The notes under the pieces: generated by a model | Database searches by the model: none | The model's input: only the letters and a program-made list of their open reading frames with translations | Told to the model about the DNA's origin: nothing | Made by a program: the position numbers and the translations under genes | Shown: positions 1 through 64,000 of the stretch, one piece after another | Numbering within the stretch: the stretch's first letter is position 1 | Layout: each line of letters begins with the position of its first letter | Assembly (NCBI RefSeq): GCF_004014715.1 | Contig: NZ_CP034835.1 | Location: forward strand, 2,108,001-2,172,000 | Direction: 5' to 3' | DNA: 64,000 nt | DNA from: Pseudoalteromonas sp. R3 | GTDB taxonomy: Bacteria > Pseudomonadota > Gammaproteobacteria > Enterobacterales > Alteromonadaceae

Positions 1-139
1 TCATAAATCCTTTGTCTTTATCATTTTCCCCGCAGTTCACAGGACACCAGTTGTCGCCAGCAATCAGGACCAGCTTGTCATTGTTTGATAACACGACCAG
101 AGGGAACAAGAAAACACAAAAAAGTATGATACGTAGCAT
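1..139 (-). CDS. Periplasmic substrate-binding protein, C-terminus cut by window edge
   Basis: The 46 visible residues begin with a signal peptide (MLRIILFCVFLFPLVVLS) followed by a segment with the pattern GDNWCPVNC and then a Lys/Asp-rich stretch ending in GFM. This arrangement is typical of the start of SBP_bac_3-type solute-binding proteins (amino-acid-binding domain) found in many copies in marine Alteromonadales, often not beside a permease. The rest of the gene lies left of the window. ATG at 139 follows directly from the signal-peptide frame; no strong ribosome binding site is visible. Family assignment is by sequence style only. Confidence 0.55.
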   Translation of the reverse strand, partial: MLRIILFCVFLFPLVVLSNNDKLVLIAGDNWCPVNCGENDKDKGFM

Positions 140-484
140 ATTGCGGTAAATGAGAGGTGATACAGGGAGTCTAGTCAATAAATGTCGGTACGGCAACCAA
201 TTGAAGAACAACTCAATTATCAGTGTGTCTATGCTCGTTCAATTATTTGACTTATATAGAAAAAGTGACTCTAAACGTCTTTCAATGATGTCTAATTATA
301 ACAACATATCTTAAGTAAAAGAGATATGGATATTGACTACGAGTGCCAAAGGATTTCTTCTAAGTTATTGATACTAGTTGTTATATTTGTTCTTGCTGTA
401 AAATCATTAAGAAGTCACCCAAAAGTCAGGTATAGGTATTTTGTATTGGTTATGTTGCCACGAATTAAAAACAGGAGAGGTGAC
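140..484. promoter_or_regulatory. Divergent intergenic region
   Basis: This AT-rich stretch separates the minus-strand binding protein from the plus-strand serine hydrolase, so promoters for both should lie here. An open frame runs upstream of the hydrolase start from 326, but it lacks a signal sequence and a ribosome binding site and is treated as non-coding. No repeat, hairpin or RNA gene was recognised. Confidence 0.4.
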
Positions 485-1681
485 ATGATCAAACATAAGA
501 TAGTGATGAGTTTAGCTGCGACAGTACTTATTGGCTGTTTCAGCCAATTAACAATGGCAAAATGTGCACAGCCTATAGAGGCCACTGAGGCTGAGTTAGA
601 AGGCGGATATCGGGACGTTGCAGAGCTCAAAAATGCCTTTATTGATACCGCACCAAAGCGACGAAATGATGGTTTGGCTGTAGGTGCGGTTGGTATTGAT
701 GGGGGCAACAAAGCGCTATTAATTAAATTGGCACAAGAAATAGAAAACAACATGCATGGGCAGTTCGACAGTTTACTCATCGCCCATAAGGGTAAGTTGG
801 TGTTTGAGTCTTATTACTCTCGTGGTCGTATCAACCTGCCTCATTATCAGGCGTCAGCAACTAAGGTATACACGAGTCTGGCGCTTGGCAGAGCCATACA
901 GTTGGGCTATTTGACCATGGCTGATTTGGACAAACCCCTGATTAGTTTTTTGCAAGGGCTAGATACCAGCAAGCTGACAAAAGGCAGTGATAAAATCACG
1001 CTCAATATGGCGTTGACTATGCGCTCTGGTATTCGGCTTAGTGATGAACAAAAGGAGGGGTTTGAGCAAATGTCTAAACAGCTTAAAGGTCAGCGACATG
1101 CTCAGGCTTTGCTGGAGCGTAGCGCGCCTATCAGTGCACAATCGCAGATATTCAAATATCAGGACGACCCTATGCTGGTCATGCATGTGATTGATGCCGT
1201 GGTGCCCGGAACCGCAGAAGCGTTTATCAAACAGGAGCTACTTGATAGGTTGGGAATCGAACAGTATCGTTGGCAAACAGCTGATAACGGCCTTCCTGAA
1301 GCTGGCTGGCGGGTCAACATGACATCCCGTGATATGCTCAAGTGGGGTACGTTAGCCAGTAACAAAGGTAAGTGGCAGGGTGAACAGTTGATCCCGCAAG
1401 GTTACATCACCAAAGCAATCAGCCCACAACTCCATACAGGGGATGAGGACATATTCGGTGGTGGCAAAGATGTATCTAAACAGGGCTATGGTTATTACTG
1501 GTGGAACGCTGAGCTGCAGTCGGGTGATAAACGCTTTTACAGTGTCTCAGCCCAGGGAGGTGGTGGTCAGTACATCATTTTGATTGAGGAACTTGACTTA
1601 GTCGTTGTGGTTACTGCCAATCGAAGGGAAAACAGCACACTGCAATTAATGGCAGAACGGGTGTTGCCTGCCTTTATGTAG
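485..1681 (+). CDS. Serine hydrolase, beta-lactamase (class C / EstB) family
   Basis: A 398-residue exported protein of the penicillin-binding/beta-lactamase fold, predicted to act in the periplasm or on the outer membrane as a serine esterase or peptidase. The N-terminus is a signal peptide with a possible lipobox (LIGC, Cys18). The nucleophile motif SxxK is S124-A-T-K127. A Tyr-containing motif (YQDDP) and a C-terminal GGGGQYI stretch match the other conserved positions of the family. The start at 485 is chosen because AGGAGAGGTGAC lies just upstream and the signal peptide begins there; the frame is open further upstream but shows no coding character. True beta-lactam hydrolysis cannot be claimed from sequence. 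Confidence 0.8.
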   Translation: MIKHKIVMSLAATVLIGCFSQLTMAKCAQPIEATEAELEGGYRDVAELKNAFIDTAPKRRNDGLAVGAVGIDGGNKALLIKLAQEIENNMHGQFDSLLIAHKGKLVFESYYSRGRINLPHYQASATKVYTSLALGRAIQLGYLTMADLDKPLISFLQGLDTSKLTKGSDKITLNMALTMRSGIRLSDEQKEGFEQMSKQLKGQRHAQALLERSAPISAQSQIFKYQDDPMLVMHVIDAVVPGTAEAFIKQELLDRLGIEQYRWQTADNGLPEAGWRVNMTSRDMLKWGTLASNKGKWQGEQLIPQGYITKAISPQLHTGDEDIFGGGKDVSKQGYGYYWWNAELQSGDKRFYSVSAQGGGGQYIILIEELDLVVVVTANRRENSTLQLMAERVLPAFM

Positions 1682-1689
1682 CAGTAACT

Positions 1690-1722
1690 GGAGAATACCT
1701 GTCAAAGGGCTATTCTCCTTTT
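1690..1722 (+). terminator. Rho-independent terminator after the serine hydrolase
   Basis: GGAGAATA (1690-1697) pairs with TATTCTCC (1711-1718), and TTTT follows. It sits 9 bp after the hydrolase stop codon. Confidence 0.75.
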
Positions 1723-1794
1723 CAAAACAAACAGTTGGTATTCTTCTGGTATTGGCATAGGATCGTCATACATTCATCTCACAAAGAAATTGAA

Positions 1795-2340
1795 ATGCGT
1801 AAAACGGTTGTTGTAGCCATTAGCGGCGCTTCAGGAAGTGGAAAAACGTCTCTGGTAAAAGTGCTTTCTGCGCGTTTCGGATGTCCCGGCATATTATTTG
1901 ATGACTATGTCGATGCTCGGAGCTATCCCCGGAATTTGCAACAATGGCACGCCGAGGGGGCGGATGTATGCAAAATTAAAACGCCGACCATGACAAAGGC
2001 ACTTGAATTAGGTATTGCAGGCAGGCCCGAATATGTGTTTGTTGAAGAGCCGTTTGGCAAAGCGCGTGACTGCATCGCGCCATGGATAGATTATGTGGTG
2101 TTACTGGATCTGCCTTTGGCGCTGTGCTTATCACGTGTGATCAGCAGGCATTTTGTCCAAAGGCAGAGTCATTCATCCCGTGCCCTTGGTAATTATCTGA
2201 TAAAATATCAGGATCATTTAAAAGAAATTTATGCAGACACGGTCAGTATGGCCCGGCGCAACTGCGATTTGAGCATTACAGAAGATCTGCCGGTTGAGGC
2301 CTGCGCAGACAAAGTGACGGAATGGCTACAATCGTTGTGA
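1795..2340 (+). CDS. P-loop kinase-like protein (uridine kinase / nucleoside kinase type)
   Basis: A 181-residue cytoplasmic protein with a perfect Walker A motif GASGSGKT at residues 11-18 and a downstream D-D motif (LFDDY) typical of the small-molecule kinase branch of P-loop NTPases, which phosphorylate nucleosides or similar compounds. A hydrophobic strand ending in VVLLDLP probably precedes the lid region. The substrate is not deducible. ATG 1795 is preferred over a TTG 60 bp upstream because the conserved N-terminal strand begins there. The epimerase gene follows 17 bp later, suggesting co-transcription. Confidence 0.65.
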   Translation: MRKTVVVAISGASGSGKTSLVKVLSARFGCPGILFDDYVDARSYPRNLQQWHAEGADVCKIKTPTMTKALELGIAGRPEYVFVEEPFGKARDCIAPWIDYVVLLDLPLALCLSRVISRHFVQRQSHSSRALGNYLIKYQDHLKEIYADTVSMARRNCDLSITEDLPVEACADKVTEWLQSL

Positions 2341-2357
2341 GTATAAGGTAAAAGACA

Positions 2358-3248
2358 GTGAAGGTATTGGTAACGGGTTCGGCAGGTAGAGTTGGACGGG
2401 CAATTTATATTAAGCTGATGCGTGAATACGAGGTGGTTGGTTTAGATAAAACACCTTGTTCAACGGCTGATTTTGTTGGGGACATTCGTGATATCGATTT
2501 GTTGAACGAGGCCGTTGAGGGCATTGACGTGGTTGTCCATACCGCAGCGCTGCATGCCCCTCATGTAGGGCTGGTTGATGAAGGTATGTTTCAGTCTGTC
2601 AACGTAGAGGCCACACGACAACTTGCTCTGGCAGGCGTTCGGGCTGGGTTAAAGCACTTTGTTTTTACCAGCACGACTGCCTTGTACGGTCATGCTTCTA
2701 CACCTTCAGGGCGCGCAGGTTGGATCACTGAGCAAACCTTACCTCAGCCAAAGTCGGTTTATCACCGAAGTAAAATATTGGCAGAGCAAGCATTACAAAC
2801 TATTTCGACAGAACATAGTTTGCCGGTAACGGTGTTACAAATGTCGCGCTGTTTTCCTGAGCCAGCAGATCTGATGGCAATCTACAGGCTGACACGTGGC
2901 ATTGACGCAAGAGATGTGGCGACGGCACATCTGTGTGCTATTCAAAAAAGGCTGACAGGCTACAATCGTTTTATCATATCCGGTACCACACCTTTTAGCC
3001 GCACAGACTGTGAGCGTTTATATCAAAATGCACCTGCAGTCATTACTGAAAAATGTCCTGAATTGGTATCAGTATTTAAGCAACGTTGCTGGTCATTGCC
3101 GAAATCTCTTGACCGGGTATATGACGCCTCGGCCGCACGACAGCAACTGGACTGGCTACCCAAACACGATTTTAAACGAGTTCTCGACATGCTGGATACT
3201 GAAACGGCTGAGGTATTACCCACTAAGAGGAGTCGCTCGCAGTCATAA
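2358..3248 (+). CDS. NAD-dependent epimerase/dehydratase family protein
   Basis: A 296-residue extended short-chain dehydrogenase. The Rossmann motif GSAGRVG occupies residues 7-13, and the catalytic Y135-xxx-K139 is visible in SVYHRSKI. An acidic D-I-R-D motif near residue 42 fits adenine binding. The C-terminal substrate domain is short, as in sugar-epimerase-like enzymes of unknown substrate. The GTG start at 2358 has a weak upstream AAGG. It is probably co-transcribed with the P-loop kinase; a combined role in nucleotide-sugar or small-metabolite turnover is only a guess. Confidence 0.7.
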   Translation: MKVLVTGSAGRVGRAIYIKLMREYEVVGLDKTPCSTADFVGDIRDIDLLNEAVEGIDVVVHTAALHAPHVGLVDEGMFQSVNVEATRQLALAGVRAGLKHFVFTSTTALYGHASTPSGRAGWITEQTLPQPKSVYHRSKILAEQALQTISTEHSLPVTVLQMSRCFPEPADLMAIYRLTRGIDARDVATAHLCAIQKRLTGYNRFIISGTTPFSRTDCERLYQNAPAVITEKCPELVSVFKQRCWSLPKSLDRVYDASAARQQLDWLPKHDFKRVLDMLDTETAEVLPTKRSRSQS

Positions 3249-3333
3249 AGCTGTGTGCAAAAGCTTTTAAAAAGCGCTTGATTTTTGTTCGCTCTGGCCG
3301 ATACCAAACTACATGGATGGGAGCGGAGGAGCT

Positions 3334-4332
3334 ATGAAAATTGAAAATGCACAAGTTAACATGAGTAATAAGCATGAGGGTCAGGCCCATGTTTATGAAA
3401 AGCGGACTGAAATTTCGGATCCACCAACGTCTGAGAACGTTAACCCAATCCAGTCTGGTAATGGGGGCCAGACCTTACAGGGGGAGGTGGCGGAAGTAGA
3501 CAGTACATCGACAGAGCTGGATATGCAGACCAGCGCCAGAATGTACATCCTGAAATTATTGGTGGAAAAACTTTCAGGCAGTGACGTTCAGTGGTATGAC
3601 GCTGTTGTGGGAAAAGATATTTCACATGCTGAAATGTCCGAGATTATGTCGGCGGGTGAGCAAGCAAATGTCAGCCCAACGGCCCCTACACAGGTGATCG
3701 TCGAGCGGTTAGCACACGAGAGTCAGTCAAACGTCTTCAAAGCTGATGGGCAAATTCGGCTTGAAAGCGGGGAGCAGATCAGTTTTGCGTTTAAATCTGT
3801 CTTTGAGCAGTCACATACCAGTTATGAACGCACCATTGAAAACGTGAATATGAAAGATCCTCTGATCATTAGTTTCACCAATCGTGCCGTAGAATTGGAT
3901 AGTGAACGTATGGATTTTGATATAGATGCTGACGGCGACGCAGATACCTTTGCGCAACTGAAGAAAGGATACGGTTATCTGGCATTGGATCTCAACCAAA
4001 ACAATCAAATCGACGATGGTAAGGAGCTGTTTGGTGCGCTCAGTGGCAATGGGTTTGCCGACCTGGCCAATTATGACGACGACGGAAACGGCTTTATTGA
4101 TGAAAATGACAGTATCTTTGACAGCCTAAAGGTTTGGGTTAAAAACAAAGAACAGGATGAATTAGTGTCACTCAACGATGCCAACATAGGTGCCATTGCT
4201 CTGCAAAACGCAGATACGCCAATGAACATCAGATCAGATGGCCAGCTACAGGGAGCGATTCGAAAGTCGGGGTTTTATCTCGATGAGAATGGAAAACCAG
4301 GCCTTGTCCAGCAGGTAGATTATGTGGTTTAA
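3334..4332 (+). CDS. EF-hand-like calcium-binding protein of unknown function
   Basis: A 332-residue protein without a signal peptide. The N-terminal 150 residues are polar and low in motifs. The C-terminal half contains three Asp-rich calcium-loop-like segments: DIDADGDAD near 196, LDLNQNNQIDDGKELF near 218 and a D-D-D-G-N-G loop near 250. This arrangement is widespread in Shewanella, Vibrio and Pseudoalteromonas proteins with no assigned role. The start at 3334 is chosen for the strong GGAGGAGCT site upstream. Calcium binding is inferred from the loops alone. Confidence 0.6.
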   Translation: MKIENAQVNMSNKHEGQAHVYEKRTEISDPPTSENVNPIQSGNGGQTLQGEVAEVDSTSTELDMQTSARMYILKLLVEKLSGSDVQWYDAVVGKDISHAEMSEIMSAGEQANVSPTAPTQVIVERLAHESQSNVFKADGQIRLESGEQISFAFKSVFEQSHTSYERTIENVNMKDPLIISFTNRAVELDSERMDFDIDADGDADTFAQLKKGYGYLALDLNQNNQIDDGKELFGALSGNGFADLANYDDDGNGFIDENDSIFDSLKVWVKNKEQDELVSLNDANIGAIALQNADTPMNIRSDGQLQGAIRKSGFYLDENGKPGLVQQVDYVV

Positions 4333-4524
4333 ACCCAAAGACATTTAACATAAGTACTTACCCTCAATGCAATTGTTTGGTGTAGAATACCGCGCGATTG
4401 TATGAGGGTCGACATAACTGACTGGTGTCACACCATCAGCCCAGCATTTCTCTTACAATCATAATATTCAGTTGGTGTGTATTGTCTATGTCACCGTTGT
4501 TTTTGTATTAATTTAGGTTGTATC

Positions 4525-5028
4525 ATGAAATTTAAGATGTTCGCCGTGTTGTTTATGCTTGTTGCTGTCGCAGCATGCCAGACAACACTTCACCCCGATA
4601 ATCGCACATCCATCAGCAATATCATCATTGAAGAGCCATCAGATAAACAGGCGCAAGACAGTGAAGTCAGAGTATCTAATGTAGCAGTAGGAAAATATGA
4701 TAGAAAAGGAGGCAAATTTGCTCTTAGCCTGAGATCGTCAAGTTATATTGTAGGTGATTACCAGATCACACCATTTTGGGTTATTGAGCCTGCTGATCTG
4801 GATACTTTCAAAGAACTGCTTTCGAATTACTTAAAACCAGAAGAAGAGAAGGAGTTTACACTGACGGTCGATCTTGGTTCTGCGGGAAATGTACTTGTTT
4901 TGCAGGGTGAAGAGCGGTTGTATCTCAATAATTTTTTGAAGGGTTCTTTTGTATTTACAAGAGAAACCGTTGCTGAGCTTTATCAGTTCATAAATAAGCC
5001 CTATGTGTTACCAGAAAAAGGTAAGTAA
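4525..5028 (+). CDS. Lipoprotein of unknown function
   Basis: A 167-residue protein with a lipoprotein signal peptide ending in VAAC (Cys18), so membrane anchoring is expected. The mature part is acidic, with no recognised domain; it contains SNVAVGKYDRKGGKFALSL and a later PEEEKEF stretch. The ATG at 4525 starts the signal peptide; the longer open frame upstream is Cys-rich and unlikely. A strong terminator follows, so this appears to be a single-gene unit. Confidence 0.6.
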   Translation: MKFKMFAVLFMLVAVAACQTTLHPDNRTSISNIIIEEPSDKQAQDSEVRVSNVAVGKYDRKGGKFALSLRSSSYIVGDYQITPFWVIEPADLDTFKELLSNYLKPEEEKEFTLTVDLGSAGNVLVLQGEERLYLNNFLKGSFVFTRETVAELYQFINKPYVLPEKGK

Positions 5029-5065
5029 CAGCGCTTTTTAAAGCAATTTTTTAATCAATGATGGT

Positions 5066-5110
5066 GTCAGCCCGGACGACTCAGAACCGGGTCTGACGAG
5101 CCTCTTTTTT
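5066..5110 (+). terminator. Rho-independent terminator
   Basis: GTCAGCCCGG (5066-5075) pairs with CCGGG-T-CTGAC (5087-5097, one bulged base), followed after a few bases by a run of T (5104-5110). It ends the lipoprotein transcript. Confidence 0.8.
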
Positions 5111-5160
5111 GCTCTATCCAGCGGCACCTGAGTAGTAGCCGCATGCCGACATACAATGCA

Positions 5161-5380
5161 ATACCAATCTCACTTAGTGCCTGGTCAATTTGAAGGAGCA
5201 AATATACCCTAACGGTGTTAAAAATTTTTCATTTAGAACCTTTACCTAAGCTATTAGTTCGCAAATTTTTGCCTCGCCTATATGGACATAGGTGCCTCAG
5301 CGATAGCTGGACGCGTGAGCGGTGTTACCGACGATATTTTCTCGCCTCAAAATGGAGCACTTAATTAAGCAAATTGGTAT
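5161..5380. repeat. MITE-like interspersed repeat, copy A (with internal insertion)
   Basis: The element starts with ATACCAATCTCACT and ends with AAGCAAATTGGTAT, giving imperfect terminal inverted repeats whose outermost TA could be a target duplication. It aligns along its whole length with the reverse complement of 49461-49622. Shared blocks include AACGG(T/C)GTTAAAAATTTTT, CATTTAGAAC and ATTTTCTCGCCTCAAAAT. Copy A carries about 57 extra bases before the last block. It has no coding capacity. Confidence 0.8.
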
Positions 5381-5386
5381 AAAAAA

Positions 5387-5410
5387 GATAGTGAGATAGT
5401 GAGATAGTGA
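5387..5410 (+). repeat. Three tandem copies of GATAGTGA
   Basis: Three perfect 8-bp copies lie 6 bp after repeat element A, exactly where the truncated DsbA-family reading frame begins. They probably reflect slippage or repair at the junction that removed the 5' part of that gene. Confidence 0.7.
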
Positions 5411-5777
5411 TGCGACTTATCAGGCTTGTCGAGCCGTGATTGCCGCACAAAGTATACGGGAAAACAGTGCTATGGACATGGCAAAAGCCATTCAGCGAGC
5501 CTACTATCTACTCGCACAAAACCCTTCTTTGGATGATACACTGATAGCGTGCGCAGGCTCCATAGGGCTCGATAAGCCAAAATTTCAGGAAGTACTGGGC
5601 TGTGCTCAGACCCAAACACAACTCAGGCAACATCTGGAGTTAACACGTCGATTGAGGGTTTCTGGCTTTCCAGCGTTGTTTTATGTCAACGAGCAGGGCA
5701 ACGCTTATGCTCTGACATTGGGGTTTTGCTGCGCAACTGAGCTGGAGCAGCGCTTTGAACAACTGAATAAGTTGTAA
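5403..5777 (+). pseudogene. 5'-truncated DsbA-family thiol oxidoreductase remnant
   Basis: About 124 residues of open frame resemble the C-terminal two thirds of a DsbA-like (COG3531-type) protein: TYQACRAVIAAQ, a helical segment, then VSGFPALFYVNEQG with the characteristic cis-Pro. The N-terminal thioredoxin strand and the CxxC active site are missing. Upstream sequence is instead a tandem 8-mer and the interspersed repeat. An internal GTG (5436) could still start a 113-residue product, but it could not do disulfide chemistry. Most likely a gene decayed by an insertion or deletion at the repeat. Confidence 0.65.
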
Positions 5778-5888
5778 TCTATCCTTACAAAATGAAACAG
5801 CCAATAAACAACACATAAGCTGCTATTTGCTACATTGATCCGCAAGTCTCTGCATATCTGACAACTGTTATAGATAAGGATTAATACA

Positions 5889-6737
5889 TTGAAAATTAGC
5901 AGTTCTATCCTTCTTACAATCGGTCTGTTTACCTCGTTAGCCAACGCCATCGTTATTCGGCACGATGTACCTGAGCGACACTATGACGCTTCGCTATCTG
6001 ACTTCCCGCCATTGGCAACACTTTATAATATTGGTGTCCATGGCACTTTAATCGCGCCCGACTGGGTACTGACAGCAGCCCATACCGTGTTTTGTATGAA
6101 CCCAGGGCAATCAATAAAAGTGGGCAATGAGCTGGTCAAAGTATCACAGCGTTTCAGTTACCCCGAATATCGATTAGGCGAGCAACACGACATTGCTTTG
6201 CTCAGGCTGTCTCAGCCAGTAACGAGTGTGAAACCGGCTGAGGTTTACAATATGCAGGACGAACAAGGTCAAGTGGTGTGGTTTATTGGAGCTGGTGGTT
6301 TCGGTACCGGTGAGCAGGGAGAAACAGTCAATTATAAGGACAATAAAGGGAAGTTAAGAAAAGCGCAAAATAAAATAGTCAAAGTAACAGACGCCGATAT
6401 TGTCTTTAAATTTGAAGAAGGGAGCAAAGGAGAGGCGTTGGAGGGAGTCTCTGGTAATGGTGATAGCGGGGGACCTGCCTATATCAAACAAGACGGGCGC
6501 TTAGTATTACTCGGTGTGAGTTCACGAACAGATTCCTGGTTTTACGATGTCGGTGAATATGGCGTTACTGAACTTTATACCCGAGTTTCGTCTTATCAGA
6601 GCTGGATTGAGCAAGTGATTGGCGCGCAAAGCGATGCTGCCAGACGTCAATTAGCCAGCGTGGATCCCTTTTTGCACGAAAACATGGAAGAGAAAAGGAT
6701 GGATGCATTGTGCCGCTCACTGTCTTTTGAAAAGTGA
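5889..6737 (+). CDS. Secreted trypsin-like serine protease (S1 family)
   Basis: A 282-residue exported protease. The signal peptide ends near residue 20 (SLANA). The catalytic triad is visible as His65 in LTAAHT, Asp101 in HDIALL and Ser193 in GNGDSGGPAY. The start is a TTG preceded by TAAGGA at good spacing; no ATG lies near the signal peptide. The gene converges on the peptide-array operon across a shared hairpin. Its job may simply be extracellular proteolysis; a link to the neighbouring peptides is unproven. Confidence 0.85.
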   Translation: MKISSSILLTIGLFTSLANAIVIRHDVPERHYDASLSDFPPLATLYNIGVHGTLIAPDWVLTAAHTVFCMNPGQSIKVGNELVKVSQRFSYPEYRLGEQHDIALLRLSQPVTSVKPAEVYNMQDEQGQVVWFIGAGGFGTGEQGETVNYKDNKGKLRKAQNKIVKVTDADIVFKFEEGSKGEALEGVSGNGDSGGPAYIKQDGRLVLLGVSSRTDSWFYDVGEYGVTELYTRVSSYQSWIEQVIGAQSDAARRQLASVDPFLHENMEEKRMDALCRSLSFEK

Positions 6738-6801
6738 GTTAGCCAAAAAAGTAAGCCATTTTTTAATTGTCTCAGTTTTCTATAGGGAACTCAGTATTAA
6801 A

Positions 6802-6849
6802 TGACCTTCGCTGACCCTAGTCGCATTGAGCAGGGTTCAGAGAAGGTCA
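6802..6849. terminator. Bidirectional hairpin between convergent genes
   Basis: TGACCTTC-g-CTGACCCT (6802-6818) pairs with AGGGTTCAG-a-GAAGGTCA (6832-6849), with an A/g internal mismatch. It lies between the protease and the cupin-like gene, which converge here. Confidence 0.65.
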
Positions 6850-6860
6850 ATCCAGTTTTA

Positions 6861-7538
6861 TCAGCTGAGAGCTTGCTGGAGTTGCTGCATATAACGATCG
6901 CCATCAATTACACTGCCAAATGAGATAACACGCTTCGATTGTGTATCTACAAAAACAGGCTGTTCTTTTTTACCGCTATCCACAATGATGTTTAGTGACA
7001 TTGACAGCTCTTTAGGCGGGCTTTGTGAATGTAAGTCCTGAGACTTATCCATATAGAGCACACACCCTTCCTCTAATACAAAGTCGCCATTGAAGTGAAT
7101 ATCAATCTCTTCGCCTTCTTCATAGGCGCTGCCTTTATGTTGATACTCATACATGTGTGTTGTATAGCCACTGCCACTTAGTCCCAGCGTCAATAACTCG
7201 AAATTGTGGTCATGACATAAACCGTATGCGAACAGGTTTTCATCATCTTTAGTGTAATCACTGTCTGCTCTTGGCTCCCACACAACGGCACGTAGCATCA
7301 AGGTATCATCTTTATATAGTACAAATGAGTTCTTACCGTATGAATTGGCTTCGGGGTGCTGAAGTGATTGCATAATATGATCCAATACATCGGGAATATT
7401 CGCTCTCAGCCCCATTAACTGATCTACCAGGCCTGGCGTGTCACACAGTCTCTGACCTTCTTTTACATTGTTTTTAATAAACGCCATCAATCCTTTAATA
7501 GAATTAGGGGTAACGGTTTTTGGTGAGTAAAATTCCAT
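6861..7538 (-). CDS. Cupin-like protein, candidate peptide-modifying enzyme
   Basis: A 225-residue cytoplasmic protein that I do not recognise as a named family. The central part looks like a metal-binding cupin: a C108-H-D-H111 cluster, a turn (GLSGSGYTTHMYEY) and a later His170 after VLYMDKSQDL, the spacing seen in cysteine-dioxygenase-type folds. It is related to the upstream 256-residue protein; compare FVLYKDDTLML with ITLYEDDTWLM. The ATG at 7538 is chosen because it lies 4 bp after the upstream stop codon; a TTG at 7559 would overlap. It is the last gene of the unit that begins with the small-peptide array, so a role in modifying those peptides is the natural inference. Confidence 0.55.
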   Translation of the reverse strand: MEFYSPKTVTPNSIKGLMAFIKNNVKEGQRLCDTPGLVDQLMGLRANIPDVLDHIMQSLQHPEANSYGKNSFVLYKDDTLMLRAVVWEPRADSDYTKDDENLFAYGLCHDHNFELLTLGLSGSGYTTHMYEYQHKGSAYEEGEEIDIHFNGDFVLEEGCVLYMDKSQDLHSQSPPKELSMSLNIIVDSGKKEQPVFVDTQSKRVISFGSVIDGDRYMQQLQQALS

Positions 7539-7542
7539 ATGA

Positions 7543-8313
7543 CTAACACGCCTCTTCAAATTCTGTTAACTGAGCCAGGGTAGCTTTGGCTTGCGTTCTG
7601 ATGATTTGGCAGGGGTCTTCTAAGAACTCAATTAAAGTACTTTTTGCCAGCTGATGATCCACCCTGAACAGTTCCACCAGTGCTTGCCAACGAATGGCAT
7701 TTATTCTGTGTTTGGTGAGTGCACTCAGGTACGGGGCGCCTGTTGCACCAAATTGAGGTAAAAATCCGATAAGGACCTTATATCTTTCCAGATTTTGAGT
7801 ACCAGAGTAACTGGCGATTTTATTGCCCGTTGCAATTTCATATTGCGGGCATACGTCTCGCGTGACTGATTTATTGTGTAGGGCAACGACGACTTTTTCT
7901 TGTTGTCCATGAAATACGTAAGCGTAATCTTTTGCCTGTATTTTCAGGTTTTTAGTCTTAGTAAGGTTATTTTCATCGGGTAATGCGATTACACCATTGA
8001 GCTCCGGATAGGCGCTCACAGCGTAATGATGATCTGAAATAACACAGTATAAAGACTCGGATGCAAACGTGTTTGCTACACCACTTTGAGTTGCAAAAGC
8101 ATCCAAAGTAATAAGCATTAGCCAGGTATCATCTTCATATAGTGTAATACCCCTGCGGCCGATTTTACCCAAAGAAGTGCTATCTTTGCACGCAACCATG
8201 TGCTCAATTTGTGTTTTGAATTGCTGTTTTTCCACATAGTCAAAGAATGCGTTTTCGAGACCTTCAACTGAGCTGCTTGTCGATAAGATACTAATAAAGT
8301 TATCAGTCATCAT
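7543..8313 (-). CDS. Cupin-like protein with C-terminal HEAT-like helices
   Basis: A 256-residue protein, paralogous over residues about 50-170 to the downstream 225-residue protein (ITLYEDDTWLM, VISDHHYAV with H95-H96, then FHGQQEK with H135). The C-terminal 60 residues form an amphipathic, HEAT-like repeat region (INAIRWQALVELFR, then a second helix pair containing EDPCQIIRTQA), a surface often used to bind peptides or proteins. The start is one of two consecutive ATGs behind AAGGACGGC. It sits 99 bp after the last peptide gene, past a hairpin. One of the pair may be catalytic and the other a recognition partner; this is inference. Confidence 0.5.
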   Translation of the reverse strand: MMTDNFISILSTSSSVEGLENAFFDYVEKQQFKTQIEHMVACKDSTSLGKIGRRGITLYEDDTWLMLITLDAFATQSGVANTFASESLYCVISDHHYAVSAYPELNGVIALPDENNLTKTKNLKIQAKDYAYVFHGQQEKVVVALHNKSVTRDVCPQYEIATGNKIASYSGTQNLERYKVLIGFLPQFGATGAPYLSALTKHRINAIRWQALVELFRVDHQLAKSTLIEFLEDPCQIIRTQAKATLAQLTEFEEAC

Positions 8314-8355
8314 ATGCCGTCCTTTTATACTGCCATAATACGAAATTGTTTCGTG

Positions 8356-8394
8356 AAAAGAGGTGAAGTAGCGATACCACTGCTACTTCGACCT
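8356..8394 (-). terminator. Hairpin between peptide array and cupin-like genes (terminator or attenuator)
   Basis: On the minus strand AGGT-c-GAAGTAGC pairs with GCTACTTCACCT, leaving one bulged C, and CTTTT follows. It would let most transcripts stop after the peptide genes while some read on into the two enzyme genes. This is a common way to make much precursor and little enzyme. Confidence 0.65.
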
Positions 8395-8412
8395 ATCTAT
8401 AGCGCTATCTAC

Positions 8413-8523
8413 TTACTTGATACCGATAAACTCAGGTGGAAGTGAAGTGCCATAGCCGCCTGCGATTTCTTTCAGATTAAGTGCTTCAATCGTTTTTGGT
8501 GTAAATGTTTTTGGATTGTTCAT
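8413..8523 (-). CDS. Array peptide 1 (36 aa, short-core type)
   Basis: A 36-residue peptide. The leader-like part is MNNPKTFTPKTIEALNLKEI followed by A-G-G; the C-terminal part is YGTSLPPEFIGIK. RBS GAGGATATGAGA precedes the ATG. It differs from peptide 2 at only a few positions. There is no Cys and little Ser/Thr in the core, so lanthionine or thiazole chemistry is unlikely. The conserved residues in the core are Pro-Pro/Glu-Phe-Ile-Gly. It is the distal member of the seven-gene array. Confidence 0.7.
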   Translation of the reverse strand: MNNPKTFTPKTIEALNLKEIAGGYGTSLPPEFIGIK

Positions 8524-8537
8524 TCTCATATCCTCAA

Positions 8538-8606
8538 TTAAAATTTATTAGTGTGGATTGGCTCGTGGTAGCCGAAGAAACTTGGGCCAACGATGCCAGC
8601 TACATT
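8538..8606 (-). pseudogene. Leaderless remnant of a long-core array peptide
   Basis: Just after the stop codon of peptide 2, another frame encodes NVAGIVGPSFFGYHEPIHTN ending in KF and a stop. It aligns with the junction and core of peptide 3 (NVTGGGIGIDRPIFIGYHEP...IKF). It has no start codon or leader: the frame is closed by TAG just upstream. It is probably what remained of a long-core gene after recombination replaced its leader and core with a short-core copy. Confidence 0.6.
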
Positions 8607-8613
8607 TCGCTAA

Positions 8614-8724
8614 TTAATGGATACCGATGAATTCAGGTGGTAATTCAATACCATATCCGCCAGAGATCTCTTTAAGGTTTAGCGCTTCGATTGTTTTTGG
8701 TGCAAATGTTTTTGAATTTTTCAT
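8614..8724 (-). CDS. Array peptide 2 (36 aa, short-core type)
   Basis: A 36-residue peptide: leader MKNSKTFAPKTIEALNLKEI, then S-G-G, core YGIELPPEFIGIH. RBS GAGGATATAACA. The nearest relative in the array is peptide 1; the two share the shortened core ending in FIGI plus one residue. A decayed long core lies immediately downstream in a different frame. Confidence 0.7.
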   Translation of the reverse strand: MKNSKTFAPKTIEALNLKEISGGYGIELPPEFIGIH

Positions 8725-8738
8725 TGTTATATCCTCAG

Positions 8739-8873
8739 TTAAAACTTAATGTTTTCGATTGGCTCGTGGTAGCCGATGAAAATTGGACGGTCAATCCCGA
8801 TACCGCCACCGGTAACGTTTTTTAGTTGTAGTTCTTCGATTGTTTTAGGTGTAAATTGATTTGCTTTTTTCAT
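8739..8873 (-). CDS. Array peptide 3 (44 aa, long-core type)
   Basis: A 44-residue peptide: leader MKKANQFTPKTIEELQLKNV, junction T-G-G-G, core IGIDRPIFIGYHEPIENIKF. RBS AGGAAAAAAACA. The core motif (R-P-hydrophobic-F-I-G-Y-H-E-P ... I-K-F) is shared with peptides 4 and 5. It is almost identical at the DNA level to peptide 4 except for the segment between the Gly run and Arg-Pro, indicating a recent tandem duplication. Confidence 0.75.
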   Translation of the reverse strand: MKKANQFTPKTIEELQLKNVTGGGIGIDRPIFIGYHEPIENIKF

Positions 8874-8888
8874 TGTTTTTTTCCTAAA

Positions 8889-9035
8889 TTAAAACTTAAT
8901 ATTTTCAACTGGCTCGTGGTAACCGATGAAAACAGGGCGGCCATCCCAGAACCTGTCACCGATACCGCCACCGGTAACGCCTTTTAGTTGTAGGTCTTCG
9001 ATTGTTTTAGGTGTAAATTGCTTTGCTTTTTTCAT
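8889..9035 (-). CDS. Array peptide 4 (48 aa, long-core type with insert)
   Basis: A 48-residue peptide: leader MKKAKQFTPKTIEDLQLKGV, junction T-G-G-G, core beginning IGDRFWDGRPVFIGYHEP and ending VENIKF. RBS AAGGAAAAACA. Compared with peptide 3 it has four additional residues, including Phe-Trp, just before the conserved Arg-Pro. The variable site lies between the Gly junction and the conserved tail. Confidence 0.75.
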   Translation of the reverse strand: MKKAKQFTPKTIEDLQLKGVTGGGIGDRFWDGRPVFIGYHEPVENIKF

Positions 9036-9048
9036 TGTTTTTCCTTAA

Positions 9049-9180
9049 TTAAAACTTAATAACATCAATTGGATCTTGGTAGCCAATAAATACTGGGCGG
9101 TCAATGCCAGCACCTGTTACGGCTTCTTTAAGTTGTAATTCATCAATTGTTACTGGGTTGAATGATTTTGATTTGCTCAT
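9049..9180 (-). CDS. Array peptide 5 (43 aa, long-core type)
   Basis: A 43-residue peptide: leader MSKSKSFNPVTIDELQLKEA, junction V-T-G-A, core GIDRPVFIGYQDPIDVIKF. RBS AAGGAAGCAATTAAA. The substitutions relative to peptides 3 and 4 are conservative (His-Glu to Gln-Asp, Glu-Asn to Asp-Val), which suggests the tail is under selection. Confidence 0.75.
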   Translation of the reverse strand: MSKSKSFNPVTIDELQLKEAVTGAGIDRPVFIGYQDPIDVIKF

Positions 9181-9197
9181 TTTAATTGCTTCCTTTA

Positions 9198-9302
9198 TTA
9201 AGGCTGGCCGATGAAAATTGGTGGCTCAAAAATGCCGCCGCCGTTAACGACAGACTTTACTTCTAATTCATCAATAACTTGTGGTGTAAAGGTTTTGCTC
9301 AT
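9198..9302 (-). CDS. Array peptide 6 (34 aa)
   Basis: A 34-residue peptide: leader MSKTFTPQVIDELEVKSVVN, junction G-G-G, core IFEPPIFIGQP. RBS GGAG spaced 7-8 bases from ATG. It keeps the FTP...I-D-E-L leader signature and the P-x-F-I-G core motif but ends right after Gly, with a Gln-Pro tail. Two consecutive stop codons follow. Confidence 0.7.
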   Translation of the reverse strand: MSKTFTPQVIDELEVKSVVNGGGIFEPPIFIGQP

Positions 9303-9364
9303 GGTATTACTCCAGTTATTTACATAAAACGAGGCTTTATTTAACGCTTCGTTATATTTTCTTG

Positions 9365-9457
9365 TTATTTATAGTCTTCAGGGAATGTAGGTACTATATC
9401 AGGCGGAAGCTCACCACCAGAGACAGTGCGTACACAATCATTTGTAAGTGTTTTCAT
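9365..9457 (-). CDS. Array peptide 7 (30 aa), divergent first member
   Basis: A 30-residue peptide: MKTLTNDCVRTVSGG as a short leader with a Gly-Gly junction, then ELPPDIVPTFPEDYK. It lacks the FTP..TIEEL signature and the FIG motif but keeps an ELPP segment similar to peptide 2. A possible RBS (AAAAGG) lies about 10 bases upstream. As the promoter-proximal gene it may be a distantly related or separate precursor. Confidence is lower than for the others. Confidence 0.55.
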   Translation of the reverse strand: MKTLTNDCVRTVSGGELPPDIVPTFPEDYK

Positions 9458-10186
9458 GTTGTTTATACCTTTTATGTCAAGTTCACGAACTAAGCTGACG
9501 TTACTTTTTTAAGCGTCTCACCTAGTCGACGCCACACAGAATGGATGAAAAGCCTGGCAAATGCAAAACACATGGAGGTTGCAAAATAACCATTTAAAAC
9601 AATGGCTTATCTTTTTTTGTTATACGCAGGTAATAACTAGGTTGTTCAGTAATATTACTTGCGTAAATAATGCTTAAAAAATGTATTGTGAAAGGTTTCT
9701 GATGATAACCTTTTACAGTAATGATCATCTTATGATGAGTGAGAATTAACTGGTGAGTTTTAGCTGCTCTTCACGTCTATTTACTCTTGGTTGCATTTAA
9801 AAGTGTATTTCAAATTTGCCTGATGGATTTTAAATCGCTAGCGCTATGCATAATGTGTGGGGTGATTAAATTTCCGCCAGGAAAGTGGCTGTTTTCTGAA
9901 ATTAAAAAGATGTCATCTAAGTAATATAGTCTGGTAATTTCACAGCCCGGCAATGAACTCTTTATTTTATGTGATCCAATGAGCTGGATGATGTATTTAA
10001 AACTAATATTTTAATCACTGTTCTTTAAATAATTAAGAAGCCTCCGTCTAAAGCCAAAATATGTGCAATAAGCTTTGATTTAACCTATGTTATTTATTTC
10101 TTGCCCGGTTTGGTTAAGATGATATTTTAGTTTTTAAGATATAAGTTTGTATCGGTTCATGAATTACTGTAATTGAGGGAAGTTAG
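9458..10186. other. AT-rich non-coding region upstream of the peptide array
   Basis: About 730 bp with no convincing gene on either strand; the longest ATG frames seen are about 10 codons. It must hold the promoter of the minus-strand peptide array and that of the plus-strand membrane-protein gene at 10187. Base composition is visibly more AT-rich than the housekeeping regions. A TTGACA at 9475-9480 (minus strand) lies too close to the first start codon to be a normal -35 element. No RNA family or repeat was recognised. Confidence 0.5.
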
Positions 10187-10672
10187 ATGAATTCACCCCT
10201 AAACGAAGAGAGCTCACAATATGATGACTACAGAAAATATGGTATGTATTTGCTGTTAGGGATACTTTTTTTCGGTTTTATCTTAGAGGTTTTTATTGGA
10301 AGTCCGAAAGACCGTGCTTTTAAAAACGAGTTGACGACTCTAAATGCCGAGCTAGCAGAGGGGGACCCGAAAATCCGGGTAGTCAATTATAGTAAATATG
10401 ATAAGCGCCTCCATTTGCGCATTGACTATTCCGATGGCGCTGAGCTAGCAAATGGAGCACGCAGACCAAACAGGCAAGCTATCAAAGATATATACAAAGA
10501 CAGTTTATTGGAGAAGGTGTGCCAGGCAGAGCTTTTCATTGAAATGTTGGAGCAGGGACAGGTTATTGAAATCAACTTTTTTGACAAAGATCCGTCTAAT
10601 CGCCCGGATCAGATGTTCAATTTGAGAGTAAGCCATGAGCGGTGTCATGGCGCGCAAGATAAAGATCAATAA
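10187..10672 (+). CDS. Single-pass membrane protein of unknown function
   Basis: A 161-residue protein: a short charged N-terminus, one transmembrane helix at about residues 19-38 (GMYLLLGILFFGFILEVFIG), then a periplasmic domain of about 120 residues with two Cys (VCQAEL and ERCHGA) that could form a disulfide. RBS GAGGGAAG precedes the ATG. No family was recognised. It follows the AT-rich gap and may be accessory DNA. Confidence 0.6.
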   Translation: MNSPLNEESSQYDDYRKYGMYLLLGILFFGFILEVFIGSPKDRAFKNELTTLNAELAEGDPKIRVVNYSKYDKRLHLRIDYSDGAELANGARRPNRQAIKDIYKDSLLEKVCQAELFIEMLEQGQVIEINFFDKDPSNRPDQMFNLRVSHERCHGAQDKDQ

Positions 10673-10789
10673 AGCGATAAGACCTGCACAGAATCTGGCA
10701 TCACAACTTTTAAACTGAATTGTTTCACATAAAAGCACGCGATGCCAAAAAGTATCAACAAAGGATGTCATGTCCTCTACAGGTGGCTT

Positions 10790-11998
10790 TTATTTTTCAC
10801 ACTCCAGTGCAGGCAATACAATATCTACCCACACCAGACGATGATCTGATGATGACGCTCTGTCTGCTACCAGCTCTGCGCCCGCCTCGTCACTCGCTGG
10901 CCAGAACACACCACTGCCGCTAATGGCAAGATCAGCAGAGGGCAGCACGTAATCTGCTCGCATTCCCCAGTGTGCGGTATGGGTAGCTGAATGTGGATTG
11001 TCCGGCTTATTGAGTTGCCCACCTTGTGAAGTTGGTGCAGGGTAGTCGTTAACGCGCGGATGGTTTAGCAACTGATCAATGGCACCCGGGTAGGCATCAC
11101 CATCAACCGGGCTGGCATTTAAATCGCCCAGAATCACAAATGACTCATCTGCAAATCCACCAGCTCGTCCTATATCGTCATAAATGTAGTCGTTACCTGA
11201 AGCGCTAATGTAGTCTTTCCACAATCTTAGCTCATCATAATTACGCTTGCCGTTTCTGTCTTCCGGACCATCGAACACTGGTGGTGTAGGGTGGCTGGCC
11301 AAGACGTTGAGCTGTTTGTTGCATATCTGTACAGGAATATCCCAGTGCGACTTCGAGGATAAGCGCATGGCGGATACCTCTTCTGCTGAGTACCAACTGC
11401 TGCCATCTTGCTCCGCGGGCATCAGGTTCCCTGGCATATCTTTCCAAAGGAAATGCTGAAACGTTCTTATTTGCTCCCGTTTGATTGGATATCTAGATAG
11501 TAACACCATGGCATACTGGCCCGGGTACTTACCAAACCCATAATGAGTCAGGCGAGCATTATCACCAGTAAATGGCGTTGTTACGCCGGTATTAACTGGT
11601 GCCAGATACACATAAGGATACTCAATGGGCGCAAAGCCGTTCTGGGATACTTCAAGGTAATCATGTTTAAACAAGTTAATGCCTTGCTCTGGTTCTGCTA
11701 TATAGTCGAACTCGTTTAGCAGGATAATGTCGGGCCGGGTGCGTTGAATGATCTGTGCGATATTATTTATCTGCTCATACTCGCCACTTTTTAATGCAAA
11801 GGTTAACGCATTGCCAGAGAGTGACTTTTGATTCGACATAGCATAATTAGTCGCCTCCATACTGACATTAAAAGTGGCCACTCTCAGAGTCTGCGGATTT
11901 GTTGGTTGTGATTCTGAGGAGAATGTGGTTGAAGTGCTCTGACAGCCTGTATTTAAAACGGTGGCGGCCAGTGCTAAAGGTAAGAAAATCGGTTTCAT
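10790..11998 (-). CDS. Endonuclease/exonuclease/phosphatase-family lipoprotein
   Basis: A 402-residue exported protein with a probable lipoprotein signal (LNTGC, Cys19). Family motifs of the DNase I-like fold are visible: RVATFNVS (Asn44), ILLNEFDYI (metal-binding Glu96), FVILGDLNASP and the C-terminal SSDHRLVWVDI with the catalytic Asp-His pair. Such surface EEP proteins act as secreted phosphodiesterases or nucleases that may scavenge phosphate or DNA. It appears to be a single-gene unit. Confidence 0.8.
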   Translation of the reverse strand: MKPIFLPLALAATVLNTGCQSTSTTFSSESQPTNPQTLRVATFNVSMEATNYAMSNQKSLSGNALTFALKSGEYEQINNIAQIIQRTRPDIILLNEFDYIAEPEQGINLFKHDYLEVSQNGFAPIEYPYVYLAPVNTGVTTPFTGDNARLTHYGFGKYPGQYAMVLLSRYPIKREQIRTFQHFLWKDMPGNLMPAEQDGSSWYSAEEVSAMRLSSKSHWDIPVQICNKQLNVLASHPTPPVFDGPEDRNGKRNYDELRLWKDYISASGNDYIYDDIGRAGGFADESFVILGDLNASPVDGDAYPGAIDQLLNHPRVNDYPAPTSQGGQLNKPDNPHSATHTAHWGMRADYVLPSADLAISGSGVFWPASDEAGAELVADRASSSDHRLVWVDIVLPALECEK

Positions 11999-12115
11999 TG
12001 TTAGCCTGATACAGATGAATACTCATTTCACTATACCGTTTTTCTGCAAAGAAATGTGTTAATATTTCGTTGTGTGTTTGATTCTAAGTCTAGGTTAAAT
12101 AAGGAGCTTACCGGT

Positions 12116-12565
12116 ATGAGTCGACGATATGGCATTGTTTTATTACTGCTCGCAACCCTTACCGCTTTTTTGGTCGCCGTTGCACATTTGTCATGTATTT
12201 ATTTTGGTCCGCAGTGCTATGCGGTCCAGATGGCTCCGCCATTTGTGGTAGAGTCTGCTCGCGCTGGTACGCTGATGGCACCGCTACTGACGGTGGCTGT
12301 ATCTGCGATTTTTATCTTACTGGGTTGCTATGCGCTATCTGCCGCTCGGTTTATTAGACGATTGCCTTTTTTGCGGCTGGGTATTTATAGTATATCTGCT
12401 GTCTGTATTGTACGGGGGGTGTTGCCTATTCAACTGTTTTTTCGTTATCCGGAAAAAATCAGTGATCCCGTCCTGATTGCAGGTATTGTCTGGCTGGTCG
12501 TTGGGCTGTGTTATCTGTTTGGTTACCGAGCAGTTGAAAGCACTGCATGTGCAAAGGAATGTTAG
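12116..12565 (+). CDS. Four-helix membrane protein of unknown function
   Basis: A 149-residue hydrophobic protein with about four transmembrane segments (near residues 8-30, 56-78, 85-105 and 120-140). The start at 12116 has a good AAGGAG site; the frame extends upstream to 12056 but without membrane or coding character. A Cys pair (LSCIYFGPQCYAV) lies in the first extracytoplasmic loop. No family was recognised. Confidence 0.6.
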   Translation: MSRRYGIVLLLLATLTAFLVAVAHLSCIYFGPQCYAVQMAPPFVVESARAGTLMAPLLTVAVSAIFILLGCYALSAARFIRRLPFLRLGIYSISAVCIVRGVLPIQLFFRYPEKISDPVLIAGIVWLVVGLCYLFGYRAVESTACAKEC

Positions 12566-12593
12566 CTGCAATTGCAGTGTGGTTCGTCCTGCC

Positions 12594-12627
12594 TGCTCAG
12601 GACATCCAAGCACAAGTGTCCTGAGCA
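12594..12627. terminator. Hairpin between convergent genes
   Basis: TGCTCAGGAC (12594-12603) pairs perfectly with GTCCTGAGCA (12618-12627). There is no T run on either side, so termination activity is only probable. Confidence 0.5.
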
Positions 12628-12641
12628 AGTTAGCCTTGCCC

Positions 12642-13481
12642 TCAGAGCTTGGCTTTATTTACCATGGCCTCTATGTGTTCAAGCGCCATCCAGGGGTCTG
12701 TCTCATCAAACAGGTGTGAGGCATATTTCATGGTGAACGCTTGCGTATTGTTATTGAGCTTGGCCAGTTTCTTTTGTGAGTCGTTCCAGGTCTGTGTGTA
12801 GACATCAATATCAGCGTAACTCATTTTAGTTTGTCTGATGGTTACATGAGGGATGCCGCGCGATAACACGGTAACAGGCAGATCTTCTTTAATTTTATAA
12901 AGCGCAGAATGGCTGGAGGCCTCGGCAAAGTCCTCAAACGAGTTATGTTCACGTTCCCAGTTGATGATCATTTCCATCGTGTCCCAACCGGGTTTAGACA
13001 TATTTGATTTCATGGCGTCGAACCAGGATTCATGGGCTGTGTCTATCAGCACCATGCCTTTCACTTTGTCAGGGTATTTGCTGGCGTAAGCACGGGCGAC
13101 AAAACCGCCAAAAGAATGTGGTACCAGCACCAGAGACTCGACTTTTAAGTGTTCAACCAGGCCGGCAAGCTCGTCGCGCAGCTCAACCATGGTTCTGACT
13201 TTGGGGTTCTCATACTGGCTTTTGCCATAACCGGCGCGGTCGTAAAAGCACAACCGATATCCTTCAGGGTCGGCATTGTGCAAGGTATTTTTATAGGTGG
13301 TATGGGCATCAAGCCCCATACCTGCAACCAGCAGCGCCGTCACTTTACCTTCTCCCTGGCAGGCATAGGCCAGCTTCTTTCCCCCGATCTCAGTATATTG
13401 GTAATTATGAGCATCCTGCGATTGGCCTGCCTGGCCTGCAAATGCGGTGCCCAGCAGCACGACAGTGGCGAGTTTCTTCAT
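12642..13481 (-). CDS. Exported alpha/beta-hydrolase
   Basis: A 279-residue hydrolase with a signal peptide (cleavage probably near residue 16-20). The nucleophile elbow is PHSFGG with Ser123, and the expected downstream acid and His are plausible in HVTIRQ and the C-terminal ASHLFDETDPW. The oxyanion region is VAGMGLDAHT. It resembles periplasmic esterases and lipases of the proline iminopeptidase-like superfamily. The substrate is unknown. It is transcribed divergently from the photolyase operon. Confidence 0.75.
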   Translation of the reverse strand: MKKLATVVLLGTAFAGQAGQSQDAHNYQYTEIGGKKLAYACQGEGKVTALLVAGMGLDAHTTYKNTLHNADPEGYRLCFYDRAGYGKSQYENPKVRTMVELRDELAGLVEHLKVESLVLVPHSFGGFVARAYASKYPDKVKGMVLIDTAHESWFDAMKSNMSKPGWDTMEMIINWEREHNSFEDFAEASSHSALYKIKEDLPVTVLSRGIPHVTIRQTKMSYADIDVYTQTWNDSQKKLAKLNNNTQAFTMKYASHLFDETDPWMALEHIEAMVNKAKL

Positions 13482-13552
13482 AGTGCAAGTTCCTGTTGTT
13501 GATTGTTTATTATTTGATTCACCACAGCTAGCTTAGCGCGGTTGTTATTGAA

Positions 13553-13572
13553 CTTTCAATAAAAATTGAAAG
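13553..13572. promoter_or_regulatory. Perfect palindrome upstream of the photolyase operon
   Basis: CTTTCAAT-AAAA-ATTGAAAG is an 8-bp inverted repeat about 70 bp before the cryptochrome start and about 70 bp before the divergent hydrolase. It is a candidate operator for a dimeric regulator controlling one or both genes. No regulator gene adjoins it. Confidence 0.4.
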
Positions 13573-13642
13573 CTTAACGCTGAACTTTTTCTTTTACAGG
13601 TTCGTAAAAGGTCGCATATATCCGAATCCAACAGGGCTGCGT

Positions 13643-15001
13643 GTGAAAAAAACACTCTACTGGTTTACTCAAGATCTGAGGCTGGATGACAATCTGGCAC
13701 TGGATTTTGCCGCTCACAATAGTGATGCGCTGACGTTTGTGTATGTGATTAACCCAAAGTATCGCACTCAGACCAATCATCACTGTAAGTTACTTGGCGA
13801 CCGACAGGCGGCATTCATTGCGGATTCGCTGATGACGTTGGACAGCCAACTCTCAGCCTGCGGCCACAAGCTGTTGGTACTGGAGGGGGAGCCCAATCAC
13901 CTGTTGCCGGAATTGGTTGCGAAGTATCAGATAAATCAAGTGATCTGTGCAGAGCCCACCGGCTTTTATGAACGTGCGATATTGCAGCAGACGCGTCGGG
14001 CTCTGGGCGCTGTTCCTGTGCATAGCTTTTGGCAGCACACCTTATTTGACCAAGCTCAAATTCAGACACTCAACAGTGATTTAGGCAGCTTTACTCAGTT
14101 CCGCAAGCGCGTTGAAAAGGCGCCTTTGTCGGTGGTCACTGCGTGCCGCTTTGAGCCAAACAAAATGCCGGCTCCATTAGCCATCGACAGCAGCGCTTGT
14201 GTAGCGTTTGAGCAGTGGCAAGCACAACTCCAGTCAAATTTGTCAGAAACCCGCGTACCGCTGGACTTTCCAGCCGGTGAAGAAGCCGCTCAGGCCCATC
14301 TTAAAGACTATTTTGAGAGCGGCGTGGCACGCAGATATAAAGAGACCCGCAATGAACTGGATGGTTGGCTCAATTCAACCAAAATGAGCCCTTATCTGGC
14401 GTTGGGTAATTTGTCACCCCGTCAGATTTGGTGGGCAACAGACGCCTTTGAGCGCCAAGTAGAGGCCAATGAGTCCACCTACTGGATCAAGTTTGAGCTG
14501 TTGTGGCGTGAATATTTTCAGTGGCTGAGCCTCAAGCTTGGAGCAAAACTCTATCGTTTTCAGGGGCTGGCTCAGTCGAAACCTTTAACCACCTTTATGC
14601 CCGAGCGCTTTTTGCGCTGGTGCGAGGGCAACACGCCCGCACCTTTGGTTAACGCACTGATGAACCAGCTCAACGAAACGGGCTATATGTCAAACCGCGG
14701 CAGGCAGATTGTCGCCAGTTATTTTGTTCACGAATTGGGGCTGGACTGGCGCTATGGTGCCGCATATTTCCAGCAACAGTTGCTCGATTTTGACGTCGCC
14801 TCAAACTGGGGCAACTGGCAGTATATCGCCGGTGTAGGCGTTGATCCCCGCGGTGGTCGTCACTTTAATATTGAAAAGCAGGCACAGTTATACGACCCAC
14901 AAGGCGTATTTGTGGCTAAGTGGCGGGGTAAACAGGGCATAACAGCTGTGGATAGTGTGGATGCGGCTGACTGGCCGATGCCTGCTGAGGCCGATGTATG
15001 A
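13643..15001 (+). CDS. DASH-type cryptochrome / photolyase
   Basis: A 452-residue FAD protein. The N-terminal photolyase domain (TLYWFTQDLRLDDN) would bind the antenna cofactor. The FAD domain carries WIKFELLWREYFQW and the family-typical C-terminal block WGNWQYIAGVGVDPRGGRHF followed by YDPQGVFVAKW, which distinguishes Cry-DASH. Members repair cyclobutane dimers in single-stranded DNA and may signal blue light. GTG start. It is the first gene of a five-gene operon and overlaps the next gene by 4 bp. Confidence 0.9.
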   Translation: MKKTLYWFTQDLRLDDNLALDFAAHNSDALTFVYVINPKYRTQTNHHCKLLGDRQAAFIADSLMTLDSQLSACGHKLLVLEGEPNHLLPELVAKYQINQVICAEPTGFYERAILQQTRRALGAVPVHSFWQHTLFDQAQIQTLNSDLGSFTQFRKRVEKAPLSVVTACRFEPNKMPAPLAIDSSACVAFEQWQAQLQSNLSETRVPLDFPAGEEAAQAHLKDYFESGVARRYKETRNELDGWLNSTKMSPYLALGNLSPRQIWWATDAFERQVEANESTYWIKFELLWREYFQWLSLKLGAKLYRFQGLAQSKPLTTFMPERFLRWCEGNTPAPLVNALMNQLNETGYMSNRGRQIVASYFVHELGLDWRYGAAYFQQQLLDFDVASNWGNWQYIAGVGVDPRGGRHFNIEKQAQLYDPQGVFVAKWRGKQGITAVDSVDAADWPMPAEADV

Positions 15002-16449
15002 GTGTGGCGCTGGTCTGGCTTAAGCGCGATTTAAGATTGTCTGACCATGAGCCTTTGTGCCGGGCAGTGGCCAGTGGCCACCCCGTGTTGTTGTTTTACT
15101 GCTTTGAGCCCATGCTGCTGGAAGACCCGCATTATTCGCCGCGTCACTGGCAGTTTGTTTTACAGTCGCTACAGGACATTCAGGCACGTGTGCCACACTC
15201 GGCACTGTGGGTGGGTGAGCAAAATGCACTGCAAACCCTACAGCAGATCCATGCTGATCACCAGATTGCCGGGCTTTATTCGCATCAGGAAATTGGCCTC
15301 GCGAATACCTTTGAGCGGGATAAAGCCGTTGCTGCCTGGTGCCGCGAACAGGGAGTCGACTGGCTAGAGTCGCGCAGCGGTGCGGTCCAGCGTGGTTTAA
15401 GGCAAAGGCAAAGCTGGGATAAACAATGGCAAAAAACCATGCGCGCAATTTGCGCCACACCCGACTTGTCGCAGGTTAACTGGTTTACATCGGGCAAGCC
15501 CATTGGTCAACTTAGTGATATTCAGCAACGCTTTAGTGCACCGCCGGGGAATTTTCAGCCGGGTGGAGAGTCTCAGGCACATCGCGTTTTGGAAGAGTTT
15601 TATCAGGGGCGGGGCAAAGGCTATTCATATAGTCTTTCAAGTCCCTTATTGAGTCAGCAGGCCTGCTCGCGTATGTCTGCTTATCTGGCATGGGGTAACA
15701 TCAGTTTGCGTCAGGTGTACCAGAGTGTGCTGGCCCACTGGAAAATGGTTGGCTGGCGTCGCACTCTGGTGGCCTTTTCTTCCAGGCTGCACTGGCATTG
15801 TCACTTTATTCAGAAGTTTGAAAGCGAATGCGAGATGCAGTTCAGGCACATTAACCGGGGCTATGAACAGCTGCCGCGCTGCACCGGCGATGAGGCGCAG
15901 CGCAGGTTGCACGCCTGGGAAACGGGCAACACCGGGATCCCCATGGTAGATGCCTGCATGAAGTGCCTGCTCGAAACCGGTTATATTAACTTTCGTATGC
16001 GCGCCATGCTGGTGAGCTTTTTATGTCACCACCTAGAGCTTGACTGGCGCGCCGGGGTTGCGCACCTTGCTCGCCTGTTTCTGGATTTTGAGCCTGGCAT
16101 TCATTACAGCCAGTTTCAAATGCAGGCAGGCGTGACGGGCATTAACACCATTCGTATTTATAATCCTGTTAAGCAGGGGGAAGAAAAAGACCCCGATGGC
16201 GCGTTTGTAAAAACCTGGCTGCCAGCGCTCAGAGATATTCCTCCGCCGCTGGTCCATCAGCCCTGGGCGCTTTCCCCAATGGAGCAGCTGATGTACGGCA
16301 TTGAACTTGGCAAAGACTACCCCGAGCCCATTGTTGATTTAAAACTAAGCTATAAAGCAGCCCAGGAATTGCTGTGGCAGTGGCGCAAGAAACCTCAGGT
16401 AAAAAAAGAGGCGCAGCGGATCTTAAAACGACACGTACGGCCAAGTTAA
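14998..16449 (+). CDS. Photolyase / cryptochrome family protein (FAD-binding)
   Basis: A 483-residue protein beginning VALVWLKRDLRLSDHEPL, the photolyase N-terminal signature. The C-terminal FAD domain shows MVDACMKCLLETGYINFRMR and LDFEPGIHYSQFQMQAGVTG, close to but distinct from classical CPD photolyase. Proteins of this branch commonly sit beside the iron-sulfur photolyase and DUF2256 genes. The start overlaps the upstream stop codon (ATGA), so translation is coupled. The lesion specificity cannot be fixed from sequence alone. Confidence 0.85.
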   Translation: MSVALVWLKRDLRLSDHEPLCRAVASGHPVLLFYCFEPMLLEDPHYSPRHWQFVLQSLQDIQARVPHSALWVGEQNALQTLQQIHADHQIAGLYSHQEIGLANTFERDKAVAAWCREQGVDWLESRSGAVQRGLRQRQSWDKQWQKTMRAICATPDLSQVNWFTSGKPIGQLSDIQQRFSAPPGNFQPGGESQAHRVLEEFYQGRGKGYSYSLSSPLLSQQACSRMSAYLAWGNISLRQVYQSVLAHWKMVGWRRTLVAFSSRLHWHCHFIQKFESECEMQFRHINRGYEQLPRCTGDEAQRRLHAWETGNTGIPMVDACMKCLLETGYINFRMRAMLVSFLCHHLELDWRAGVAHLARLFLDFEPGIHYSQFQMQAGVTGINTIRIYNPVKQGEEKDPDGAFVKTWLPALRDIPPPLVHQPWALSPMEQLMYGIELGKDYPEPIVDLKLSYKAAQELLWQWRKKPQVKKEAQRILKRHVRPS

Positions 16450-16464
16450 AAGCTGGATAAGAGA

Positions 16465-16617
16465 ATGAAGAAATCACAGTTACCGCAAAAAACCTGTCCG
16501 GTCTGCCGGCGTCCTTTTTCCTGGCGCAAGAAATGGCAACGGGACTGGCCCAATGTTAAGTATTGCTCCAAACGCTGTGCAGGCAACAAGTCAACACAAA
16601 GAGAACCTCATGAGTAA
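16465..16617 (+). CDS. DUF2256 zinc-binding-type small protein
   Basis: A 50-residue basic protein with four Cys in two pairs (CPVC at 11-14 and CSKRC at 34-38) around a Trp- and Arg-rich middle ([13 protein letters not shown]), as in the DUF2256 family. The pattern suggests zinc binding and nucleic-acid contact. The family is known to travel with photolyase/cryptochrome genes. The gene sits 15 bp after the second photolyase and overlaps the start of the third by 8 bp. Confidence 0.85.
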
Positions 16618-18172
16618 GCAACTGAGATTAATCCTCGGTGATCAGCTCAACGCTGGTCACACCTGGTATAAAGAAAAATCCGACGATGTACTGTATGTGG
16701 TGGCAGAGCTGCATCAGGAAGCCAGTTACACGCGCCATCATGTTCAGAAGGTTTGCGCGTTTTTCGCGGCAATGCAAGCCTTTGCGCAGGCGCTTGAGTC
16801 GGCCGGGCACCGGGTACTTCACCTGACACTGGATGATACTCAGGATTTTGCCTCTCTACCTGAACTACTGACGCACCTGTTTAGCGAACACAACATCAGT
16901 GATTTTGCCTATCAGCTCCCTGACGAATATCGGCTGCGCACGCAACTGGCACAGTTTTGTGAGTCGCTTTCAATCACGTCGAGTGTGTACGAAACTGAGC
17001 ATTTTTACCTCGCCGATGAACAGTTAAGCCGTTACTTTAAACGCGATAAGCGTCATCGCCTGGAGCACTTTTATCGCAAGATGCGCAGTGAATTTAACGT
17101 GTTGATGGTTGATGGTGAGCCACAGGGGGGGCAGTGGAACTTCGACAGCGATAACCGCAACAAACTCAAAGCGGCGGATCTTGCCGATATCCCCGAGCCT
17201 CTGGTGTTCGCTAACGATGTTACTGACATTTTAGCACGACTGGAACGTCACCAGATCAAAACCATAGGGCAGGCAGATAAGCAGTTATTGTGGCCGGTTA
17301 ATCGGGTTCAGGCAAAAGACTTGCTGACGTTTTTTTGCCAGTATTGTTTGCCGTCTTTCGGACGATTTCAGGATGCCATGACGGGCAAGCTCATAGAGCT
17401 GGGTGAAGACCGGGGCTGGAGCTTGTATCACTCCCGCCTGTCTTTTGCGATTAATGCCAAAATACTCAGCCCAAAAATGGTGGTCGATGCGGCCATTGCG
17501 GCCTTCGAGCAGTCTCAGGGTGCTATCAGCCTGGCTCAAATTGAAGGCTTTGTCCGTCAGATCATTGGCTGGCGTGAGTTTGTGCGGGGGATTTATTGGG
17601 CCAATATGCCTCAGTATGCACAGCTCAATCATTTGCAGGCCAAGCGCGCTCTGCCATCCTGGTTCTGGAACGGTGAGACAAAAATGCGCTGTCTCAGCCA
17701 TGCCATCACCCAATCGCTGACTTATGCCTATGCGCATCATATCCAGCGCCTGATGGTGACAGGTAACTTCTGTCTGGTGGCTGGCATTGACCCGGATGAG
17801 GTGGATGACTGGTATCTGGGCATTTATATCGATGCCATCGAATGGGTTGAAATGCCTAACACCCGGGGCATGAGCCAGTTTGCTGATGGCGGCATTGTTG
17901 GCTCTAAGGCCTATGCGGCCAGTGGCAACTACATTAAAAAAATGAGCGACTATTGCGGCGATTGCGCCTACAAGGTGACAGAAACCGTCACTGACTCCGC
18001 CTGTCCGCTCAATGCCTTGTACTGGCATTTTATGCAGCAACACCATGCACAGTTTGCCAGTAACCCGCGCACCAAAATGGTATACAGCAACTGGCTGAAA
18101 AAGTCAGACGAAGACAAACAAGCTGTGCTCGAACGCGCCAGGCAGATGCTCGATAATATTGAACAGCTATAA
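16610..18172 (+). CDS. Iron-sulfur photolyase-related protein (COG3046, prokaryotic 6-4 photolyase type)
   Basis: A 520-residue protein starting [19 protein letters not shown], the COG3046 signature. The C-terminus has the Cys cluster expected for the 4Fe-4S centre (SDYCGDCAY and then ACPLNALYW), and the FAD region contains [11 protein letters not shown] and [19 protein letters not shown]. The founding member (Agrobacterium PhrB) repairs 6-4 photoproducts. The start at 16610 is set by the family N-terminus; the frame extends upstream within DUF2256 without homology. Confidence 0.88.
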
Positions 18173-18235
18173 CACTGACGTCCCAAAAGAGGACTCAGTG
18201 CAGTAAAAACAGTGATAAATGAGGAAGGTATACAG

Positions 18236-18886
18236 ATGATCAAACAGCTCAACCGGGAAGACATAGCCAATATGCAGGAGCGAGAAAGGGCACGGCTGAT
18301 CAACAGCTTGTCGGGGTTTAAAAGTGCTAACCTGGTGGGGACTCAGGATGCGCAGGGCAACCCAAACCTGGCCATTGTTAGCTCGGTATTTCATATCGGG
18401 GCTAACCCGCCGCTGATAGGTATGATCATTCGCCCCGATACTGTGCCAAGAGATACCTTAAGCAATCTTAAAGCCACCGGTTTTTATACGCTGAATCATG
18501 TGAATGCGGATATCTGGCAACAAGCGCATCAGACTTCAGCGCGCTATGCGCCTGGCGTCTCAGAATTTGCGCAGGTCGGGCTGGACACTCAGTATGAAGC
18601 GGGTATAACTGCCCCTTATGTGGCGCAAAGCCAGCTTAAGTTTGCACTGGCGTTGCGTGAAGTGCAAAAGCTGGAGATCAATGGCACCATTTTGGTGATT
18701 GGCGAGGTGATGGACATCCAGCTGCCGCAACAGAGCATTAAAGCCGATGGTTATATCGACATTGAGTCTCTCAACACGGTCGCTATTTCCGGGCTCGACA
18801 GTTATCATAAAACCCAAAGACTGGGCCGATTGAGTTATGCAAAGCCTGAACAACCGCCCAGAGTGCTGAGTCTGGATGGTGAATAG
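18236..18886 (+). CDS. Flavin reductase-like domain protein
   Basis: A 216-residue protein of the flavin-reductase (FMN-binding split-barrel) family: KSANLVGTQDAQGNPNLAIV and NPPLIGMIIRPDTVPRDTLSN match the FMN-binding strands. RBS GAGGAAGG fixes ATG 18236. As the last gene of the photolyase operon it could supply reduced flavin to the FAD proteins, which is inferred from position. Family members with this fold also act as oxygenase partners. Confidence 0.8.
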   Translation: MIKQLNREDIANMQERERARLINSLSGFKSANLVGTQDAQGNPNLAIVSSVFHIGANPPLIGMIIRPDTVPRDTLSNLKATGFYTLNHVNADIWQQAHQTSARYAPGVSEFAQVGLDTQYEAGITAPYVAQSQLKFALALREVQKLEINGTILVIGEVMDIQLPQQSIKADGYIDIESLNTVAISGLDSYHKTQRLGRLSYAKPEQPPRVLSLDGE

Positions 18887-18938
18887 GCACCATAAAAAGG
18901 AGCATTAAGCGCAAGGTGATAACCGCTTTTTATAAAAT

Positions 18939-19283
18939 ATGCATTCAACCATCGCAGCAATGCTGTTATTGGCCTGTAGCACGGGTCTGGCAGCGCCAAA
19001 AATAGAGGTAACAGACTCACGGGTAAACGGGGTGTATTTGGTATCCGTGTCTGATCCCGACGAGCTGGCAACTGAATTGTTGACATTGTGGCTGAGCACC
19101 GCAAAAGAGTTGTGTGCAGGTGGTACTTATCGTGTAGAGCCAAAGGGTCATCCGGTGGTGCGGGAGAAACGTTGCAGCGACGCTGTGAAGTCAGTCCAAA
19201 ATGGCTTGCAATGCCTTGAGGTAGACGCCAGTGTGTTTGGAAAAGTGATCTGTGAAGTAGCCCCGCCAGCTGCATCTCGCTAA
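18939..19283 (+). CDS. Small exported protein of unknown function
   Basis: A 114-residue protein with a signal peptide ending near GLAA (residue 19) and four Cys in the mature part (LCAGG, KRCSD, QCLEV, ICEVA), suggesting two disulfides in the periplasm. No ribosome binding site is obvious before the ATG. No family was recognised. Confidence 0.5.
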   Translation: MHSTIAAMLLLACSTGLAAPKIEVTDSRVNGVYLVSVSDPDELATELLTLWLSTAKELCAGGTYRVEPKGHPVVREKRCSDAVKSVQNGLQCLEVDASVFGKVICEVAPPAASR

Positions 19284-19299
19284 AAGCGGGGCCCTGCGC

Positions 19300-19652
19300 T
19301 CATTTACTCAATCGCATCGCCAGAGCATTGATCTCCCGAAGAACACTCTGGCGATTCATTTCCATAAAGATCCACAGTTTGGTGGCTATTTGCACCACTA
19401 ACCCGGCGATAAACCACACCGCCCAAAAGACCTGATCCATCACTGATGTGGCAATATAAAACGATAACCGCTGTATACAAAACCTAAGGTGATCAACAGG
19501 GCGCTGATAGACGCCAAAATCACCCAAAAGCGGGTATTGCCCTGATATACATTGCCCAACATGGTGAACAGGCCTTTTTCCTCAGCGAGGATCGGGGCCA
19601 TCTCTGCTTGCTCTTGCTGTAATGCTTTACTGATCTCTTTGTCTAAATTCAT
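19300..19652 (-). pseudogene. DUF6768-type membrane protein, frameshifted
   Basis: Two overlapping frames together give one protein. The first (19652 to about 19460) encodes MNLDKEISKALQQEQAEMAP, a soluble stretch and a transmembrane segment ending GYRF. The second (about 19460 to 19300) continues YIATSVMDQVFWAVW with a second helix and the conserved tail KLWIFMEMNRQSVLREI. One extra T in the TTTT run near 19459-19462 would join them. The start overlaps the ECF sigma stop (ATGA). In this family the membrane protein accompanies an ECF sigma factor. This is a recent mutation or a base-calling error. Confidence 0.75.
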
Positions 19653-20167
19653 GATGCTTGCTCCTCGTTAACCATGGCACGCAATTGGGATCGTGCGCGG
19701 TTTAATCTCGATTTAACGGTGCCCTGGGGGACATCCAGTATGTTGGCGATGTCTCTGAGCGACATCTGCTCTAAGTAAAATAGATACACGCAGTGGCGCT
19801 CGTCATCGCTAAGCTGATTTATCAGTGCCAGAATGCTCAGCGAGGTATCCAGATCCGGTGTCTCGTAGGCGTGTTCCGGTTGGGTGTCTTCGAACCGACT
19901 TTCGCCTTGCTTTTGACTGATAAAGCGTCGATAGATGGCCCTGAACACCCAGGCGCGAAACGCACTGGGCTCTTTCAGCTGCCCCAGCTTTTTTGCCACA
20001 CTGGTCCAGACATCCTGACAGATATCATCTGCACAGGCGCGCTGGCCACTGAGTTTCATTGCAAATCGCCAGCTTGGCTGATAAAACGCTTCGCATAAGG
20101 TTTCGAACGCACGCCGGTTACCCTGTTGGGCAGACAATACCAGTAATGCGGCCTTTGATGGTTCCAT
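19649..20167 (-). CDS. ECF RNA polymerase sigma factor
   Basis: A 172-residue sigma-70 family protein: region 2 (FETLCEAFYQPSWRFAMK ... DDICQDVWTSVAKKL, AFRAWVFRAIYRRFIS) and region 4 (LSDDERHCVYLFYLEQMSLRDIA with NILDVPQGTVKSRLNRARSQL). ATG 20167 has an AAGGAAT site. The next gene overlaps it by 4 bp and encodes the DUF6768 membrane protein, which may be its regulator. The target genes are unknown. Confidence 0.85.
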   Translation of the reverse strand: MEPSKAALLVLSAQQGNRRAFETLCEAFYQPSWRFAMKLSGQRACADDICQDVWTSVAKKLGQLKEPSAFRAWVFRAIYRRFISQKQGESRFEDTQPEHAYETPDLDTSLSILALINQLSDDERHCVYLFYLEQMSLRDIANILDVPQGTVKSRLNRARSQLRAMVNEEQAS

Positions 20168-20230
20168 GCTATTCCTTGTGGCTTTTTCTACAAGACGACG
20201 CAGCACATAAAAAGGTTCACGAACATCACA

Positions 20231-21124
20231 TTATTTTTCCCAGTAAGGGATATCGCCGAAATAGCGGGTCAGGTAATCAATAAAAACCCGTACTTTAGGC
20301 GCGAGTAATCGGGAGCTGGGATAAACCAGCCAGATTGCGGTATCAGACTTCAAGGGGTAGGCCGCGAGCACCTCAACTAACTCACCAGAGCGTAATGCCT
20401 GATACGCACTCCAGCGCGAATTAATGGTGATCCCAAGGCCAAGCTGACAGGCTTCTCTGATGGCATCGCCATTGTCGGCGCGCAGCTGGCCCTGAACTTT
20501 GATGGTCTGGACGCCATCCGGGGTTTGAAAAGACCAGTGTTCCAGCCCAGAGAGCGTAATGCAGGTATGATCCCGCAAATCCTCAGGGCTTTGCGGGGCT
20601 CCTTTAAGGGCCAGATAATTGGGTGCCGCAGTGAGCAGGCGAGTGTCTGTTGCTAACCGCTTGGCCACCAGAGTTGAGTCTTTCAGCGCACTATTTCGAA
20701 TGGCCAGATCAAACCCGCCTTCAACCAGATCCGCAATGGTGTCAGAGAGTTTCAGGTCGAGCTTAATGTCCGGATAAAGCGCAAAAAAGCCGGGCAAAGC
20801 CGGCAGAACGTGCATGCGGCCAAAGGAGGCGGGCATGGTCAGCCTCAGTGTGCCACTGGGTTTGGTGGTGCCTGCGCCGATGGCGGCGCGGGCGGCTTCA
20901 ACGCCATTCAAGACATCCTCGGCATGGGGTAAAAACGCCAACCCTTCTTCGGTCAAAGCGACCTTGCGGGTGGTGCGGTGCAGCAGTCTTACGCCCAAGT
21001 CGGTTTCAAGCTTATTAATATGACTGCTCGCGACCGCGGCTGACAGGCCCAAATCCTGACCTGCCTGACTGATGTTGTGGGTGGAGGCAATGCGGATAAA
21101 CAGCTTCAGATATTCAATGTTCAT
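20231..21124 (-). CDS. LysR-family transcriptional regulator
   Basis: A 297-residue regulator: N-terminal winged helix (MNIEYLKLFIRIASTHNISQ, then AVASSHINKLETDLGVRLLHRTTR) and a C-terminal substrate-binding domain (LRLTMPASFGRMHVLPALPGF). It belongs to the DNA-binding subgroup that usually controls a divergent oxidoreductase. It is divergent from the alcohol dehydrogenase-like gene 98 bp away, the classic LysR layout, so it probably regulates that gene. The start is set by the conserved N-terminus. Confidence 0.85.
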   Translation of the reverse strand: MNIEYLKLFIRIASTHNISQAGQDLGLSAAVASSHINKLETDLGVRLLHRTTRKVALTEEGLAFLPHAEDVLNGVEAARAAIGAGTTKPSGTLRLTMPASFGRMHVLPALPGFFALYPDIKLDLKLSDTIADLVEGGFDLAIRNSALKDSTLVAKRLATDTRLLTAAPNYLALKGAPQSPEDLRDHTCITLSGLEHWSFQTPDGVQTIKVQGQLRADNGDAIREACQLGLGITINSRWSAYQALRSGELVEVLAAYPLKSDTAIWLVYPSSRLLAPKVRVFIDYLTRYFGDIPYWEK

Positions 21125-21222
21125 TATCAACAAAATACATAAAGTGATTATAAAACCAAGTCTATTATCAAAATACTGAAAGGCAAGTATAGTTTTCGTC
21201 ATCAACACAGGAGAGCACAATT

Positions 21223-22209
21223 ATGAAAGCAATGGTTTTGAATCAATATGGCGATGACGCAGAGTTTACTGTTACAAATGTGGCTAAACCCAAAGTGAGC
21301 GCCGGTCATGTGCTGGTACAGGTGGCAGCCAGCAGTGTTAACACCGTGGATACCATGATCCGTACCATGGGTGAGGCGTTGCCCCTGTCACCAGCTTTAC
21401 CCGCTATTTTGGGGATGGACTTTGCCGGTACAGTGGTTGAGGTCGGCGAAGGCGTAACCGGCTTTGCACCAGGCGATGAAGTTTATGGCTGTGCTGGTGG
21501 GCTGGCCGACTTACAAGGTGCGCTGGCGGAATATATGCTGGCCGATGCACGACTGATTGCACGTAAACCGCGTAATCTGAGTATGCGAGAAGCAGCTGCG
21601 TTACCCCTGGTTGGGATCACAGCCTATGAGGGGTTACAGCGTGGCGGTATTAGCGCAGGCCAACAGGTGCTAGTGCATGGCGGCTCTGGCGGGGTCGGTC
21701 ATGTGGCTTTGCAGTTAGCTAAGCATTTTGGCGCTCGTGTTTACTCTACCGGTGGTGGTGAAGCCCAGCTGGATTTAATTCAACGTCTGGGCGCCGAACC
21801 AATCAACTATAAAACCGAGTCGGTTGCCGACTATGTTGCCAGACACACCGATGGCAAAGGGTTTGATCTGATCTTTGACTCGGTGGGAGGTGCCAATATG
21901 GCAAACTCGTTTGAGGCGGCTGCACTCAATGGTCATGTTGCCTCAACGGTCGCTATGGTGGACCTGGATCTGTCGCAGGCGCACTTTAAAGGGTTGTCGT
22001 TGCATGTCGTCTTTATGCTGATCCCCATGCTGCATAACCACAAACGTGAAGCGCATCATCACATTCTGAACGAGCTAACAAACATAGTCGAAGCTGGTGA
22101 GCTAACACCGATACTGGATGAGCAGCGTTTTGAGTTGACTCAGGCAGGGCAAGCACATACACGTCTGCAAAGTGGTCGGGCGATGGGCAAAGTCGTGATT
22201 GATGTTTAG
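21223..22209 (+). CDS. Zinc-less medium-chain dehydrogenase / quinone oxidoreductase
   Basis: A 328-residue NADPH-dependent oxidoreductase: N-terminal GroES-like domain (HVLVQVAASSVNTVDTMIR, MDFAGTVVEVGEGV) and Rossmann domain with HGGSGGVGHVALQLAKHFGA. The structural-zinc Cys cluster of alcohol dehydrogenases is absent, which fits quinone or enone reductases. RBS AGGAGAGCACAATT. It is divergent from the LysR gene. Confidence 0.85.
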   Translation: MKAMVLNQYGDDAEFTVTNVAKPKVSAGHVLVQVAASSVNTVDTMIRTMGEALPLSPALPAILGMDFAGTVVEVGEGVTGFAPGDEVYGCAGGLADLQGALAEYMLADARLIARKPRNLSMREAAALPLVGITAYEGLQRGGISAGQQVLVHGGSGGVGHVALQLAKHFGARVYSTGGGEAQLDLIQRLGAEPINYKTESVADYVARHTDGKGFDLIFDSVGGANMANSFEAAALNGHVASTVAMVDLDLSQAHFKGLSLHVVFMLIPMLHNHKREAHHHILNELTNIVEAGELTPILDEQRFELTQAGQAHTRLQSGRAMGKVVIDV

Positions 22210-22289
22210 CGCTATTTGTTATGACCTCTGTTAAAGAAAGGAAACAACGTCTAGAGTATAAGTGCTTAATCGAAAAGGACTCATAACTT

Positions 22290-23255
22290 ATGACGCTGTA
22301 TTTGGTACAGATATTCGCTGGCATTGTGATGCTGACACTAGGTGGTGAAGCGCTGATCCGAGGCGCAGTGGCTGCGGCTCGGCGGTTTCGGGTTTCACCT
22401 TTGCTCAGCGGCCTGGTGATTGTCGGGTTTGGCACTTCAGCGCCTGAGTTGGTGGTCTCTGTCGATGCCGCAGCTCAGGCCCAGCCCGACATAGCCATGG
22501 GGAATGTGGTTGGCAGTAATATTGGTAATATTTTATTGATCCTTGGACTATGTGCGTTGATAAGTCCTATGTCTGTGCAGCCACTGATCCTCAGGCGCGA
22601 TGGCGTTATCATGGTGTTGAGTTCTGTTTTGTTGGTTGTACTGATAGGTGGCAAGGGGCTGTCTGCAACAGACAGTATGGTACTGCTGGGAGCACTAGTC
22701 GGTTATCTGGCCATTGCATATTGGAGCGAAAAAAAACACAGTTCACCTGCTTCGCAAGTGTATGAAGATGAGGCAAAGGAAATTGAAGTAGTGCCAGATG
22801 CTGCGTGGCGCATTATCTTGTTTTTGGTCGCCGGTTTGGCGCTGTTATTACTGGGCTCTCAGGTACTGTTGAAAGGCGCTGTGGGGCTGGCTCAGCATTT
22901 TGCTATTTCAGAGGCCGTAATCGGCCTAACTTTAGTGGCCGTAGGCACCTCGTTACCTGAACTGTCCGTGTCCCTGATTGCTGCATTGCGCCGCCATGCT
23001 GATGTGGCCATTGGCAATGTACTGGGCAGTAATATTTTTAATATTCTTGGGATCCTCGGTATCTCAGCCTTTTTGCAGCCGCTTCCGGCGCACTCTCGCG
23101 TGTTACAATTCGACCTCTGGATATTACTGGCCAGCGCATTTGTTTTGTTGTTTTTTCTGTTTACCGGCCGTCGTCTTAGTCGGCTTGAAGGGGGCATATT
23201 GCTCAGTGGCTATATTGCTTATCTTATCCTCAGCTTTAAAGTCTATGGTAGCTAG
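22290..23255 (+). CDS. Calcium/sodium antiporter (YrbG-like, CaCA family)
   Basis: A 321-residue inner-membrane exchanger with about ten helices. The two alpha-repeats are clear: GFGTSAPELVVSV with GNVVGSNIGNI in the first half and AVGTSLPELSVSL with GNVLGSNIFNI in the second, carrying the ion-binding Glu residues. A cytoplasmic loop with acidic residues lies in between (KKHSS to EIEVVPD). ATG 22290 follows a weak AAAGGA site. Confidence 0.9.
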   Translation: MTLYLVQIFAGIVMLTLGGEALIRGAVAAARRFRVSPLLSGLVIVGFGTSAPELVVSVDAAAQAQPDIAMGNVVGSNIGNILLILGLCALISPMSVQPLILRRDGVIMVLSSVLLVVLIGGKGLSATDSMVLLGALVGYLAIAYWSEKKHSSPASQVYEDEAKEIEVVPDAAWRIILFLVAGLALLLLGSQVLLKGAVGLAQHFAISEAVIGLTLVAVGTSLPELSVSLIAALRRHADVAIGNVLGSNIFNILGILGISAFLQPLPAHSRVLQFDLWILLASAFVLLFFLFTGRRLSRLEGGILLSGYIAYLILSFKVYGS

Positions 23256-23592
23256 TTAAGACATTGCTTATTTGAGGTCATAACTGTGTCATTGACTGTG
23301 CAAAACGCCACGTATTTTTAACGACCAGCAAGCTAAATTATATCCTGTTTACGTCGAGATTGTCTCACCTCAAAGCCGGATATTTAATTCAGTGGATTGG
23401 TATGGCACGGGTCTTGACACTGTAATTGGTGAATTTTCTAAGCCTTACTGATAGTGAACTAAATAAGTTATTGAAATATAATGATTTATGTTTTTATTCC
23501 GAAAAAGTAAGGCAGATCATCAACAAGAACAATAACCAATCTGGTGCAATTGAGGACCCCAAACGGGAAAGGTTGCACCATCAGGGGGCAAT
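23256..23592. other. Intergenic region upstream of astB, with a partial repeat end
   Basis: About 340 bp without a gene. The block at 23365-23403 (GAGATTGTCTCACCTCAAA ... TTAATTCAGTGGATTGGTAT) resembles the right end of the interspersed repeat at 5161-5380, so a diverged element or solo end is present. The stretch 23430-23500 is AT-rich and likely holds the astB promoter. Confidence 0.45.
23365..23403 (+). repeat. Diverged end of the interspersed repeat (copy C)
   Basis: Matches the terminal segment of copy A (ATTTTCTCGCCTCAAAAT ... TTAATTAAGCAAATTGGTAT) with several substitutions and ends in the same ATTGGTAT. The rest of the element is not recognisable or belongs to another subfamily. Confidence 0.45.
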
Positions 23593-24930
23593 ATGAACTA
23601 TTACGAAGTAAACTTCGATGGCCTGGTTGGCCCAACTCACAATTATGCCGGGCTGTCTTATGGCAATGTGGCGTCTAAGTCGAATGCAAAGAAAACGTCC
23701 AACCCAAAACAGGCGGCATTGCAGGGGCTCGAAAAAATGTGGCATCTGGTTCAGCTAGGTCTGCATCAGGGAGTAGTTGCGCCCAATGCTCGTCCGGACC
23801 TCACCACGCTTAGGGCTTGTGGCTTTACAGGCTCAGACACAGAGGTGATCAGCAAAGCGGCAAAGACACAGCCTCAGCTGCTGAAGGCATGCTACTCAGC
23901 TTCTTCAATGTGGACAGCAAACGCGGCGACGGTATCACCGAGCTGCGATTCGGCAGACGGAAAACTACACATCACGCCTGCCAATCTAAATAACAAACTG
24001 CACAGAGCTATTGAAGCGCCGCAAACCAGCCAGATCCTCAAAGCCATGTTCAGTAATGATGGTTTTTTTAGCCATCATGATGCGCTACCTCAGCATCCAT
24101 TGTATGGCGACGAAGGTGCTGCAAATTATACGCGTCTGGCAGACAGCTATGGCCATCAGGGACTGGCATTATTTGTCTATGGTGAGGATGCCCATACTGA
24201 GATAAAACCTCAGTTATTTCCCGCACGACAGACTCGCCAGGCATCCGAGGCAGTTGCTCGCAGTCACCAGTTAGACCCGCAACACACCCTGTTTATCCAG
24301 CAAAATCCAGAGGTGATAGATCAGGGGGTATTTCACAATGATGTTATTGCCATTGGTAACGAAAACGTCTTTTTATTCCATGAGCAAGCATTTTATCAAC
24401 AGCAAACTGTGATAGAGCAGATAAGCGCGCGTTATCATGGTGACAGGCCACTTCATCTGATTGAAGTTAAAAACGCAGATATCAGCGTTGAAGAAGCCGT
24501 TAAAAGTTATATTTTTAATAGCCAGCTGGTGAGTTTGCCCTCGGGTGGGATGGCCGTTATTGCTCCTGGAGAATGCCAGATGGTGGGCAAGGTTGAACAG
24601 TATTTGTCTGCATTGTGTCAAGCTAGCAACCCGGTAAGTGAAGTGATCTATATGGACCTTAAACAAAGCATGCAAAATGGTGGCGGGCCAGCTTGCTTAC
24701 GCCTGAGAGTAACCTTGTCTGAGCAAGAACTTAGTGCTGTGAACCAGGCGTGTTTACTGAACGAGCGCTTATATGATCAACTGCGCGACTGGATAAATAC
24801 ACATTATCGTGACAGGTTGAGTGAGGCCGATCTCGCAGACCCAAGTTTAATCACAGAGTGTCAGACGGCACTGGATGAGTTAACGGTTATCCTGAATTTG
24901 GGGTCTGTTTACTCATTTCAACAGGCATAA
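23593..24930 (+). CDS. astB: N-succinylarginine dihydrolase
   Basis: A 445-residue enzyme of the arginine succinyltransferase pathway: it hydrolyses N2-succinylarginine to N2-succinylornithine, CO2 and two ammonia. The family N-terminus [19 protein letters not shown] is present. The known catalytic residues fall at Glu174 (GDEG), His248 (VFHND) and Cys368 (GGGPACLRL). The length matches the family. It stands alone; the other ast gene in the window, astE, is 25 kb away. Confidence 0.95.
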
Positions 24931-24941
24931 GTCGTAAGGCG

Positions 24942-25712
24942 TTAATCAAGCGAAATGATCGGCGCCTCATCGAATAGGTTCGAATTGAGTGGATGTGTCA
25001 CCAATGTGACCTGAATATTGGGCTGCTCACTGTATTCAGCAAAGGCCATCTCAGCGACCTGAGCATATTTGCTCAGGGTGTGTTGTAACTCTTGCCACAT
25101 TTTGTCATGCAGTATGGCTGGCATTTTTAATGGCTTGATCACAACATGATGCTGAGGTGTTTTGTGTGGGGCCATTACGGCTTCCAACGTTTGTTCCATG
25201 TGCCTACAAGCAGACTGTTTGATGACCATGCTGTCTGGCGCGAACCCTAAAGGTGGACTTACTAAAAACCTGAACTTGTTCTGGGGTTTTAATTCCAACA
25301 GCTCAATATCCTCCAGAGCACGCAAATATCGGTAGCTGGAAAGGTCGCTCAGACCAAATTCACAGGCAATTTTCTCCACGCTATGTTGCTGGTAAAACAA
25401 CCGTGAAAAATAGCTTAACAGGTGTGGGTTTTCTGCAAAGGCCTGGTCTTGACGCGCAGAAAAATAGGTGTGCGCTGTCCTATGTTGTTGGCTCTTACTC
25501 AGGAGCTCAGCCGTATCTATTCCGCACAACTGTGACAGTGTTAATAACCTGTCTAAACTAATGTCATCCTGATTGAGCATACGCTTGACGGTGTTTTCAG
25601 AAACGTCAAACAATGCAGCAATATCCTGATAGGTAAGTTGTCTTGATTTTAACTGGACTTTAACCGCGTCGAGACATCGCCTGATTATCTGCGTGTTGAG
25701 GTCTTTGGACAC
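24942..25712 (-). CDS. XRE-type helix-turn-helix transcriptional regulator
   Basis: A 256-residue protein: the N-terminal helix-turn-helix is seen at residues 22-50 (QLTYQDIAALFDVSENTVKR), then a second helical segment with HSVEKIACEFGLSDLSSYRY and a C-terminal effector-like region. It is convergent with astB (11 bp apart), so no control of astB is implied. The ligand is unknown. Confidence 0.75.
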   Translation of the reverse strand: MSKDLNTQIIRRCLDAVKVQLKSRQLTYQDIAALFDVSENTVKRMLNQDDISLDRLLTLSQLCGIDTAELLSKSQQHRTAHTYFSARQDQAFAENPHLLSYFSRLFYQQHSVEKIACEFGLSDLSSYRYLRALEDIELLELKPQNKFRFLVSPPLGFAPDSMVIKQSACRHMEQTLEAVMAPHKTPQHHVVIKPLKMPAILHDKMWQELQHTLSKYAQVAEMAFAEYSEQPNIQVTLVTHPLNSNLFDEAPIISLD

Positions 25713-25883
25713 TCTATTTACTCATTTATTGTTTACTCTAAAAGGTACCACAAAATGATTGCTTGGGTATCAAAATATGGTTCTTGGTAGTTTGTTATTA
25801 CCAGGTCGTTGTACCTTAAGTGACACGTGTATACAGTGACGGCACACCGACAAATACACTTGATAACACAAACCGGAACAGAC

Positions 25884-26903
25884 ATGCCCAAAGAGACAGC
25901 ACAAAGTCCACAAACAACATTTGCATTTACCTGGTTGGTTCCATTGGTTGTCGCAGTTGGCGTAACGCTGGGAGCGCAGTTTATATGCCAATGGGTATGG
26001 GGAGTCAGACTGCCTGTTATTGCAAAGCTGACTGTTTATTTTTCATCGCATTTTATCTGTGCCTGCCTAGTAAAAAAGTATCTTATCAGTCAACCAGGCA
26101 ATGAACCTCACCCGGGTTTAAGCTGGCCGCGTCCGGGTATTCATCGTTATCTGGGGCGCTACGGCATGATGTTTACCGCACTCCCATCCCTGGCGCTGAC
26201 ATTCCTAAACCCTTTGCTGGCCTTTCAACAGGCTAAGCTAATTGTTTGCCAGAGGTCGGTTGCAAGACGGGTCTCGGCAGGGCGAAATGACATGGCCGGA
26301 TATCAAAACAAAGTACGTTATCAATTACCATTTGAAGGTCGCTGGTTGGTTTACAATGGTGGTAATACACCTTTGACATCGCACTCATGGGGAGTGCTCT
26401 CGCAGAGGTTTGCTCTGGACTTTGTGATGGTCGATCACAATTATTCTCGCCATACCTCCAAGGGCCTGAATGTGAGCGATTATTATTGTTTTAATCAGCC
26501 TATTTTAGCGGCAGCTGACGGTGAGGTAGTGGCTGTATTCGACAAGGTGGCTCAGGCGCCTTTGGTAGGATTTGGCATGATCGACTTCCTGTGCCGCCAT
26601 TTTGCCGGTAATCATGTTGTTGTTAAACATGCACCTGGTGAATACGGTTTCTATGCTCATCTGAACAAAGGGTCTGTCCCAGTGAAAGTCGGTGACAGGG
26701 TGAAGCAGGGAGAGTTGTTGGGGCACTGCGGGTTCAGTGGTTTTACGAGTGAGCCACATTTACACTTTCATCTTCAGGACCACCCCAATATGTATTGTGC
26801 AATGGGTTTGCCCGTGACGTTTTGGGTTACACAAAGCCTGGAAAGTCATCAGGGTGCCTTACAATTGACGCGCGGTATGCTGGTTGGCAATGAGATGCAG
26901 TGA
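25884..26903 (+). CDS. Membrane-anchored M23-family peptidase
   Basis: A 339-residue protein: two or three N-terminal transmembrane helices, then a LytM-type metallopeptidase domain with the zinc-site pattern SHSWGVLSQRFALDF, a beta-sheet core and the signature EPHLHFHLQ near the C-terminus; AHLNKGSVPVKVGDRVKQG is the conserved turn. It would cleave peptidoglycan cross-bridges or act as a degenerate regulator. ATG 25884 is preferred over upstream codons because a GGAA site and the polar N-terminus begin there. Confidence 0.75.
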   Translation: MPKETAQSPQTTFAFTWLVPLVVAVGVTLGAQFICQWVWGVRLPVIAKLTVYFSSHFICACLVKKYLISQPGNEPHPGLSWPRPGIHRYLGRYGMMFTALPSLALTFLNPLLAFQQAKLIVCQRSVARRVSAGRNDMAGYQNKVRYQLPFEGRWLVYNGGNTPLTSHSWGVLSQRFALDFVMVDHNYSRHTSKGLNVSDYYCFNQPILAAADGEVVAVFDKVAQAPLVGFGMIDFLCRHFAGNHVVVKHAPGEYGFYAHLNKGSVPVKVGDRVKQGELLGHCGFSGFTSEPHLHFHLQDHPNMYCAMGLPVTFWVTQSLESHQGALQLTRGMLVGNEMQ

Positions 26904-26997
26904 CATTTTAAAGCTCAACTTGGCTTAAGGGCTTGTCATCACGAGGGGTCAGGGGTTTTAATGGACAGAGCAATAACAATACGCATGAAGGAGTACT

Positions 26998-27429
26998 ATG
27001 TCTGCCTATACCATCAGCACCGATCCGACACGGCTTAATTTTGACGTGATTTATAACTTTATCTCTGGCTCTTACTGGGCAAAAGGTATTCCCCGCGAGA
27101 CTATGGCCAGGGCAATCGACAATTCACTGTGCTTTGGCGTGTACTGCGAGGGGGGAGAGCAGGTGGGGTTCGCCCGGGTGATAACCGACAAGGCCACGTT
27201 CGCTTATCTTGCAGATGTGTTTGTTCTTGACCAACACAGAGGCCAGGGGTTAAGTAAGCAGTTGGTGAACGCGGTGATCAACCACCCTGAATTACAAGGC
27301 CTGCGCCGAATGATGCTCGCAACCAAAGATGCGCACGGCTTATATACCCAGTTTGGTTTTGAGACGCCGGACGACCCAAGTATCCTGATGCAAATTTGTC
27401 AGCCCGGTATTTATCAGGTCAAGGAGTGA
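26998..27429 (+). CDS. GNAT-family N-acetyltransferase
   Basis: A 143-residue acetyltransferase: VGFARVITDKATFAYLADVFVL followed by the acetyl-CoA loop QHRGQGLSKQLV, and a C-terminal YTQFGF typical of the family. A strong AAGGAG site precedes ATG. The substrate is unknown. The next gene starts 4 bp later, so they are probably co-transcribed. Confidence 0.85.
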   Translation: MSAYTISTDPTRLNFDVIYNFISGSYWAKGIPRETMARAIDNSLCFGVYCEGGEQVGFARVITDKATFAYLADVFVLDQHRGQGLSKQLVNAVINHPELQGLRRMMLATKDAHGLYTQFGFETPDDPSILMQICQPGIYQVKE

Positions 27430-27433
27430 CCTC

Positions 27434-27760
27434 ATGGAACTAGGTCAGTGCGAATGCGGTGCGTTTATTTTCCAGGTTGGGGAGTCTATGTATGACATCT
27501 CGACCGGTATTTGCAGGCGGTGTGGAGAAATATCCGACAGGCAATACTTGGTAAATCGCAACGACTTTCGATGGCTTCAAAAAGGCCGGGTCTCTACCTG
27601 GAAGTACCGTAGCTTCTGTGCTCAGTGTGGGAGCGATTTACCCCAAGAACAGGGGAACAATGTGATCGAAGTGCCTGCTCGGATGCTCAAAAAGGGCACT
27701 TCAGAGGATGAAATAATCGCTTTACATAAACGTTATGCAGAGCGAATCAAAAAACGTTAG
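27434..27760 (+). CDS. Small zinc-ribbon-like protein of unknown function
   Basis: A 108-residue protein with three CxC/CxxC pairs: CECG near residue 6, CRRCG near 28 and CAQCG near 62, suggesting two zinc sites. The tail is rich in Lys and Arg. It probably belongs to the GNAT gene's transcript. Confidence 0.55.
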   Translation: MELGQCECGAFIFQVGESMYDISTGICRRCGEISDRQYLVNRNDFRWLQKGRVSTWKYRSFCAQCGSDLPQEQGNNVIEVPARMLKKGTSEDEIIALHKRYAERIKKR

Positions 27761-27792
27761 AAAGTGTAAAGCGCAATCTGGGACACTTTTTT
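27761..27792 (+). terminator. Rho-independent terminator
   Basis: AAAGTGT (27761-27767) pairs with ACACTTT (27783-27789) and T continues to 27792. It closes the GNAT unit right after its stop codon. Confidence 0.6.
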
Positions 27793-27846
27793 AGTGCCGC
27801 GCTCTGTCACACTGGCCGTAAGTTTGTAGTACTCACGGAGCTGGTT

Positions 27847-28734
27847 GTGAACCTCCTTAATTCAATTTCTTTTGGTGCGATTATTCGCACCAGCCCAGTT
27901 AAAATTCTGCTCACCTGGACCATGGTGATCTTAGAAAATATCCTATTAATTTTATTGCCTTTATTTATCGGCCACGCCATTGATGGCGTGTTAGCTCAGT
28001 CACTGACACCGCTCACCTGGTTTGCACTGGTGTTGGTGGCGCTGGTGGTGATCAGTGTCCTGCGGCGCTTTTATGATACCCGTGTATTTGGTGACATCCG
28101 TGTCTGGTTGGCTGAAATGCTGGCCTATAAGCTACGCGCTGCCCCGGTGTCAGTAAAAGACGCGCGGCTGACTATGTCACGTGAGCTGGTTGATTTTCTC
28201 GAAAATGACCTGCCTGGCGTGTTTACCGCTGTGATTCAGCTGGTCGCCACTGTGATGATTCTGGCGTCATTCCATTTGTATCTGGCCTACAGTGTCGTGT
28301 TGGCTGCTGCATTGATGTGTCTAATTTATGCGCTGTTTCATGACCGTTTCAGTCTGCTTAATAGCAAGCTTAATGACCAGCTTGAGCAACAGGTTTGGGT
28401 GCTGAGCCACAGGCCACTTGGCGCTGTCAGTGCGCACTTTGAACGCCTTAAACGATGTGAGATCCGACTATCCGATACAGAAGCCTGGGTTTATGGCCTG
28501 ATCTTCCTTGTACTCTTTGCTGCTGTACTCGGTAATTTGTGGATGGTGCAGCTGATCTCCGATATCAGTGTTGGTCAGGTGTTCTCCATTGTGACCTATT
28601 CCCTCGAATTTGTAGATACCGCAATTATGTTGCCCATCACGCTACAGACGCTGTCTCGCCTGAGCGAAATCAGTAAGCGACTCAACCAACCTGTTGATAC
28701 CGTGCCTAACCAGGAGGTGATCCATGATGTTTAA
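27847..28734 (+). CDS. ABC-type six-helix membrane protein without ATPase
   Basis: A 295-residue inner-membrane protein resembling an ABC transporter transmembrane domain (PF13748-like), with helices near residues 18-40, 55-75, 130-165 and 220-255, and no Walker motifs. It is the first gene of an operon with an RND adaptor and an RND pump; the following gene overlaps its end. GTG start. Its partner ATPase is not in this window; a structural role with the RND system is possible but unproven. Confidence 0.7.
   Translation: MNLLNSISFGAIIRTSPVKILLTWTMVILENILLILLPLFIGHAIDGVLAQSLTPLTWFALVLVALVVISVLRRFYDTRVFGDIRVWLAEMLAYKLRAAPVSVKDARLTMSRELVDFLENDLPGVFTAVIQLVATVMILASFHLYLAYSVVLAAALMCLIYALFHDRFSLLNSKLNDQLEQQVWVLSHRPLGAVSAHFERLKRCEIRLSDTEAWVYGLIFLVLFAAVLGNLWMVQLISDISVGQVFSIVTYSLEFVDTAIMLPITLQTLSRLSEISKRLNQPVDTVPNQEVIHDV
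28712..28722 (+). promoter_or_regulatory. Near-perfect ribosome binding site for the RND adaptor
   Basis: AGGAGGTGATC matches the 3' end of 16S rRNA over 11 bases and lies 1 base before the tandem ATG codons at 28724 and 28727, inside the end of the upstream gene. It probably drives high, independent translation of the adaptor. Confidence 0.8.
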
Positions 28735-29869
28735 AGCCCGTTTGCCGGCCATTGCTGCCGGCGCCACATTACTCTTGTCATTGGTGACCGTGGTGCTAAT
28801 GACACCCGTTGAACCCATGCCTCGGGTTGAACAAGTTGTGGTGCCAACAGTCTCTGTGTTGACCATAGAGCGTACTGAACTGACGCCCACATTATCCGTC
28901 CAGGCACATACTCAGGCACGCTGGCCTGTGCAATTGAAGGCAACCAGCAGCGCCAGGTTAGCGTATCTGGGCACAGATATGGAGCCGGGTAAGCATGTGA
29001 AAAAAGGTCAGGTACTGGCACGGCTCAATACCCGTTTACTTGAATCTCAGCTTGTTGAGGCGCGCAGTACATTGAAACAGGCTGAGCTCAATTTACAGCA
29101 ACAACTGCATGAGCAAGAGGTCGCACAGAGCATGCGGCCCGCTCAAAGCAGCACGGCATTTGCCAGAATGGAACCGCATCTGGCGGCGGCGCGAGCGGAA
29201 TTGGCACGCGCACAACAAAATGTAAAAAGTGCACAACAAATGCTGGATGACGCCATTATTGTTGCTCCTTACGATGCCATGATCACACAGCGCTTTGTGA
29301 GCCCGGGAGAATGGATGGAAGCCAGTCAGACTCTGTTCGAACTGGTGGCCAGCGACAGCATGGATATTCATGTGCCCCTGTCACAGCATGACTGGGACAG
29401 AATAAGTACAGCTGATCTCGATAAAAATGTGATTAAAATACACAGCCGCTCGGGTGCGAGCTGGCCGGCATCTGTGCGTTATGTGTCGCCACTGGTCAAT
29501 GAAACAACGCGCCAGCGAACGTTAGTGCTGACGGTGTTCGATCCCTATCATCACGAAACTCAGTTGCTCCCGAACCAACAAGTGAAAGTGCAGTTTGAGC
29601 TCAAAAATGAAGGAGCCTTATATGAACTGCCACTCAGCGCTGTTGATCCGGACGAACTTATCTGGGTGGTAACAGCGCAGCAACAGCTGCGTCAGCTGAA
29701 TGTCCGGGTTATCGAGGTAAGAGCGAACAGCGTGATTGTGTCACTGATTGACGAGCAACCTGCTTCATTGCAGGTTGTGCGTTTCCCACTGCGTTCCATG
29801 ATGGCTAAAAAGAAAGTAAACCCGGTTACAGAGGCGTTGCAGATTGCAGACAAGCAGGAGGCGCTATGA
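28724..29869 (+). CDS. RND efflux periplasmic adaptor (HlyD/MFP family)
   Basis: A 381-residue protein: one N-terminal signal-anchor helix (residues 9-28), a lipoyl-like half motif (RLAYLGTDMEPGKHVKKGQVL) and its partner after a coiled-coil hairpin of about 90 residues (TLKQAELNLQQQLHEQEV ... LARAQQNVKSAQQML), then beta-barrel and membrane-proximal domains. It links the RND pump to an outer-membrane channel. The next gene overlaps it by 4 bp. No outer-membrane TolC-like gene is nearby. Confidence 0.9.
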   Translation: MMFKARLPAIAAGATLLLSLVTVVLMTPVEPMPRVEQVVVPTVSVLTIERTELTPTLSVQAHTQARWPVQLKATSSARLAYLGTDMEPGKHVKKGQVLARLNTRLLESQLVEARSTLKQAELNLQQQLHEQEVAQSMRPAQSSTAFARMEPHLAAARAELARAQQNVKSAQQMLDDAIIVAPYDAMITQRFVSPGEWMEASQTLFELVASDSMDIHVPLSQHDWDRISTADLDKNVIKIHSRSGASWPASVRYVSPLVNETTRQRTLVLTVFDPYHHETQLLPNQQVKVQFELKNEGALYELPLSAVDPDELIWVVTAQQQLRQLNVRVIEVRANSVIVSLIDEQPASLQVVRFPLRSMMAKKKVNPVTEALQIADKQEAL

Positions 29870-32800
29870 GCTGGCTAAGCAAATGGTTTATTGATAACCC
29901 GGTGGCTGCCAACTTACTGATGGCGATGATTATTGCTGGTGGTCTGCTGGCGTTTGGTCAGCTCAGAGTTGAGTCTTTTCCTCAGATAGCGCCATCCAGT
30001 CTTAGTATTCACGTAGCATATCCGGGCGGCACAGCAAGGCAGATTGACGAAAGCATTACGCAACGTGTTGAGGAGTCGGTCAGCTCGGTGGCGGGGATAA
30101 AACAAATTACCAGCCAGTCGCAGGCTGGATTGTCTACCGTAACCATTCGCAAAAAGCCCGATGCGGACCTTGGCAAGTTACTGGAGGAAGTTCGCAATCA
30201 GGTTAATGCTATCAGCCACTTTCCGGCTCAGGCTGAAAAGCCCATTGTGACCCGGGATGAATTTACTAATCTGGCGGCGTTTGTCATTGTTTCTGCGCCG
30301 CGCAGCGATGAGGCTCTGCAACAAGTTGCCAGGCGCATAGAGTTGGCGCTAAAAAAGCACTCCGACATTTCCAAAGTCAGCAACTGGGGAGCGCGTGAGC
30401 CACGGATATACATTGACCCCGACCCTGAAGCACTGCTGCGCTATGGCATGACGCTGGAGCAGCTTGCGGGCACAATGGTGCAGATGTCGCTCGAAACACG
30501 CAGTGGGCAATTGCAACATGAAGGCGGGCGTATTACCTTGCGTGGAGACGGCTATCTGAGCGCGCTGGGTGAGTTGAAAAAGCTGCCTGTGATAAACGGT
30601 CCGGCAGGAGAAGTGACTTTAGGCGAGGTTGCAACTGTGCGCAGAGGCTATGAGCACAGCGACGCCATAGTTCGCAACAATGGCATACCCGGTATTGCAC
30701 TGATGGTCAGCACTAGTCAGAGCGACAATCTACTTGATGTCAGCGCGGCAATTCGTGACACCATTGCTGAGCTAAAGCCTGTGCTGGCAGAAGACATTGA
30801 GATCACTACCATGGCAGACATGGCACCTTATATAGAAGAGCAGCTACAAAGGCTGGGCAGCAGTGCCTGGCAGGGTTTACTGATAGTTATTTTACTGTTG
30901 GGGGTCTTTCTAAACCTGAGACTGGCATTTTGGGTCGCTGCGGGGATCCCGGTTGCCATCTGTGGCACTTTATATGGTATGCAGTTACTGGACTATAGCC
31001 TCAATGACATCACCTTGTTTGGCTTTATTTTAGTATTGGGCATTTTGGTCGATGATGCGGTCGTTGTCGGTGAAGCCATTGATGAACACCAAAACGGCAG
31101 TGCCAACTACAAGCAAGCCGCCTACACAGGTGTTGAGTCTGTGACCGTCGCAACCGTGTTTGGTGTACTGACCAGTATTGCGGCGTTTTCGCCTATGCTC
31201 TGGATTAACAATGATCTGGCAAAATTGTTTGCAGGGTTTTCGGCTGTCGTTATTCTGGCATTGTGTTTTTCACTGGTCGAAAGCAAGTTCATCCTGCCAT
31301 CACATTTGGCTGCAATGTCTCGTAAAGGGGCGCGAAGTGGGATTGTCGCCACAGTTCAAAACAAAGCGCGCTGGGCACTAACCCAGTTCATTCAGCACAT
31401 CTACAAACCCATGCTGTGTGTGAGCCTGAAGCATAAAAGATCCACTTTGGTGATGTTTTTATCCGCTTTTGTATTGGCCTATGGTCTTTGGCTGGGTGGC
31501 GCGATACGAAGTACTTTGTTTCCGGATATTCCGGGCCGATATGTGACTGCGAAGGTAACTTTGGAAGAGGGAGCGCCGCTTGGGTTGCAGGCACGGGCGT
31601 TGAGCCAGCTTGAGCTCAGTGCGCAGAAAGCCAACAACACCCTGCAGGCAGACTACGCCCTAAATGCAGCTCCGATGAAAAATATTCTGGCGTGGTCCAA
31701 TGGGTTTGGTGAGCTGGAAGTGACCGCTGAGCTGACCTCGGAAGCACTTAATGTACTACCAGCGAACACACTTAGCGACGCCTGGCGTGAGTATGCTGCA
31801 AACATAGAGGGCAGTTACGCGCAGCACTTTAGTGCCGCAGAGCCTCCGGCGGGGGGCACTTTTCTGGCCATTTCATCCCATGATGTTTTGCAGGCAAAGC
31901 AGGTCAGCGACCTGTTACGTGAAAAGCTGGCAGGTTTGCCCGGCGTGAAAGACGTACGAGACGACCACCAGGCAGCACAGCGACAGATCCGGATCAGGCT
32001 AAACGCATTCGGTCGCCAGTTGGGGCTCACCCAGGCACAGGTGGCAGAGTTGGTCGCCAATGCGCTTGGTGAGAGAGAGGTGCATAGGTTGTTATATCAA
32101 TCTCAGGAACTAAAAGTGGTTTTGCGCTTTGCACAGCAGGCAGTACGAACAGAGCATGAATTAAAGGATATGCGGGTAATACTCAAGGACGGGCAAAGTG
32201 TAGCATTGGGTGATGTGGTCCGGTTAAGTTATGAGTACGAACCACAGGCGTTACAGCGTCGCGATCGCTCACGGGTGATTAACCTTTATTGGTCTCAGGA
32301 TCGTGCATCAGGCTCACCGGAACAAACGCTGGCATTACTGGCCAAAGAGATTGAGACACTAAAAACCCAATATCCTGAGGTGGGTATCAAGCCTGCGGGT
32401 GAGTATGAAGAAATCGACGAAGTGAGCAAAGGTTTTAAAGCGGCATTATTACTGACATTGATGCTGATCTATGTGCTGCTGGCGGTCCCACTTAAGTCCT
32501 ACTGGCAGCCGCTTATCATCATGGCTGTGATCCCCTTTGGGTTTGCCGGTGCCATTTTTGGCCATGCCATAATGGATCTGCCTGTCAGCTTATTGTCCTT
32601 GTTTGGTATGATGGCGATGACAGGGATTGTGGTGAATGACGCCTTAGTACTGATGACTCGCTTTAACAGCGAATATCGCAAGGGCATTGAGTCCACTGAG
32701 GCGCTGATAATGGCAGGTACCGCTCGTTTCAGAGCGATTTTTCTGACCACAGTGACCACTGTGTGCGGTTTGTTGCCTTTGTTGTTCGGGACATCTGAAC

Positions 32801-32958
32801 AAGTCCAGTACTTAAAACCTGCTGCGGTATCTCTGGTATTTGGTGAATTATTCGCAACCCTGATCACCTTGTTCTTAATACCCGTGTTGCTTGGCTTCAG
32901 CCATAGACAACCCCGCTCTGCTGTCTCGTCAGCCAGGGAGACAATGACGGTCAGTTGA
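29866..32958 (+). CDS. RND efflux transporter permease
   Basis: A 1030-residue inner-membrane pump of the HAE1/AcrB superfamily: a first helix (ANLLMAMIIAGGLLAFGQL), a large periplasmic loop, the helix bundle with GILVDDAVVVGEAI (proton-relay Asp pair), and a second half with the repeat MMAMTGIVVNDALVLMTRF. The length is normal. With the adaptor it should export hydrophobic compounds. It is followed 55 bp later by an AraC-like regulator. Confidence 0.93.
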   Translation: MSWLSKWFIDNPVAANLLMAMIIAGGLLAFGQLRVESFPQIAPSSLSIHVAYPGGTARQIDESITQRVEESVSSVAGIKQITSQSQAGLSTVTIRKKPDADLGKLLEEVRNQVNAISHFPAQAEKPIVTRDEFTNLAAFVIVSAPRSDEALQQVARRIELALKKHSDISKVSNWGAREPRIYIDPDPEALLRYGMTLEQLAGTMVQMSLETRSGQLQHEGGRITLRGDGYLSALGELKKLPVINGPAGEVTLGEVATVRRGYEHSDAIVRNNGIPGIALMVSTSQSDNLLDVSAAIRDTIAELKPVLAEDIEITTMADMAPYIEEQLQRLGSSAWQGLLIVILLLGVFLNLRLAFWVAAGIPVAICGTLYGMQLLDYSLNDITLFGFILVLGILVDDAVVVGEAIDEHQNGSANYKQAAYTGVESVTVATVFGVLTSIAAFSPMLWINNDLAKLFAGFSAVVILALCFSLVESKFILPSHLAAMSRKGARSGIVATVQNKARWALTQFIQHIYKPMLCVSLKHKRSTLVMFLSAFVLAYGLWLGGAIRSTLFPDIPGRYVTAKVTLEEGAPLGLQARALSQLELSAQKANNTLQADYALNAAPMKNILAWSNGFGELEVTAELTSEALNVLPANTLSDAWREYAANIEGSYAQHFSAAEPPAGGTFLAISSHDVLQAKQVSDLLREKLAGLPGVKDVRDDHQAAQRQIRIRLNAFGRQLGLTQAQVAELVANALGEREVHRLLYQSQELKVVLRFAQQAVRTEHELKDMRVILKDGQSVALGDVVRLSYEYEPQALQRRDRSRVINLYWSQDRASGSPEQTLALLAKEIETLKTQYPEVGIKPAGEYEEIDEVSKGFKAALLLTLMLIYVLLAVPLKSYWQPLIIMAVIPFGFAGAIFGHAIMDLPVSLLSLFGMMAMTGIVVNDALVLMTRFNSEYRKGIESTEALIMAGTARFRAIFLTTVTTVCGLLPLLFGTSEQVQYLKPAAVSLVFGELFATLITLFLIPVLLGFSHRQPRSAVSSARETMTVS

Positions 32959-33013
32959 CTTCGGGCTACTGCCTGAGCGATAGTTGTCGCCTAGGATTTA
33001 CCAGTGAGCCCGT

Positions 33014-33913
33014 ATGTCAGAGAACAAAGAGCCCGTGTTTAATCTGGTGCCAGAAATTGCTTTACTGGCACCTTTGCCCGATCACATGCGTAAACGATTT
33101 GAATTGGCGTTGCTGTTGATGCATGAACAACTTGAAGCGGGGTTGACCTGGCAGCAGATAGCTAAAAAAAGTGCCATTTCTGCATTTCATTTTCATCGTC
33201 AGTTTAGCAAATTGTTCAATGAAACCCCGGGACGTTATTTAAGTCGGGTTCGGCTGCAATATGCGGTGTATTATCTGTTGTATCACGACACTCTGTCGGT
33301 CACAGATATTGCTCAGTTATGTGGCTTTGCTTCTTCGCAGGCGTTGGCCAAAGCACTCAAGCGCGAGCTAGGGTTAACTGCAAAAGCGATACGTTTAATG
33401 GCTCAGCAAGCAACCCCTGCGCAAACAACGGTATTAATGGACAAACTGGCCCACCCAGGGGAGTCCGGCTCACTGGAGAAACAACTTGCTGAGGCCTTGC
33501 CATGCAATCGTACGTTTTTTGACAAACGTTATATCAGGCTCGTCCCCACGGATACAACCGATTGGGACCTGATCCTAGACCACTATGGGGAACAATCGGT
33601 AGGACTGCTGGGGATCACACAAACTACCGAGCTTGAGAAAAGCTGGTCGGATATTCATACTCAGGTAGGAAAAGTGGTGGCTCAGTCAGAGCCCTATGAT
33701 TTGGAGCTCGCAGCCGGTAACTACTTTTGTTGTCGGGCCTATCTGTTGTCGGATGTGGCCTATAGCCAGGTGCTGCATACTCTCTTTGAAAAAGCACAAC
33801 TAGCCGGTTACGAGGTCGATCCCAAAGGTCACTTTATAGAGTGGATTGAAGAGGTAGATATGGAGCGGTATGGGGGGATCACGATGCAATTTCAGATCCC
33901 CATTCTTTCCTGA
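33014..33913 (+). CDS. AraC-family regulator with GyrI-like effector domain
   Basis: A 299-residue protein: an AraC helix-turn-helix pair at residues 25-130 (GLTWQQIAKKSAISAFHFHR and LSVTDIAQLCGFASSQALA) followed by a GyrI/Rob-like small-molecule-binding domain (residues 165-299). Regulators of this type (Rob, SoxS-related) often activate efflux pumps upon ligand binding, and this one follows the RND operon. No ligand is known. Confidence 0.85.
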   Translation: MSENKEPVFNLVPEIALLAPLPDHMRKRFELALLLMHEQLEAGLTWQQIAKKSAISAFHFHRQFSKLFNETPGRYLSRVRLQYAVYYLLYHDTLSVTDIAQLCGFASSQALAKALKRELGLTAKAIRLMAQQATPAQTTVLMDKLAHPGESGSLEKQLAEALPCNRTFFDKRYIRLVPTDTTDWDLILDHYGEQSVGLLGITQTTELEKSWSDIHTQVGKVVAQSEPYDLELAAGNYFCCRAYLLSDVAYSQVLHTLFEKAQLAGYEVDPKGHFIEWIEEVDMERYGGITMQFQIPILS

Positions 33914-33934
33914 ATGAATGTACATGGAGGCAAA

Positions 33935-34264
33935 ATGGCAAGTTTATTTGTATATGGCACATTGGCTCCAGGGCGTCCCAATGAGCATATTTTGGCCGAT
34001 GTAGATGGCCAATGGCAACCAGGCAAAGTGAATGGCCAATTGTGTAATGCTGGCTGGGGTGCTGAGTTAGGGTATCCGGGACTGATTCTGGACAATGGCA
34101 CGCAGCAGGTCGCAGGTCAGGTCTTTACGTCAGAACAATTGAGCACTCATTGGCACAGACTGGATGACTTTGAGGGAGCGCACTACACTAGAGTACTGAC
34201 TGATGTAGAGCTCGATAGCGGCGCGATAATACAAGCGTATGTATACACCCTCTCGCAAGGTTAG
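33935..34264 (+). CDS. Gamma-glutamylcyclotransferase-like protein
   Basis: A 109-residue protein with the family signature LFVYGTLAPGRPNEHIL, a middle GQVFTSEQLSTHWHRLDDFEGAHYTR containing the expected acidic residue, and a C-terminal strand. It would cyclise gamma-glutamyl amines or act as a small-molecule-turnover enzyme. ATG 33935 has the RBS TGGAGGC; the longer upstream frame is non-conserved. Confidence 0.85.
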   Translation: MASLFVYGTLAPGRPNEHILADVDGQWQPGKVNGQLCNAGWGAELGYPGLILDNGTQQVAGQVFTSEQLSTHWHRLDDFEGAHYTRVLTDVELDSGAIIQAYVYTLSQG

Positions 34265-34268
34265 TTTA

Positions 34269-34627
34269 ATGATTAAAAATCGGCTTTTTATAATTTCTTA
34301 GCAGCTGTGGGCGTGACGTTCATTGTCCATGCATGTCGTTTGGCGGCCAGTTGGATATCATCTGATAAGGTATATATCGGCAGTCAAAGAGCCTATGTTG
34401 TCGAGGTCCTAGGTGAGCCAAGCCAGCAAAGAGCTAAGGCTTCAAACCTTAATATATGGAACATAAGAGCATTATTCGGCGGCGTACAGATACTGGTAAA
34501 TTATGGCGGAGATAATTGCAGTATTGAGTTAAGTACCGATTGTCATGTGATCAGTTTAGACGTGCGTTACTTCACTGTTTGGGGTAATACGGCCTTTCTG
34601 TCTTACGCAAAATATGTTCACGTGTAG
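34269..34627 (+). pseudogene. Small exported protein, apparently frameshifted near its start
   Basis: The frame from 34277 to 34627 (KSAFYNFLAAVGVTFIVHACRL, then SDKVYIGSQRAYVVEVLGEPSQQ) has real-protein character but no good start. The ATG at 34269 gives MIKNRLF in the neighbouring frame. One additional T in the TTTTT run at 34285-34289 would fuse them into MIKNRLFYNFLAAVGVTFIV, a normal signal peptide. Otherwise a GTG at 34307 must be used. No family was recognised. Confidence 0.45.
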
Positions 34628-34768
34628 CTCTAAAGCTGCGCCGATAATTGACACTTTTCGAAAACTCGGTCTACTTTTAATTAACCGCAGTTTAATGCAT
34701 GTGTGATTGCAACCACCAGGTATTAAGCCTGCGAGCGCGTGCTTTCACCTATGCTCAGAGGTTAATTG

Positions 34769-36514
34769 ATGATTCAGTCACTCTTCTCCGGTAAGTCGGA
34801 TAACACCCAAGCTATCCTGGATCAGGCTATTGATGCCGTGATCAGTATCAACACCAAAAACAACGTTACTTACATGAATGCGGCAGCTGAAAAGCTGTTT
34901 GGTTACAGCAAAACGGAAGTGATTGGGAAAAATGTTAAAATGCTTGTTCCCCGGGAATTTGCGACTAACCATGATCAATACGTTAATGCCAACCGGGACG
35001 GCGGACCCGATAAAATTGTCGGAACATCGCGTGACATCCAGATTGAAACCCGCAGTGGCGAGAAGAAGTGGTGCAGTCTGTCATTATCTAAGGTGCGCCA
35101 GTCTGATGGCATTCATTACACCGCATTTATTAAAGATATTACGGTACAAAAAGAAGCACAAGAGCGGATCGACCAGACGCTTGAGCAGTGTATTGACGCT
35201 GTTGTATCTATTGACCACAGCAACATAGTGACATTTTTTAACCCAGCGGCAGAGCGTTTGTGGGGCTATCAACGAGATGAAGTGATAGGTCGCAATGTAA
35301 AAATGCTCGTGCCAAAAGCAATTCAGGGCAACCATGACGAAATGGTTAATCGCAATCGCAGAACTGGTGAAGATAAAATTGTCGGTACGTCGAGGGATGT
35401 GGAAATTGAACGCAGTGACGGTCAGGTGTTGTGGGCCAACCTGTCTTTGTCGAAAGTTAATGTGGCAGGAAAAATAGCCTATACCGCGTTTGTTAAGGAT
35501 ATCACCGAGGAAAAAGCCCAGCGAGACCAGATTGCATTGCTTTCGTTGGTTGCGAATGAAACAGACAATTCTGTTATTATCACAGATGCAAACGGACTGA
35601 TTGAGTATGTAAATCCCGGATTTACCAAGTTATCGGGGTACGAGCAACACGAAGTATTGGGCAAAAAGCCAGGCCATGTTTTGCAGGGTAAGCATACTTC
35701 ACCGGATACCAAAAAACGGATAAAAAAGAATCTGGAGCAGCGCACCCCGTTTTATGAAGAGATCCTGAACTATACAAAAGAAGGCGACCCCTACTGGATA
35801 AGTTTGGCAATCAATCCGGTATTTGATGACAAGGGGAGTCTGATCCGCTTTGTATCGATTCAGGCAAACGTGGACAGTACTAAGCGTGTCGCATTGGAAA
35901 ATGATATCCGCCTCAGAGCCATAGGTGAGGCGAATATAGTGCTGGAGTTTGATCCTCTGGGTGAGTTGACACTGATCAATCCTATGGGTCTCAGTGCTTT
36001 GGGCGCCAGCGATAAACGTGCCGTGCAGCAAATGCTCAAAACCTTATCGAGTTACCTCAGTGACGAGCAGTGGCAGTCGATACGCAACGGTCAGTTCGTT
36101 AAAACCCAGCTTGCCCTGCCAACTGGTTTAAGTGAAGTGCAAATAGACGCAGCCATTTCTCCTGTGTTAGATGAAGATGGCAACTTAAATAAAATCTTGC
36201 TGTACGGCACAGATGTGTCCGAGCGCAATGCGGTACTGACTGAAACGCACCATGCCATGGCGCAGGTCCTGTCAAAGATCAGCACCATCATTAATACCAT
36301 CAACAGTATTTCGGACCAGACCAACCTGCTGGCACTTAATGCGGCTATTGAGTCGGCCAGAGCTGGTGACGCGGGCAGGGGCTTTGCGGTTGTGGCTGAT
36401 GAGGTAAGAAGCCTGGCGATGCGTACGACAGAATCGGCGGGAGAAATTGGCGGTTTAATCGATGAAACGCGACAGCATGTGGATCAGCTGAGTAGTTACA
36501 TTCAGGCAAAGTAA
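34769..36514 (+). CDS. Soluble PAS-domain methyl-accepting chemotaxis protein
   Basis: A 581-residue protein with no transmembrane helix. Four PAS-type modules are visible (residues about 10-125, 130-250, 255-375 and 385-490): the first two are near-duplicates sharing [12 protein letters not shown] / [12 protein letters not shown] and DKIVGTSRD. The C-terminal MCP signalling hairpin is present ([30 protein letters not shown]). The signalling part is short, about 80 residues, without a long second coiled coil, as in Aer-like soluble receptors. The PAS domains probably bind FAD or heme for redox or oxygen sensing. ATG 34769 follows AGAGG. Confidence 0.85.
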
Positions 36515-36794
36515 GTCTGGTGGGTAGGCTATTCGCTTCGCGAAATGACGTCAGTATCGAGCAACGCCTCCTGCGATATCGTTAAGGGCGTCAATGGGTA
36601 TCCGTAGTTGATGGTCTGTACTTGCAAGCCTATGAGCAGGCGCTTGCTTTTACGGACCAAACCAAACGGGCTGAAATTCTATGGCTATTTCGCACAATTT
36701 TTAAGTACGAATCATCCCAATGACTTCCTCAGTCGTACATAGGTTATGTACTTTGACATAATTCTTGATTTAACACTCTTTAAGTTGGTTATAC
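36515..36794. other. Intergenic region
   Basis: About 280 bp without an open frame on either strand longer than about 40 codons. It must contain the promoter of the binding-protein gene at 36795. Nothing else was recognised. Confidence 0.4.
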
Positions 36795-37517
36795 ATGCGG
36801 TATGTTAGTTTAATTGTTTTGCTTCCACTTCTACTGTGGTCGTTTGTCACTACAAGCCATGAGTCGCCTGTGCCGGGTTTAAATCAGCTCAAAATTGTAA
36901 CTGAAGATCTGCCGCCATATCAGATGTCAGGTAAGAATGGGAGAGTAGAAGGTATAGCCGCTGAAAAAGTAGCTAAATTATTGGCCGATTTGAATATAAA
37001 AGCCGACATTGAGGTTATGCCGTGGGCCAGGGCTTATAAAACAGCGGTAGATGAACCGGGGACTTTGATCTTTTCAATGGTAAGAACACCGGACAGAGAG
37101 GCCCTGTTTCACTGGGTCGGTGTTCTGATGAGCACTAAAACTTATCTTATTGCACTGCAAGAGCGGCGCGATATCAAAATGGAGAAACTGTCTGATCTGC
37201 TTAACTACAAGGTCGGGGTAAAGCGTGACGATGTGGTATTCCAATATCTATCGGGAAAGAACTTGCTCGACACCACAGTCGTATTGCCAGAGACATTAGT
37301 CACATTAAAAATGTTGCTGAGAGGTCGAGCTGACATAATAGCCGCATCCCCGATACATCTGGACTATATGTGCGGAAAAATTGGCTGTAAACGAAGCGAT
37401 TTTAAATTTTTATTTGAACTGGATGAACTAAGCAGCGACTTTTATCTTGCCGCTAACAGACAAACGCCATCTGAGGTGATCTCACTTCTAAAACAACAGC
37501 TCACGGAGCCAGACTAA
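36795..37517 (+). CDS. Periplasmic substrate-binding protein (SBP_bac_3)
   Basis: A 240-residue exported protein with a signal peptide (residues 1-22) and the two-lobe solute-binding pattern: KIVTEDLPPYQMSGKNG, then AEKVAKLLADLNIKADIEVM and, in the second lobe, KVGVKRDDVVFQYLSGK. No permease or ATPase genes flank it, so it may act as a sensor or moonlighting binding protein. It is the second such orphan in the window (the first is at 1-139). Confidence 0.8.
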   Translation: MRYVSLIVLLPLLLWSFVTTSHESPVPGLNQLKIVTEDLPPYQMSGKNGRVEGIAAEKVAKLLADLNIKADIEVMPWARAYKTAVDEPGTLIFSMVRTPDREALFHWVGVLMSTKTYLIALQERRDIKMEKLSDLLNYKVGVKRDDVVFQYLSGKNLLDTTVVLPETLVTLKMLLRGRADIIAASPIHLDYMCGKIGCKRSDFKFLFELDELSSDFYLAANRQTPSEVISLLKQQLTEPD

Positions 37518-37674
37518 GCATTGAGAAGTTACAACGCAGAGCATGCGCTTAATTGGGGCCCAAACTCCATTTCATGAAATAATCCAAGTATTTAAAATCA
37601 TAGTGTTTTTGAAAATTTCACAGTTGAATATGATATAAATGTTGTTGATTAAAATAATATGTAAGGAAAACACA

Positions 37675-39702
37675 GTGAAACAAAACACGATAAGGAGTTT
37701 TGCAGTGCGGCACTTGTTCGCTGCAACAACTGTTCTATCTGCCGCTTATTTGCCCGCAGCACTTGCACAAACCATAGTTAATAACATCTATTCAGAAAAA
37801 GGGCTGGCTGGCACTATGAGCCAGACACAGTTAGATACGCATACGTACACGTCAAAGGCACGGTTTGGCTGGAATAATCGCCGTATTATTATCGATGAAA
37901 CACTCAAACTTGACAATAAAGGCAGGATATTGGACTTTGAAGCTCTGGGACAGTCTGCTTTCGGTGCTGACATCAGTGAGTCCTATACGTGGGAAAATGG
38001 CCATGCAAAGTGGCAAAATGATGATGAACGAAGTAGTGCCAACACAAACCAACCCACATTTTATGTGCCCAAAAATAGCACGTTGGCAATCGATAATGCC
38101 TTGATCCGTTACCTGATCAAAAACGATCTTGAGCAGATCGAAGTGCTACCCCACGGCAAAGTCACATTCACCAAATTGGATGCGGTAAAGCTGGGTGATG
38201 AGCAAGTCTACTTGTATGCCAAATCCGGATTGACCATGACGCCAGACTTTGCCTGGTACGATAAAGAAGGTAATTACTTTGCTCAGAGCTGGGGCGGTAT
38301 GTATGTTATCCGTGACGGTTTTAGTAAAGAACAGTTTGACCAGCTAAAGGTCCGTCAGCTAAAAGCAGAACAAACATATCTGGAGAACTTGGCTGAGCAG
38401 CTTACTGAATACCACTCAGCGTTGCTGTTAGATCAGGTGAACGTATTTGACGTAGAAAAAGGGACCACGCTCACAGGTCAACAGGTACTGATTGAGCAAG
38501 GCAAAATTGTTCAGGTTGCGCCGAAAATTAAGCTTAGTAAAAAGGTGGCAACAGTCAATGGGCAGGGCAAAACCTTGATCCCCGGCCTGTGGGATATGCA
38601 TGGCCATTTAAGTAAAGATACCGGGATCCTGAACATTGCTACCGGTGTAACCAGTGTACGGGACATGGGCAATGAACATCAGAATCTGATGGAGATCCAG
38701 TCTTTGTTTGATACAGGAAAAGTACTGGGTACTCGTGTATATCGCGCGGGATTTATGGACAAATACAGTGAGAACTCTGCCGGTTTAAGCGTTAAAACGC
38801 TGAAAGAAGCGCTCGAGATGGTGGATTTTTTTGCCGATAATGGATACGTCCAGATCAAGCTCTATTCGTCTATCGATCCTAAATGGGTTGAGCCGATAGC
38901 ACAACGGGCGCATAGCCGAGGGCTTCGTCTTAGTGGTCATATTCCGGCTTTTATGACCGCAGAGCAGGCCGTGCATGCCGGGTATAATGAGATCCAGCAT
39001 ATCAACATGCTATTTCTGAACTTTCTGGCGGGTGAAAAAGTTGACACACGTACCAAGCAACGTTTTTCCTTGATCGGCGAAAAAGCAGCCGAAATGCCGA
39101 TGACCGGTGAGGAAATGGATACCTTTATTAAGCTACTGGCAGATAAAAACGTGGTCATTGACCCTACCGTGTCTACCTTCAGAAGCCTGTTAATGAGTAA
39201 AAACAAACAGATTGACCAAGAGTTTGCCGAGATTGCATCGCATTTGCCACCGAATTTTGTGCGCAACCTGAAAGGGGCTCAGATGCAGGTTGAGGATGAA
39301 CACCAAAATGCCTATCAGAACTCAGGAGACGCTATGCTGAAAATGGTTAAAATTCTCTATGACGCAGGCGTACCTATGGTTGCAGGCACAGACAGTGTCC
39401 CCGGGTTTACCTTACTTCGAGAGCTTGAGTTGTACACTATGGCCGGTATCCCTGCTACTGAGGTCCTGAAAATGGCCACAATCGATAGCGCCAGATTGAT
39501 GGGGGTCGCACATCAGACAGGCTCTATAAGTGAAGGTAAAGTGGCTGATCTGCTCCTGGTCGACGGTGATCCGAGTCAGGATATCAAGGCCCTGAGAAAA
39601 CTCTCTCTGGTGATTAAAGGTACTCAAGTTTTTAAGCCGGAAGCGATCTTCGAGCAAATTGGTATTGCACCTTTTACCAAAGCAAGCCGCATCATACTGT
39701 AA
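37675..39702 (+). CDS. Exported amidohydrolase-family protein
   Basis: A 675-residue protein: signal peptide ending AALAQ, an N-terminal beta-rich domain of about 230 residues, then an amidohydrolase domain with the metal-binding WDMHGHL, a GLRLSGHIP motif and TDSVPG near the C-terminus, closing with ISEGKVADLLLVDGDP. It resembles secreted imidazolonepropionase/dipeptidase-like enzymes; the substrate is unknown. The GTG at 37675 is preceded by AAGGAAAACACA; the upstream in-frame start is less likely. Confidence 0.75.
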   Translation: MKQNTIRSFAVRHLFAATTVLSAAYLPAALAQTIVNNIYSEKGLAGTMSQTQLDTHTYTSKARFGWNNRRIIIDETLKLDNKGRILDFEALGQSAFGADISESYTWENGHAKWQNDDERSSANTNQPTFYVPKNSTLAIDNALIRYLIKNDLEQIEVLPHGKVTFTKLDAVKLGDEQVYLYAKSGLTMTPDFAWYDKEGNYFAQSWGGMYVIRDGFSKEQFDQLKVRQLKAEQTYLENLAEQLTEYHSALLLDQVNVFDVEKGTTLTGQQVLIEQGKIVQVAPKIKLSKKVATVNGQGKTLIPGLWDMHGHLSKDTGILNIATGVTSVRDMGNEHQNLMEIQSLFDTGKVLGTRVYRAGFMDKYSENSAGLSVKTLKEALEMVDFFADNGYVQIKLYSSIDPKWVEPIAQRAHSRGLRLSGHIPAFMTAEQAVHAGYNEIQHINMLFLNFLAGEKVDTRTKQRFSLIGEKAAEMPMTGEEMDTFIKLLADKNVVIDPTVSTFRSLLMSKNKQIDQEFAEIASHLPPNFVRNLKGAQMQVEDEHQNAYQNSGDAMLKMVKILYDAGVPMVAGTDSVPGFTLLRELELYTMAGIPATEVLKMATIDSARLMGVAHQTGSISEGKVADLLLVDGDPSQDIKALRKLSLVIKGTQVFKPEAIFEQIGIAPFTKASRIIL

Positions 39703-39712
39703 TAAGTTAGTT

Positions 39713-39737
39713 GCAAGCTGGTACCTCATCAGCTTGC
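39713..39737 (+). terminator. Hairpin after the amidohydrolase gene
   Basis: GCAAGCTG (39713-39720) pairs with CAGCTTGC (39730-39737), 10 bp after the stop codon. There is no T run, so it is a weak terminator candidate. Confidence 0.4.
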
Positions 39738-39777
39738 GCCCAAAAACAACAATGCACCACAGGGAGCATTTGCCACA

Positions 39778-40013
39778 GTGAAAAAACTAAGACAGCAGTA
39801 TCTGTAGATGACTTGGTGCGAGAGTATCCGATCTTCGGCACAGTCACAGGGTGGTATTTCAGATGTCGGGAGGTGGGTCCTGGGCAATATCTTGCGCAGG
39901 GGCAAGATCAATGGGGACGAAGTGTTAGTGCGTATAGTACAGATCACGACACGGCACTTGCTGAGTGTACTCAGTTTGCTCGCGAAATTCAGTGCCGTGA
40001 GCGCTCTTCTTGA
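39778..40013 (+). pseudogene. Possible small protein with N-terminal frameshift
   Basis: The frame ending at 40013 contains VREYPIFGTVTGWYFRCREV, GPGQYLAQGQDQWGR and TDHDTALAECTQFAREIQCR, which looks like a real protein with four Cys. It has no good start. A GTG at 39778 in the neighbouring frame would connect if the A run at 39781-39786 were one base longer, giving MKKTKTAVSVDDLVREYPIF and 78 residues. Confidence is low; an overlapping ORF at 39808-40116 is the alternative reading. Confidence 0.35.
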
Positions 40014-40127
40014 TTATGACAGTTGCGTGAAATATTTGTGCACCAGCCTTTGTTGGTTGCTTTTTGAGCAAAATGGCAACAAACTGTTTGTTACCAATAT
40101 TGGTGCAATCATGTAAAGGTGAAAATA

Positions 40128-40295
40128 ATGACATTGATACTCAAAAAGAAGAAGGTAAAAAACCTGTCTGGGCAGGTGGTCCTCGGTAATAGCAAAACAC
40201 GTCAGATTGGCGGGGCGATTTCCGCGATGGGATGTGGTCCAATCTCAGATCCAAACTATTCCTGCCCTGTGTCTGTTAATGGTTACACTTGCTAA
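40128..40295 (+). CDS. Orphan ribosomal peptide precursor (class I lanthipeptide-like)
   Basis: A 55-residue peptide. The leader begins with a basic cluster LILKKKKVKNLS and ends in TRQIGG; the C-terminal core contains three Cys and several Ser/Thr (C36, C46, C55; SAMGCGPIS, NYSCPVSVNGYTC). KKK..K-LS leaders with a T..(V/I)GG junction are typical of lanthipeptide precursors annotated in Pseudoalteromonas and Shewanella. RBS AAAGGTG precedes ATG by 7 bases. No LanB, LanC or transporter is within the window, so modification would be in trans. A strong hairpin follows the stop. Confidence 0.6.
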   Translation: MTLILKKKKVKNLSGQVVLGNSKTRQIGGAISAMGCGPISDPNYSCPVSVNGYTC

Positions 40296-40299
40296 CTAG

Positions 40300-40353
40300 G
40301 GGTTATTACTAAGGGGTGGGCCTAAGTGGTATGGCCTGGCCCTTTAATAACCC
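40300..40353 (+). terminator. Long hairpin after the peptide precursor
   Basis: GGGTTATTA (40300-40308) pairs with TAATAACCC (40345-40353); inside, AAGGG pairs with CCCTT and GGCC with GGCC. It lies 5 bp after the precursor stop codon and probably terminates or stabilises its message. Confidence 0.6.
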
Positions 40354-40423
40354 TTGTTTAAAGACGTATATAATTCTACAAAAGACATAAGAGGCTCAAC
40401 AGTATAGTACAGGAGCAAGCATA

Positions 40424-40852
40424 ATGGACTATAAACATACCCAAATTGGCACCGCCATATTGGCCGTTATGGGCACATCTGCACTGGTTCTTGCCTATAG
40501 CGCTGTCGTTAAACCCGAAGACAACGCTAGTTTTGCTTTTGTTGTCGTTGGCATCATCGCCATTTTATTTAGTTCGCTTACGATTAAAGTAGGAGGGGGG
40601 CAGATCCGTTGGTTTTTCGGCCCGGGTTTTTGGCGTAAATCACTCGATTGCACACGAATAGACTCGGCAAAAATCATCAAAACAAAATGGTACAATGGCC
40701 TGGGTATTCGCCTGCTATCCACCGGCTGGCTATATAATGTCTCCGGTGTGGACGCCGTAGAACTCAAACTAAAAGATGGGGCCACTGTCAGCTTAGGTAC
40801 CAACGAACCCGAAAAACTGCTCGAAGCGATTAAAAAAGCGCTTGAGAGTTGA
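40424..40852 (+). CDS. Two-helix membrane protein with PH-like cytoplasmic domain
   Basis: A 142-residue protein: two transmembrane helices (residues 8-28 and 37-55) followed by a soluble part with a WFFGPGFWRKSL ... VELKLKDGATVSLGTNEPEKL pattern seen in bacterial PH-domain-like membrane proteins. RBS AGGAGC. The function is unknown. Confidence 0.6.
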   Translation: MDYKHTQIGTAILAVMGTSALVLAYSAVVKPEDNASFAFVVVGIIAILFSSLTIKVGGGQIRWFFGPGFWRKSLDCTRIDSAKIIKTKWYNGLGIRLLSTGWLYNVSGVDAVELKLKDGATVSLGTNEPEKLLEAIKKALES

Positions 40853-40949
40853 TGGCATGTTGAGGATAGGCCAAGCCTGGTATTATTTAATGATTAAACC
40901 TTGTTGTGATTATAATTGACGCAGGCGTCGTATTTTCAAGGAAGTGACA

Positions 40950-41303
40950 GTGTATATAGGTGAAGTGGCAAAGAAAACCGGTTTGTCCGTCAAAGCAATC
41001 CGATTTTATGAAGAGAAAGATCTTATCATAGCACCGAAGAGAAAAGGGGTGTATCGGATTTATACCCCAGAACATATTGAGGTGTTGAAACTGATCTCAG
41101 AAGCTAAGGACCTGGGGGTAACCTTATCAGAGCTGAAGGGGGTTATTAAATATCACAATGGCAGCGCAAATTGGACAGAGATTAACGCTTTTCTGGTGGT
41201 GATAAGGCAAAGACTTGAGAACGAGTTGCAGGCCATTTCTGAAAAAATAGCCAAGTTAGATATCTGCATAGGCTCAATCAGTTCTTGTCAAAAAACAGCT
41301 TGA
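40950..41303 (+). CDS. MerR-family transcriptional regulator
   Basis: A 117-residue regulator: winged helix YIGEVAKKTGLSVKAIRFYEEKDLI and a dimerisation helix with a C-terminal Cys pair (DICIGSISSC) that may bind a metal or sense oxidation. The GTG at 40950 lies 5 bases after AAGGAAG and is preferred over GTG 40944. The next gene, a flavodoxin-fold reductase, follows in the same direction and may be its target. Confidence 0.8.
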   Translation: MYIGEVAKKTGLSVKAIRFYEEKDLIIAPKRKGVYRIYTPEHIEVLKLISEAKDLGVTLSELKGVIKYHNGSANWTEINAFLVVIRQRLENELQAISEKIAKLDICIGSISSCQKTA

Positions 41304-41363
41304 CTCTTCCCTTAACGGGAGACTCTAAGATGTTCATTGTTTACCTAAATTGAAGAGGAAATA

Positions 41364-41935
41364 ATGAAAAAATCTTACTGTTAAATGGCAACCCAAAACA
41401 AAGTAGTTTTACTCATCGTCTGAGTTCTGAATATCAACACCAAGCTGAAAAGTCAGCAATGGTTCGTCGCTTTAATTTATCAGAGATGAATTTTGATCCA
41501 AACTTGGCGTCGGGCTACGATGAAGTTCAGGAGCTGGAAGCTTGCCTGAGTGATTTTGTTGAAGCCCTTATTTGGGCCGAACATATCGTAATTGTTACAC
41601 CTGTCTGGTGGGGCGGGTTGCCCGCAAAACTCAAAGGGTTATTCGATAGGGCACTCTTACCCGGAATGGCGTTTTCTTTTAAAGATGACAGTGCCAGCGT
41701 TGTGCAACTGCTAACTGGTAAAACGGCAAGAGTCATATTAACTATGGATGCGCCACAAGAGTTTGCTGAACAACAATCCGGGCCGGTCCTGGAGCAGCTG
41801 AGTTTTTATACACTCGAATTTTGCGGCATTAATAAAGCTGGGGTTACTTTATTTGGCTCCGTTATTCTATCGGATGAGAGTCAGCGGAATATGTGGCTTA
41901 AAGAGGTACGTTCTTTGGGGGCGAGTATAAGTTAA
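41364..41935 (+). pseudogene. Flavodoxin-fold NAD(P)H oxidoreductase, frameshifted at the start
   Basis: The long frame (41459-41935) carries a flavodoxin-like fold of the NAD(P)H dehydrogenase (quinone) type: ALIWAEHIVIVTPVWWGGLP, KLKGLFDRALLPGMAF. The missing N-terminus is present in the next frame: ATG 41364 followed by six A. With seven A it would read MKKILLLNGNPKQSSFTHRL, the expected FMN-binding start, and continue without a break. RBS GAAGAGGA. Probably an intact gene spoilt by a one-base error. Confidence 0.8.
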
Positions 41936-41957
41936 CGATTAGCTGTCTGTCGCAGCA

Positions 41958-41984
41958 ATGCCAGTCAGTTAAACTGATTGGCAT
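41958..41984 (+). terminator. Hairpin after the flavodoxin-fold gene
   Basis: ATGCCAGTCAGTT pairs with AACTGATTGGCAT (one G-T pair), followed by ATTTATCC. Probable terminator for the plus strand and possibly for the convergent gene. Confidence 0.55.
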
Positions 41985-42005
41985 ATTTATCCACTAAACT
42001 TGATT

Positions 42006-42476
42006 TCAGTTCTTTAATTTTTCAACTGAAACGCCAACAGTTATAAACAGAAGTAAGATCCCGATATATGAAGTGATCAGGTAGAGAGGAGGTAAAGAAA
42101 AGCTTCCTAATCGAACACTTGAAAGTGACACGGCAAACAGCCCACTCATTAAAGAACAAATAGTGACATGTGTATAGGATAATCTAAGCGCGAATTTGCC
42201 AAAGATAGCAAAAATTGCTGCACAGCCAGATAGCACACAAGTAATGATTGCTTCTGTTCGCTGTATGAATGCCATACTTGTTATGTCAGGTGCAAACGGA
42301 TAGATTGGTTTTTCCGGCGCGAGAAATGTGCCAGTTAACAGTCCCAGAAGAGAAAGCGCTTGAAGTAAAAACAGCTTTTTCAATATGTTTTCTCGTGACA
42401 AAGAGCGCTTCACTATGGCATATCCACCTTGGTTGATTAGGCCATACAGGCTAGCATTTTGATCAATACTGCTCAA
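42006..42476 (-). CDS. Four-helix membrane protein of unknown function
   Basis: A 156-residue protein with four transmembrane helices (about residues 33-52, 75-98, 105-120 and 130-148) and a short charged N-terminus. No family was recognised. It lies downstream of, and in the same direction as, the secreted fascin-like gene, separated by a hairpin. Confidence 0.55.
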   Translation of the reverse strand: MSSIDQNASLYGLINQGGYAIVKRSLSRENILKKLFLLQALSLLGLLTGTFLAPEKPIYPFAPDITSMAFIQRTEAIITCVLSGCAAIFAIFGKFALRLSYTHVTICSLMSGLFAVSLSSVRLGSFSLPPLYLITSYIGILLLFITVGVSVEKLKN

Positions 42477-42502
42477 GTGTACCGAATATCATGATAATCG
42501 TA

Positions 42503-42526
42503 GCATGGCTGTTTATACAGCCATGC
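42503..42526. terminator. Perfect hairpin downstream of the fascin-like gene
   Basis: GCATGGCTG-TTTATA-CAGCCATGC, 9 bp stem. It lies just after the stop codon of the minus-strand gene at 42542; no T run follows. The core ATGGCTGT/ACAGCCAT recurs at 43371-43394. Confidence 0.55.
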
Positions 42527-42541
42527 GGATTTGTGGTTTGT

Positions 42542-43351
42542 CTAAAAGTGAATTTTAAACATTTCCCAGGAACAGGGGTATGTGGCATTACAGCCAATCA
42601 CGGTTGGGTAGACATTTGCGCCAGAACCGCCGTTACCAGCCGCTTGTACGTAATATCCGTTAACAGACTTGAGGGCTACTTTGTCTCCGCTTTGTATCAA
42701 AGCGCCAGGGTTGTTTGGTAGTTCGATGGTAAACGTTTCCCAAATGGATGCTGCGGTTCTGTTGGCGTTGAGTTCAGCACCACCACCTTGTTCTGCAACA
42801 AAGTAGTAGCCTGAAGTAGTCTGAATATGGACCTGATCGCCACTATTTAAGTCGCCACCGTTGATATCGATCAGATTAAACTGCTCCCAAGGCCCAATAG
42901 CCAGACGGTTTGCATTCACAGTGCTACCACCATTACCTTCTGCGACGAAATAGTATTGTCCACCTGTTTCAAAGGATACGTTCGAATAGCTTGTCGGGCC
43001 GCAGGGCAGAGTAGTGAAGGTGAGATCTTCACCCTGAATGGTTGTACGGGGGGGTTTGGGGTCACCTCGAAACCGAAAGTGATACTGTGTGCCGCAATCC
43101 AGGTTGGAAATTTGTGCACTCACAGGGCCATTAACACCGGGGGGAATAGCCAGTGCACCACTTCCGTAGCTGGTCGTTTGCCCATAGTCAAAAACCTCAC
43201 CACTGAGACCGATTGTGGAAGAGGAATATCCGTTCAATTGAGCTGAAGTTTGTGTGATATTACTGGCTGGTTGGGTTAGATACTGGGTTCCTGCATGTGC
43301 CAAAAAAGTGCTACTAAATAACGCACACAACATAAATTTTGAGATAGTCAT
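42542..43351 (-). CDS. Secreted protein with fibronectin-III-like and fascin-like domains
   Basis: A 269-residue exported protein. The signal peptide ends near residue 20 (FLAHA). Residues about 25-115 form a beta-sandwich resembling fibronectin type III (ITQTSAQLNGYSSSTI ... LDCGTQYHFRFRGD). Residues about 120-269 contain three similar units with Y-Y-F-V-A-E-x-G-G-x-x-x-N-A-N-R and a following W-E-x-F, typical of fascin-like beta-trefoil modules. These domains bind carbohydrate or protein, so an adhesive or toxin-accessory role outside the cell is plausible. No partner is adjacent. Confidence 0.7.
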   Translation of the reverse strand: MTISKFMLCALFSSTFLAHAGTQYLTQPASNITQTSAQLNGYSSSTIGLSGEVFDYGQTTSYGSGALAIPPGVNGPVSAQISNLDCGTQYHFRFRGDPKPPRTTIQGEDLTFTTLPCGPTSYSNVSFETGGQYYFVAEGNGGSTVNANRLAIGPWEQFNLIDINGGDLNSGDQVHIQTTSGYYFVAEQGGGAELNANRTAASIWETFTIELPNNPGALIQSGDKVALKSVNGYYVQAAGNGGSGANVYPTVIGCNATYPCSWEMFKIHF

Positions 43352-43370
43352 AGCCTGGCTCCTTGTGTGG

Positions 43371-43394
43371 ATGGCTGTCAGGGATAACAGCCAT
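43371..43394. repeat. Inverted repeat upstream of the fascin-like gene
   Basis: ATGGCTGT-cagggata-ACAGCCAT lies 20 bp upstream of the start codon, with the same arms as the hairpin just downstream of the gene (42503-42526). Either a regulatory palindrome or a mark of acquisition. Confidence 0.45.
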
Positions 43395-43627
43395 GAAAGT
43401 TTAGGCGCCGACGCTACAAATACTATTACATTGCCTTACACGGCTAAACATGTATAAAACCTGAATTCAGGTCGATGATGCGTATTAGCTTTGTAAGTAA
43501 AAAGGTGTGTTTGTAGTGCCTGGTAATTGATTGTAAGTAACTGTAATTTAGACTTTTTAACCTTTTTAAAAATGTTAATGTGCACATGTTTTCGGATGAC
43601 AACTCATTACTAAAAAGGAATACCAGT

Positions 43628-44491
43628 ATGAACAACAAATTAAATGCACTACTAAAAGTATCATCAATTATCGCGTGTAGCTTCATGGCCACTGCACATG
43701 CCCAAGACAGCTCACCCATGTCTTGCTATTGGCAGTCTGATAAACAAAATGAAATAGGCACATGGGAAAACAAAATGTGTACCAATCCGGTAGATGCCAA
43801 TTTACCAGATATTTTGGTCGCTAAAAAAGTGCATATTCCCAGCTATGGTATTTGTACAATAGACTGGCTTGATGGTTACCGGACTGAGCTTAAAGGAACA
43901 GTTAAAGTTGCAGGCGATAAGACTGCTTGCTGGGGAAGTGCGGTATCTTTTGAGCCTGCGCCTGAGAGTCGCATCGTGGATGGGTTGTTAGAAAAGCGTC
44001 TGGATTGTCGTTGGAATAACGTAGTCAACAACTCACATAATTTTATGTGTGATGATATCAAAGGGCGTACGTTGAATTTACCAATTGCCACCAAATTGCA
44101 GATAGCGGACTCTTCAAATTGCGTTATGAGCTTTCACAGCTCTACACTCAACCATTTCACTGGCGGTGTGGCTGTCATTGATAAAACACCAGAGCCAAAT
44201 GCCTGTGAGGTGGGACCGGTTTACTTCAGGGCTTACCCTGCCCAACGTATAGTAGATGGATTCACCGAAACCTTACTGGAATGTACCTGGCAAGATGTCA
44301 ATGACACTATGCGTATTCGGTACTGCTCAAAAGAAGGAGTACTAGCGCAAAAGACACCAGTGGGCCTGGACTTAAACGGTCATCAGCAGTCTCTAATAGA
44401 GTCAACAAACAAACAGTTACAAGCCGGTAAGATCATAGAGGATAAAACGCTTAATCCAGTCAATCCTCCGATTTATTTTAGAGCGCTTTAG
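43628..44491 (+). CDS. Secreted Cys-rich protein with three internal repeats
   Basis: A 287-residue protein with a signal peptide ending ATAHAQ. Three repeats each start with a C-x-W segment (CYWQSDKQNEI, CRWNNVVNNSH, CTWQDVNDTMR), contain a second Cys about 18-20 residues later, and the linkers carry RIVDG(L/F)xE. Each repeat likely holds a disulfide. No known domain name was recognised; the pattern suggests a small beta-fold used in adhesion or as a secreted effector. RBS AAGGAATA. Confidence 0.6.
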   Translation: MNNKLNALLKVSSIIACSFMATAHAQDSSPMSCYWQSDKQNEIGTWENKMCTNPVDANLPDILVAKKVHIPSYGICTIDWLDGYRTELKGTVKVAGDKTACWGSAVSFEPAPESRIVDGLLEKRLDCRWNNVVNNSHNFMCDDIKGRTLNLPIATKLQIADSSNCVMSFHSSTLNHFTGGVAVIDKTPEPNACEVGPVYFRAYPAQRIVDGFTETLLECTWQDVNDTMRIRYCSKEGVLAQKTPVGLDLNGHQQSLIESTNKQLQAGKIIEDKTLNPVNPPIYFRAL

Positions 44492-44588
44492 CATTGGGCT
44501 GAGGGAACACACGCAACGAAATGACAGGGAAGAAGTATATATTTGATAAATACCAAGTACTCCCCGCCATATGCTTAGCGAACACAAA

Positions 44589-44610
44589 AAAGCCGACTGT
44601 CGTCGGCTTT
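44589..44610 (-). terminator. fur: Terminator of the fur gene
   Basis: AAAGCCGAC (44589-44597) pairs with GTCGGCTTT (44602-44610) with a four-base loop; on the minus strand a T run follows the stem. Confidence 0.85.
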
Positions 44611-44628
44611 CTAATTGATTTAGTAACC

Positions 44629-45075
44629 TTAGTTACCGTTTTCTTCAGCGTATTTTTTACACGCTTCTACGTCGCTGCACTCACCATACAAATACAGAGA
44701 GTGGTTGGTCAGTTTGATGCCGTTGTCTTTGGCAATCTCTTCCTGGCGCGTTTCAATCACGTCATCTTCAAACTCAACGACTTTACCACACTTAAGGCAC
44801 ACCAGGTGGTCATGGTGTGTACTACCTGACAATTCAAATACAGACTTACCACCTTCAAAGTGGTGACGGGTCACGATGCCGGCGTCGTCAAACTGGTTTA
44901 ATACACGGTAAACCGTTGCAAGACCGATTTCTTCGCCTTTGTCCAGTAGAATTTTGTATACGTCTTCGGCACTGATGTGCTGGTTATCAGGACACTGCAA
45001 GATCTCTAAGATCTTAATACGTGGCAGGGTAACCTTTAAACCCGCTTTTTTTAGCTCTAAGTTGTGATCAGTCAT
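44629..45075 (-). CDS. fur: Ferric uptake regulator Fur
   Basis: A 148-residue metalloregulator: N-terminal winged helix (GLKVTLPRIKILEILQ, GLATVYRVLNQFDDAGIV) and C-terminal dimerisation domain with the His cluster HHDHLVCLKCG and a Cys further on. It represses iron-uptake genes when loaded with Fe(II). It lies downstream of fldA in the same direction, as in many gammaproteobacteria. Confidence 0.97.
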   Translation of the reverse strand: MTDHNLELKKAGLKVTLPRIKILEILQCPDNQHISAEDVYKILLDKGEEIGLATVYRVLNQFDDAGIVTRHHFEGGKSVFELSGSTHHDHLVCLKCGKVVEFEDDVIETRQEEIAKDNGIKLTNHSLYLYGECSDVEACKKYAEENGN

Positions 45076-45110
45076 TAATCTGTCTCAATTTGTCTAATTT
45101 CAGTTACTAC

Positions 45111-45136
45111 TTAAGTCTAGCACGACACAGACTTAA
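45111..45136. promoter_or_regulatory. Inverted repeat upstream of fur
   Basis: TTAAGTCT (45111-45118) and AGACTTAA (45129-45136), 10 bp apart, lie 36 bp before the fur start. Possible operator or promoter-overlapping element; no match to a Fur box was established. Confidence 0.35.
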
Positions 45137-45175
45137 AAATAGTGTGCTTTGGATTACTAACCCCGTTAGAGGTTG

Positions 45176-45702
45176 TTAGTCTTCCAGCTCGCTTAGGCAC
45201 ATTTCTTCGTATACCTGAGCAGACCACTTTTTGACACGTTCTTCTGTCAATTCAGGCTGACGGTCTTCGTCAATTCCCAGGCCAACAAAGTGACCGTCGT
45301 CAACCAGGGCTTTAGAGGCTTCGAAGTCGTAGCCTTCGGTAGACCAGTTACCGATCACGATTGCACCACGTTCAGTGACGATGTCGTTGATCATACCCAT
45401 TGCATCGAGGAAGTACTCGCATAGTCTTCCTGATCACCACAACCGAAGATTGCTACCAGTTTGCCTTCAAAATTGATTTCTTCCAGCTCAGGGAAAAAGT
45501 CATCCCAGTCACACTGTGCCTCACCGTAGTACCAAGTAGGGATACCAAAAAGGATCAAGTCGAACTCTTCGATATCTGCTTTGCTGCTCTTGGCAATGTC
45601 TTTTACGTCGACTAATTTTTTGCCCAATTCTTTTTGGATCATTTTTGCAACGTGTTCGGTGTTACCCGTGTCACTGCCGAAAAAAATACCTACGCTTGCC
45701 AT
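45176..45702 (-). pseudogene. fldA: Flavodoxin FldA, frameshifted as given
   Basis: The first frame (45702 to about 45425) encodes [34 protein letters not shown] and [12 protein letters not shown], the FMN-binding loops of a long-chain flavodoxin. The second (about 45425 to 45176) continues [19 protein letters not shown] to the end LSELED. A single base lost between GC and GAG near 45420 breaks the frame; restoring it gives a normal protein of about 175 residues. fldA is essential in E. coli, so a base-calling error is the likeliest reason. The gene sits between ybfE and fur. Confidence 0.9.
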
Positions 45703-45716
45703 TAACTACTTACCTT

Positions 45717-45995
45717 TTATCTATTAATCGCTAATTTTTCTTGCAAAATGGTTTCTATCAGCGCGCTACGACTGATATTTTGCTCTTCAGCCATATCACT
45801 CAATGCCTGATATAGCTCAGAGGAAATTTTAAACTCGACGCGCTTTAACCCTCTTGCTCTGTCTCTTTTAATCTGATTGCGCTTGTTGATCTTTAGCTGC
45901 ATCTCTCTGGGGAGAGGATTTGTCTTAGGCCGACCAGGGCGCTTTTCATTTTCAAACAAGTCGATAGTGGTTCTATCTAATTCAGACTTGGCCAT
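45717..45995 (-). CDS. ybfE: YbfE-like LexA-regulated protein
   Basis: A 92-residue basic protein: ETKRPGRPKTNP-like segment (KRPGRPKTNPLPREMQLKIN), then a Ribbon-helix-helix-like C-terminus (VEFKISSELYQALSDMAEEQ). It precedes fldA in the conserved ybfF-ybfE-fldA-fur order of gammaproteobacteria. The ATG at 45995 overlaps the stop of the DUF2788 gene by one base. The molecular role is unknown. Confidence 0.9.
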   Translation of the reverse strand: MAKSELDRTTIDLFENEKRPGRPKTNPLPREMQLKINKRNQIKRDRARGLKRVEFKISSELYQALSDMAEEQNISRSALIETILQEKLAINR

Positions 45996-46216
45996 TAACC
46001 AACACCCGCACCTTGCCAAAATACTTGTATCAGGCCCTTGGCGATAAAGCCTGAGCACCCTAAAAATAGCACTAACCAGACAATGTATCGACCAAACTTG
46101 GGCACGTCTCCTTTCTTTAGGACGTCCTGAATGGCCATACCTATGAAGAAGAAAATCCCGGCGAGAGCAAAGTAAAGACCAATGGTTTCAAACTCATTCA
46201 TAAATTCGTTGATCAT
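45995..46216 (-). CDS. DUF2788 membrane protein
   Basis: A 73-residue protein with two transmembrane helices separated by a short loop (YFALAGIFFFIGMAIQDVL and YIVWLVLFLGCSGFIAKGLI), as in DUF2788. ATG 46216 is chosen; a TTG 15 bp upstream and an ATG 15 bp downstream are alternatives. Translationally coupled to ybfE (TAATG). Confidence 0.75.
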   Translation of the reverse strand: MINEFMNEFETIGLYFALAGIFFFIGMAIQDVLKKGDVPKFGRYIVWLVLFLGCSGFIAKGLIQVFWQGAGVG

Positions 46217-46302
46217 CTTTGCACTACTCAAAATATAAACGGCGGCTACTATACCATACCTGTTACCGATAAATTAAGTTTGCTGAGAAAAAACTGGGGT
46301 AA

Positions 46303-47076
46303 TTATTGAATAAAATCAATAATTGAACGATTGACTGCTTGCGGTTTCTCTGCGTGCAGCCAATGTCCGGCACCCTGGATAATTTTTGCTCTGGCATTGC
46401 TAAAGGCTTGCATGATAGCGTCTTTATGTTCTGCCACAATATAATCTGAGTTGTTTCCTTTCAGGAACAGAGTATCACACAAACAAGAATGAGTTGTATT
46501 TATATTTGAGATGATCTTATCATAGTTAGCCTCTATGACGGTTAGGTTAAAGCGCCAGTTGAACTTACCAAGTTCGTCTTTTGCCAGGCTTTTAAGCAAG
46601 AAGCCGCGCACGCCTTGCTCTTCTATAAAGGCTTTCATTTTTGTGTCGGCTTCAGTGCGGCTTGTTACCTGTGCAGAAGCAACTTCGTTTAATGCCTGTA
46701 TAATGGCGCCATGGCGTGGGTGATAATTCACCGGGGCGATGTCCAGCACTACCAGCTTGTGGATTTTACTTTCATCCAACATTGCTACTTGCATGGCGAC
46801 TTTGCCGCCCATTGAATGACCAACCAGATGCGCTTTTTCTATGTTTAGGTACTCGAGTACATTTAGCACGTCCTGAGCCATACTCGGATAATCCATTACA
46901 TCACTTTTGAACGACAAGCCGTGATTGCGCAAATCTAGATTGATCACAGCGTAAGACTCGCCCAGTGCACGGGCTATAATATTTAGGTTCTCCAGCGAGC
47001 CAAACAGCCCGTGAAGTAACACAACTGGCTCGGCACTGCCTATTGGCTGTCCCGATAATTTGTAGTTAAGCAACAT
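46303..47076 (-). CDS. ybfF: Alpha/beta-hydrolase esterase YbfF
   Basis: A 257-residue esterase: VVLLHGLFGSLENL is the oxyanion loop, GHSMGGKVAMQ carries the nucleophile Ser, and GAGHWLHAEKP the catalytic His. YbfF hydrolyses short acyl esters. The start at 47076 is set by a GGAGG site; a long upstream extension lacks homology. It lies divergent from seqA, matching the conserved gene order. Confidence 0.92.
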   Translation of the reverse strand: MLLNYKLSGQPIGSAEPVVLLHGLFGSLENLNIIARALGESYAVINLDLRNHGLSFKSDVMDYPSMAQDVLNVLEYLNIEKAHLVGHSMGGKVAMQVAMLDESKIHKLVVLDIAPVNYHPRHGAIIQALNEVASAQVTSRTEADTKMKAFIEEQGVRGFLLKSLAKDELGKFNWRFNLTVIEANYDKIISNINTTHSCLCDTLFLKGNNSDYIVAEHKDAIMQAFSNARAKIIQGAGHWLHAEKPQAVNRSIIDFIQ

Positions 47077-47201
47077 AATACCTCCGGATCCGGCGCATAG
47101 TTTGCCAGTGTTGAAAGCAAAATCATAGCCGTAGAGGAATAAGTTAAATTTAGATATAATCCCGAGAAGATGCAGTAGATGTATAAAATGACAGGACAAG
47201 C

Positions 47202-47744
47202 ATGAAAAAAATAGAAATAGATGACGAGCTATATCAGTACATTGCCAGTAACACGCAAAGTATTGGTGAAAGCGCTTCCCAGATCCTGCGTCGTTTATTA
47301 AACCTGAACTCAGTGGCGCAGAGCGCACAAGAAGTCATACAGCCCGCAGAACCGGCAGCTCAACCTCAGGTTGAATCCGAGCCTGCAGAGGTTTCGAGTG
47401 AGCCCTCAGGTAACGTATTTGATATTCTTAATAAAGAAGAGCTAGCTATGCAAAAAGGCGTAGTGGGGCGTTTTTTATTTATTCTGGCGGCGTTTCATCG
47501 CAGCCATAAAGCAGATTTCCATAAAGTTCTGGAGATCAAAGGGCGAGATCGCATTTATTTTTCGACCAGCAAAGCAGCGTTGCTCGAAAGCGGTAGTAGT
47601 ACGAACCCGAAAAACATTGCAGACAGTCAGTACTGGGTTATGACAAACTCAAATACGACGCGCAAAAAAATGATGTTGCACGAAGTTGCGCTCATACTTG
47701 GTTATTCGGCGCAACAGGCAGAAACTATCCGAGACTACCTATAA
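47202..47744 (+). CDS. seqA: Replication-initiation negative regulator SeqA
   Basis: A 180-residue protein: N-terminal oligomerisation helix ([20 protein letters not shown] ... ASQILRRLL), a variable linker rich in Glu, Pro and Ala, and a C-terminal domain that binds hemimethylated GATC ([44 protein letters not shown]). It sequesters new oriC copies. The 9-bp spacing to pgm suggests co-transcription. Confidence 0.96.
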
Positions 47745-47753
47745 GGAAATGTG

Positions 47754-49391
47754 ATGGCAAATCACCCAAATGCAGGCAAACCAGCACCATTAAGTCAACT
47801 GGCGAATATTCCCAAACTGGTATCGGCTTACTACCTTAATGAGCCTGATCTCGAGCAAAACCCACAGCAGTGCGTTGCTTTTGGCACGTCAGGTCACCGA
47901 GGCTGTTCGTATAATGTGAAGTTTAATGAGTCTCATATCCTGGCTATCACTCAGGCTATTTGTGACTACAGGAAAGCCAACAATATTTTTGGGCCTTTGT
48001 TTTTAGGTAAAGACACCCATGCCTTGTCTGAGGCCGCTTTCAATTCTGCCATCGAAGTATTGGTCGCCAACGAAGTCCATGTTGTGACTCAGGAAAATGA
48101 CGACTACACACCAACCCCAGTGATCAGTCATGCGATTGTTTGCCACAACCAGACTCATCCGCATGAGCTGGCCGATGGCATTGTGGTGACGCCTTCGCAT
48201 AATCCGCCAGAAGATGGTGGCTTTAAGTATAACCCACCCAATGGTGGACCGGCCGATACTGATGTAACTAAGTGGATTGAAGATCGCGCCAATCAACTCT
48301 TAATAGAAGACTTGGTTGAAGTCGAGTTGTTCCCATTTGCTAAAGCCAGTCGCTCAGGATTTGTAAAATATGTCGATTTGATCACGCCTTATGTGGAAGA
48401 CCTGGCAAACATTGTTGACCTCGAAGCAATTGCAAAAGCGGGCGTACGCATTGGTGTTGACCCGCTGGGAGGCTCTGGTATCAACTTCTGGCCGGTGATA
48501 GCTAAGCAATATGGATTAGACCTCACAGTTGTGAATGAGCAAGTTGACTCACGCTTTGCCTTTATGCCTTTGGACAAAGACGGCAAAATTCGTATGGATT
48601 GTTCTTCGCCATTTGCAATGGCCAATCTGGTGGCGATTAAAGACGATTATGATATCGGTATTGGTAACGATCCGGATTACGATCGTCACGGTATTGTCAC
48701 TAAAGACGGTTTGATGAACCCAAACCATTTCCTGGCCGTGTCGATAGACTACCTGCTTAAGCACCGAGACTGGGGCAGTGAGATTAAAATTGGCAAAACC
48801 CTGGTATCCAGCGCCATGATCGACAAAGTAGTCAAAGGCAACCAGCGCGAAGTGTACGAAGTACCAGTTGGTTTCAAGTGGTTCGTTGAAGGCCTGAGTG
48901 AACAATGGCTGGCATTTGGTGGTGAAGAAAGCGCGGGCGCATCCTTCCTGCGTCGTAACGGTGAGGTTTGGAACACAGACAAAGACGGCTTTATTATGGG
49001 CTTGCTGGCTGCCGAGATCCTGGCTGTGACAGGTAAAACGCCGTCACAATATTACCGTGAGCTTGAAGCGCAATATGGCGCGCCAGTTTACAAGCGTATT
49101 GATGCGCCTGCATCACCTGAACAAAAAGCCAAACTAAAAGCTTTAAGCCCGCAAGATGTCACGGCCAGCACGCTTGCCGGTGACGCTATCACAGATATTC
49201 TGACCGAGGCACCAGGCAACAATGCCGCCATCGGCGGATTAAAAGTGGTAACCGAGTCGGGTTGGTTTGCGGCTCGTCCATCGGGCACCGAAGACATTTA
49301 TAAAATCTATCTTGAGTCGTTTAAAGGCGAAGTGCATCTTGCTGAGCTGGAACAGGCGGCCAAGACATTGGTAGATAGCGTGATCCGCTAA
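47754..49391 (+). CDS. pgm: Phosphoglucomutase (alpha-D-glucose phosphate-specific)
   Basis: A 545-residue mutase interconverting glucose-1- and glucose-6-phosphate. The phosphoserine loop is [13 protein letters not shown], the metal loop NDPDYDRHG, the sugar loop GGEESAG and the phosphate loop [11 protein letters not shown]. The length matches the family. The GTG at 47751 is in frame just upstream; ATG 47754 fits the AAGGAAAT site better. Confidence 0.96.
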
Positions 49392-49402
49392 CTCTAAGTG
49401 AT

Positions 49403-49432
49403 AAAAGGCCATTCATTGTGATGGCCTTTTTT
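49403..49432 (+). terminator. Terminator of seqA-pgm
   Basis: AAAAGGCCAT (49403-49412) pairs with ATGGCCTTTT (49421-49430), then TT. Confidence 0.9.
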
Positions 49433-49460
49433 ATACCTACTATTTAGTTGTTGAAATTTG

Positions 49461-49622
49461 ATACCAATTTGCTTAATTAAGTGTTCTATTTTGAGGCGAG
49501 AAAATAGGGTCGATAATAAGGCAAAAATTTTGTTATTTAGTTGTTCTAAATGAAAAATTTTTAACGCCGTTAGCGTCATATTTGCTCCGTCAAATTGAAC
49601 AGGTACTTAGTGAAATTGGTAT
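49461..49622. repeat. MITE-like interspersed repeat, copy B
   Basis: 162 bp, from ATACCAATTTGCTTAATTAA to GTGAAATTGGTAT, reverse-complement match to copy A (5161-5380) without the internal insertion. Terminal inverted repeats of about 10 bp (ATACCAATTT / AAATTGGTAT) are perfect here. Inserted between the pgm terminator and astE. Confidence 0.85.
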
Positions 49623-49667
49623 GATCCCTCAGCGACGCTCATTTCTCTCACAAAAGGTGATGTTAGT

Positions 49668-50699
49668 ATGTACCTTGATACATTAAAGCAAACTGGAGAC
49701 TTCCTGACTCTGACTCGCAATAACGAGTTCTCTCTTGCCGCTGAGCAATTTTCGCTGAGCAACGGCACTTTGGTTGAAGTAAAAGACACTGGCGTTATCC
49801 AGTTTACGCCTGCGACTTATGGTAATAAAGACATCGTGTTGTCGAGCGCGGTGCATGGTAATGAAACTGCCCCCATCGAAATATGCGATGAGTTTATTCA
49901 GGATGTGATCCAGGAGCGTATTGAACTGGCACATCGAGTGTTATTCGTATTCGGTAATCCTAAGTCCATCAATATCGCAGAGCGTTTTGTGGATGAAAAC
50001 CTCAACCGACTATTCAACGGTGCCCATGAAAACCGCACCGAAAACCCCGAGCAGATCCGCGCTGCAAAGCTTGAAGGCTATGTACGCGACTTTTTCACCA
50101 GCGTGCCTGAGGGGCGTTATCGTTGCCATTATGATCTGCATACTGCCATTCGTGGCTCCAAAAATGAGAAATTTGCAGTTTACCCATTCTTACACGGCAA
50201 GCCCTGGAAGAAGTCACAGCTGCAATTTATGCTGGCCTGCGGCGTCAATACCATTTTGATGATGCGTTCAGCAGCAACCACCTTCAGCTACTTCTCATCA
50301 TTTCAGTTTGGTGCTGACGCCTTTACGGTTGAGCTGGGGCAGGTGAAACCTTTTGGCCAAAATGATATGTCACGTTTTGCTGCAGTAAAACAAACGCTAA
50401 AAGCATTAATTAGTCAGGAAAATGTCGAATTTGGTGAGTTTAATGCAAATGACTTCGAGTTGTTCCAGGTGCATCGCACGATAAACCGCACCTGTGAGGC
50501 GTTTTCATTCCCGTTCCCTGATTCTGCGGTAAATTTCACCGGTTTTGCTAAAGGCGAGTTGCTCGCAACCGACGGTGATACGGCCTACTTCGCAGAAGTT
50601 GAGGGCGAAGCCATCATCTTCCCGAATGCCAAAGTTGCGCTTGGCCAGCGTGCATTACTGACTGTGATCCCGCTGGAAGTAGACGAAAACTTCGTATAA
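49668..50699 (+). CDS. astE: Succinylglutamate desuccinylase
   Basis: A 343-residue zinc hydrolase; it removes succinate from N-succinylglutamate in the last step of arginine catabolism. Zinc ligands are His63 and Glu66 in [11 protein letters not shown] and a later His in YDLHTAIRG. The substrate loop has [11 protein letters not shown] 49668 follows AAAGGTG at spacing 8-9. Separated from astB by 25 kb. Confidence 0.93.
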
Positions 50700-50763
50700 C
50701 CCCATGTAAATAAAGCGCTTATCAAAGCGTATCAAAAACTTTCCACCGCAAAATGTGCAAATT

Positions 50764-50799
50764 AACGGTTATTCATCTAGGATTAGTTGAATAACCGTT
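50764..50799. promoter_or_regulatory. Hairpin in the bkd leader
   Basis: AACGGTTATTCA (50764-50775) pairs perfectly with TGAATAACCGTT (50788-50799). It overlaps the adjoining operator by two bases and lies about 150 bp upstream of the E1-alpha start. It could also be an upstream terminator, but lacks a T run. Confidence 0.5.
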
Positions 50800-50813
50800 T
50801 ACGTTAACGTAAA
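50798..50813. promoter_or_regulatory. LiuR-type operator palindrome
   Basis: TTTACGTTAACGTAAA, a perfect 16-bp palindrome, fits the motif reported by comparative genomics for LiuR, the MerR-family repressor of branched-chain amino-acid catabolism in gammaproteobacteria. The bkd operon downstream is a classic LiuR target. No liuR gene is in the window. Confidence 0.7.
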
Positions 50814-50943
50814 GTGGCAAAAGCTTTAATTTAATTAATTTGCATTTACCGCACTAATTATTCAAATCTCTAACCGCGGATCCGGCCCATTTTAAGCGGC
50901 CTTGGCGTTGCAAATTAGTTATGACAACAAGAGAAGGTAGGTT

Positions 50944-52161
50944 ATGACTAACCCCAATAACATATCGTTGAATATCAGCCATGCGCTCGAATTTATCGAT
51001 GGCCATGCGCTTAACATCCCGACGCTGAAAATTCTCAGCGAAGACGGTGAGATTTTGGACGGTGCAACTGCACCTGAGTTAGACAAAGACACGGCGCTGC
51101 GTATCTATTCTACCATGCGTTTTATCCGCCTGCTGGATGAACGTATGCAGGCGGCTCAGCGTCAGGGCCGGATCAGCTTTTATATGCAGTGCCTTGGTGA
51201 AGAGGCTGCTATTACCGCCAGTGCGGCTGCGTTAAAACAAGAAGACATGATTATGGCGCAATATCGCGAACAAGCGGCGTTGCACTATCGTGGATTTTCG
51301 CTTGAGCAGTTTATGAATCAGCTGTTCTCGAACGAAAAAGACCTGGGTAAGGGTCGTCAGATGCCAGTTCATTATGGCTCAAACGAATTACACTATCTGA
51401 CCATTTCATCGCCACTGGGTACACAGATCCCGCAAGCAACGGGGTATGCGTACGGCCAGAAGCTGAAGCATATTGATGCACAAAGCGGTGAGCTAAGCAG
51501 TGAAATTGACAACGTCACCATTTGTTACTTTGGAGAAGGGGCCGCATCGGAAGGCGACTTCCACGCTGGTTTGAACATGGCCGCAGTGCATAAGGCACCG
51601 GTACTGTTCTTTGCCCGTAACAATGGTTACGCCATCTCTACGCCGGCAGATGAACAATTTAAAGGCGACGGTATTGCGTCTCGTGGTGTCGGCTATGGCA
51701 TCAAGACCATTCGTGTCGATGGAGCGGATACATTAGCTGTTTATGCGGCAACGCAAAAAGCCCGTGAAATCGCAGTCACCACAGGTGAGCCTGTCCTTAT
51801 TGAGTCGATTGCTTATCGCTTAGGCGCGCACTCTACGTCGGACGACCCGTCGGGTTACCGTACTAAAGACGAAGAAGCCGAGTTTAAGTCAAACTGTCCG
51901 GTTGCCCGCTTCAAGGCCTGGTTATTAAAACAAGGCTGGCTGAACGAAGAAGAAGACGAAGCGCAAAAAGACAAAATCCGCGAAGAGATCCTGGCTGCAC
52001 TGAAGGTGGCTGAAAAGGTTCAAAAACCGGCACTGGAAGAGCTTGTTTCTGACGTTTACGATACGCCAATCCCCGCACTGCAAAAACAATACGAAGAACT
52101 TAAAGAGCACATTAAACAGCATCCGGATGCATATCCAATCACGGCTGGGAGGGTAAAATAA
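50944..52161 (+). CDS. bkdA1: Branched-chain 2-oxoacid dehydrogenase E1 alpha
   Basis: A 405-residue thiamine-pyrophosphate enzyme subunit: [26 protein letters not shown], and the TPP motif [17 protein letters not shown] with NNGYAIS. With E1 beta it decarboxylates 2-oxoacids from Val, Leu and Ile. The next gene starts at its stop codon (single-base overlap). RBS AGAAGGTAGGTT. Confidence 0.92.
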
Positions 52162-53138
52162 TGGCTAAAATGAACATGCTGCACGCCATTAACTCGGCAC
52201 TAGACATCACCATGGCGGAGCACCCTCAGGCGTGTATTTTTGGTGAGGATGTAGGTTACTTTGGTGGTGTATTCCGTGCCACCTCAGGTTTACAGGAAAA
52301 ATACGGTAAACACCGTGTGTTTAATACGCCACTGACTGAGCAGGGGATCCTGGGTTTTGCAAATGGCCTGGCGGCTTTTGGTGCGCCTGCACTTGCTGAG
52401 ATCCAGTTTGCGGACTATATCTTCCCGGCGTTCGACCAGATAGTAAACGAATCGGCCAAGTTCCGTTACCGCTCTGGTAATGAGTTCAATGTTGGCAATC
52501 TGACCATACGTACACCTTACGGTGGTGGTATTGCCGGTGGGTTGTATCACTCGCAATCACCAGAAGCTTATTTTGCACACACACCGGGTCTGAAGCTTGT
52601 TGTACCGCGTAACCCGTATCAGGCAAAAGGCTTGCTGCGTGCGTGTATTAAAGATGATAACCCAGTGATCTTCTTTGAGCCAAAGCGTTTGTACCGCGCT
52701 TCTACGGGCGAAGTACCTGAGGGCGACTACACCATTGAGATTGGTAAAGCGGAAGTAGTAAAAGAAGGTAAAGATGTAACTGTGTTGGCCTGGGGCGCAC
52801 AGATGGAAATCATTGAGCAGGCAGCGGCCAAGGCAGAAGAAGCCGGGATCAGCTGTGAAGTCATTGACTTGCGTTCAATTTTACCCTGGGATGTTGAAAC
52901 CATCGCTAAGTCTGTTACTAAAACAGGTCGCCTGGTTATCAGCCACGAAGCACCTATTACAAACGGATTTGGCGCTGAGATCGCAGCGACTATCCAGAAA
53001 GAGTGTTTTCTGCACCTTGAATCGCCTATTGAGCGTGTTTGTGGCCTGGATACGCCTTATCCACTGGCGCTGGAAAAAGAGTATGTACCGGATGCACTTA
53101 AAGTATTCGCTGCAATTAAGAAGTCAGTAGAGTTTTAA
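52161..53138 (+). CDS. bkdA2: Branched-chain 2-oxoacid dehydrogenase E1 beta
   Basis: A 325-residue transketolase-like subunit: [38 protein letters not shown] and a C-terminal ligand domain ([15 protein letters not shown]). It completes the E1 heterotetramer with the alpha subunit. Spacing to the E2 gene is 10 bp. Confidence 0.92.
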
Positions 53139-53148
53139 GGGACGGATC

Positions 53149-54699
53149 ATGTCTAAAGAATTTATTTTACCGGATATCGGCGAGGGGATCGTCGAATGTG
53201 AACTGGTCGAATGGCTGGTGAATGTTGGTGATGAAGTAAAAGAAGATCAGCCTATCTGTGATGTGATGACAGACAAGGCACTGGTCCAGATCCCGGCTGT
53301 ACATGATGGTGTGATCACTCAGTTGCACTATGCTAAAGGCGATATTGCTAAAGTCCACGAGCCATTGTTTGCAATGGATGTTGCCGGCGAAGCGCCTGCA
53401 CCTGCCAGCAATGCTGATGACAGCGGTTCAGTGCCAGCTGCGTCTGCGGCGCATTTAGAAGATTTTATTTTGCCGGATATCGGTGAAGGCATTGTTGAGT
53501 GTGAAATCGTCGAGTGGTTGGTCGCACAAGGCGATGAAATCAAAGAAGATCAGGCTGTGTGTGATGTGATGACAGACAAAGCTCTGGTGCAAATTCCGGC
53601 TAAATACGATGGTGTGGTTGAAAAGCTGTATTATCAGAAAGGTGATATTGCGCAGGTGCACAGTCCGTTATTTCAGATGCGTTTGGGTGCCGATCACAGC
53701 CCGAAACAAGATGAGCTTGCGGTCCATAAGCCACAGCCTGTTAAAGAAAACAAAACGCCGTCAACAGCAACAGCTGCGCCGGCTAAAGTGAATGGTAAAG
53801 CCGTTGCCTCGCCTGCGGTCAGACGTCGCGCGCGCGAGATGGACATCGACATCACTCAGGTACCAGGCTCAGGTAAAAACGGTCGCGTATTTAAAGAGGA
53901 TCTGGAGCGTTTTGCACAGGGCGGTACTACAGGTGCCCAGTCGACTACGCCTTCTCAGACCGAACAGTCAACGCCAGCACCAGTATCATCAGGTGGAACA
54001 CGTGTCGAGTCTATCCGTGGTATGAAAGCTGCGATGGCCAAGCAGATGGTCGCATCGGTTTCGACTATTCCGCACTTTACATATAGTGATGAAATTGACC
54101 TGACGGATCTGATAGCATTGCGTAAATCACTTAAGGATCAGTACGCAAAGCAGGGCATTAAACTCACTATGATGCCTTTCTTTATCAAGGCGTTATCGCT
54201 GGCGATTAAAGAATTCCCAATTCTTAATTCGCAGGTGAACGATGAGTGTACAGAGATCACTTACTTTGACGACCATAATATCGGTATGGCGGTCGACAGC
54301 AAACTTGGGTTGTTGGTACCAAACATTAAACAGTGTCAGAACAAATCGATTGTGGATGTCGCTGAAGCGGTAACACAACTTACAGACGCTGCGCGTGAGG
54401 GACGAGTTTCTCCAAATGACCTGAAAGGCGGCACGATCTCAATTTCTAACATCGGTGCAATCGGCGGTACTACGGCCACACCTATCATCAACAAGCCAGA
54501 AGTGGCCATCGTTGCACTGGGTAAGTTACAGCATCTGCCACGTTTTGATGACAAGGGTAATGTGGTATCACGTTCGATTATGCAAGTGAGCTGGTCTGGC
54601 GATCACCGTGTTATTGATGGCGGAACGATTGCAAGATTCAACAATTTATGGAAGTCTTACTTAGAGGAGCCGGCTAAAATGATGATGGCCATGCGCTAA
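53149..54699 (+). CDS. bkdB: Branched-chain 2-oxoacid dehydrogenase E2 with two lipoyl domains
   Basis: A 516-residue acyltransferase core. Two nearly identical N-terminal lipoyl domains carry the lipoylated Lys43 and Lys144 in DVMTDKALVQIPA. A peripheral-subunit-binding domain follows (residues about 220-260, AVRRRAREMDIDITQ) and the catalytic domain ends with SGDHRVIDGG (His-Asp). Most bkdB proteins have one lipoyl domain; two is not unique but is worth note. No E3 gene is adjacent, so lipoamide dehydrogenase is supplied elsewhere. Confidence 0.93.
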   Translation: MSKEFILPDIGEGIVECELVEWLVNVGDEVKEDQPICDVMTDKALVQIPAVHDGVITQLHYAKGDIAKVHEPLFAMDVAGEAPAPASNADDSGSVPAASAAHLEDFILPDIGEGIVECEIVEWLVAQGDEIKEDQAVCDVMTDKALVQIPAKYDGVVEKLYYQKGDIAQVHSPLFQMRLGADHSPKQDELAVHKPQPVKENKTPSTATAAPAKVNGKAVASPAVRRRAREMDIDITQVPGSGKNGRVFKEDLERFAQGGTTGAQSTTPSQTEQSTPAPVSSGGTRVESIRGMKAAMAKQMVASVSTIPHFTYSDEIDLTDLIALRKSLKDQYAKQGIKLTMMPFFIKALSLAIKEFPILNSQVNDECTEITYFDDHNIGMAVDSKLGLLVPNIKQCQNKSIVDVAEAVTQLTDAAREGRVSPNDLKGGTISISNIGAIGGTTATPIINKPEVAIVALGKLQHLPRFDDKGNVVSRSIMQVSWSGDHRVIDGGTIARFNNLWKSYLEEPAKMMMAMR

Positions 54700-54730
54700 T
54701 CATTGCTTTTGCTAGTTTCTTACTTGTTGT

Positions 54731-54754
54731 AAAGGGCCTTTACGGCCCTTTTTT
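54731..54754 (+). terminator. Terminator of the bkd operon
   Basis: AAAGGGCC (54731-54738) pairs with GGCCCTTT (54744-54751) and TTT follows. Confidence 0.85.
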
Positions 54755-54874
54755 AATGCTCCCGCCGATAAAAAATTAACAAGCACTTACTGGTTTAACG
54801 AGATAAATTTTTGTTGATCCGGGTATATAGCTTGCTCGTACTATTAGTCAGATTTAACTGTTTGGCTTGATTTT

Positions 54875-55450
54875 ATGATGCAAAGCGTGCAAGTGGCACT
54901 TTTTCCACTACCTGTATTTCTCCTGCCCGGTGGCGTCACTCGGTTGCGGATCTTCGAGCAAAAATATTTGCGCATGGTGAAAGAAGCCGGCGATGAGCGT
55001 CACTTTGCACTTAGTTTGTACAAGTCTGCGACTGAATTTCAGACTGCACCCTGGGCAAGTTGGGTGGAAATCATTGATTTCGGCTCCGCGGAAGATGATA
55101 TTCTAACCATCGACGTACGTTCTAAGGGTTTGCTGGATGTGACCGAAGTCTGGATGGACGCTGACGGATTACGCCAAGCTCGCTTTGATGTAAGACCACA
55201 CTGGTCGTGCTCTGAGCTGGCACCCAGATATCAACACATTAGCGATGAGCTGCTGCGTATATTCAAACAAAACCCCGAACTGGCTGCGTTATATCCAGAA
55301 CCCCGATTTGAAGATGCTGCATGGGTAGCCGGACGTTTCTTGGAGATTTTACCGTTTTCTCCGGAGCATAAAGAGGGCTTTTGCGAGCCAGGCACATTGC
55401 CTCAGGCACTGAAATTCCTTGATACCATTTTAACGGGTCAGGACGACTGA
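54875..55450 (+). CDS. LON N-terminal-like substrate-binding domain protein
   Basis: A 191-residue protein covering a LON substrate-binding (PUA-like) domain only: VALFPLPVFLLPGGVTRLRIFEQKYL at the start, then a helical tail. There is no ATPase or protease domain. Stand-alone LON-domain proteins are common in gammaproteobacteria, but their role is unknown. No strong RBS; tandem ATGs begin the frame. Confidence 0.8.
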   Translation: MMQSVQVALFPLPVFLLPGGVTRLRIFEQKYLRMVKEAGDERHFALSLYKSATEFQTAPWASWVEIIDFGSAEDDILTIDVRSKGLLDVTEVWMDADGLRQARFDVRPHWSCSELAPRYQHISDELLRIFKQNPELAALYPEPRFEDAAWVAGRFLEILPFSPEHKEGFCEPGTLPQALKFLDTILTGQDD

Positions 55451-55468
55451 TATATTCGTCAGCATGTG

Positions 55469-55498
55469 TGATCCAAATCTATTTGTTCGACGTATAAC
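55469..55498 (+). promoter_or_regulatory. ECF-type promoter upstream of the sigma factor gene
   Basis: TGATCC (55469-55474), 18-bp spacer, TATAAC (55493-55498). The same pattern with the same spacing is found at 57038-57067. TGATCC is the -35 core recognised by ChrR-partnered RpoE in Rhodobacter sphaeroides, so this likely gives positive autoregulation. Confidence 0.65.
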
Positions 55499-55605
55499 GT
55501 GTATAGAAATAAAAAATCCGTTTTTAAACTTCCATTATGTATGGATGTGAGCTAATGATAGAAAAAAGCCGTCAGCAAAGTACCGAAACGCCACAGGGGT
55601 CAGTT

Positions 55606-56214
55606 ATGAAAGACGTTGCTGCTACACAAACTTCGGAGCAACGCCTGCTCAGTCCCGAGCAACAGGCGCAGTTGTGCGACTGGATGCACCGCATTGCCAA
55701 ACAAAGGGACAGAAAAGCATTCGCCTGTTTATTCAAGTGGTTTGCACCTAAGGTGTTGCACCTGGGTCGCCAACGCTTTGGCGATGCAAGCCAGGCACAG
55801 GAGCTGCTTCAGGAGAGCATGGCTAACGTGTGGCGAAAAGCCCATTTGTTTAATGCCGAAAAAGGCGCTGTAACCACTTGGATTTATACCCTGGTGCGGA
55901 ATCAGTCCTTCGATATGCTGAGAAAGATGCAGACCAACCGGGAAGATAACCTCAGTGAGGATATCTGGCAGCAACACAGCAATGAGCGCGATGATAGCGC
56001 TGAGTTTTCAGACCACTTACTTGACCGCCAACTCGTTGAATACGTAGAAAAACTACCTGAAGAACAAAAAAATGTAGTGAAAGGCATTTATTTTCAGGAG
56101 TTGAGTCAGGAAGAGCTGGCAAATCAACTTGGCATACCTTTGGGCACCGTAAAATCCCGACTGAGACTGGCACTGGGCAAACTGAAAGCACATATGGGGG
56201 AGTACCATGATTAA
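55606..56214 (+). CDS. ECF sigma factor paired with ChrR (RpoE-like)
   Basis: A 202-residue sigma-70 family protein: region 2 (ACLFKWFAPKVLHLGRQRFG, ELLQESMANVWRKAHLF, WIYTLVRNQSFDMLRK) and region 4 (LPEEQKNVVKGIYFQELSQE, LGIPLGTVKSRLRLALGKL). ATG 55606 has AGGGG upstream; starts at 55555 or 55537 are possible. It overlaps the anti-sigma gene by 8 bp. Singlet oxygen is the known signal for its relative in R. sphaeroides. Confidence 0.88.
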   Translation: MKDVAATQTSEQRLLSPEQQAQLCDWMHRIAKQRDRKAFACLFKWFAPKVLHLGRQRFGDASQAQELLQESMANVWRKAHLFNAEKGAVTTWIYTLVRNQSFDMLRKMQTNREDNLSEDIWQQHSNERDDSAEFSDHLLDRQLVEYVEKLPEEQKNVVKGIYFQELSQEELANQLGIPLGTVKSRLRLALGKLKAHMGEYHD

Positions 56215-56857
56215 ATATCACCCATCCGAACACATTCTTCAATCTTATGTTCAGGGAGAACTGTGTGCGTCACTAAGTATCGCTGTTAGTATGCATGTAG
56301 CTATGTGCCCGCAATGTCAGCAGCTGACGAGTCAGTTCGAAACAAGCTGCGCTCACAGCTTTGTTGGCGAAGATATCGACATACAGGGCGATGAAAATTG
56401 GGACGATCTGATTGCTCAGATAACTGAAGATACAATGTTTTCAGACCAAGCTTCTCCTGCACCTCTAGAAATTGAAGTGAAAGGAGAGCAGTTTGTGCTG
56501 CCATCCAGTTTGCAAAATGTAGGGCTAAGTGGTTGGTTGAAACTTGGCAAACTATCCCGTTCTCGGCTGAACCTGGGCGACGGAAAGCTACACGCCAGTT
56601 TATTGCACATTGAAAAAGGTGGCAGTGTGCCACAACACACGCACAAGGGCTTTGAGCTGACACTACTATTATCTGGTACTTTTAAAGACGAAATGGATAG
56701 TTATGTTCCGGGCGATTTTATTATGTTGGATGGAAGTCATGAGCATTCACCGATAGCGACTGAGTCTTGCTTGTGTTTCACGCTGGCTGATGATGCATTG
56801 CACTTTAGCCAGGGGCTAAGCCAATTGTTTAATCCTATAGGTAAGTTGATTTACTAA
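56207..56857 (+). CDS. chrR: ChrR-family zinc anti-sigma factor with cupin domain
   Basis: A 216-residue protein. The N-terminal ASD zinc domain is visible: His near residue 5 and H30-x3-C34-x2-C37 (MHVAMCPQC). The C-terminal cupin has PQHTHKGFEL and a later HEHSP, the second metal site. In R. sphaeroides ChrR holds RpoE inactive until singlet oxygen appears. Translation is coupled to the sigma gene. A terminator follows. Confidence 0.9.
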   Translation: MIKYHPSEHILQSYVQGELCASLSIAVSMHVAMCPQCQQLTSQFETSCAHSFVGEDIDIQGDENWDDLIAQITEDTMFSDQASPAPLEIEVKGEQFVLPSSLQNVGLSGWLKLGKLSRSRLNLGDGKLHASLLHIEKGGSVPQHTHKGFELTLLLSGTFKDEMDSYVPGDFIMLDGSHEHSPIATESCLCFTLADDALHFSQGLSQLFNPIGKLIY

Positions 56858-56896
56858 CCCAGAATTAAGTCTTATCTTAATTCCACCTTCGACTCG

Positions 56897-56924
56897 AGCA
56901 CAAAGCCAGCCTTTGTGCTTTTTT
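56897..56924 (+). terminator. Terminator after the sigma/anti-sigma pair
   Basis: AGCACAAAG (56897-56905) pairs with CTTTGTGCT (56911-56919) and TTTTT follows. Confidence 0.9.
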
Positions 56925-57037
56925 CGTTTATAGACTACTGATTTCAGGCGCTTTATCCGAAAAGCTGCTAATGTACTATGGTAAGTCGTGCGCATATCAG
57001 ATATCAGCGTAAAAGGTTACTCCAGACTCTGAGAGTT

Positions 57038-57067
57038 TGATCTGATGTCAGTCTGTTCCCGTATAAC
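57038..57067 (+). promoter_or_regulatory. ECF-type promoter of the lipid-modification operon
   Basis: TGATCT (57038-57043), 18-bp spacer, TATAAC (57062-57067); both hexamers and the exact spacing match the site at 55469-55498, and the bases before TATAAC are similar too (TGTTC..CG). It lies 29 bp upstream of the first gene of the operon. Confidence 0.65.
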
Positions 57068-57095
57068 CAGACATATCAGCAAAAAGGACAAAGTA

Positions 57096-57581
57096 ATGAC
57101 AGAACAACCAGACTGGCTCCACAATTTTGTAAGGATTTACAATAAGCTGGACAAAGAAACCTTGCACCTGTTGGAAGAAGTTTATCATCCTGATATTCAG
57201 TTTAGCGACCCGCTTCACGGGATCAGCGGATTGCAAAATCTAAGTAATTACTTTGCTGATATGTACAGCAATGTGATCAGCTGTCAGTTTGATATTCAAC
57301 ACAGTTTATCTCAGGGCGATCAGGCTGCTTTGTATTGGACTATGCGTTACAGACATAACCGCCTGAGCAAAGGGCGGGAGATAAGCGTAGAAGGGCATTC
57401 TTACCTGAAAGTACAGGATGGCAAAGTGATCATGCATCGCGACTACTTCGATGCTGGCAGTTTGCTGTATGAACATATTCCCGTCATGGGGCTGGGAGTG
57501 CGCTGGCTTAAGGCACGAATTTCCGGAGAGCAATCGAGTAGTACAGGCAGTGGAGGCACGCAGGCATGTCCGAAGTTCTAA
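57096..57581 (+). CDS. SnoaL/NTF2-like protein
   Basis: A 161-residue protein with the nuclear-transport-factor-2 fold pattern: WLHNFVRIYNKLDKETLHLL, FSDPLHGISGLQNLSNYFAD and YLKVQDGKVIMHRDYFDAGSL. In ChrR-type regulons a gene of this kind often heads the operon. AAGGAC site before ATG 57096. Overlaps the following gene by 16 bp. Confidence 0.8.
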   Translation: MTEQPDWLHNFVRIYNKLDKETLHLLEEVYHPDIQFSDPLHGISGLQNLSNYFADMYSNVISCQFDIQHSLSQGDQAALYWTMRYRHNRLSKGREISVEGHSYLKVQDGKVIMHRDYFDAGSLLYEHIPVMGLGVRWLKARISGEQSSSTGSGGTQACPKF

Positions 57582-58291
57582 TTACAGGTGCCAGCTCCGG
57601 AATAGGACTTGCGCTTGCCAGGCGGTATTTAGATGCCGGTTACAGAGTGCATGTTTGTGGTCGTGATATAGAAAAGCTTCAGTCGGTCTTGCCTGAATCT
57701 GAACAAGTCCGACATGTATGCTTTGATCTTAACGATAAGGCTGCCATTTTTGAGGTGGCTGACAAACTGCCACAGTTGGATGGGATTATTCTTAACGCCG
57801 GTGGCTGTGAATACATAGATGACGCGAAGCAATTTGACTCTGAACTGTTCGCGCGCATCATCCGCGTTAACCTGATCTCTGTGGGTTACTGTCTGGAAGC
57901 CTGGCTAGGCAAGCTACGTGATCCTTCGTTTTTGGTGTTTGTCAGTTCATCGGCAAGCTTTCTTCCTTTACCTCGCGCTGAGGCTTACGGTGCTTCTAAA
58001 GCGGGACTTACTTATCTTGCCAAGACACTCGACGTGGATCTGGCAGGAAGCGGTATTCAGGTCAGCGTCGTGCACCCGGGCTTTGTAGATACCCCTCTGA
58101 CGCAAAAGAACGATTTCCCCATGCCTTGTCAGATAACCAGCGAACAAGCTGCCGAGCGTATATTTAAAGGGATAGAAAACAAACAGTTTGATATTCACTT
58201 TCCTCGCAGGTTTACTTACCTGCTTAAATTTTTTGGTTGGTTGCCGCATAACGTTTGGCGACATATTGCGGCAAAATGGATAAAAAGATGA
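57566..58291 (+). CDS. Short-chain dehydrogenase/reductase
   Basis: A 241-residue classical SDR: GASSGIGLA cofactor motif, ILNAGG, SSSASFLPLP for the catalytic Ser and Y-x-x-x-K in AYGASKAG. It likely oxidises or reduces a lipid intermediate. The start overlaps the upstream gene; the next gene overlaps its stop codon. Confidence 0.88.
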   Translation: MSEVLITGASSGIGLALARRYLDAGYRVHVCGRDIEKLQSVLPESEQVRHVCFDLNDKAAIFEVADKLPQLDGIILNAGGCEYIDDAKQFDSELFARIIRVNLISVGYCLEAWLGKLRDPSFLVFVSSSASFLPLPRAEAYGASKAGLTYLAKTLDVDLAGSGIQVSVVHPGFVDTPLTQKNDFPMPCQITSEQAAERIFKGIENKQFDIHFPRRFTYLLKFFGWLPHNVWRHIAAKWIKR

Positions 58292-59541
58292 AAAAAATAG
58301 CCGTCATTGGTAGTGGCGTTTCAGGTATGGTCTGTGCACGTTTGCTCAGTACCCAACATGACGTACATTTATTTGAAAAACGAGATCGTTTAGGCGGGCA
58401 CACCGCAACAAAAGACATTAAATATCAGGGGCAAACCTATCAGGTTGATACTGGATTCATTGTTTATAACGACAGAACTTATCCAAACTTCATTAAATTA
58501 ATGGATAAACTGGGGATCCAGGGTAAGCCCACTGAAATGAGTTTCAGTGTGCATAACAAGGATACCGGGCTGGAATACAATGGCCATGACCTTAATACCT
58601 TGTTTGCTCAACGACGTAACTTAGTTCGTCCTAGATTTTGGCGCCTGATCCGCGAAATTATACGTTTTAATAAAGCAGCCAAACAGCGCTTCGCGGAAGA
58701 TGACTTTTCTGCTAACGAAACACTGGGCAGTTTTCTTGACGAGCAAAACTTCAGCGAATTTTTTGCTGAACATTATATTTTGCCGATGGGCGCTGCAATC
58801 TGGTCTACCAGTTTACAGAAAATGAAGGAATTCGAGCTCAAATTTTTTGTCCGCTTTTTTTATCATCACGGCTTACTCAATATCAGCGACAGGCCCCAGT
58901 GGTATGTGATCCCGGGTGGCTCCAGGCAGTATATTGCGCCGCTGTTAAGTGGTCTGGAGGCCAATATCCACCTTGATGCAGATATCAAAAAAGTGACCCG
59001 AGAAAACGACCGTGTTCAGTTGCACTTTGCTGATACCGTCAGTCAGTTTGATGAGGTGGTACTGGCGTGTCATAGCGATCAGGCACTCAACTTGCTCAGC
59101 GATGCCAGCGCTGAAGAGCGTAGTGTGCTGTCGGCTATTCCTTACGCAAAGAACAGCGTGATTTTGCATACTGATACGGATTTGCTGCCGAAGCGCCGTT
59201 TAGCCTGGGCGGCCTGGAACTACTTGCTCGACAACAATGAATCTCGCCCAGCGGCAGTAACATACAACATGAACATCTTGCAAGGTATCGAGGCGCCGTG
59301 CACCTTTTGCGTGACACTGAACCAGCCAATTGATGAAGACAAGGTGATCGGTCAATATCAATACGCGCATCCGGTATTTAATACCCAGAGTATGGCGGCC
59401 CAACAGCGTCGAAAGGAAATTTGTGGACTTCAGCATACTCATTTTGCGGGCGCCTACTGGTACAACGGCTTTCACGAAGACGGCGTGCGCAGTGCTGTTG
59501 ATGTGGCAGCACGGTTTGGCATAAGCCTGGATGACCTGTAA
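58288..59541 (+). CDS. FAD-dependent oxidoreductase (amine-oxidase / desaturase-like)
   Basis: A 417-residue flavoprotein: dinucleotide-binding [17 protein letters not shown], then [12 protein letters not shown] and the C-terminal [17 protein letters not shown]. Members in this context are predicted to introduce or move a double bond in a fatty acyl chain. In R. sphaeroides a similarly placed protein (UfaD) works in furan fatty acid synthesis. ATG 58288 gives an ATGA overlap with the SDR gene; 58276 is an alternative. Confidence 0.8.
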
Positions 59542-60350
59542 TGAATGATACGCAGCACAGTTCGCCTTTATATGTTGGCCAGGTCAGGCATCGCCGTTTT
59601 GCCCCTGTGTTTCATGGCTTTTCCTATCGTCTTTATATGCTGTGCCTGGATCTGGATGAAAACACCTTTGTGCAAAAAGGCCGAGGACTCATTGGTCCCC
59701 AGTGGTATCGGCCCATTCGTTTTTGCCAACATGACTATCTCAAGGGTGATCCTGGCACGCTGCAACAACGTATAAAAAACAAAGTTATAGAGCTTGGCGG
59801 GCAATGGCCCGGAGGTCGTGTAAAAGCATTGGTTCAGGGGCGTTGTCTGGGATTATATTTCAGCCCGCTCAATGTGTACTTTTGTTACGACGAGCAGGGC
59901 AAGTGTAACCTGATGCTGGCAGAAGTAAGCAACACCCCCTGGAATCAGCGACATTATTATCTGGTCGATATCAGTCAGGCGCACAGAACCGATAAGGTAT
60001 TTCACGTGTCGCCATTTATGACTCTGGATATGCAGTATTTGTGGCGTGTTAGTGCGCCGCCCGCACAAGGGGCAGGGCGATTACTGGTGCACATAGAAAA
60101 CCACGCTACGGCCGAACATGAGTACAAGCAAAAGGGTGCTTTACAAGACGACAAGCTGTTTGATGCCACCATGGCACTTAAATCAACACCCTTGTCGGTT
60201 AAAAGCCTGTTGGGGCTGGGTCTTTGTTTGCCCTCTATGACATTGAAAATATGCCTGGCGATTTACTGGCAGGCACTCAAACTTTGGGTGAAGCGTGTGC
60301 CTTTCATACCGCACCCCGAAACGCATTCTAACTGTAATAAAGCGAAGTGA
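59541..60350 (+). CDS. DUF1365 protein
   Basis: A 269-residue protein with the family N-terminus [40 protein letters not shown] and a lipid-like hydrophobic C-terminus. DUF1365 genes almost always sit between a desaturase-like flavoprotein and a cyclopropane fatty acid synthase, as here. The function is unknown; membrane association with fatty acid modification is inferred. The start overlaps the upstream stop by one base. Confidence 0.85.
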
Positions 60351-60353
60351 TAC

Positions 60354-61631
60354 ATGGAACAAAATAGCCAAACCATCTCTAAGCCTGCCACGGTATCCTG
60401 GTGGCATCAGTTGATGATAAATAAAGCCAGAGCCGTCATTTTTAAGTTGCTTGAAAAATTGGAGCATGACCGTCTTGAGATCATTGAGGGCAGTGAAAAA
60501 GTCGTACTGGGGGCGATGCAACCCAGACTACAGGCGACCATTTTCGTCAATGACATTAGTTTTTACCTGGATGTGCTTAAAGGAGGTGGTATTGGCGCCG
60601 CTGAGGCGTTTATTGAAGGGAAGTGGCATAGCCCGGACCTGACCAAAGTGATCCGCATGTTTGCCCGCGCGCAATCTCAGCTGGATGAGCTGGAGGGCAA
60701 AATGTCCTGGCTTACAGCCGTGAAAAATCGCCTCTTTCACTTTGGCAATCGCAACAGTGAATCGGGTTCTAAGCAGAATATTCTTGCCCATTATGATTTG
60801 AGTAACGACCTTTATCAGGCATTTCTTGACCCAACCATGATGTATTCCAGCGCGGTCTTTGAAACCTTAGAGCAGCCCCTCGAGCAGGCCCAACATAACA
60901 AGCTAAAAATCATTTGTGACAAACTTGAGTTGAGCGCCGATGACCATTTACTAGAAATTGGAACGGGCTGGGGAGCGCTGGCGTTATTTGCTGCGCAAAA
61001 TTATGGCTGTAAGGTCACGACCACGACGATCTCCGACGCTCAGCACGACTTTACAGCGCAAAGAATTGAAGCGGCTGGATTGCAGGGGCAGATAACCCTG
61101 TTAAAGCAAGATTATCGCTTACTTGAGGGCAAGTTCGATAAGCTAGTTTCCATCGAGATGATTGAGGCCGTTGGTCACAGTTATATGCCGGGCTTTTTTG
61201 CCAAGTGCAGCAGCCTGTTAAAAGACGATGGCCTGATGCTACTGCAGGCTATCACCATCTCCGACAGTCGCTACGACCATTATCGCAATAACGTGGATTT
61301 CATCCAGCGCTATATTTTCCCGGGCGGGTGTTTGCCATCTGTGGCTGTGATGTCACAACACCTGGCCACACAGACCGATATGGTGGTGCGAGATATAGAC
61401 GATATTGGCCTGCATTATGCGCAAACGCTTAAACGCTGGCGGATTCAGTTTGAGCAGAACTGGCAGCAGATCCGCACGTTTGGATTTGACGAGCAGTTCA
61501 GACGTTTATGGCTCTTTTATCTGCAATATTGTGAAGGCGCATTTTTGGAGCGGGTGATCAGTACGCATCATTTAGTTGCACGTAAACCCAGATATGTTGG
61601 GGTCAATGATGAGCAATTTCTGGCTAGTTAA
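60354..61631 (+). CDS. Cyclopropane fatty acid synthase-like methyltransferase
   Basis: A 425-residue SAM-dependent enzyme of the Cfa/UfaM type: ILAHYDLSNDLYQAFLDPTM, then the SAM motif LLEIGTGWGALALFAA and the conserved SVEMIEAVGH-like SIEMIEAVGHSYM, with FIQRYIFPGG and a C-terminal HLVARKPRY. It methylates or cyclopropanates unsaturated phospholipid chains. In ChrR regulons the corresponding enzyme makes methylated fatty acids leading to furan lipids. RBS is weak; the start is near the family N-terminus. Confidence 0.9.
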   Translation: MEQNSQTISKPATVSWWHQLMINKARAVIFKLLEKLEHDRLEIIEGSEKVVLGAMQPRLQATIFVNDISFYLDVLKGGGIGAAEAFIEGKWHSPDLTKVIRMFARAQSQLDELEGKMSWLTAVKNRLFHFGNRNSESGSKQNILAHYDLSNDLYQAFLDPTMMYSSAVFETLEQPLEQAQHNKLKIICDKLELSADDHLLEIGTGWGALALFAAQNYGCKVTTTTISDAQHDFTAQRIEAAGLQGQITLLKQDYRLLEGKFDKLVSIEMIEAVGHSYMPGFFAKCSSLLKDDGLMLLQAITISDSRYDHYRNNVDFIQRYIFPGGCLPSVAVMSQHLATQTDMVVRDIDDIGLHYAQTLKRWRIQFEQNWQQIRTFGFDEQFRRLWLFYLQYCEGAFLERVISTHHLVARKPRYVGVNDEQFLAS

Positions 61632-62121
61632 CCTCGTTATATTCCAATCAGTGTGGTGGTTGAGTGCTTTATTCACTCATCAGGCACTGATTGGGGTCAT
61701 GCTGTTGCTGGCGCTGCACTTCGCGTTGTCGCCAAGTCGCAAGGCTGACCTCAGTAGTCTTATGGTTGTACCTGTAGGTTTATTGGTAGACCAAGCTCTG
61801 GCGGCAGCGGGTGTTATCCAGTTTGCCGGTGATCAGCCCTGGCTTCCTGTGTGGCTTGCTTTTTTGTGGGTGCATTTTACTTTGACGCTCAACCACAGTC
61901 TGAGCTGGTTAGGACGTTGCCATCTGGGCGTTCAGTCTTTACTCGGTGCGGTGTTTGGTGCTCTGAGCTACATTGGCGGCATAAAACTGGGCGCACTTGA
62001 TAGCGCGCTGTCCGTTTTCAATTTGTTTATAGTCTTTGGCGCTGTCTGGGCGGTGGTGTTGCCTCTGGTGGTTCACCTTAACAGCCGTTTTGTCGCGAAA
62101 ACAGGAGTACAACATGTTTAA
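61606..62121 (+). CDS. DUF2878 membrane protein
   Basis: A 171-residue protein with about five transmembrane helices, beginning SNFWLVNLVIFQSVWW. DUF2878 genes accompany the Cfa-like genes of these clusters. The start is one of two ATGs (61606, 61609) inside the end of the preceding gene. The function is unknown. Confidence 0.75.
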   Translation: MMSNFWLVNLVIFQSVWWLSALFTHQALIGVMLLLALHFALSPSRKADLSSLMVVPVGLLVDQALAAAGVIQFAGDQPWLPVWLAFLWVHFTLTLNHSLSWLGRCHLGVQSLLGAVFGALSYIGGIKLGALDSALSVFNLFIVFGAVWAVVLPLVVHLNSRFVAKTGVQHV

Positions 62122-62701
62122 ACAGTTAAACGGCTTGATTTTGTCAGCTGCATTAGTTGTGGCGCCCGCACTGATTTCGACGCAGGCTGAGGCATCAACA
62201 TCAACTGAGCTGTCGGAGCTTGATTTACGCGGTACAGCAGACTTGCGCTACCTGTTCTGGGATGTTTATTCAGCTGCGCTTTATACCGGCGGTGAGGCTT
62301 ATCGGGAGACTGAATATCCCCAGATACTGAGCTTGACCTATAAGCGGGATATTGAAGCGCAGGAGTTGGTTGACGCAACCGAAGAACAGTGGCAAAAACA
62401 GCAGCTTTCGCTTGATAACAGTGAGCAATGGCTGCGGCAGCTTGCACAGCTTTGGCCTGATATTCGCAAAGGTAATCAGCTAATCCTGGTGGTCGATAAG
62501 GACCTGCAAAGTCGCTTTTACTTCCGCCCTGAACCGCCAGCTGAGCTGAGTGCGTCGCTGTCCGAATCTGATCTTAAAGCGTCGGCGCGTTTTTTAGGAG
62601 CGATTAAGGACAGTGCATTTGGGCCGGCCTTTTTAGGGATCTGGCTGTCCGAAAAAACCACAGAGCCTGAGCTAAGAAAGCAGCTCATAGGAAGAAGGTA
62701 A
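62114..62701 (+). CDS. Chalcone isomerase-like exported protein
   Basis: A 195-residue protein with a signal peptide ending QAEAS and the chalcone-isomerase-like fold pattern LRYLFWDVYSAALYTGGEAY and LSLTYKRDIEAQELVDAT, ending FLGIWLSEKTTEPELRKQL. Members probably bind fatty acids rather than act as isomerases. RBS CAGGAG; overlaps the preceding gene by 8 bp. Confidence 0.8.
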   Translation: MFKQLNGLILSAALVVAPALISTQAEASTSTELSELDLRGTADLRYLFWDVYSAALYTGGEAYRETEYPQILSLTYKRDIEAQELVDATEEQWQKQQLSLDNSEQWLRQLAQLWPDIRKGNQLILVVDKDLQSRFYFRPEPPAELSASLSESDLKASARFLGAIKDSAFGPAFLGIWLSEKTTEPELRKQLIGRR

Positions 62702-62705
62702 TATA

Positions 62706-63233
62706 ATGAAACTAGTTATAACTTTGCTGCTGGCGTTGGCTCTGAGTGGCTGCACCAGCAAAACGATTGCGGATTACAGTGACACCAAGCCAGAGCTGGC
62801 ACTGGAGCAATTTTTTGAAGGTGAGCTCACGGCCTACGGGATAGTGCTGGATCGCAGTGGCAATCTTACCCGGCGCTTTGAGGCCGACTTGATAGGTACC
62901 TGGCGCGGCAATAAAGGCGAGCTGAAAGAGTGGTTTCGCTTCGACGACGGGGAGAAGTCAACCAGAGTCTGGCAGCTCGAGAAAACCGCGGATAACCGCT
63001 ATAAAGGCACCGCAGGTGATGTGATTGGGGTCGCGCAAGGCGAAACGGCAGGGTCGGCTCTGTATTGGCGATATCAGCTGGAAATCCAATATCAGGGTAA
63101 GCCGCTGGAGGTGACGCTAGACGACTGGATGTATTTGGTTAACGAAAAACGCTTGTTTAACCGCACAGAAATCATCAAATGGGGTTTTAAAGTCGGGGAA
63201 GTTATCCTCATCATTGAAAAGCATGATACTTAA
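62706..63233 (+). CDS. DUF3833 lipoprotein
   Basis: A 175-residue lipoprotein (LALSGC lipobox, Cys16) with a lipocalin-like beta-barrel pattern: LEQFFEGELTAYGIVLDRSG, WLKEWFRFDDGE-like segment and VTLDDWMYLV. DUF3833 is a common last gene of ChrR-regulated lipid operons. A terminator follows. Confidence 0.85.
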   Translation: MKLVITLLLALALSGCTSKTIADYSDTKPELALEQFFEGELTAYGIVLDRSGNLTRRFEADLIGTWRGNKGELKEWFRFDDGEKSTRVWQLEKTADNRYKGTAGDVIGVAQGETAGSALYWRYQLEIQYQGKPLEVTLDDWMYLVNEKRLFNRTEIIKWGFKVGEVILIIEKHDT

Positions 63234-63256
63234 AACCAAACAGAACTTGACGTTGA

Positions 63257-63280
63257 AAAGGCCTGCACAAGCAGGCCTTT
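63257..63280. terminator. Bidirectional terminator
   Basis: AAAGGCCTGC-acaa-GCAGGCCTTT, a 10-bp stem with A and T runs on both sides, placed between convergent genes. Confidence 0.9.
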
Positions 63281-63286
63281 ATGTTT

Positions 63287-64000
63287 TTAGCTGAAGTAAT
63301 ATAAGCCGTAACCCACAAGCAAGGCGGGTATCGCCGAGTAAAGGGTGGCCAGAGCGGCGGCCCCGGGGGCCAGCGCCAGTGCCGGGAATAGGGCATCACC
63401 GTCGTTGGCGATGGCGTTCGCAGCTAATGCACTGAAAGGTAAGACACCCTGAATATACAAGCTGGTGACGACAATCTGTGGCCCACAGCCGGGCAGCATA
63501 CCAATTGCAATGGCAATCAGCGGCGCAAATACTGCGTACTCTGAGAACCAGGCCGCCAGGTCCAGGCCAAACAAGGCAACGGACAGTTCATACAGCATAA
63601 AGCTGGCTACAACCCAGGCGGTCACAAAGTGGGTGTCGTGGATGACCTTGGCCAGTTTGGAAGGGGGATCCTGCTCATCGTCCTCGGCGGTGACTTCGCG
63701 GTAGCTTTGGCCTTTTGAAGACAATGCCCAGATAGTCAGGGCGAACAGGGCCAGCGCTGCGCCTGCCAGCTCAACAGGCTTGGTTAATATGCCCAGGTCC
63801 GTATTAAAAGCGATAAGCAGCGCGATAACCACACAAGGTAGTAAAACCCAGCGCCATACAGGCTCGCTGAAGCGGATAGCGCTGGGTGGCGTTTTGCACT
63901 CTATGGCGGTTCTGCTGTGCCTGCTGGGTTGGCAAAATTCAGGTTTGTGCAGCATATTAACCACCAAACCACTGACGATTCCCACAGCCACACCCAGGGC
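63287..64000 (-). CDS. Putative manganese transporter, N-terminus beyond window
   Basis: At least 238 residues of a polytopic membrane protein continue past the right edge. Helices are seen at WVLLPCVVIALLIAF, LAGAALALFALTIWAL and four more toward the C-terminus; PGCGPQIVVTSLYIQGVLPF and a later ANDGDALFPALALAP look like the family's ion-binding repeats. A soluble Asp/Glu-rich loop (AEDDEQDPP) lies between. This pattern is seen in proteins annotated as putative manganese transporters. Confidence 0.6.
   Translation of the reverse strand, partial: ALGVAVGIVSGLVVNMLHKPEFCQPSRHSRTAIECKTPPSAIRFSEPVWRWVLLPCVVIALLIAFNTDLGILTKPVELAGAALALFALTIWALSSKGQSYREVTAEDDEQDPPSKLAKVIHDTHFVTAWVVASFMLYELSVALFGLDLAAWFSEYAVFAPLIAIAIGMLPGCGPQIVVTSLYIQGVLPFSALAANAIANDGDALFPALALAPGAAALATLYSAIPALLVGYGLYYFS

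Follow-up and report, generated by a model that had tools for sequence, protein, structure and literature searches.

A candidate RiPP-type cassette of tandem micro-peptides and two cupin-fold proteins in Pseudoalteromonas sp. R3

A tandem array of micro-peptide genes upstream of two cupin-like genes

The window, the whole 64,000 nt stretch analysed here (positions 2,108,001 to 2,172,000 of contig NZ_CP034835.1), carries seven small ORFs of 30–48 codons on its minus strand (positions 8413–9457), each preceded by a purine-rich, ribosome-binding-like stretch. Two cupin-like genes that we named C1 and C2 follow downstream on the same strand with no intervening gene, an arrangement that an earlier note, made from the sequence alone, had described correctly. 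Micro-peptide 1 (9365–9457, 30 aa, MKTLTNDCVRTVSGGELPPDIVPTFPEDYK) was taken from the ORF list and has relatives at three other loci (L034, L036, L038). Micro-peptides 2 (9198–9302, 34 aa, MSKTFTPQVIDELEVKSVVNGGGIFEPPIFIGQP), 3 (9049–9180, 43 aa, MSKSKSFNPVTIDELQLKEAVTGAGIDRPVFIGYQDPIDVIKF), 4 (8889–9035, 48 aa, MKKAKQFTPKTIEDLQLKGVTGGGIGDRFWDGRPVFIGYHEPVENIKF), 5 (8739–8873, 44 aa, MKKANQFTPKTIEELQLKNVTGGGIGIDRPIFIGYHEPIENIKF), 6 (8614–8724, 36 aa, MKNSKTFAPKTIEALNLKEISGGYGIELPPEFIGIH) and 7 (8413–8523, 36 aa, or 38 aa if begun at an upstream in-frame ATG, MNNPKTFTPKTIEALNLKEIAGGYGTSLPPEFIGIK) are supported by the ORF list, by relatives and by the genus profile search. Between the last two lies the decayed remnant of a further long-core precursor (8538–8600, minus strand, AGIVGPSFFGYHEPIHTNKF*), which lacks a leader and a start codon and has a very similar counterpart in L034 and L035. 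C1 (7543–8313, minus strand) consists of an N-terminal thiol-dioxygenase-like cupin domain (approximately residues 1–171) and C-terminal HEAT repeats, and C2 (6861–7538, minus strand) is a thiol-dioxygenase-fold cupin with an HDH...H arrangement, for which the ATG at 7538 is a more likely start than the TTG at 7559. Peptides, C1 and C2 are the only content of the cassette, which holds no transporter or protease gene, as had been proposed. A trypsin-like gene at 5889–6737 was considered as a further member but has no match in the 19-kb cassette-bearing locus of another genome (G299) and was therefore taken as a neighbour only.

The leader xFxPxxI(D/E)xLxxK is common to six of the seven micro-peptides, in line with the earlier note, and the core motif P-x-F-I-G, which the note had claimed for five of these six, is present in all six. 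Micro-peptide 1 has a different, short leader; its junction is GG and its core contains PP. All 35 window-type peptides combine Val or Ile at position -4 with a GG or GA junction; the junction was assigned by a pattern that demands GG or GA, so that positions -1 and -2 hold by construction. The fit to double-glycine leaders is incomplete, with Lys at -7 in 11/35 and an acidic residue at -12 in 10/35 window-type peptides. Cys occurs in none of the 35 window-type cores, which makes a thiol oxidation of these cores unlikely, judging from sequence. The predicted poor fit to lanthipeptides and thiazole/oxazole peptides was likewise borne out: C1 and C2 match no Lan or YcaO family, and neither enzymes of this type nor Cys-containing cores are found in the cassette.

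The comparison of peptide pairs between genomes (equal length, ≥60% identity; n = 43, non-independent) yielded a pooled pS of 0.37, a pN of 0.093 and a pN/pS ratio of 0.25, and the constraint extended alike across leader and core (pN 0.087 and 0.102, respectively, against the same pS). Five other genomes of the genus contain 2–6 leader-type copies each, and three of these five also an ORF of the first type. By their substitution pattern the micro-peptides are real coding genes that evolve as proteins, short and under protein-level constraint, as expected of the precursors of a RiPP system. This bears on a reading of the small ORFs as upstream regulatory elements that govern the translation of C1 and C2, which would suit their position directly upstream on the same strand; because of the protein-level constraint in leader and core and of arrays with up to seven ORFs per locus, we regard it as highly improbable.

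A putative catalytic cupin and its degenerate relative

The models of C1 and C2 share a cupin fold resembling the thiol dioxygenases, which agrees with the original view of two related cupin-like proteins, and by its predicted fold C2 fits into this superfamily. That they belong to no curated family also held in our searches of Pfam and NCBIfam, in which C2 gave no convincing family and C1 none beyond its HEAT repeats. None of 13 C2 proteins matched the Pfam families of thiol dioxygenases, and the C2 profile found no relevant match among the sequences of solved structures (best E-value 1.3). Compared with thiol dioxygenases (CDO, MSDO, 3-mercaptopropionate dioxygenase and ADO/PCO), the identity of C2 was 10–17% among the matches listed. 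PADLOC, applied to six proteins, returned one weak HEAT-ARM match only.

The residues H109, H111 and H170 are kept in 98/99 C2 sequences, and this conservation points to C2 as the likely metal-binding, catalytic partner, the metal probably being iron. In C1, none of the metal-ligand histidines is consistently kept and HEAT repeats have been added; C1 appears from its sequence to be a cupin that lost its metal site and gained these repeats, and it is unlikely to act as a second catalyst. The known reactions of the thiol-dioxygenase fold are mainly oxidations of small thiols and of N-terminal Cys. The system studied here differs from the known thiol dioxygenases in its Cys-free window-type cores and in the presence of C1 with HEAT repeats and without conserved metal ligands. 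Since enzymes with this fold mostly act on thiols and the cores contain no Cys, the reaction cannot be read off the fold.

Linkage of peptides, C1 and C2 across genomes

Profile searches placed the peptides and C1 in the identical 6 of 108 genomes of the genus. The window-type peptide profile matched at 32 places in these six genomes, all 32 inside arrays and none elsewhere in the 108 genomes; among 295 genomes of the family it gave one borderline match (G014, E = 0.004), in a genome without a C2 match. The C1 search also returned one weak match in a further genome of the genus (G339, E = 1.1e-4; L039). In three genomes (G243, G385, G338) both flanks of the locus are kept and peptides, C1 and C2 are absent together.

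In all, 175 relatives of C2 were found, ranging as far as Xanthomonadales, Sphingomonadales and a small number of further groups. The co-occurrence of peptides and cupin pair, which the earlier note had named as a check in other marine Alteromonadales, extends far beyond that order. The usual order, short peptide(s) followed by C1 and C2, was observed at 84 of the 89 loci with C1. The profile detects an upstream peptide at 62 of them, 6 have a window-type array and 16 a short ORF judged by eye. No peptide was seen at the remaining five, and the cupin genes are therefore not widespread without peptides, the outcome that the earlier note had named as speaking against its proposal. A second peptide profile, built from 13 peptides picked for their position upstream of C1 and run in six frames on the sequence around C2 only, gave 72 matches at E < 1, of which some are weak, with E-values of up to 0.78. 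Of the 72, 67 map upstream of C1, five to loci where gene calling had missed C1, and none to other parts of the fetched sequence. A same-strand ORF ends ≤300 bp from the C2 start for 90 of 100 C2 ORFs, and 88 of these 90 score as C1; one locus (L020, identical with L041) is counted twice in both this tally and that of the 72 matches. Another locus (L026) entered through a short C2 match containing an internal stop, and the C2 relative at L025 lacks HxH and is accompanied by neither C1 nor a peptide. By shared occurrence in the genus, by the three empty sites and by gene order at the C1 loci, a putative modifying protein is genetically tied to the precursors.

C1 and C2 are constant across loci, and the peptides and neighbouring genes vary; Rheinheimera and Ferrimonas, for instance, possess tandem arrays with different peptide sequences. 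The peptides of distant lineages have little sequence in common with those of the window, and their assignment to a single common family therefore rests mostly on position. Most Sphingomonadales loci have a single peptide match, and by-eye inspection recognised no exporter among their recurrent neighbours, which would suit peptides that are small subunits or cofactors of a C1–C2 enzyme acting on another, small-molecule substrate. Multi-peptide arrays, changes in copy number and a division into leader and core are unusual for a subunit, though, and we consider this explanation improbable.

Export, relation to known systems and a proposed mode of action

The genome of strain R3 encodes three ABC exporters with a C39 peptidase, all outside the cassette, one of which adjoins other GG-type micro-peptide arrays. 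Such exporters are present in 6/6 cassette genomes but also in 81 of the 108 genomes of the genus; they are too common for their presence to be diagnostic, and we rejected the C39 exporter as an obligate partner. In Mucilaginibacter (L061), C1–C2 has a C39 exporter and a LanC-like gene as neighbours. Elsewhere, Yip1 and HlyD/MacA-type genes (L044, L070, L137) and a MacB-type permease (L044, L070, L042) occur near C1–C2, observations for which there is no background rate of such neighbours. YknWXYZ is a toxin-protection system of Bacillus; sets of Yip1, MacA and MacB resembling it adjoin C1–C2 in L044 and L070 and partly in L137 and L042, but are not part of the window's cassette.

These neighbours, recalling YknWXYZ in several gammaproteobacterial relatives, together with the partial double-glycine character of the leaders and the GG arrays near a C39 exporter in the same genome, would also suit unmodified small bacteriocins or signals released by leader cleavage, with C1 and C2 serving in immunity, sensing or regulation. 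Against this stand the constancy of C1–C2 beside variable peptides and neighbours, and the near-complete retention of the C2 histidines, as expected of an enzyme; we judge this alternative unlikely. The locus does resemble double-glycine-leader peptides with C39 exporters (class II bacteriocins and related RiPPs) in its GG/GA junctions, hydrophobic -4 position and small tandem genes, and in the C39 exporters of the cassette genome, though these are located elsewhere. It differs in lacking a C39 gene in the cassette, in the partial fit at -7 and -12 and in having a dedicated cupin pair instead. With lanthipeptide and other tandem-precursor RiPP loci it shares several precursors next to a constant module, but it is made up of peptides, C1 and C2 only and its cores are Cys-free.

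The reading that we favour, with a probability of roughly 0.6, is that of a RiPP-type cassette: C1 would present the precursor, C2 would oxidise a non-Cys residue of the core, and other genes would provide export. The micro-ORFs would encode precursors in which a double-glycine-type leader precedes a short core without Cys; C1 may hold the leader and/or core and pair with C2, and C2, as a three-histidine and probably iron-dependent cupin, would use O2 to oxidise the core, with the conserved P-x-F-I-G motif and acidic or aromatic residues close to it as candidate targets. The modified peptide would then be cut after GG/GA and exported, here perhaps by one of the three C39-peptidase ABC exporters encoded elsewhere and in other lineages by neighbouring Yip1–MacA–MacB or ABC-2 systems, possibly to act as a peptide antibiotic or signal. 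The earlier note had offered hydroxylation by the cupin-like proteins as an example of the modification; the predicted fold is that of the thiol dioxygenases, which do not need 2-oxoglutarate. More speculatively, and at somewhat less than even odds, the paired module may define a separate RiPP class across Pseudomonadota, with outliers in other phyla, in which a three-His catalyst of the thiol-dioxygenase fold and a metal-free, HEAT-extended, precursor-presenting paralogue act independently of 2-oxoglutarate to oxidise residues other than thiols in cores that are hydrophobic or carry Pro-x-Phe-Ile-Gly.

Should C2 turn out to modify the peptides, a thiol-dioxygenase fold would be acting on other residues, partnered by a degenerate twin. 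The 175 C2 relatives would then hint at peptide products that readily escape notice, since their ORFs comprise only 30–50 codons. The cassette would present itself as a two-protein, one-peptide system that is directly testable. As to mobile elements, the window's C2 as query matched no plasmid; a C2 from Stenotrophomonas matched no phage record and two plasmid records, and one 28-kb IMG/VR contig (L040) matches the C2 profile.

Peptide array and cupin genes

The seven micro-ORFs of 30-48 codons described in the earlier note were recovered on the minus strand of the window (9457 to 8413), and a ribosome-binding-like stretch lies upstream of all seven. In the direction of transcription they are followed by C1 (8313-7543), encoding a thiol-dioxygenase-like cupin domain with C-terminal HEAT repeats, and by C2 (7538-6861), encoding a three-His cupin; the host genome comprises 5.8 Mb in two contigs. 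Six of the seven peptides share the leader xFxPxxI(D/E)xLxxK, a GG or GA junction and the core motif P-x-F-I-G. A leaderless remnant of a further long core lies between copies 6 and 7 (8538-8600), so copies have been gained or lost within the array. Among curated Pfam, NCBIfam and PADLOC models, no naming family was found for C2 and none besides HEAT for C1. The peptide-plus-cupin cassette is real and recurrent, and most likely represents a new variant of RiPP biosynthesis.

The same arrangement occurs in five further genomes of the genus, with 2 to 6 leader-type copies each; in G340 a seventh peptide profile match spans a stop. For 43 between-genome pairs of such window-type peptides (equal length, ≥60% identity, mutually non-independent), pS was 0.37 and pN 0.093, a ratio expected of constrained coding sequence, and pN was similar in leader and core (0.087 vs 0.102). 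A DNA pattern of the core matched in 7 of 8 genomes searched, exclusively at array loci; the eighth, G299, has a variant core.

Joint distribution of peptides and cupins

The co-occurrence that the earlier note had proposed as a check was borne out: a peptide profile built from 13 peptides and C1 pick out the identical 6 of 108 genus genomes. These share 80-100% identity in one flanking gene and are therefore close relatives rather than six independent events. Peptides, C1 and C2 are all absent from G243, G385 and G338 although the genes on both sides are conserved: the cassette is gained or lost as one unit. C2 is rare and patchy, being found in 12/295 family and 2/369 class genomes (own genome counted in both). 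A C2 relative also occurs on an Alteromonas plasmid, where an ORF abuts it upstream and two short peptides come ahead of that ORF; the plasmid copies are annotated 'hypothetical protein'. On a Vibrio plasmid, a distant C2 relative (22% identity) accompanies a Tn3 transposase, and no peptide was recognised beside the gene.

A scan of the genome collection returned 175 C2 relatives; the best 80 of these, which were kept, are mostly from Sphingomonadales, with further hosts including Lysobacter, Dyella, Stenotrophomonas, Tahibacter, Alteromonas, Thalassotalea, Rheinheimera, Ferrimonas, a Blastopirellula MAG and Mucilaginibacter. For 90 of 100 C2 ORFs (from the kept relatives plus earlier loci), an ORF on the same strand ends ≤300 bp from the C2 start, and 88 of these neighbours scored as C1. 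A wider profile, made from 13 peptides upstream of C1, was run on 36,322 six-frame ORFs and gave 72 matches at E<1. Of these, 67 precede C1 and 5 fall in loci whose C1 had been missed; there were none elsewhere in the ORFs searched. Such a match is present at 62 of 89 loci with C1; the remaining 27 comprise 6 with a window-type array, 16 with a different short ORF (judged by eye) and 5 at which no peptide was seen (L050, L055, L058, L074, L107). Rheinheimera and Ferrimonas carry tandem arrays of five, with peptide sequences unlike those of the window. In the C2 tree, rooted at its midpoint, the window type and L015/L016 form one group (support 1.0), far from Rheinheimera; the single upstream peptide of L015/L016 has a core, GIPPFIGYQEPPIEEL, similar to the window cores.

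One genome (G144; L018/L019, positions 336000-374000 of its first contig) has three C2 matches, with C1-like partners amid ABC transporter and MacAB-like genes and one gene start that resembles an S49/SohB-type peptidase. Another C2 relative (L040, IMGVR_UViG_3300046462_000434) comes from a 28-kb contig catalogued as a viral sequence.

Leader junction, export and possible chemistry

All 35 window-type peptides, including the type of the first ORF (9365-9457), carry a GG or GA junction and Val/Ile at position -4; the search for that junction used a GG/GA pattern, so that agreement at -1 and -2 is true by construction. Measured against the features of double-glycine leaders, the fit is partial, because Lys occupies -7 in 11/35 and an acidic residue -12 in 10/35. 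The host encodes three C39-peptidase ABC exporters (4.42-4.46 Mb), one adjoining GG-type micro-peptide arrays; since C39 is common in the genus (81/108 genomes), these exporters indicate no more than a possible route of export. Near other C1-C2 pairs we found Yip1 and HlyD/MacA genes (L044, L070, L137), MacB permeases (L044, L070, L042), ABC-2 permeases (L044, L137) and, at L061, a LanC-like gene with a C39 exporter.

The cores had been described as Cys-free, and this holds for all 35 window-type cores; Cys occurs in the last 30 residues of 7/63 wider peptide matches. Thiol oxidation is thus unlikely to be the general reaction. The three-His cupin could instead oxidise a non-Cys residue of the core, candidate sites being the Pro-x-Phe-Ile-Gly stretch and acids or aromatics close by.

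Neighbouring genes and other peptide loci

Two GG-type micro-peptide arrays lie near a C39 ABC exporter of the own genome (L133:4208-5661 and 11927-12648; second contig of G000, about 4.449-4.458 Mb), one of eleven near-identical peptides (MKELNAIQMNAINGAGGYVYGKVTKDGWEIGFKYEF type) and one of four. At L132 (3502-7897 and 13675-14364), one protein matching 'thiopeptide-type bacteriocin biosynthesis' and another matching lanthionine synthetases, both below cut-offs, adjoin a C39 exporter, and a small peptide that contains Cys follows in five copies ~3 kb further on; this is perhaps a separate lanthipeptide-like locus.

Convergent with C2 is a trypsin-like protease gene (5889-6737, plus strand), which had no match in the cassette-bearing G299 locus; its cluster also includes genes in L019, L026, L034-L036 and L038, and the L019 counterpart lies near another C1-C2 pair. 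A plus-strand ORF of 161 aa with unassigned function (10187-10672) is matched in 7/108 genus genomes, three of them weakly, and is split or stop-bearing in some close relatives.
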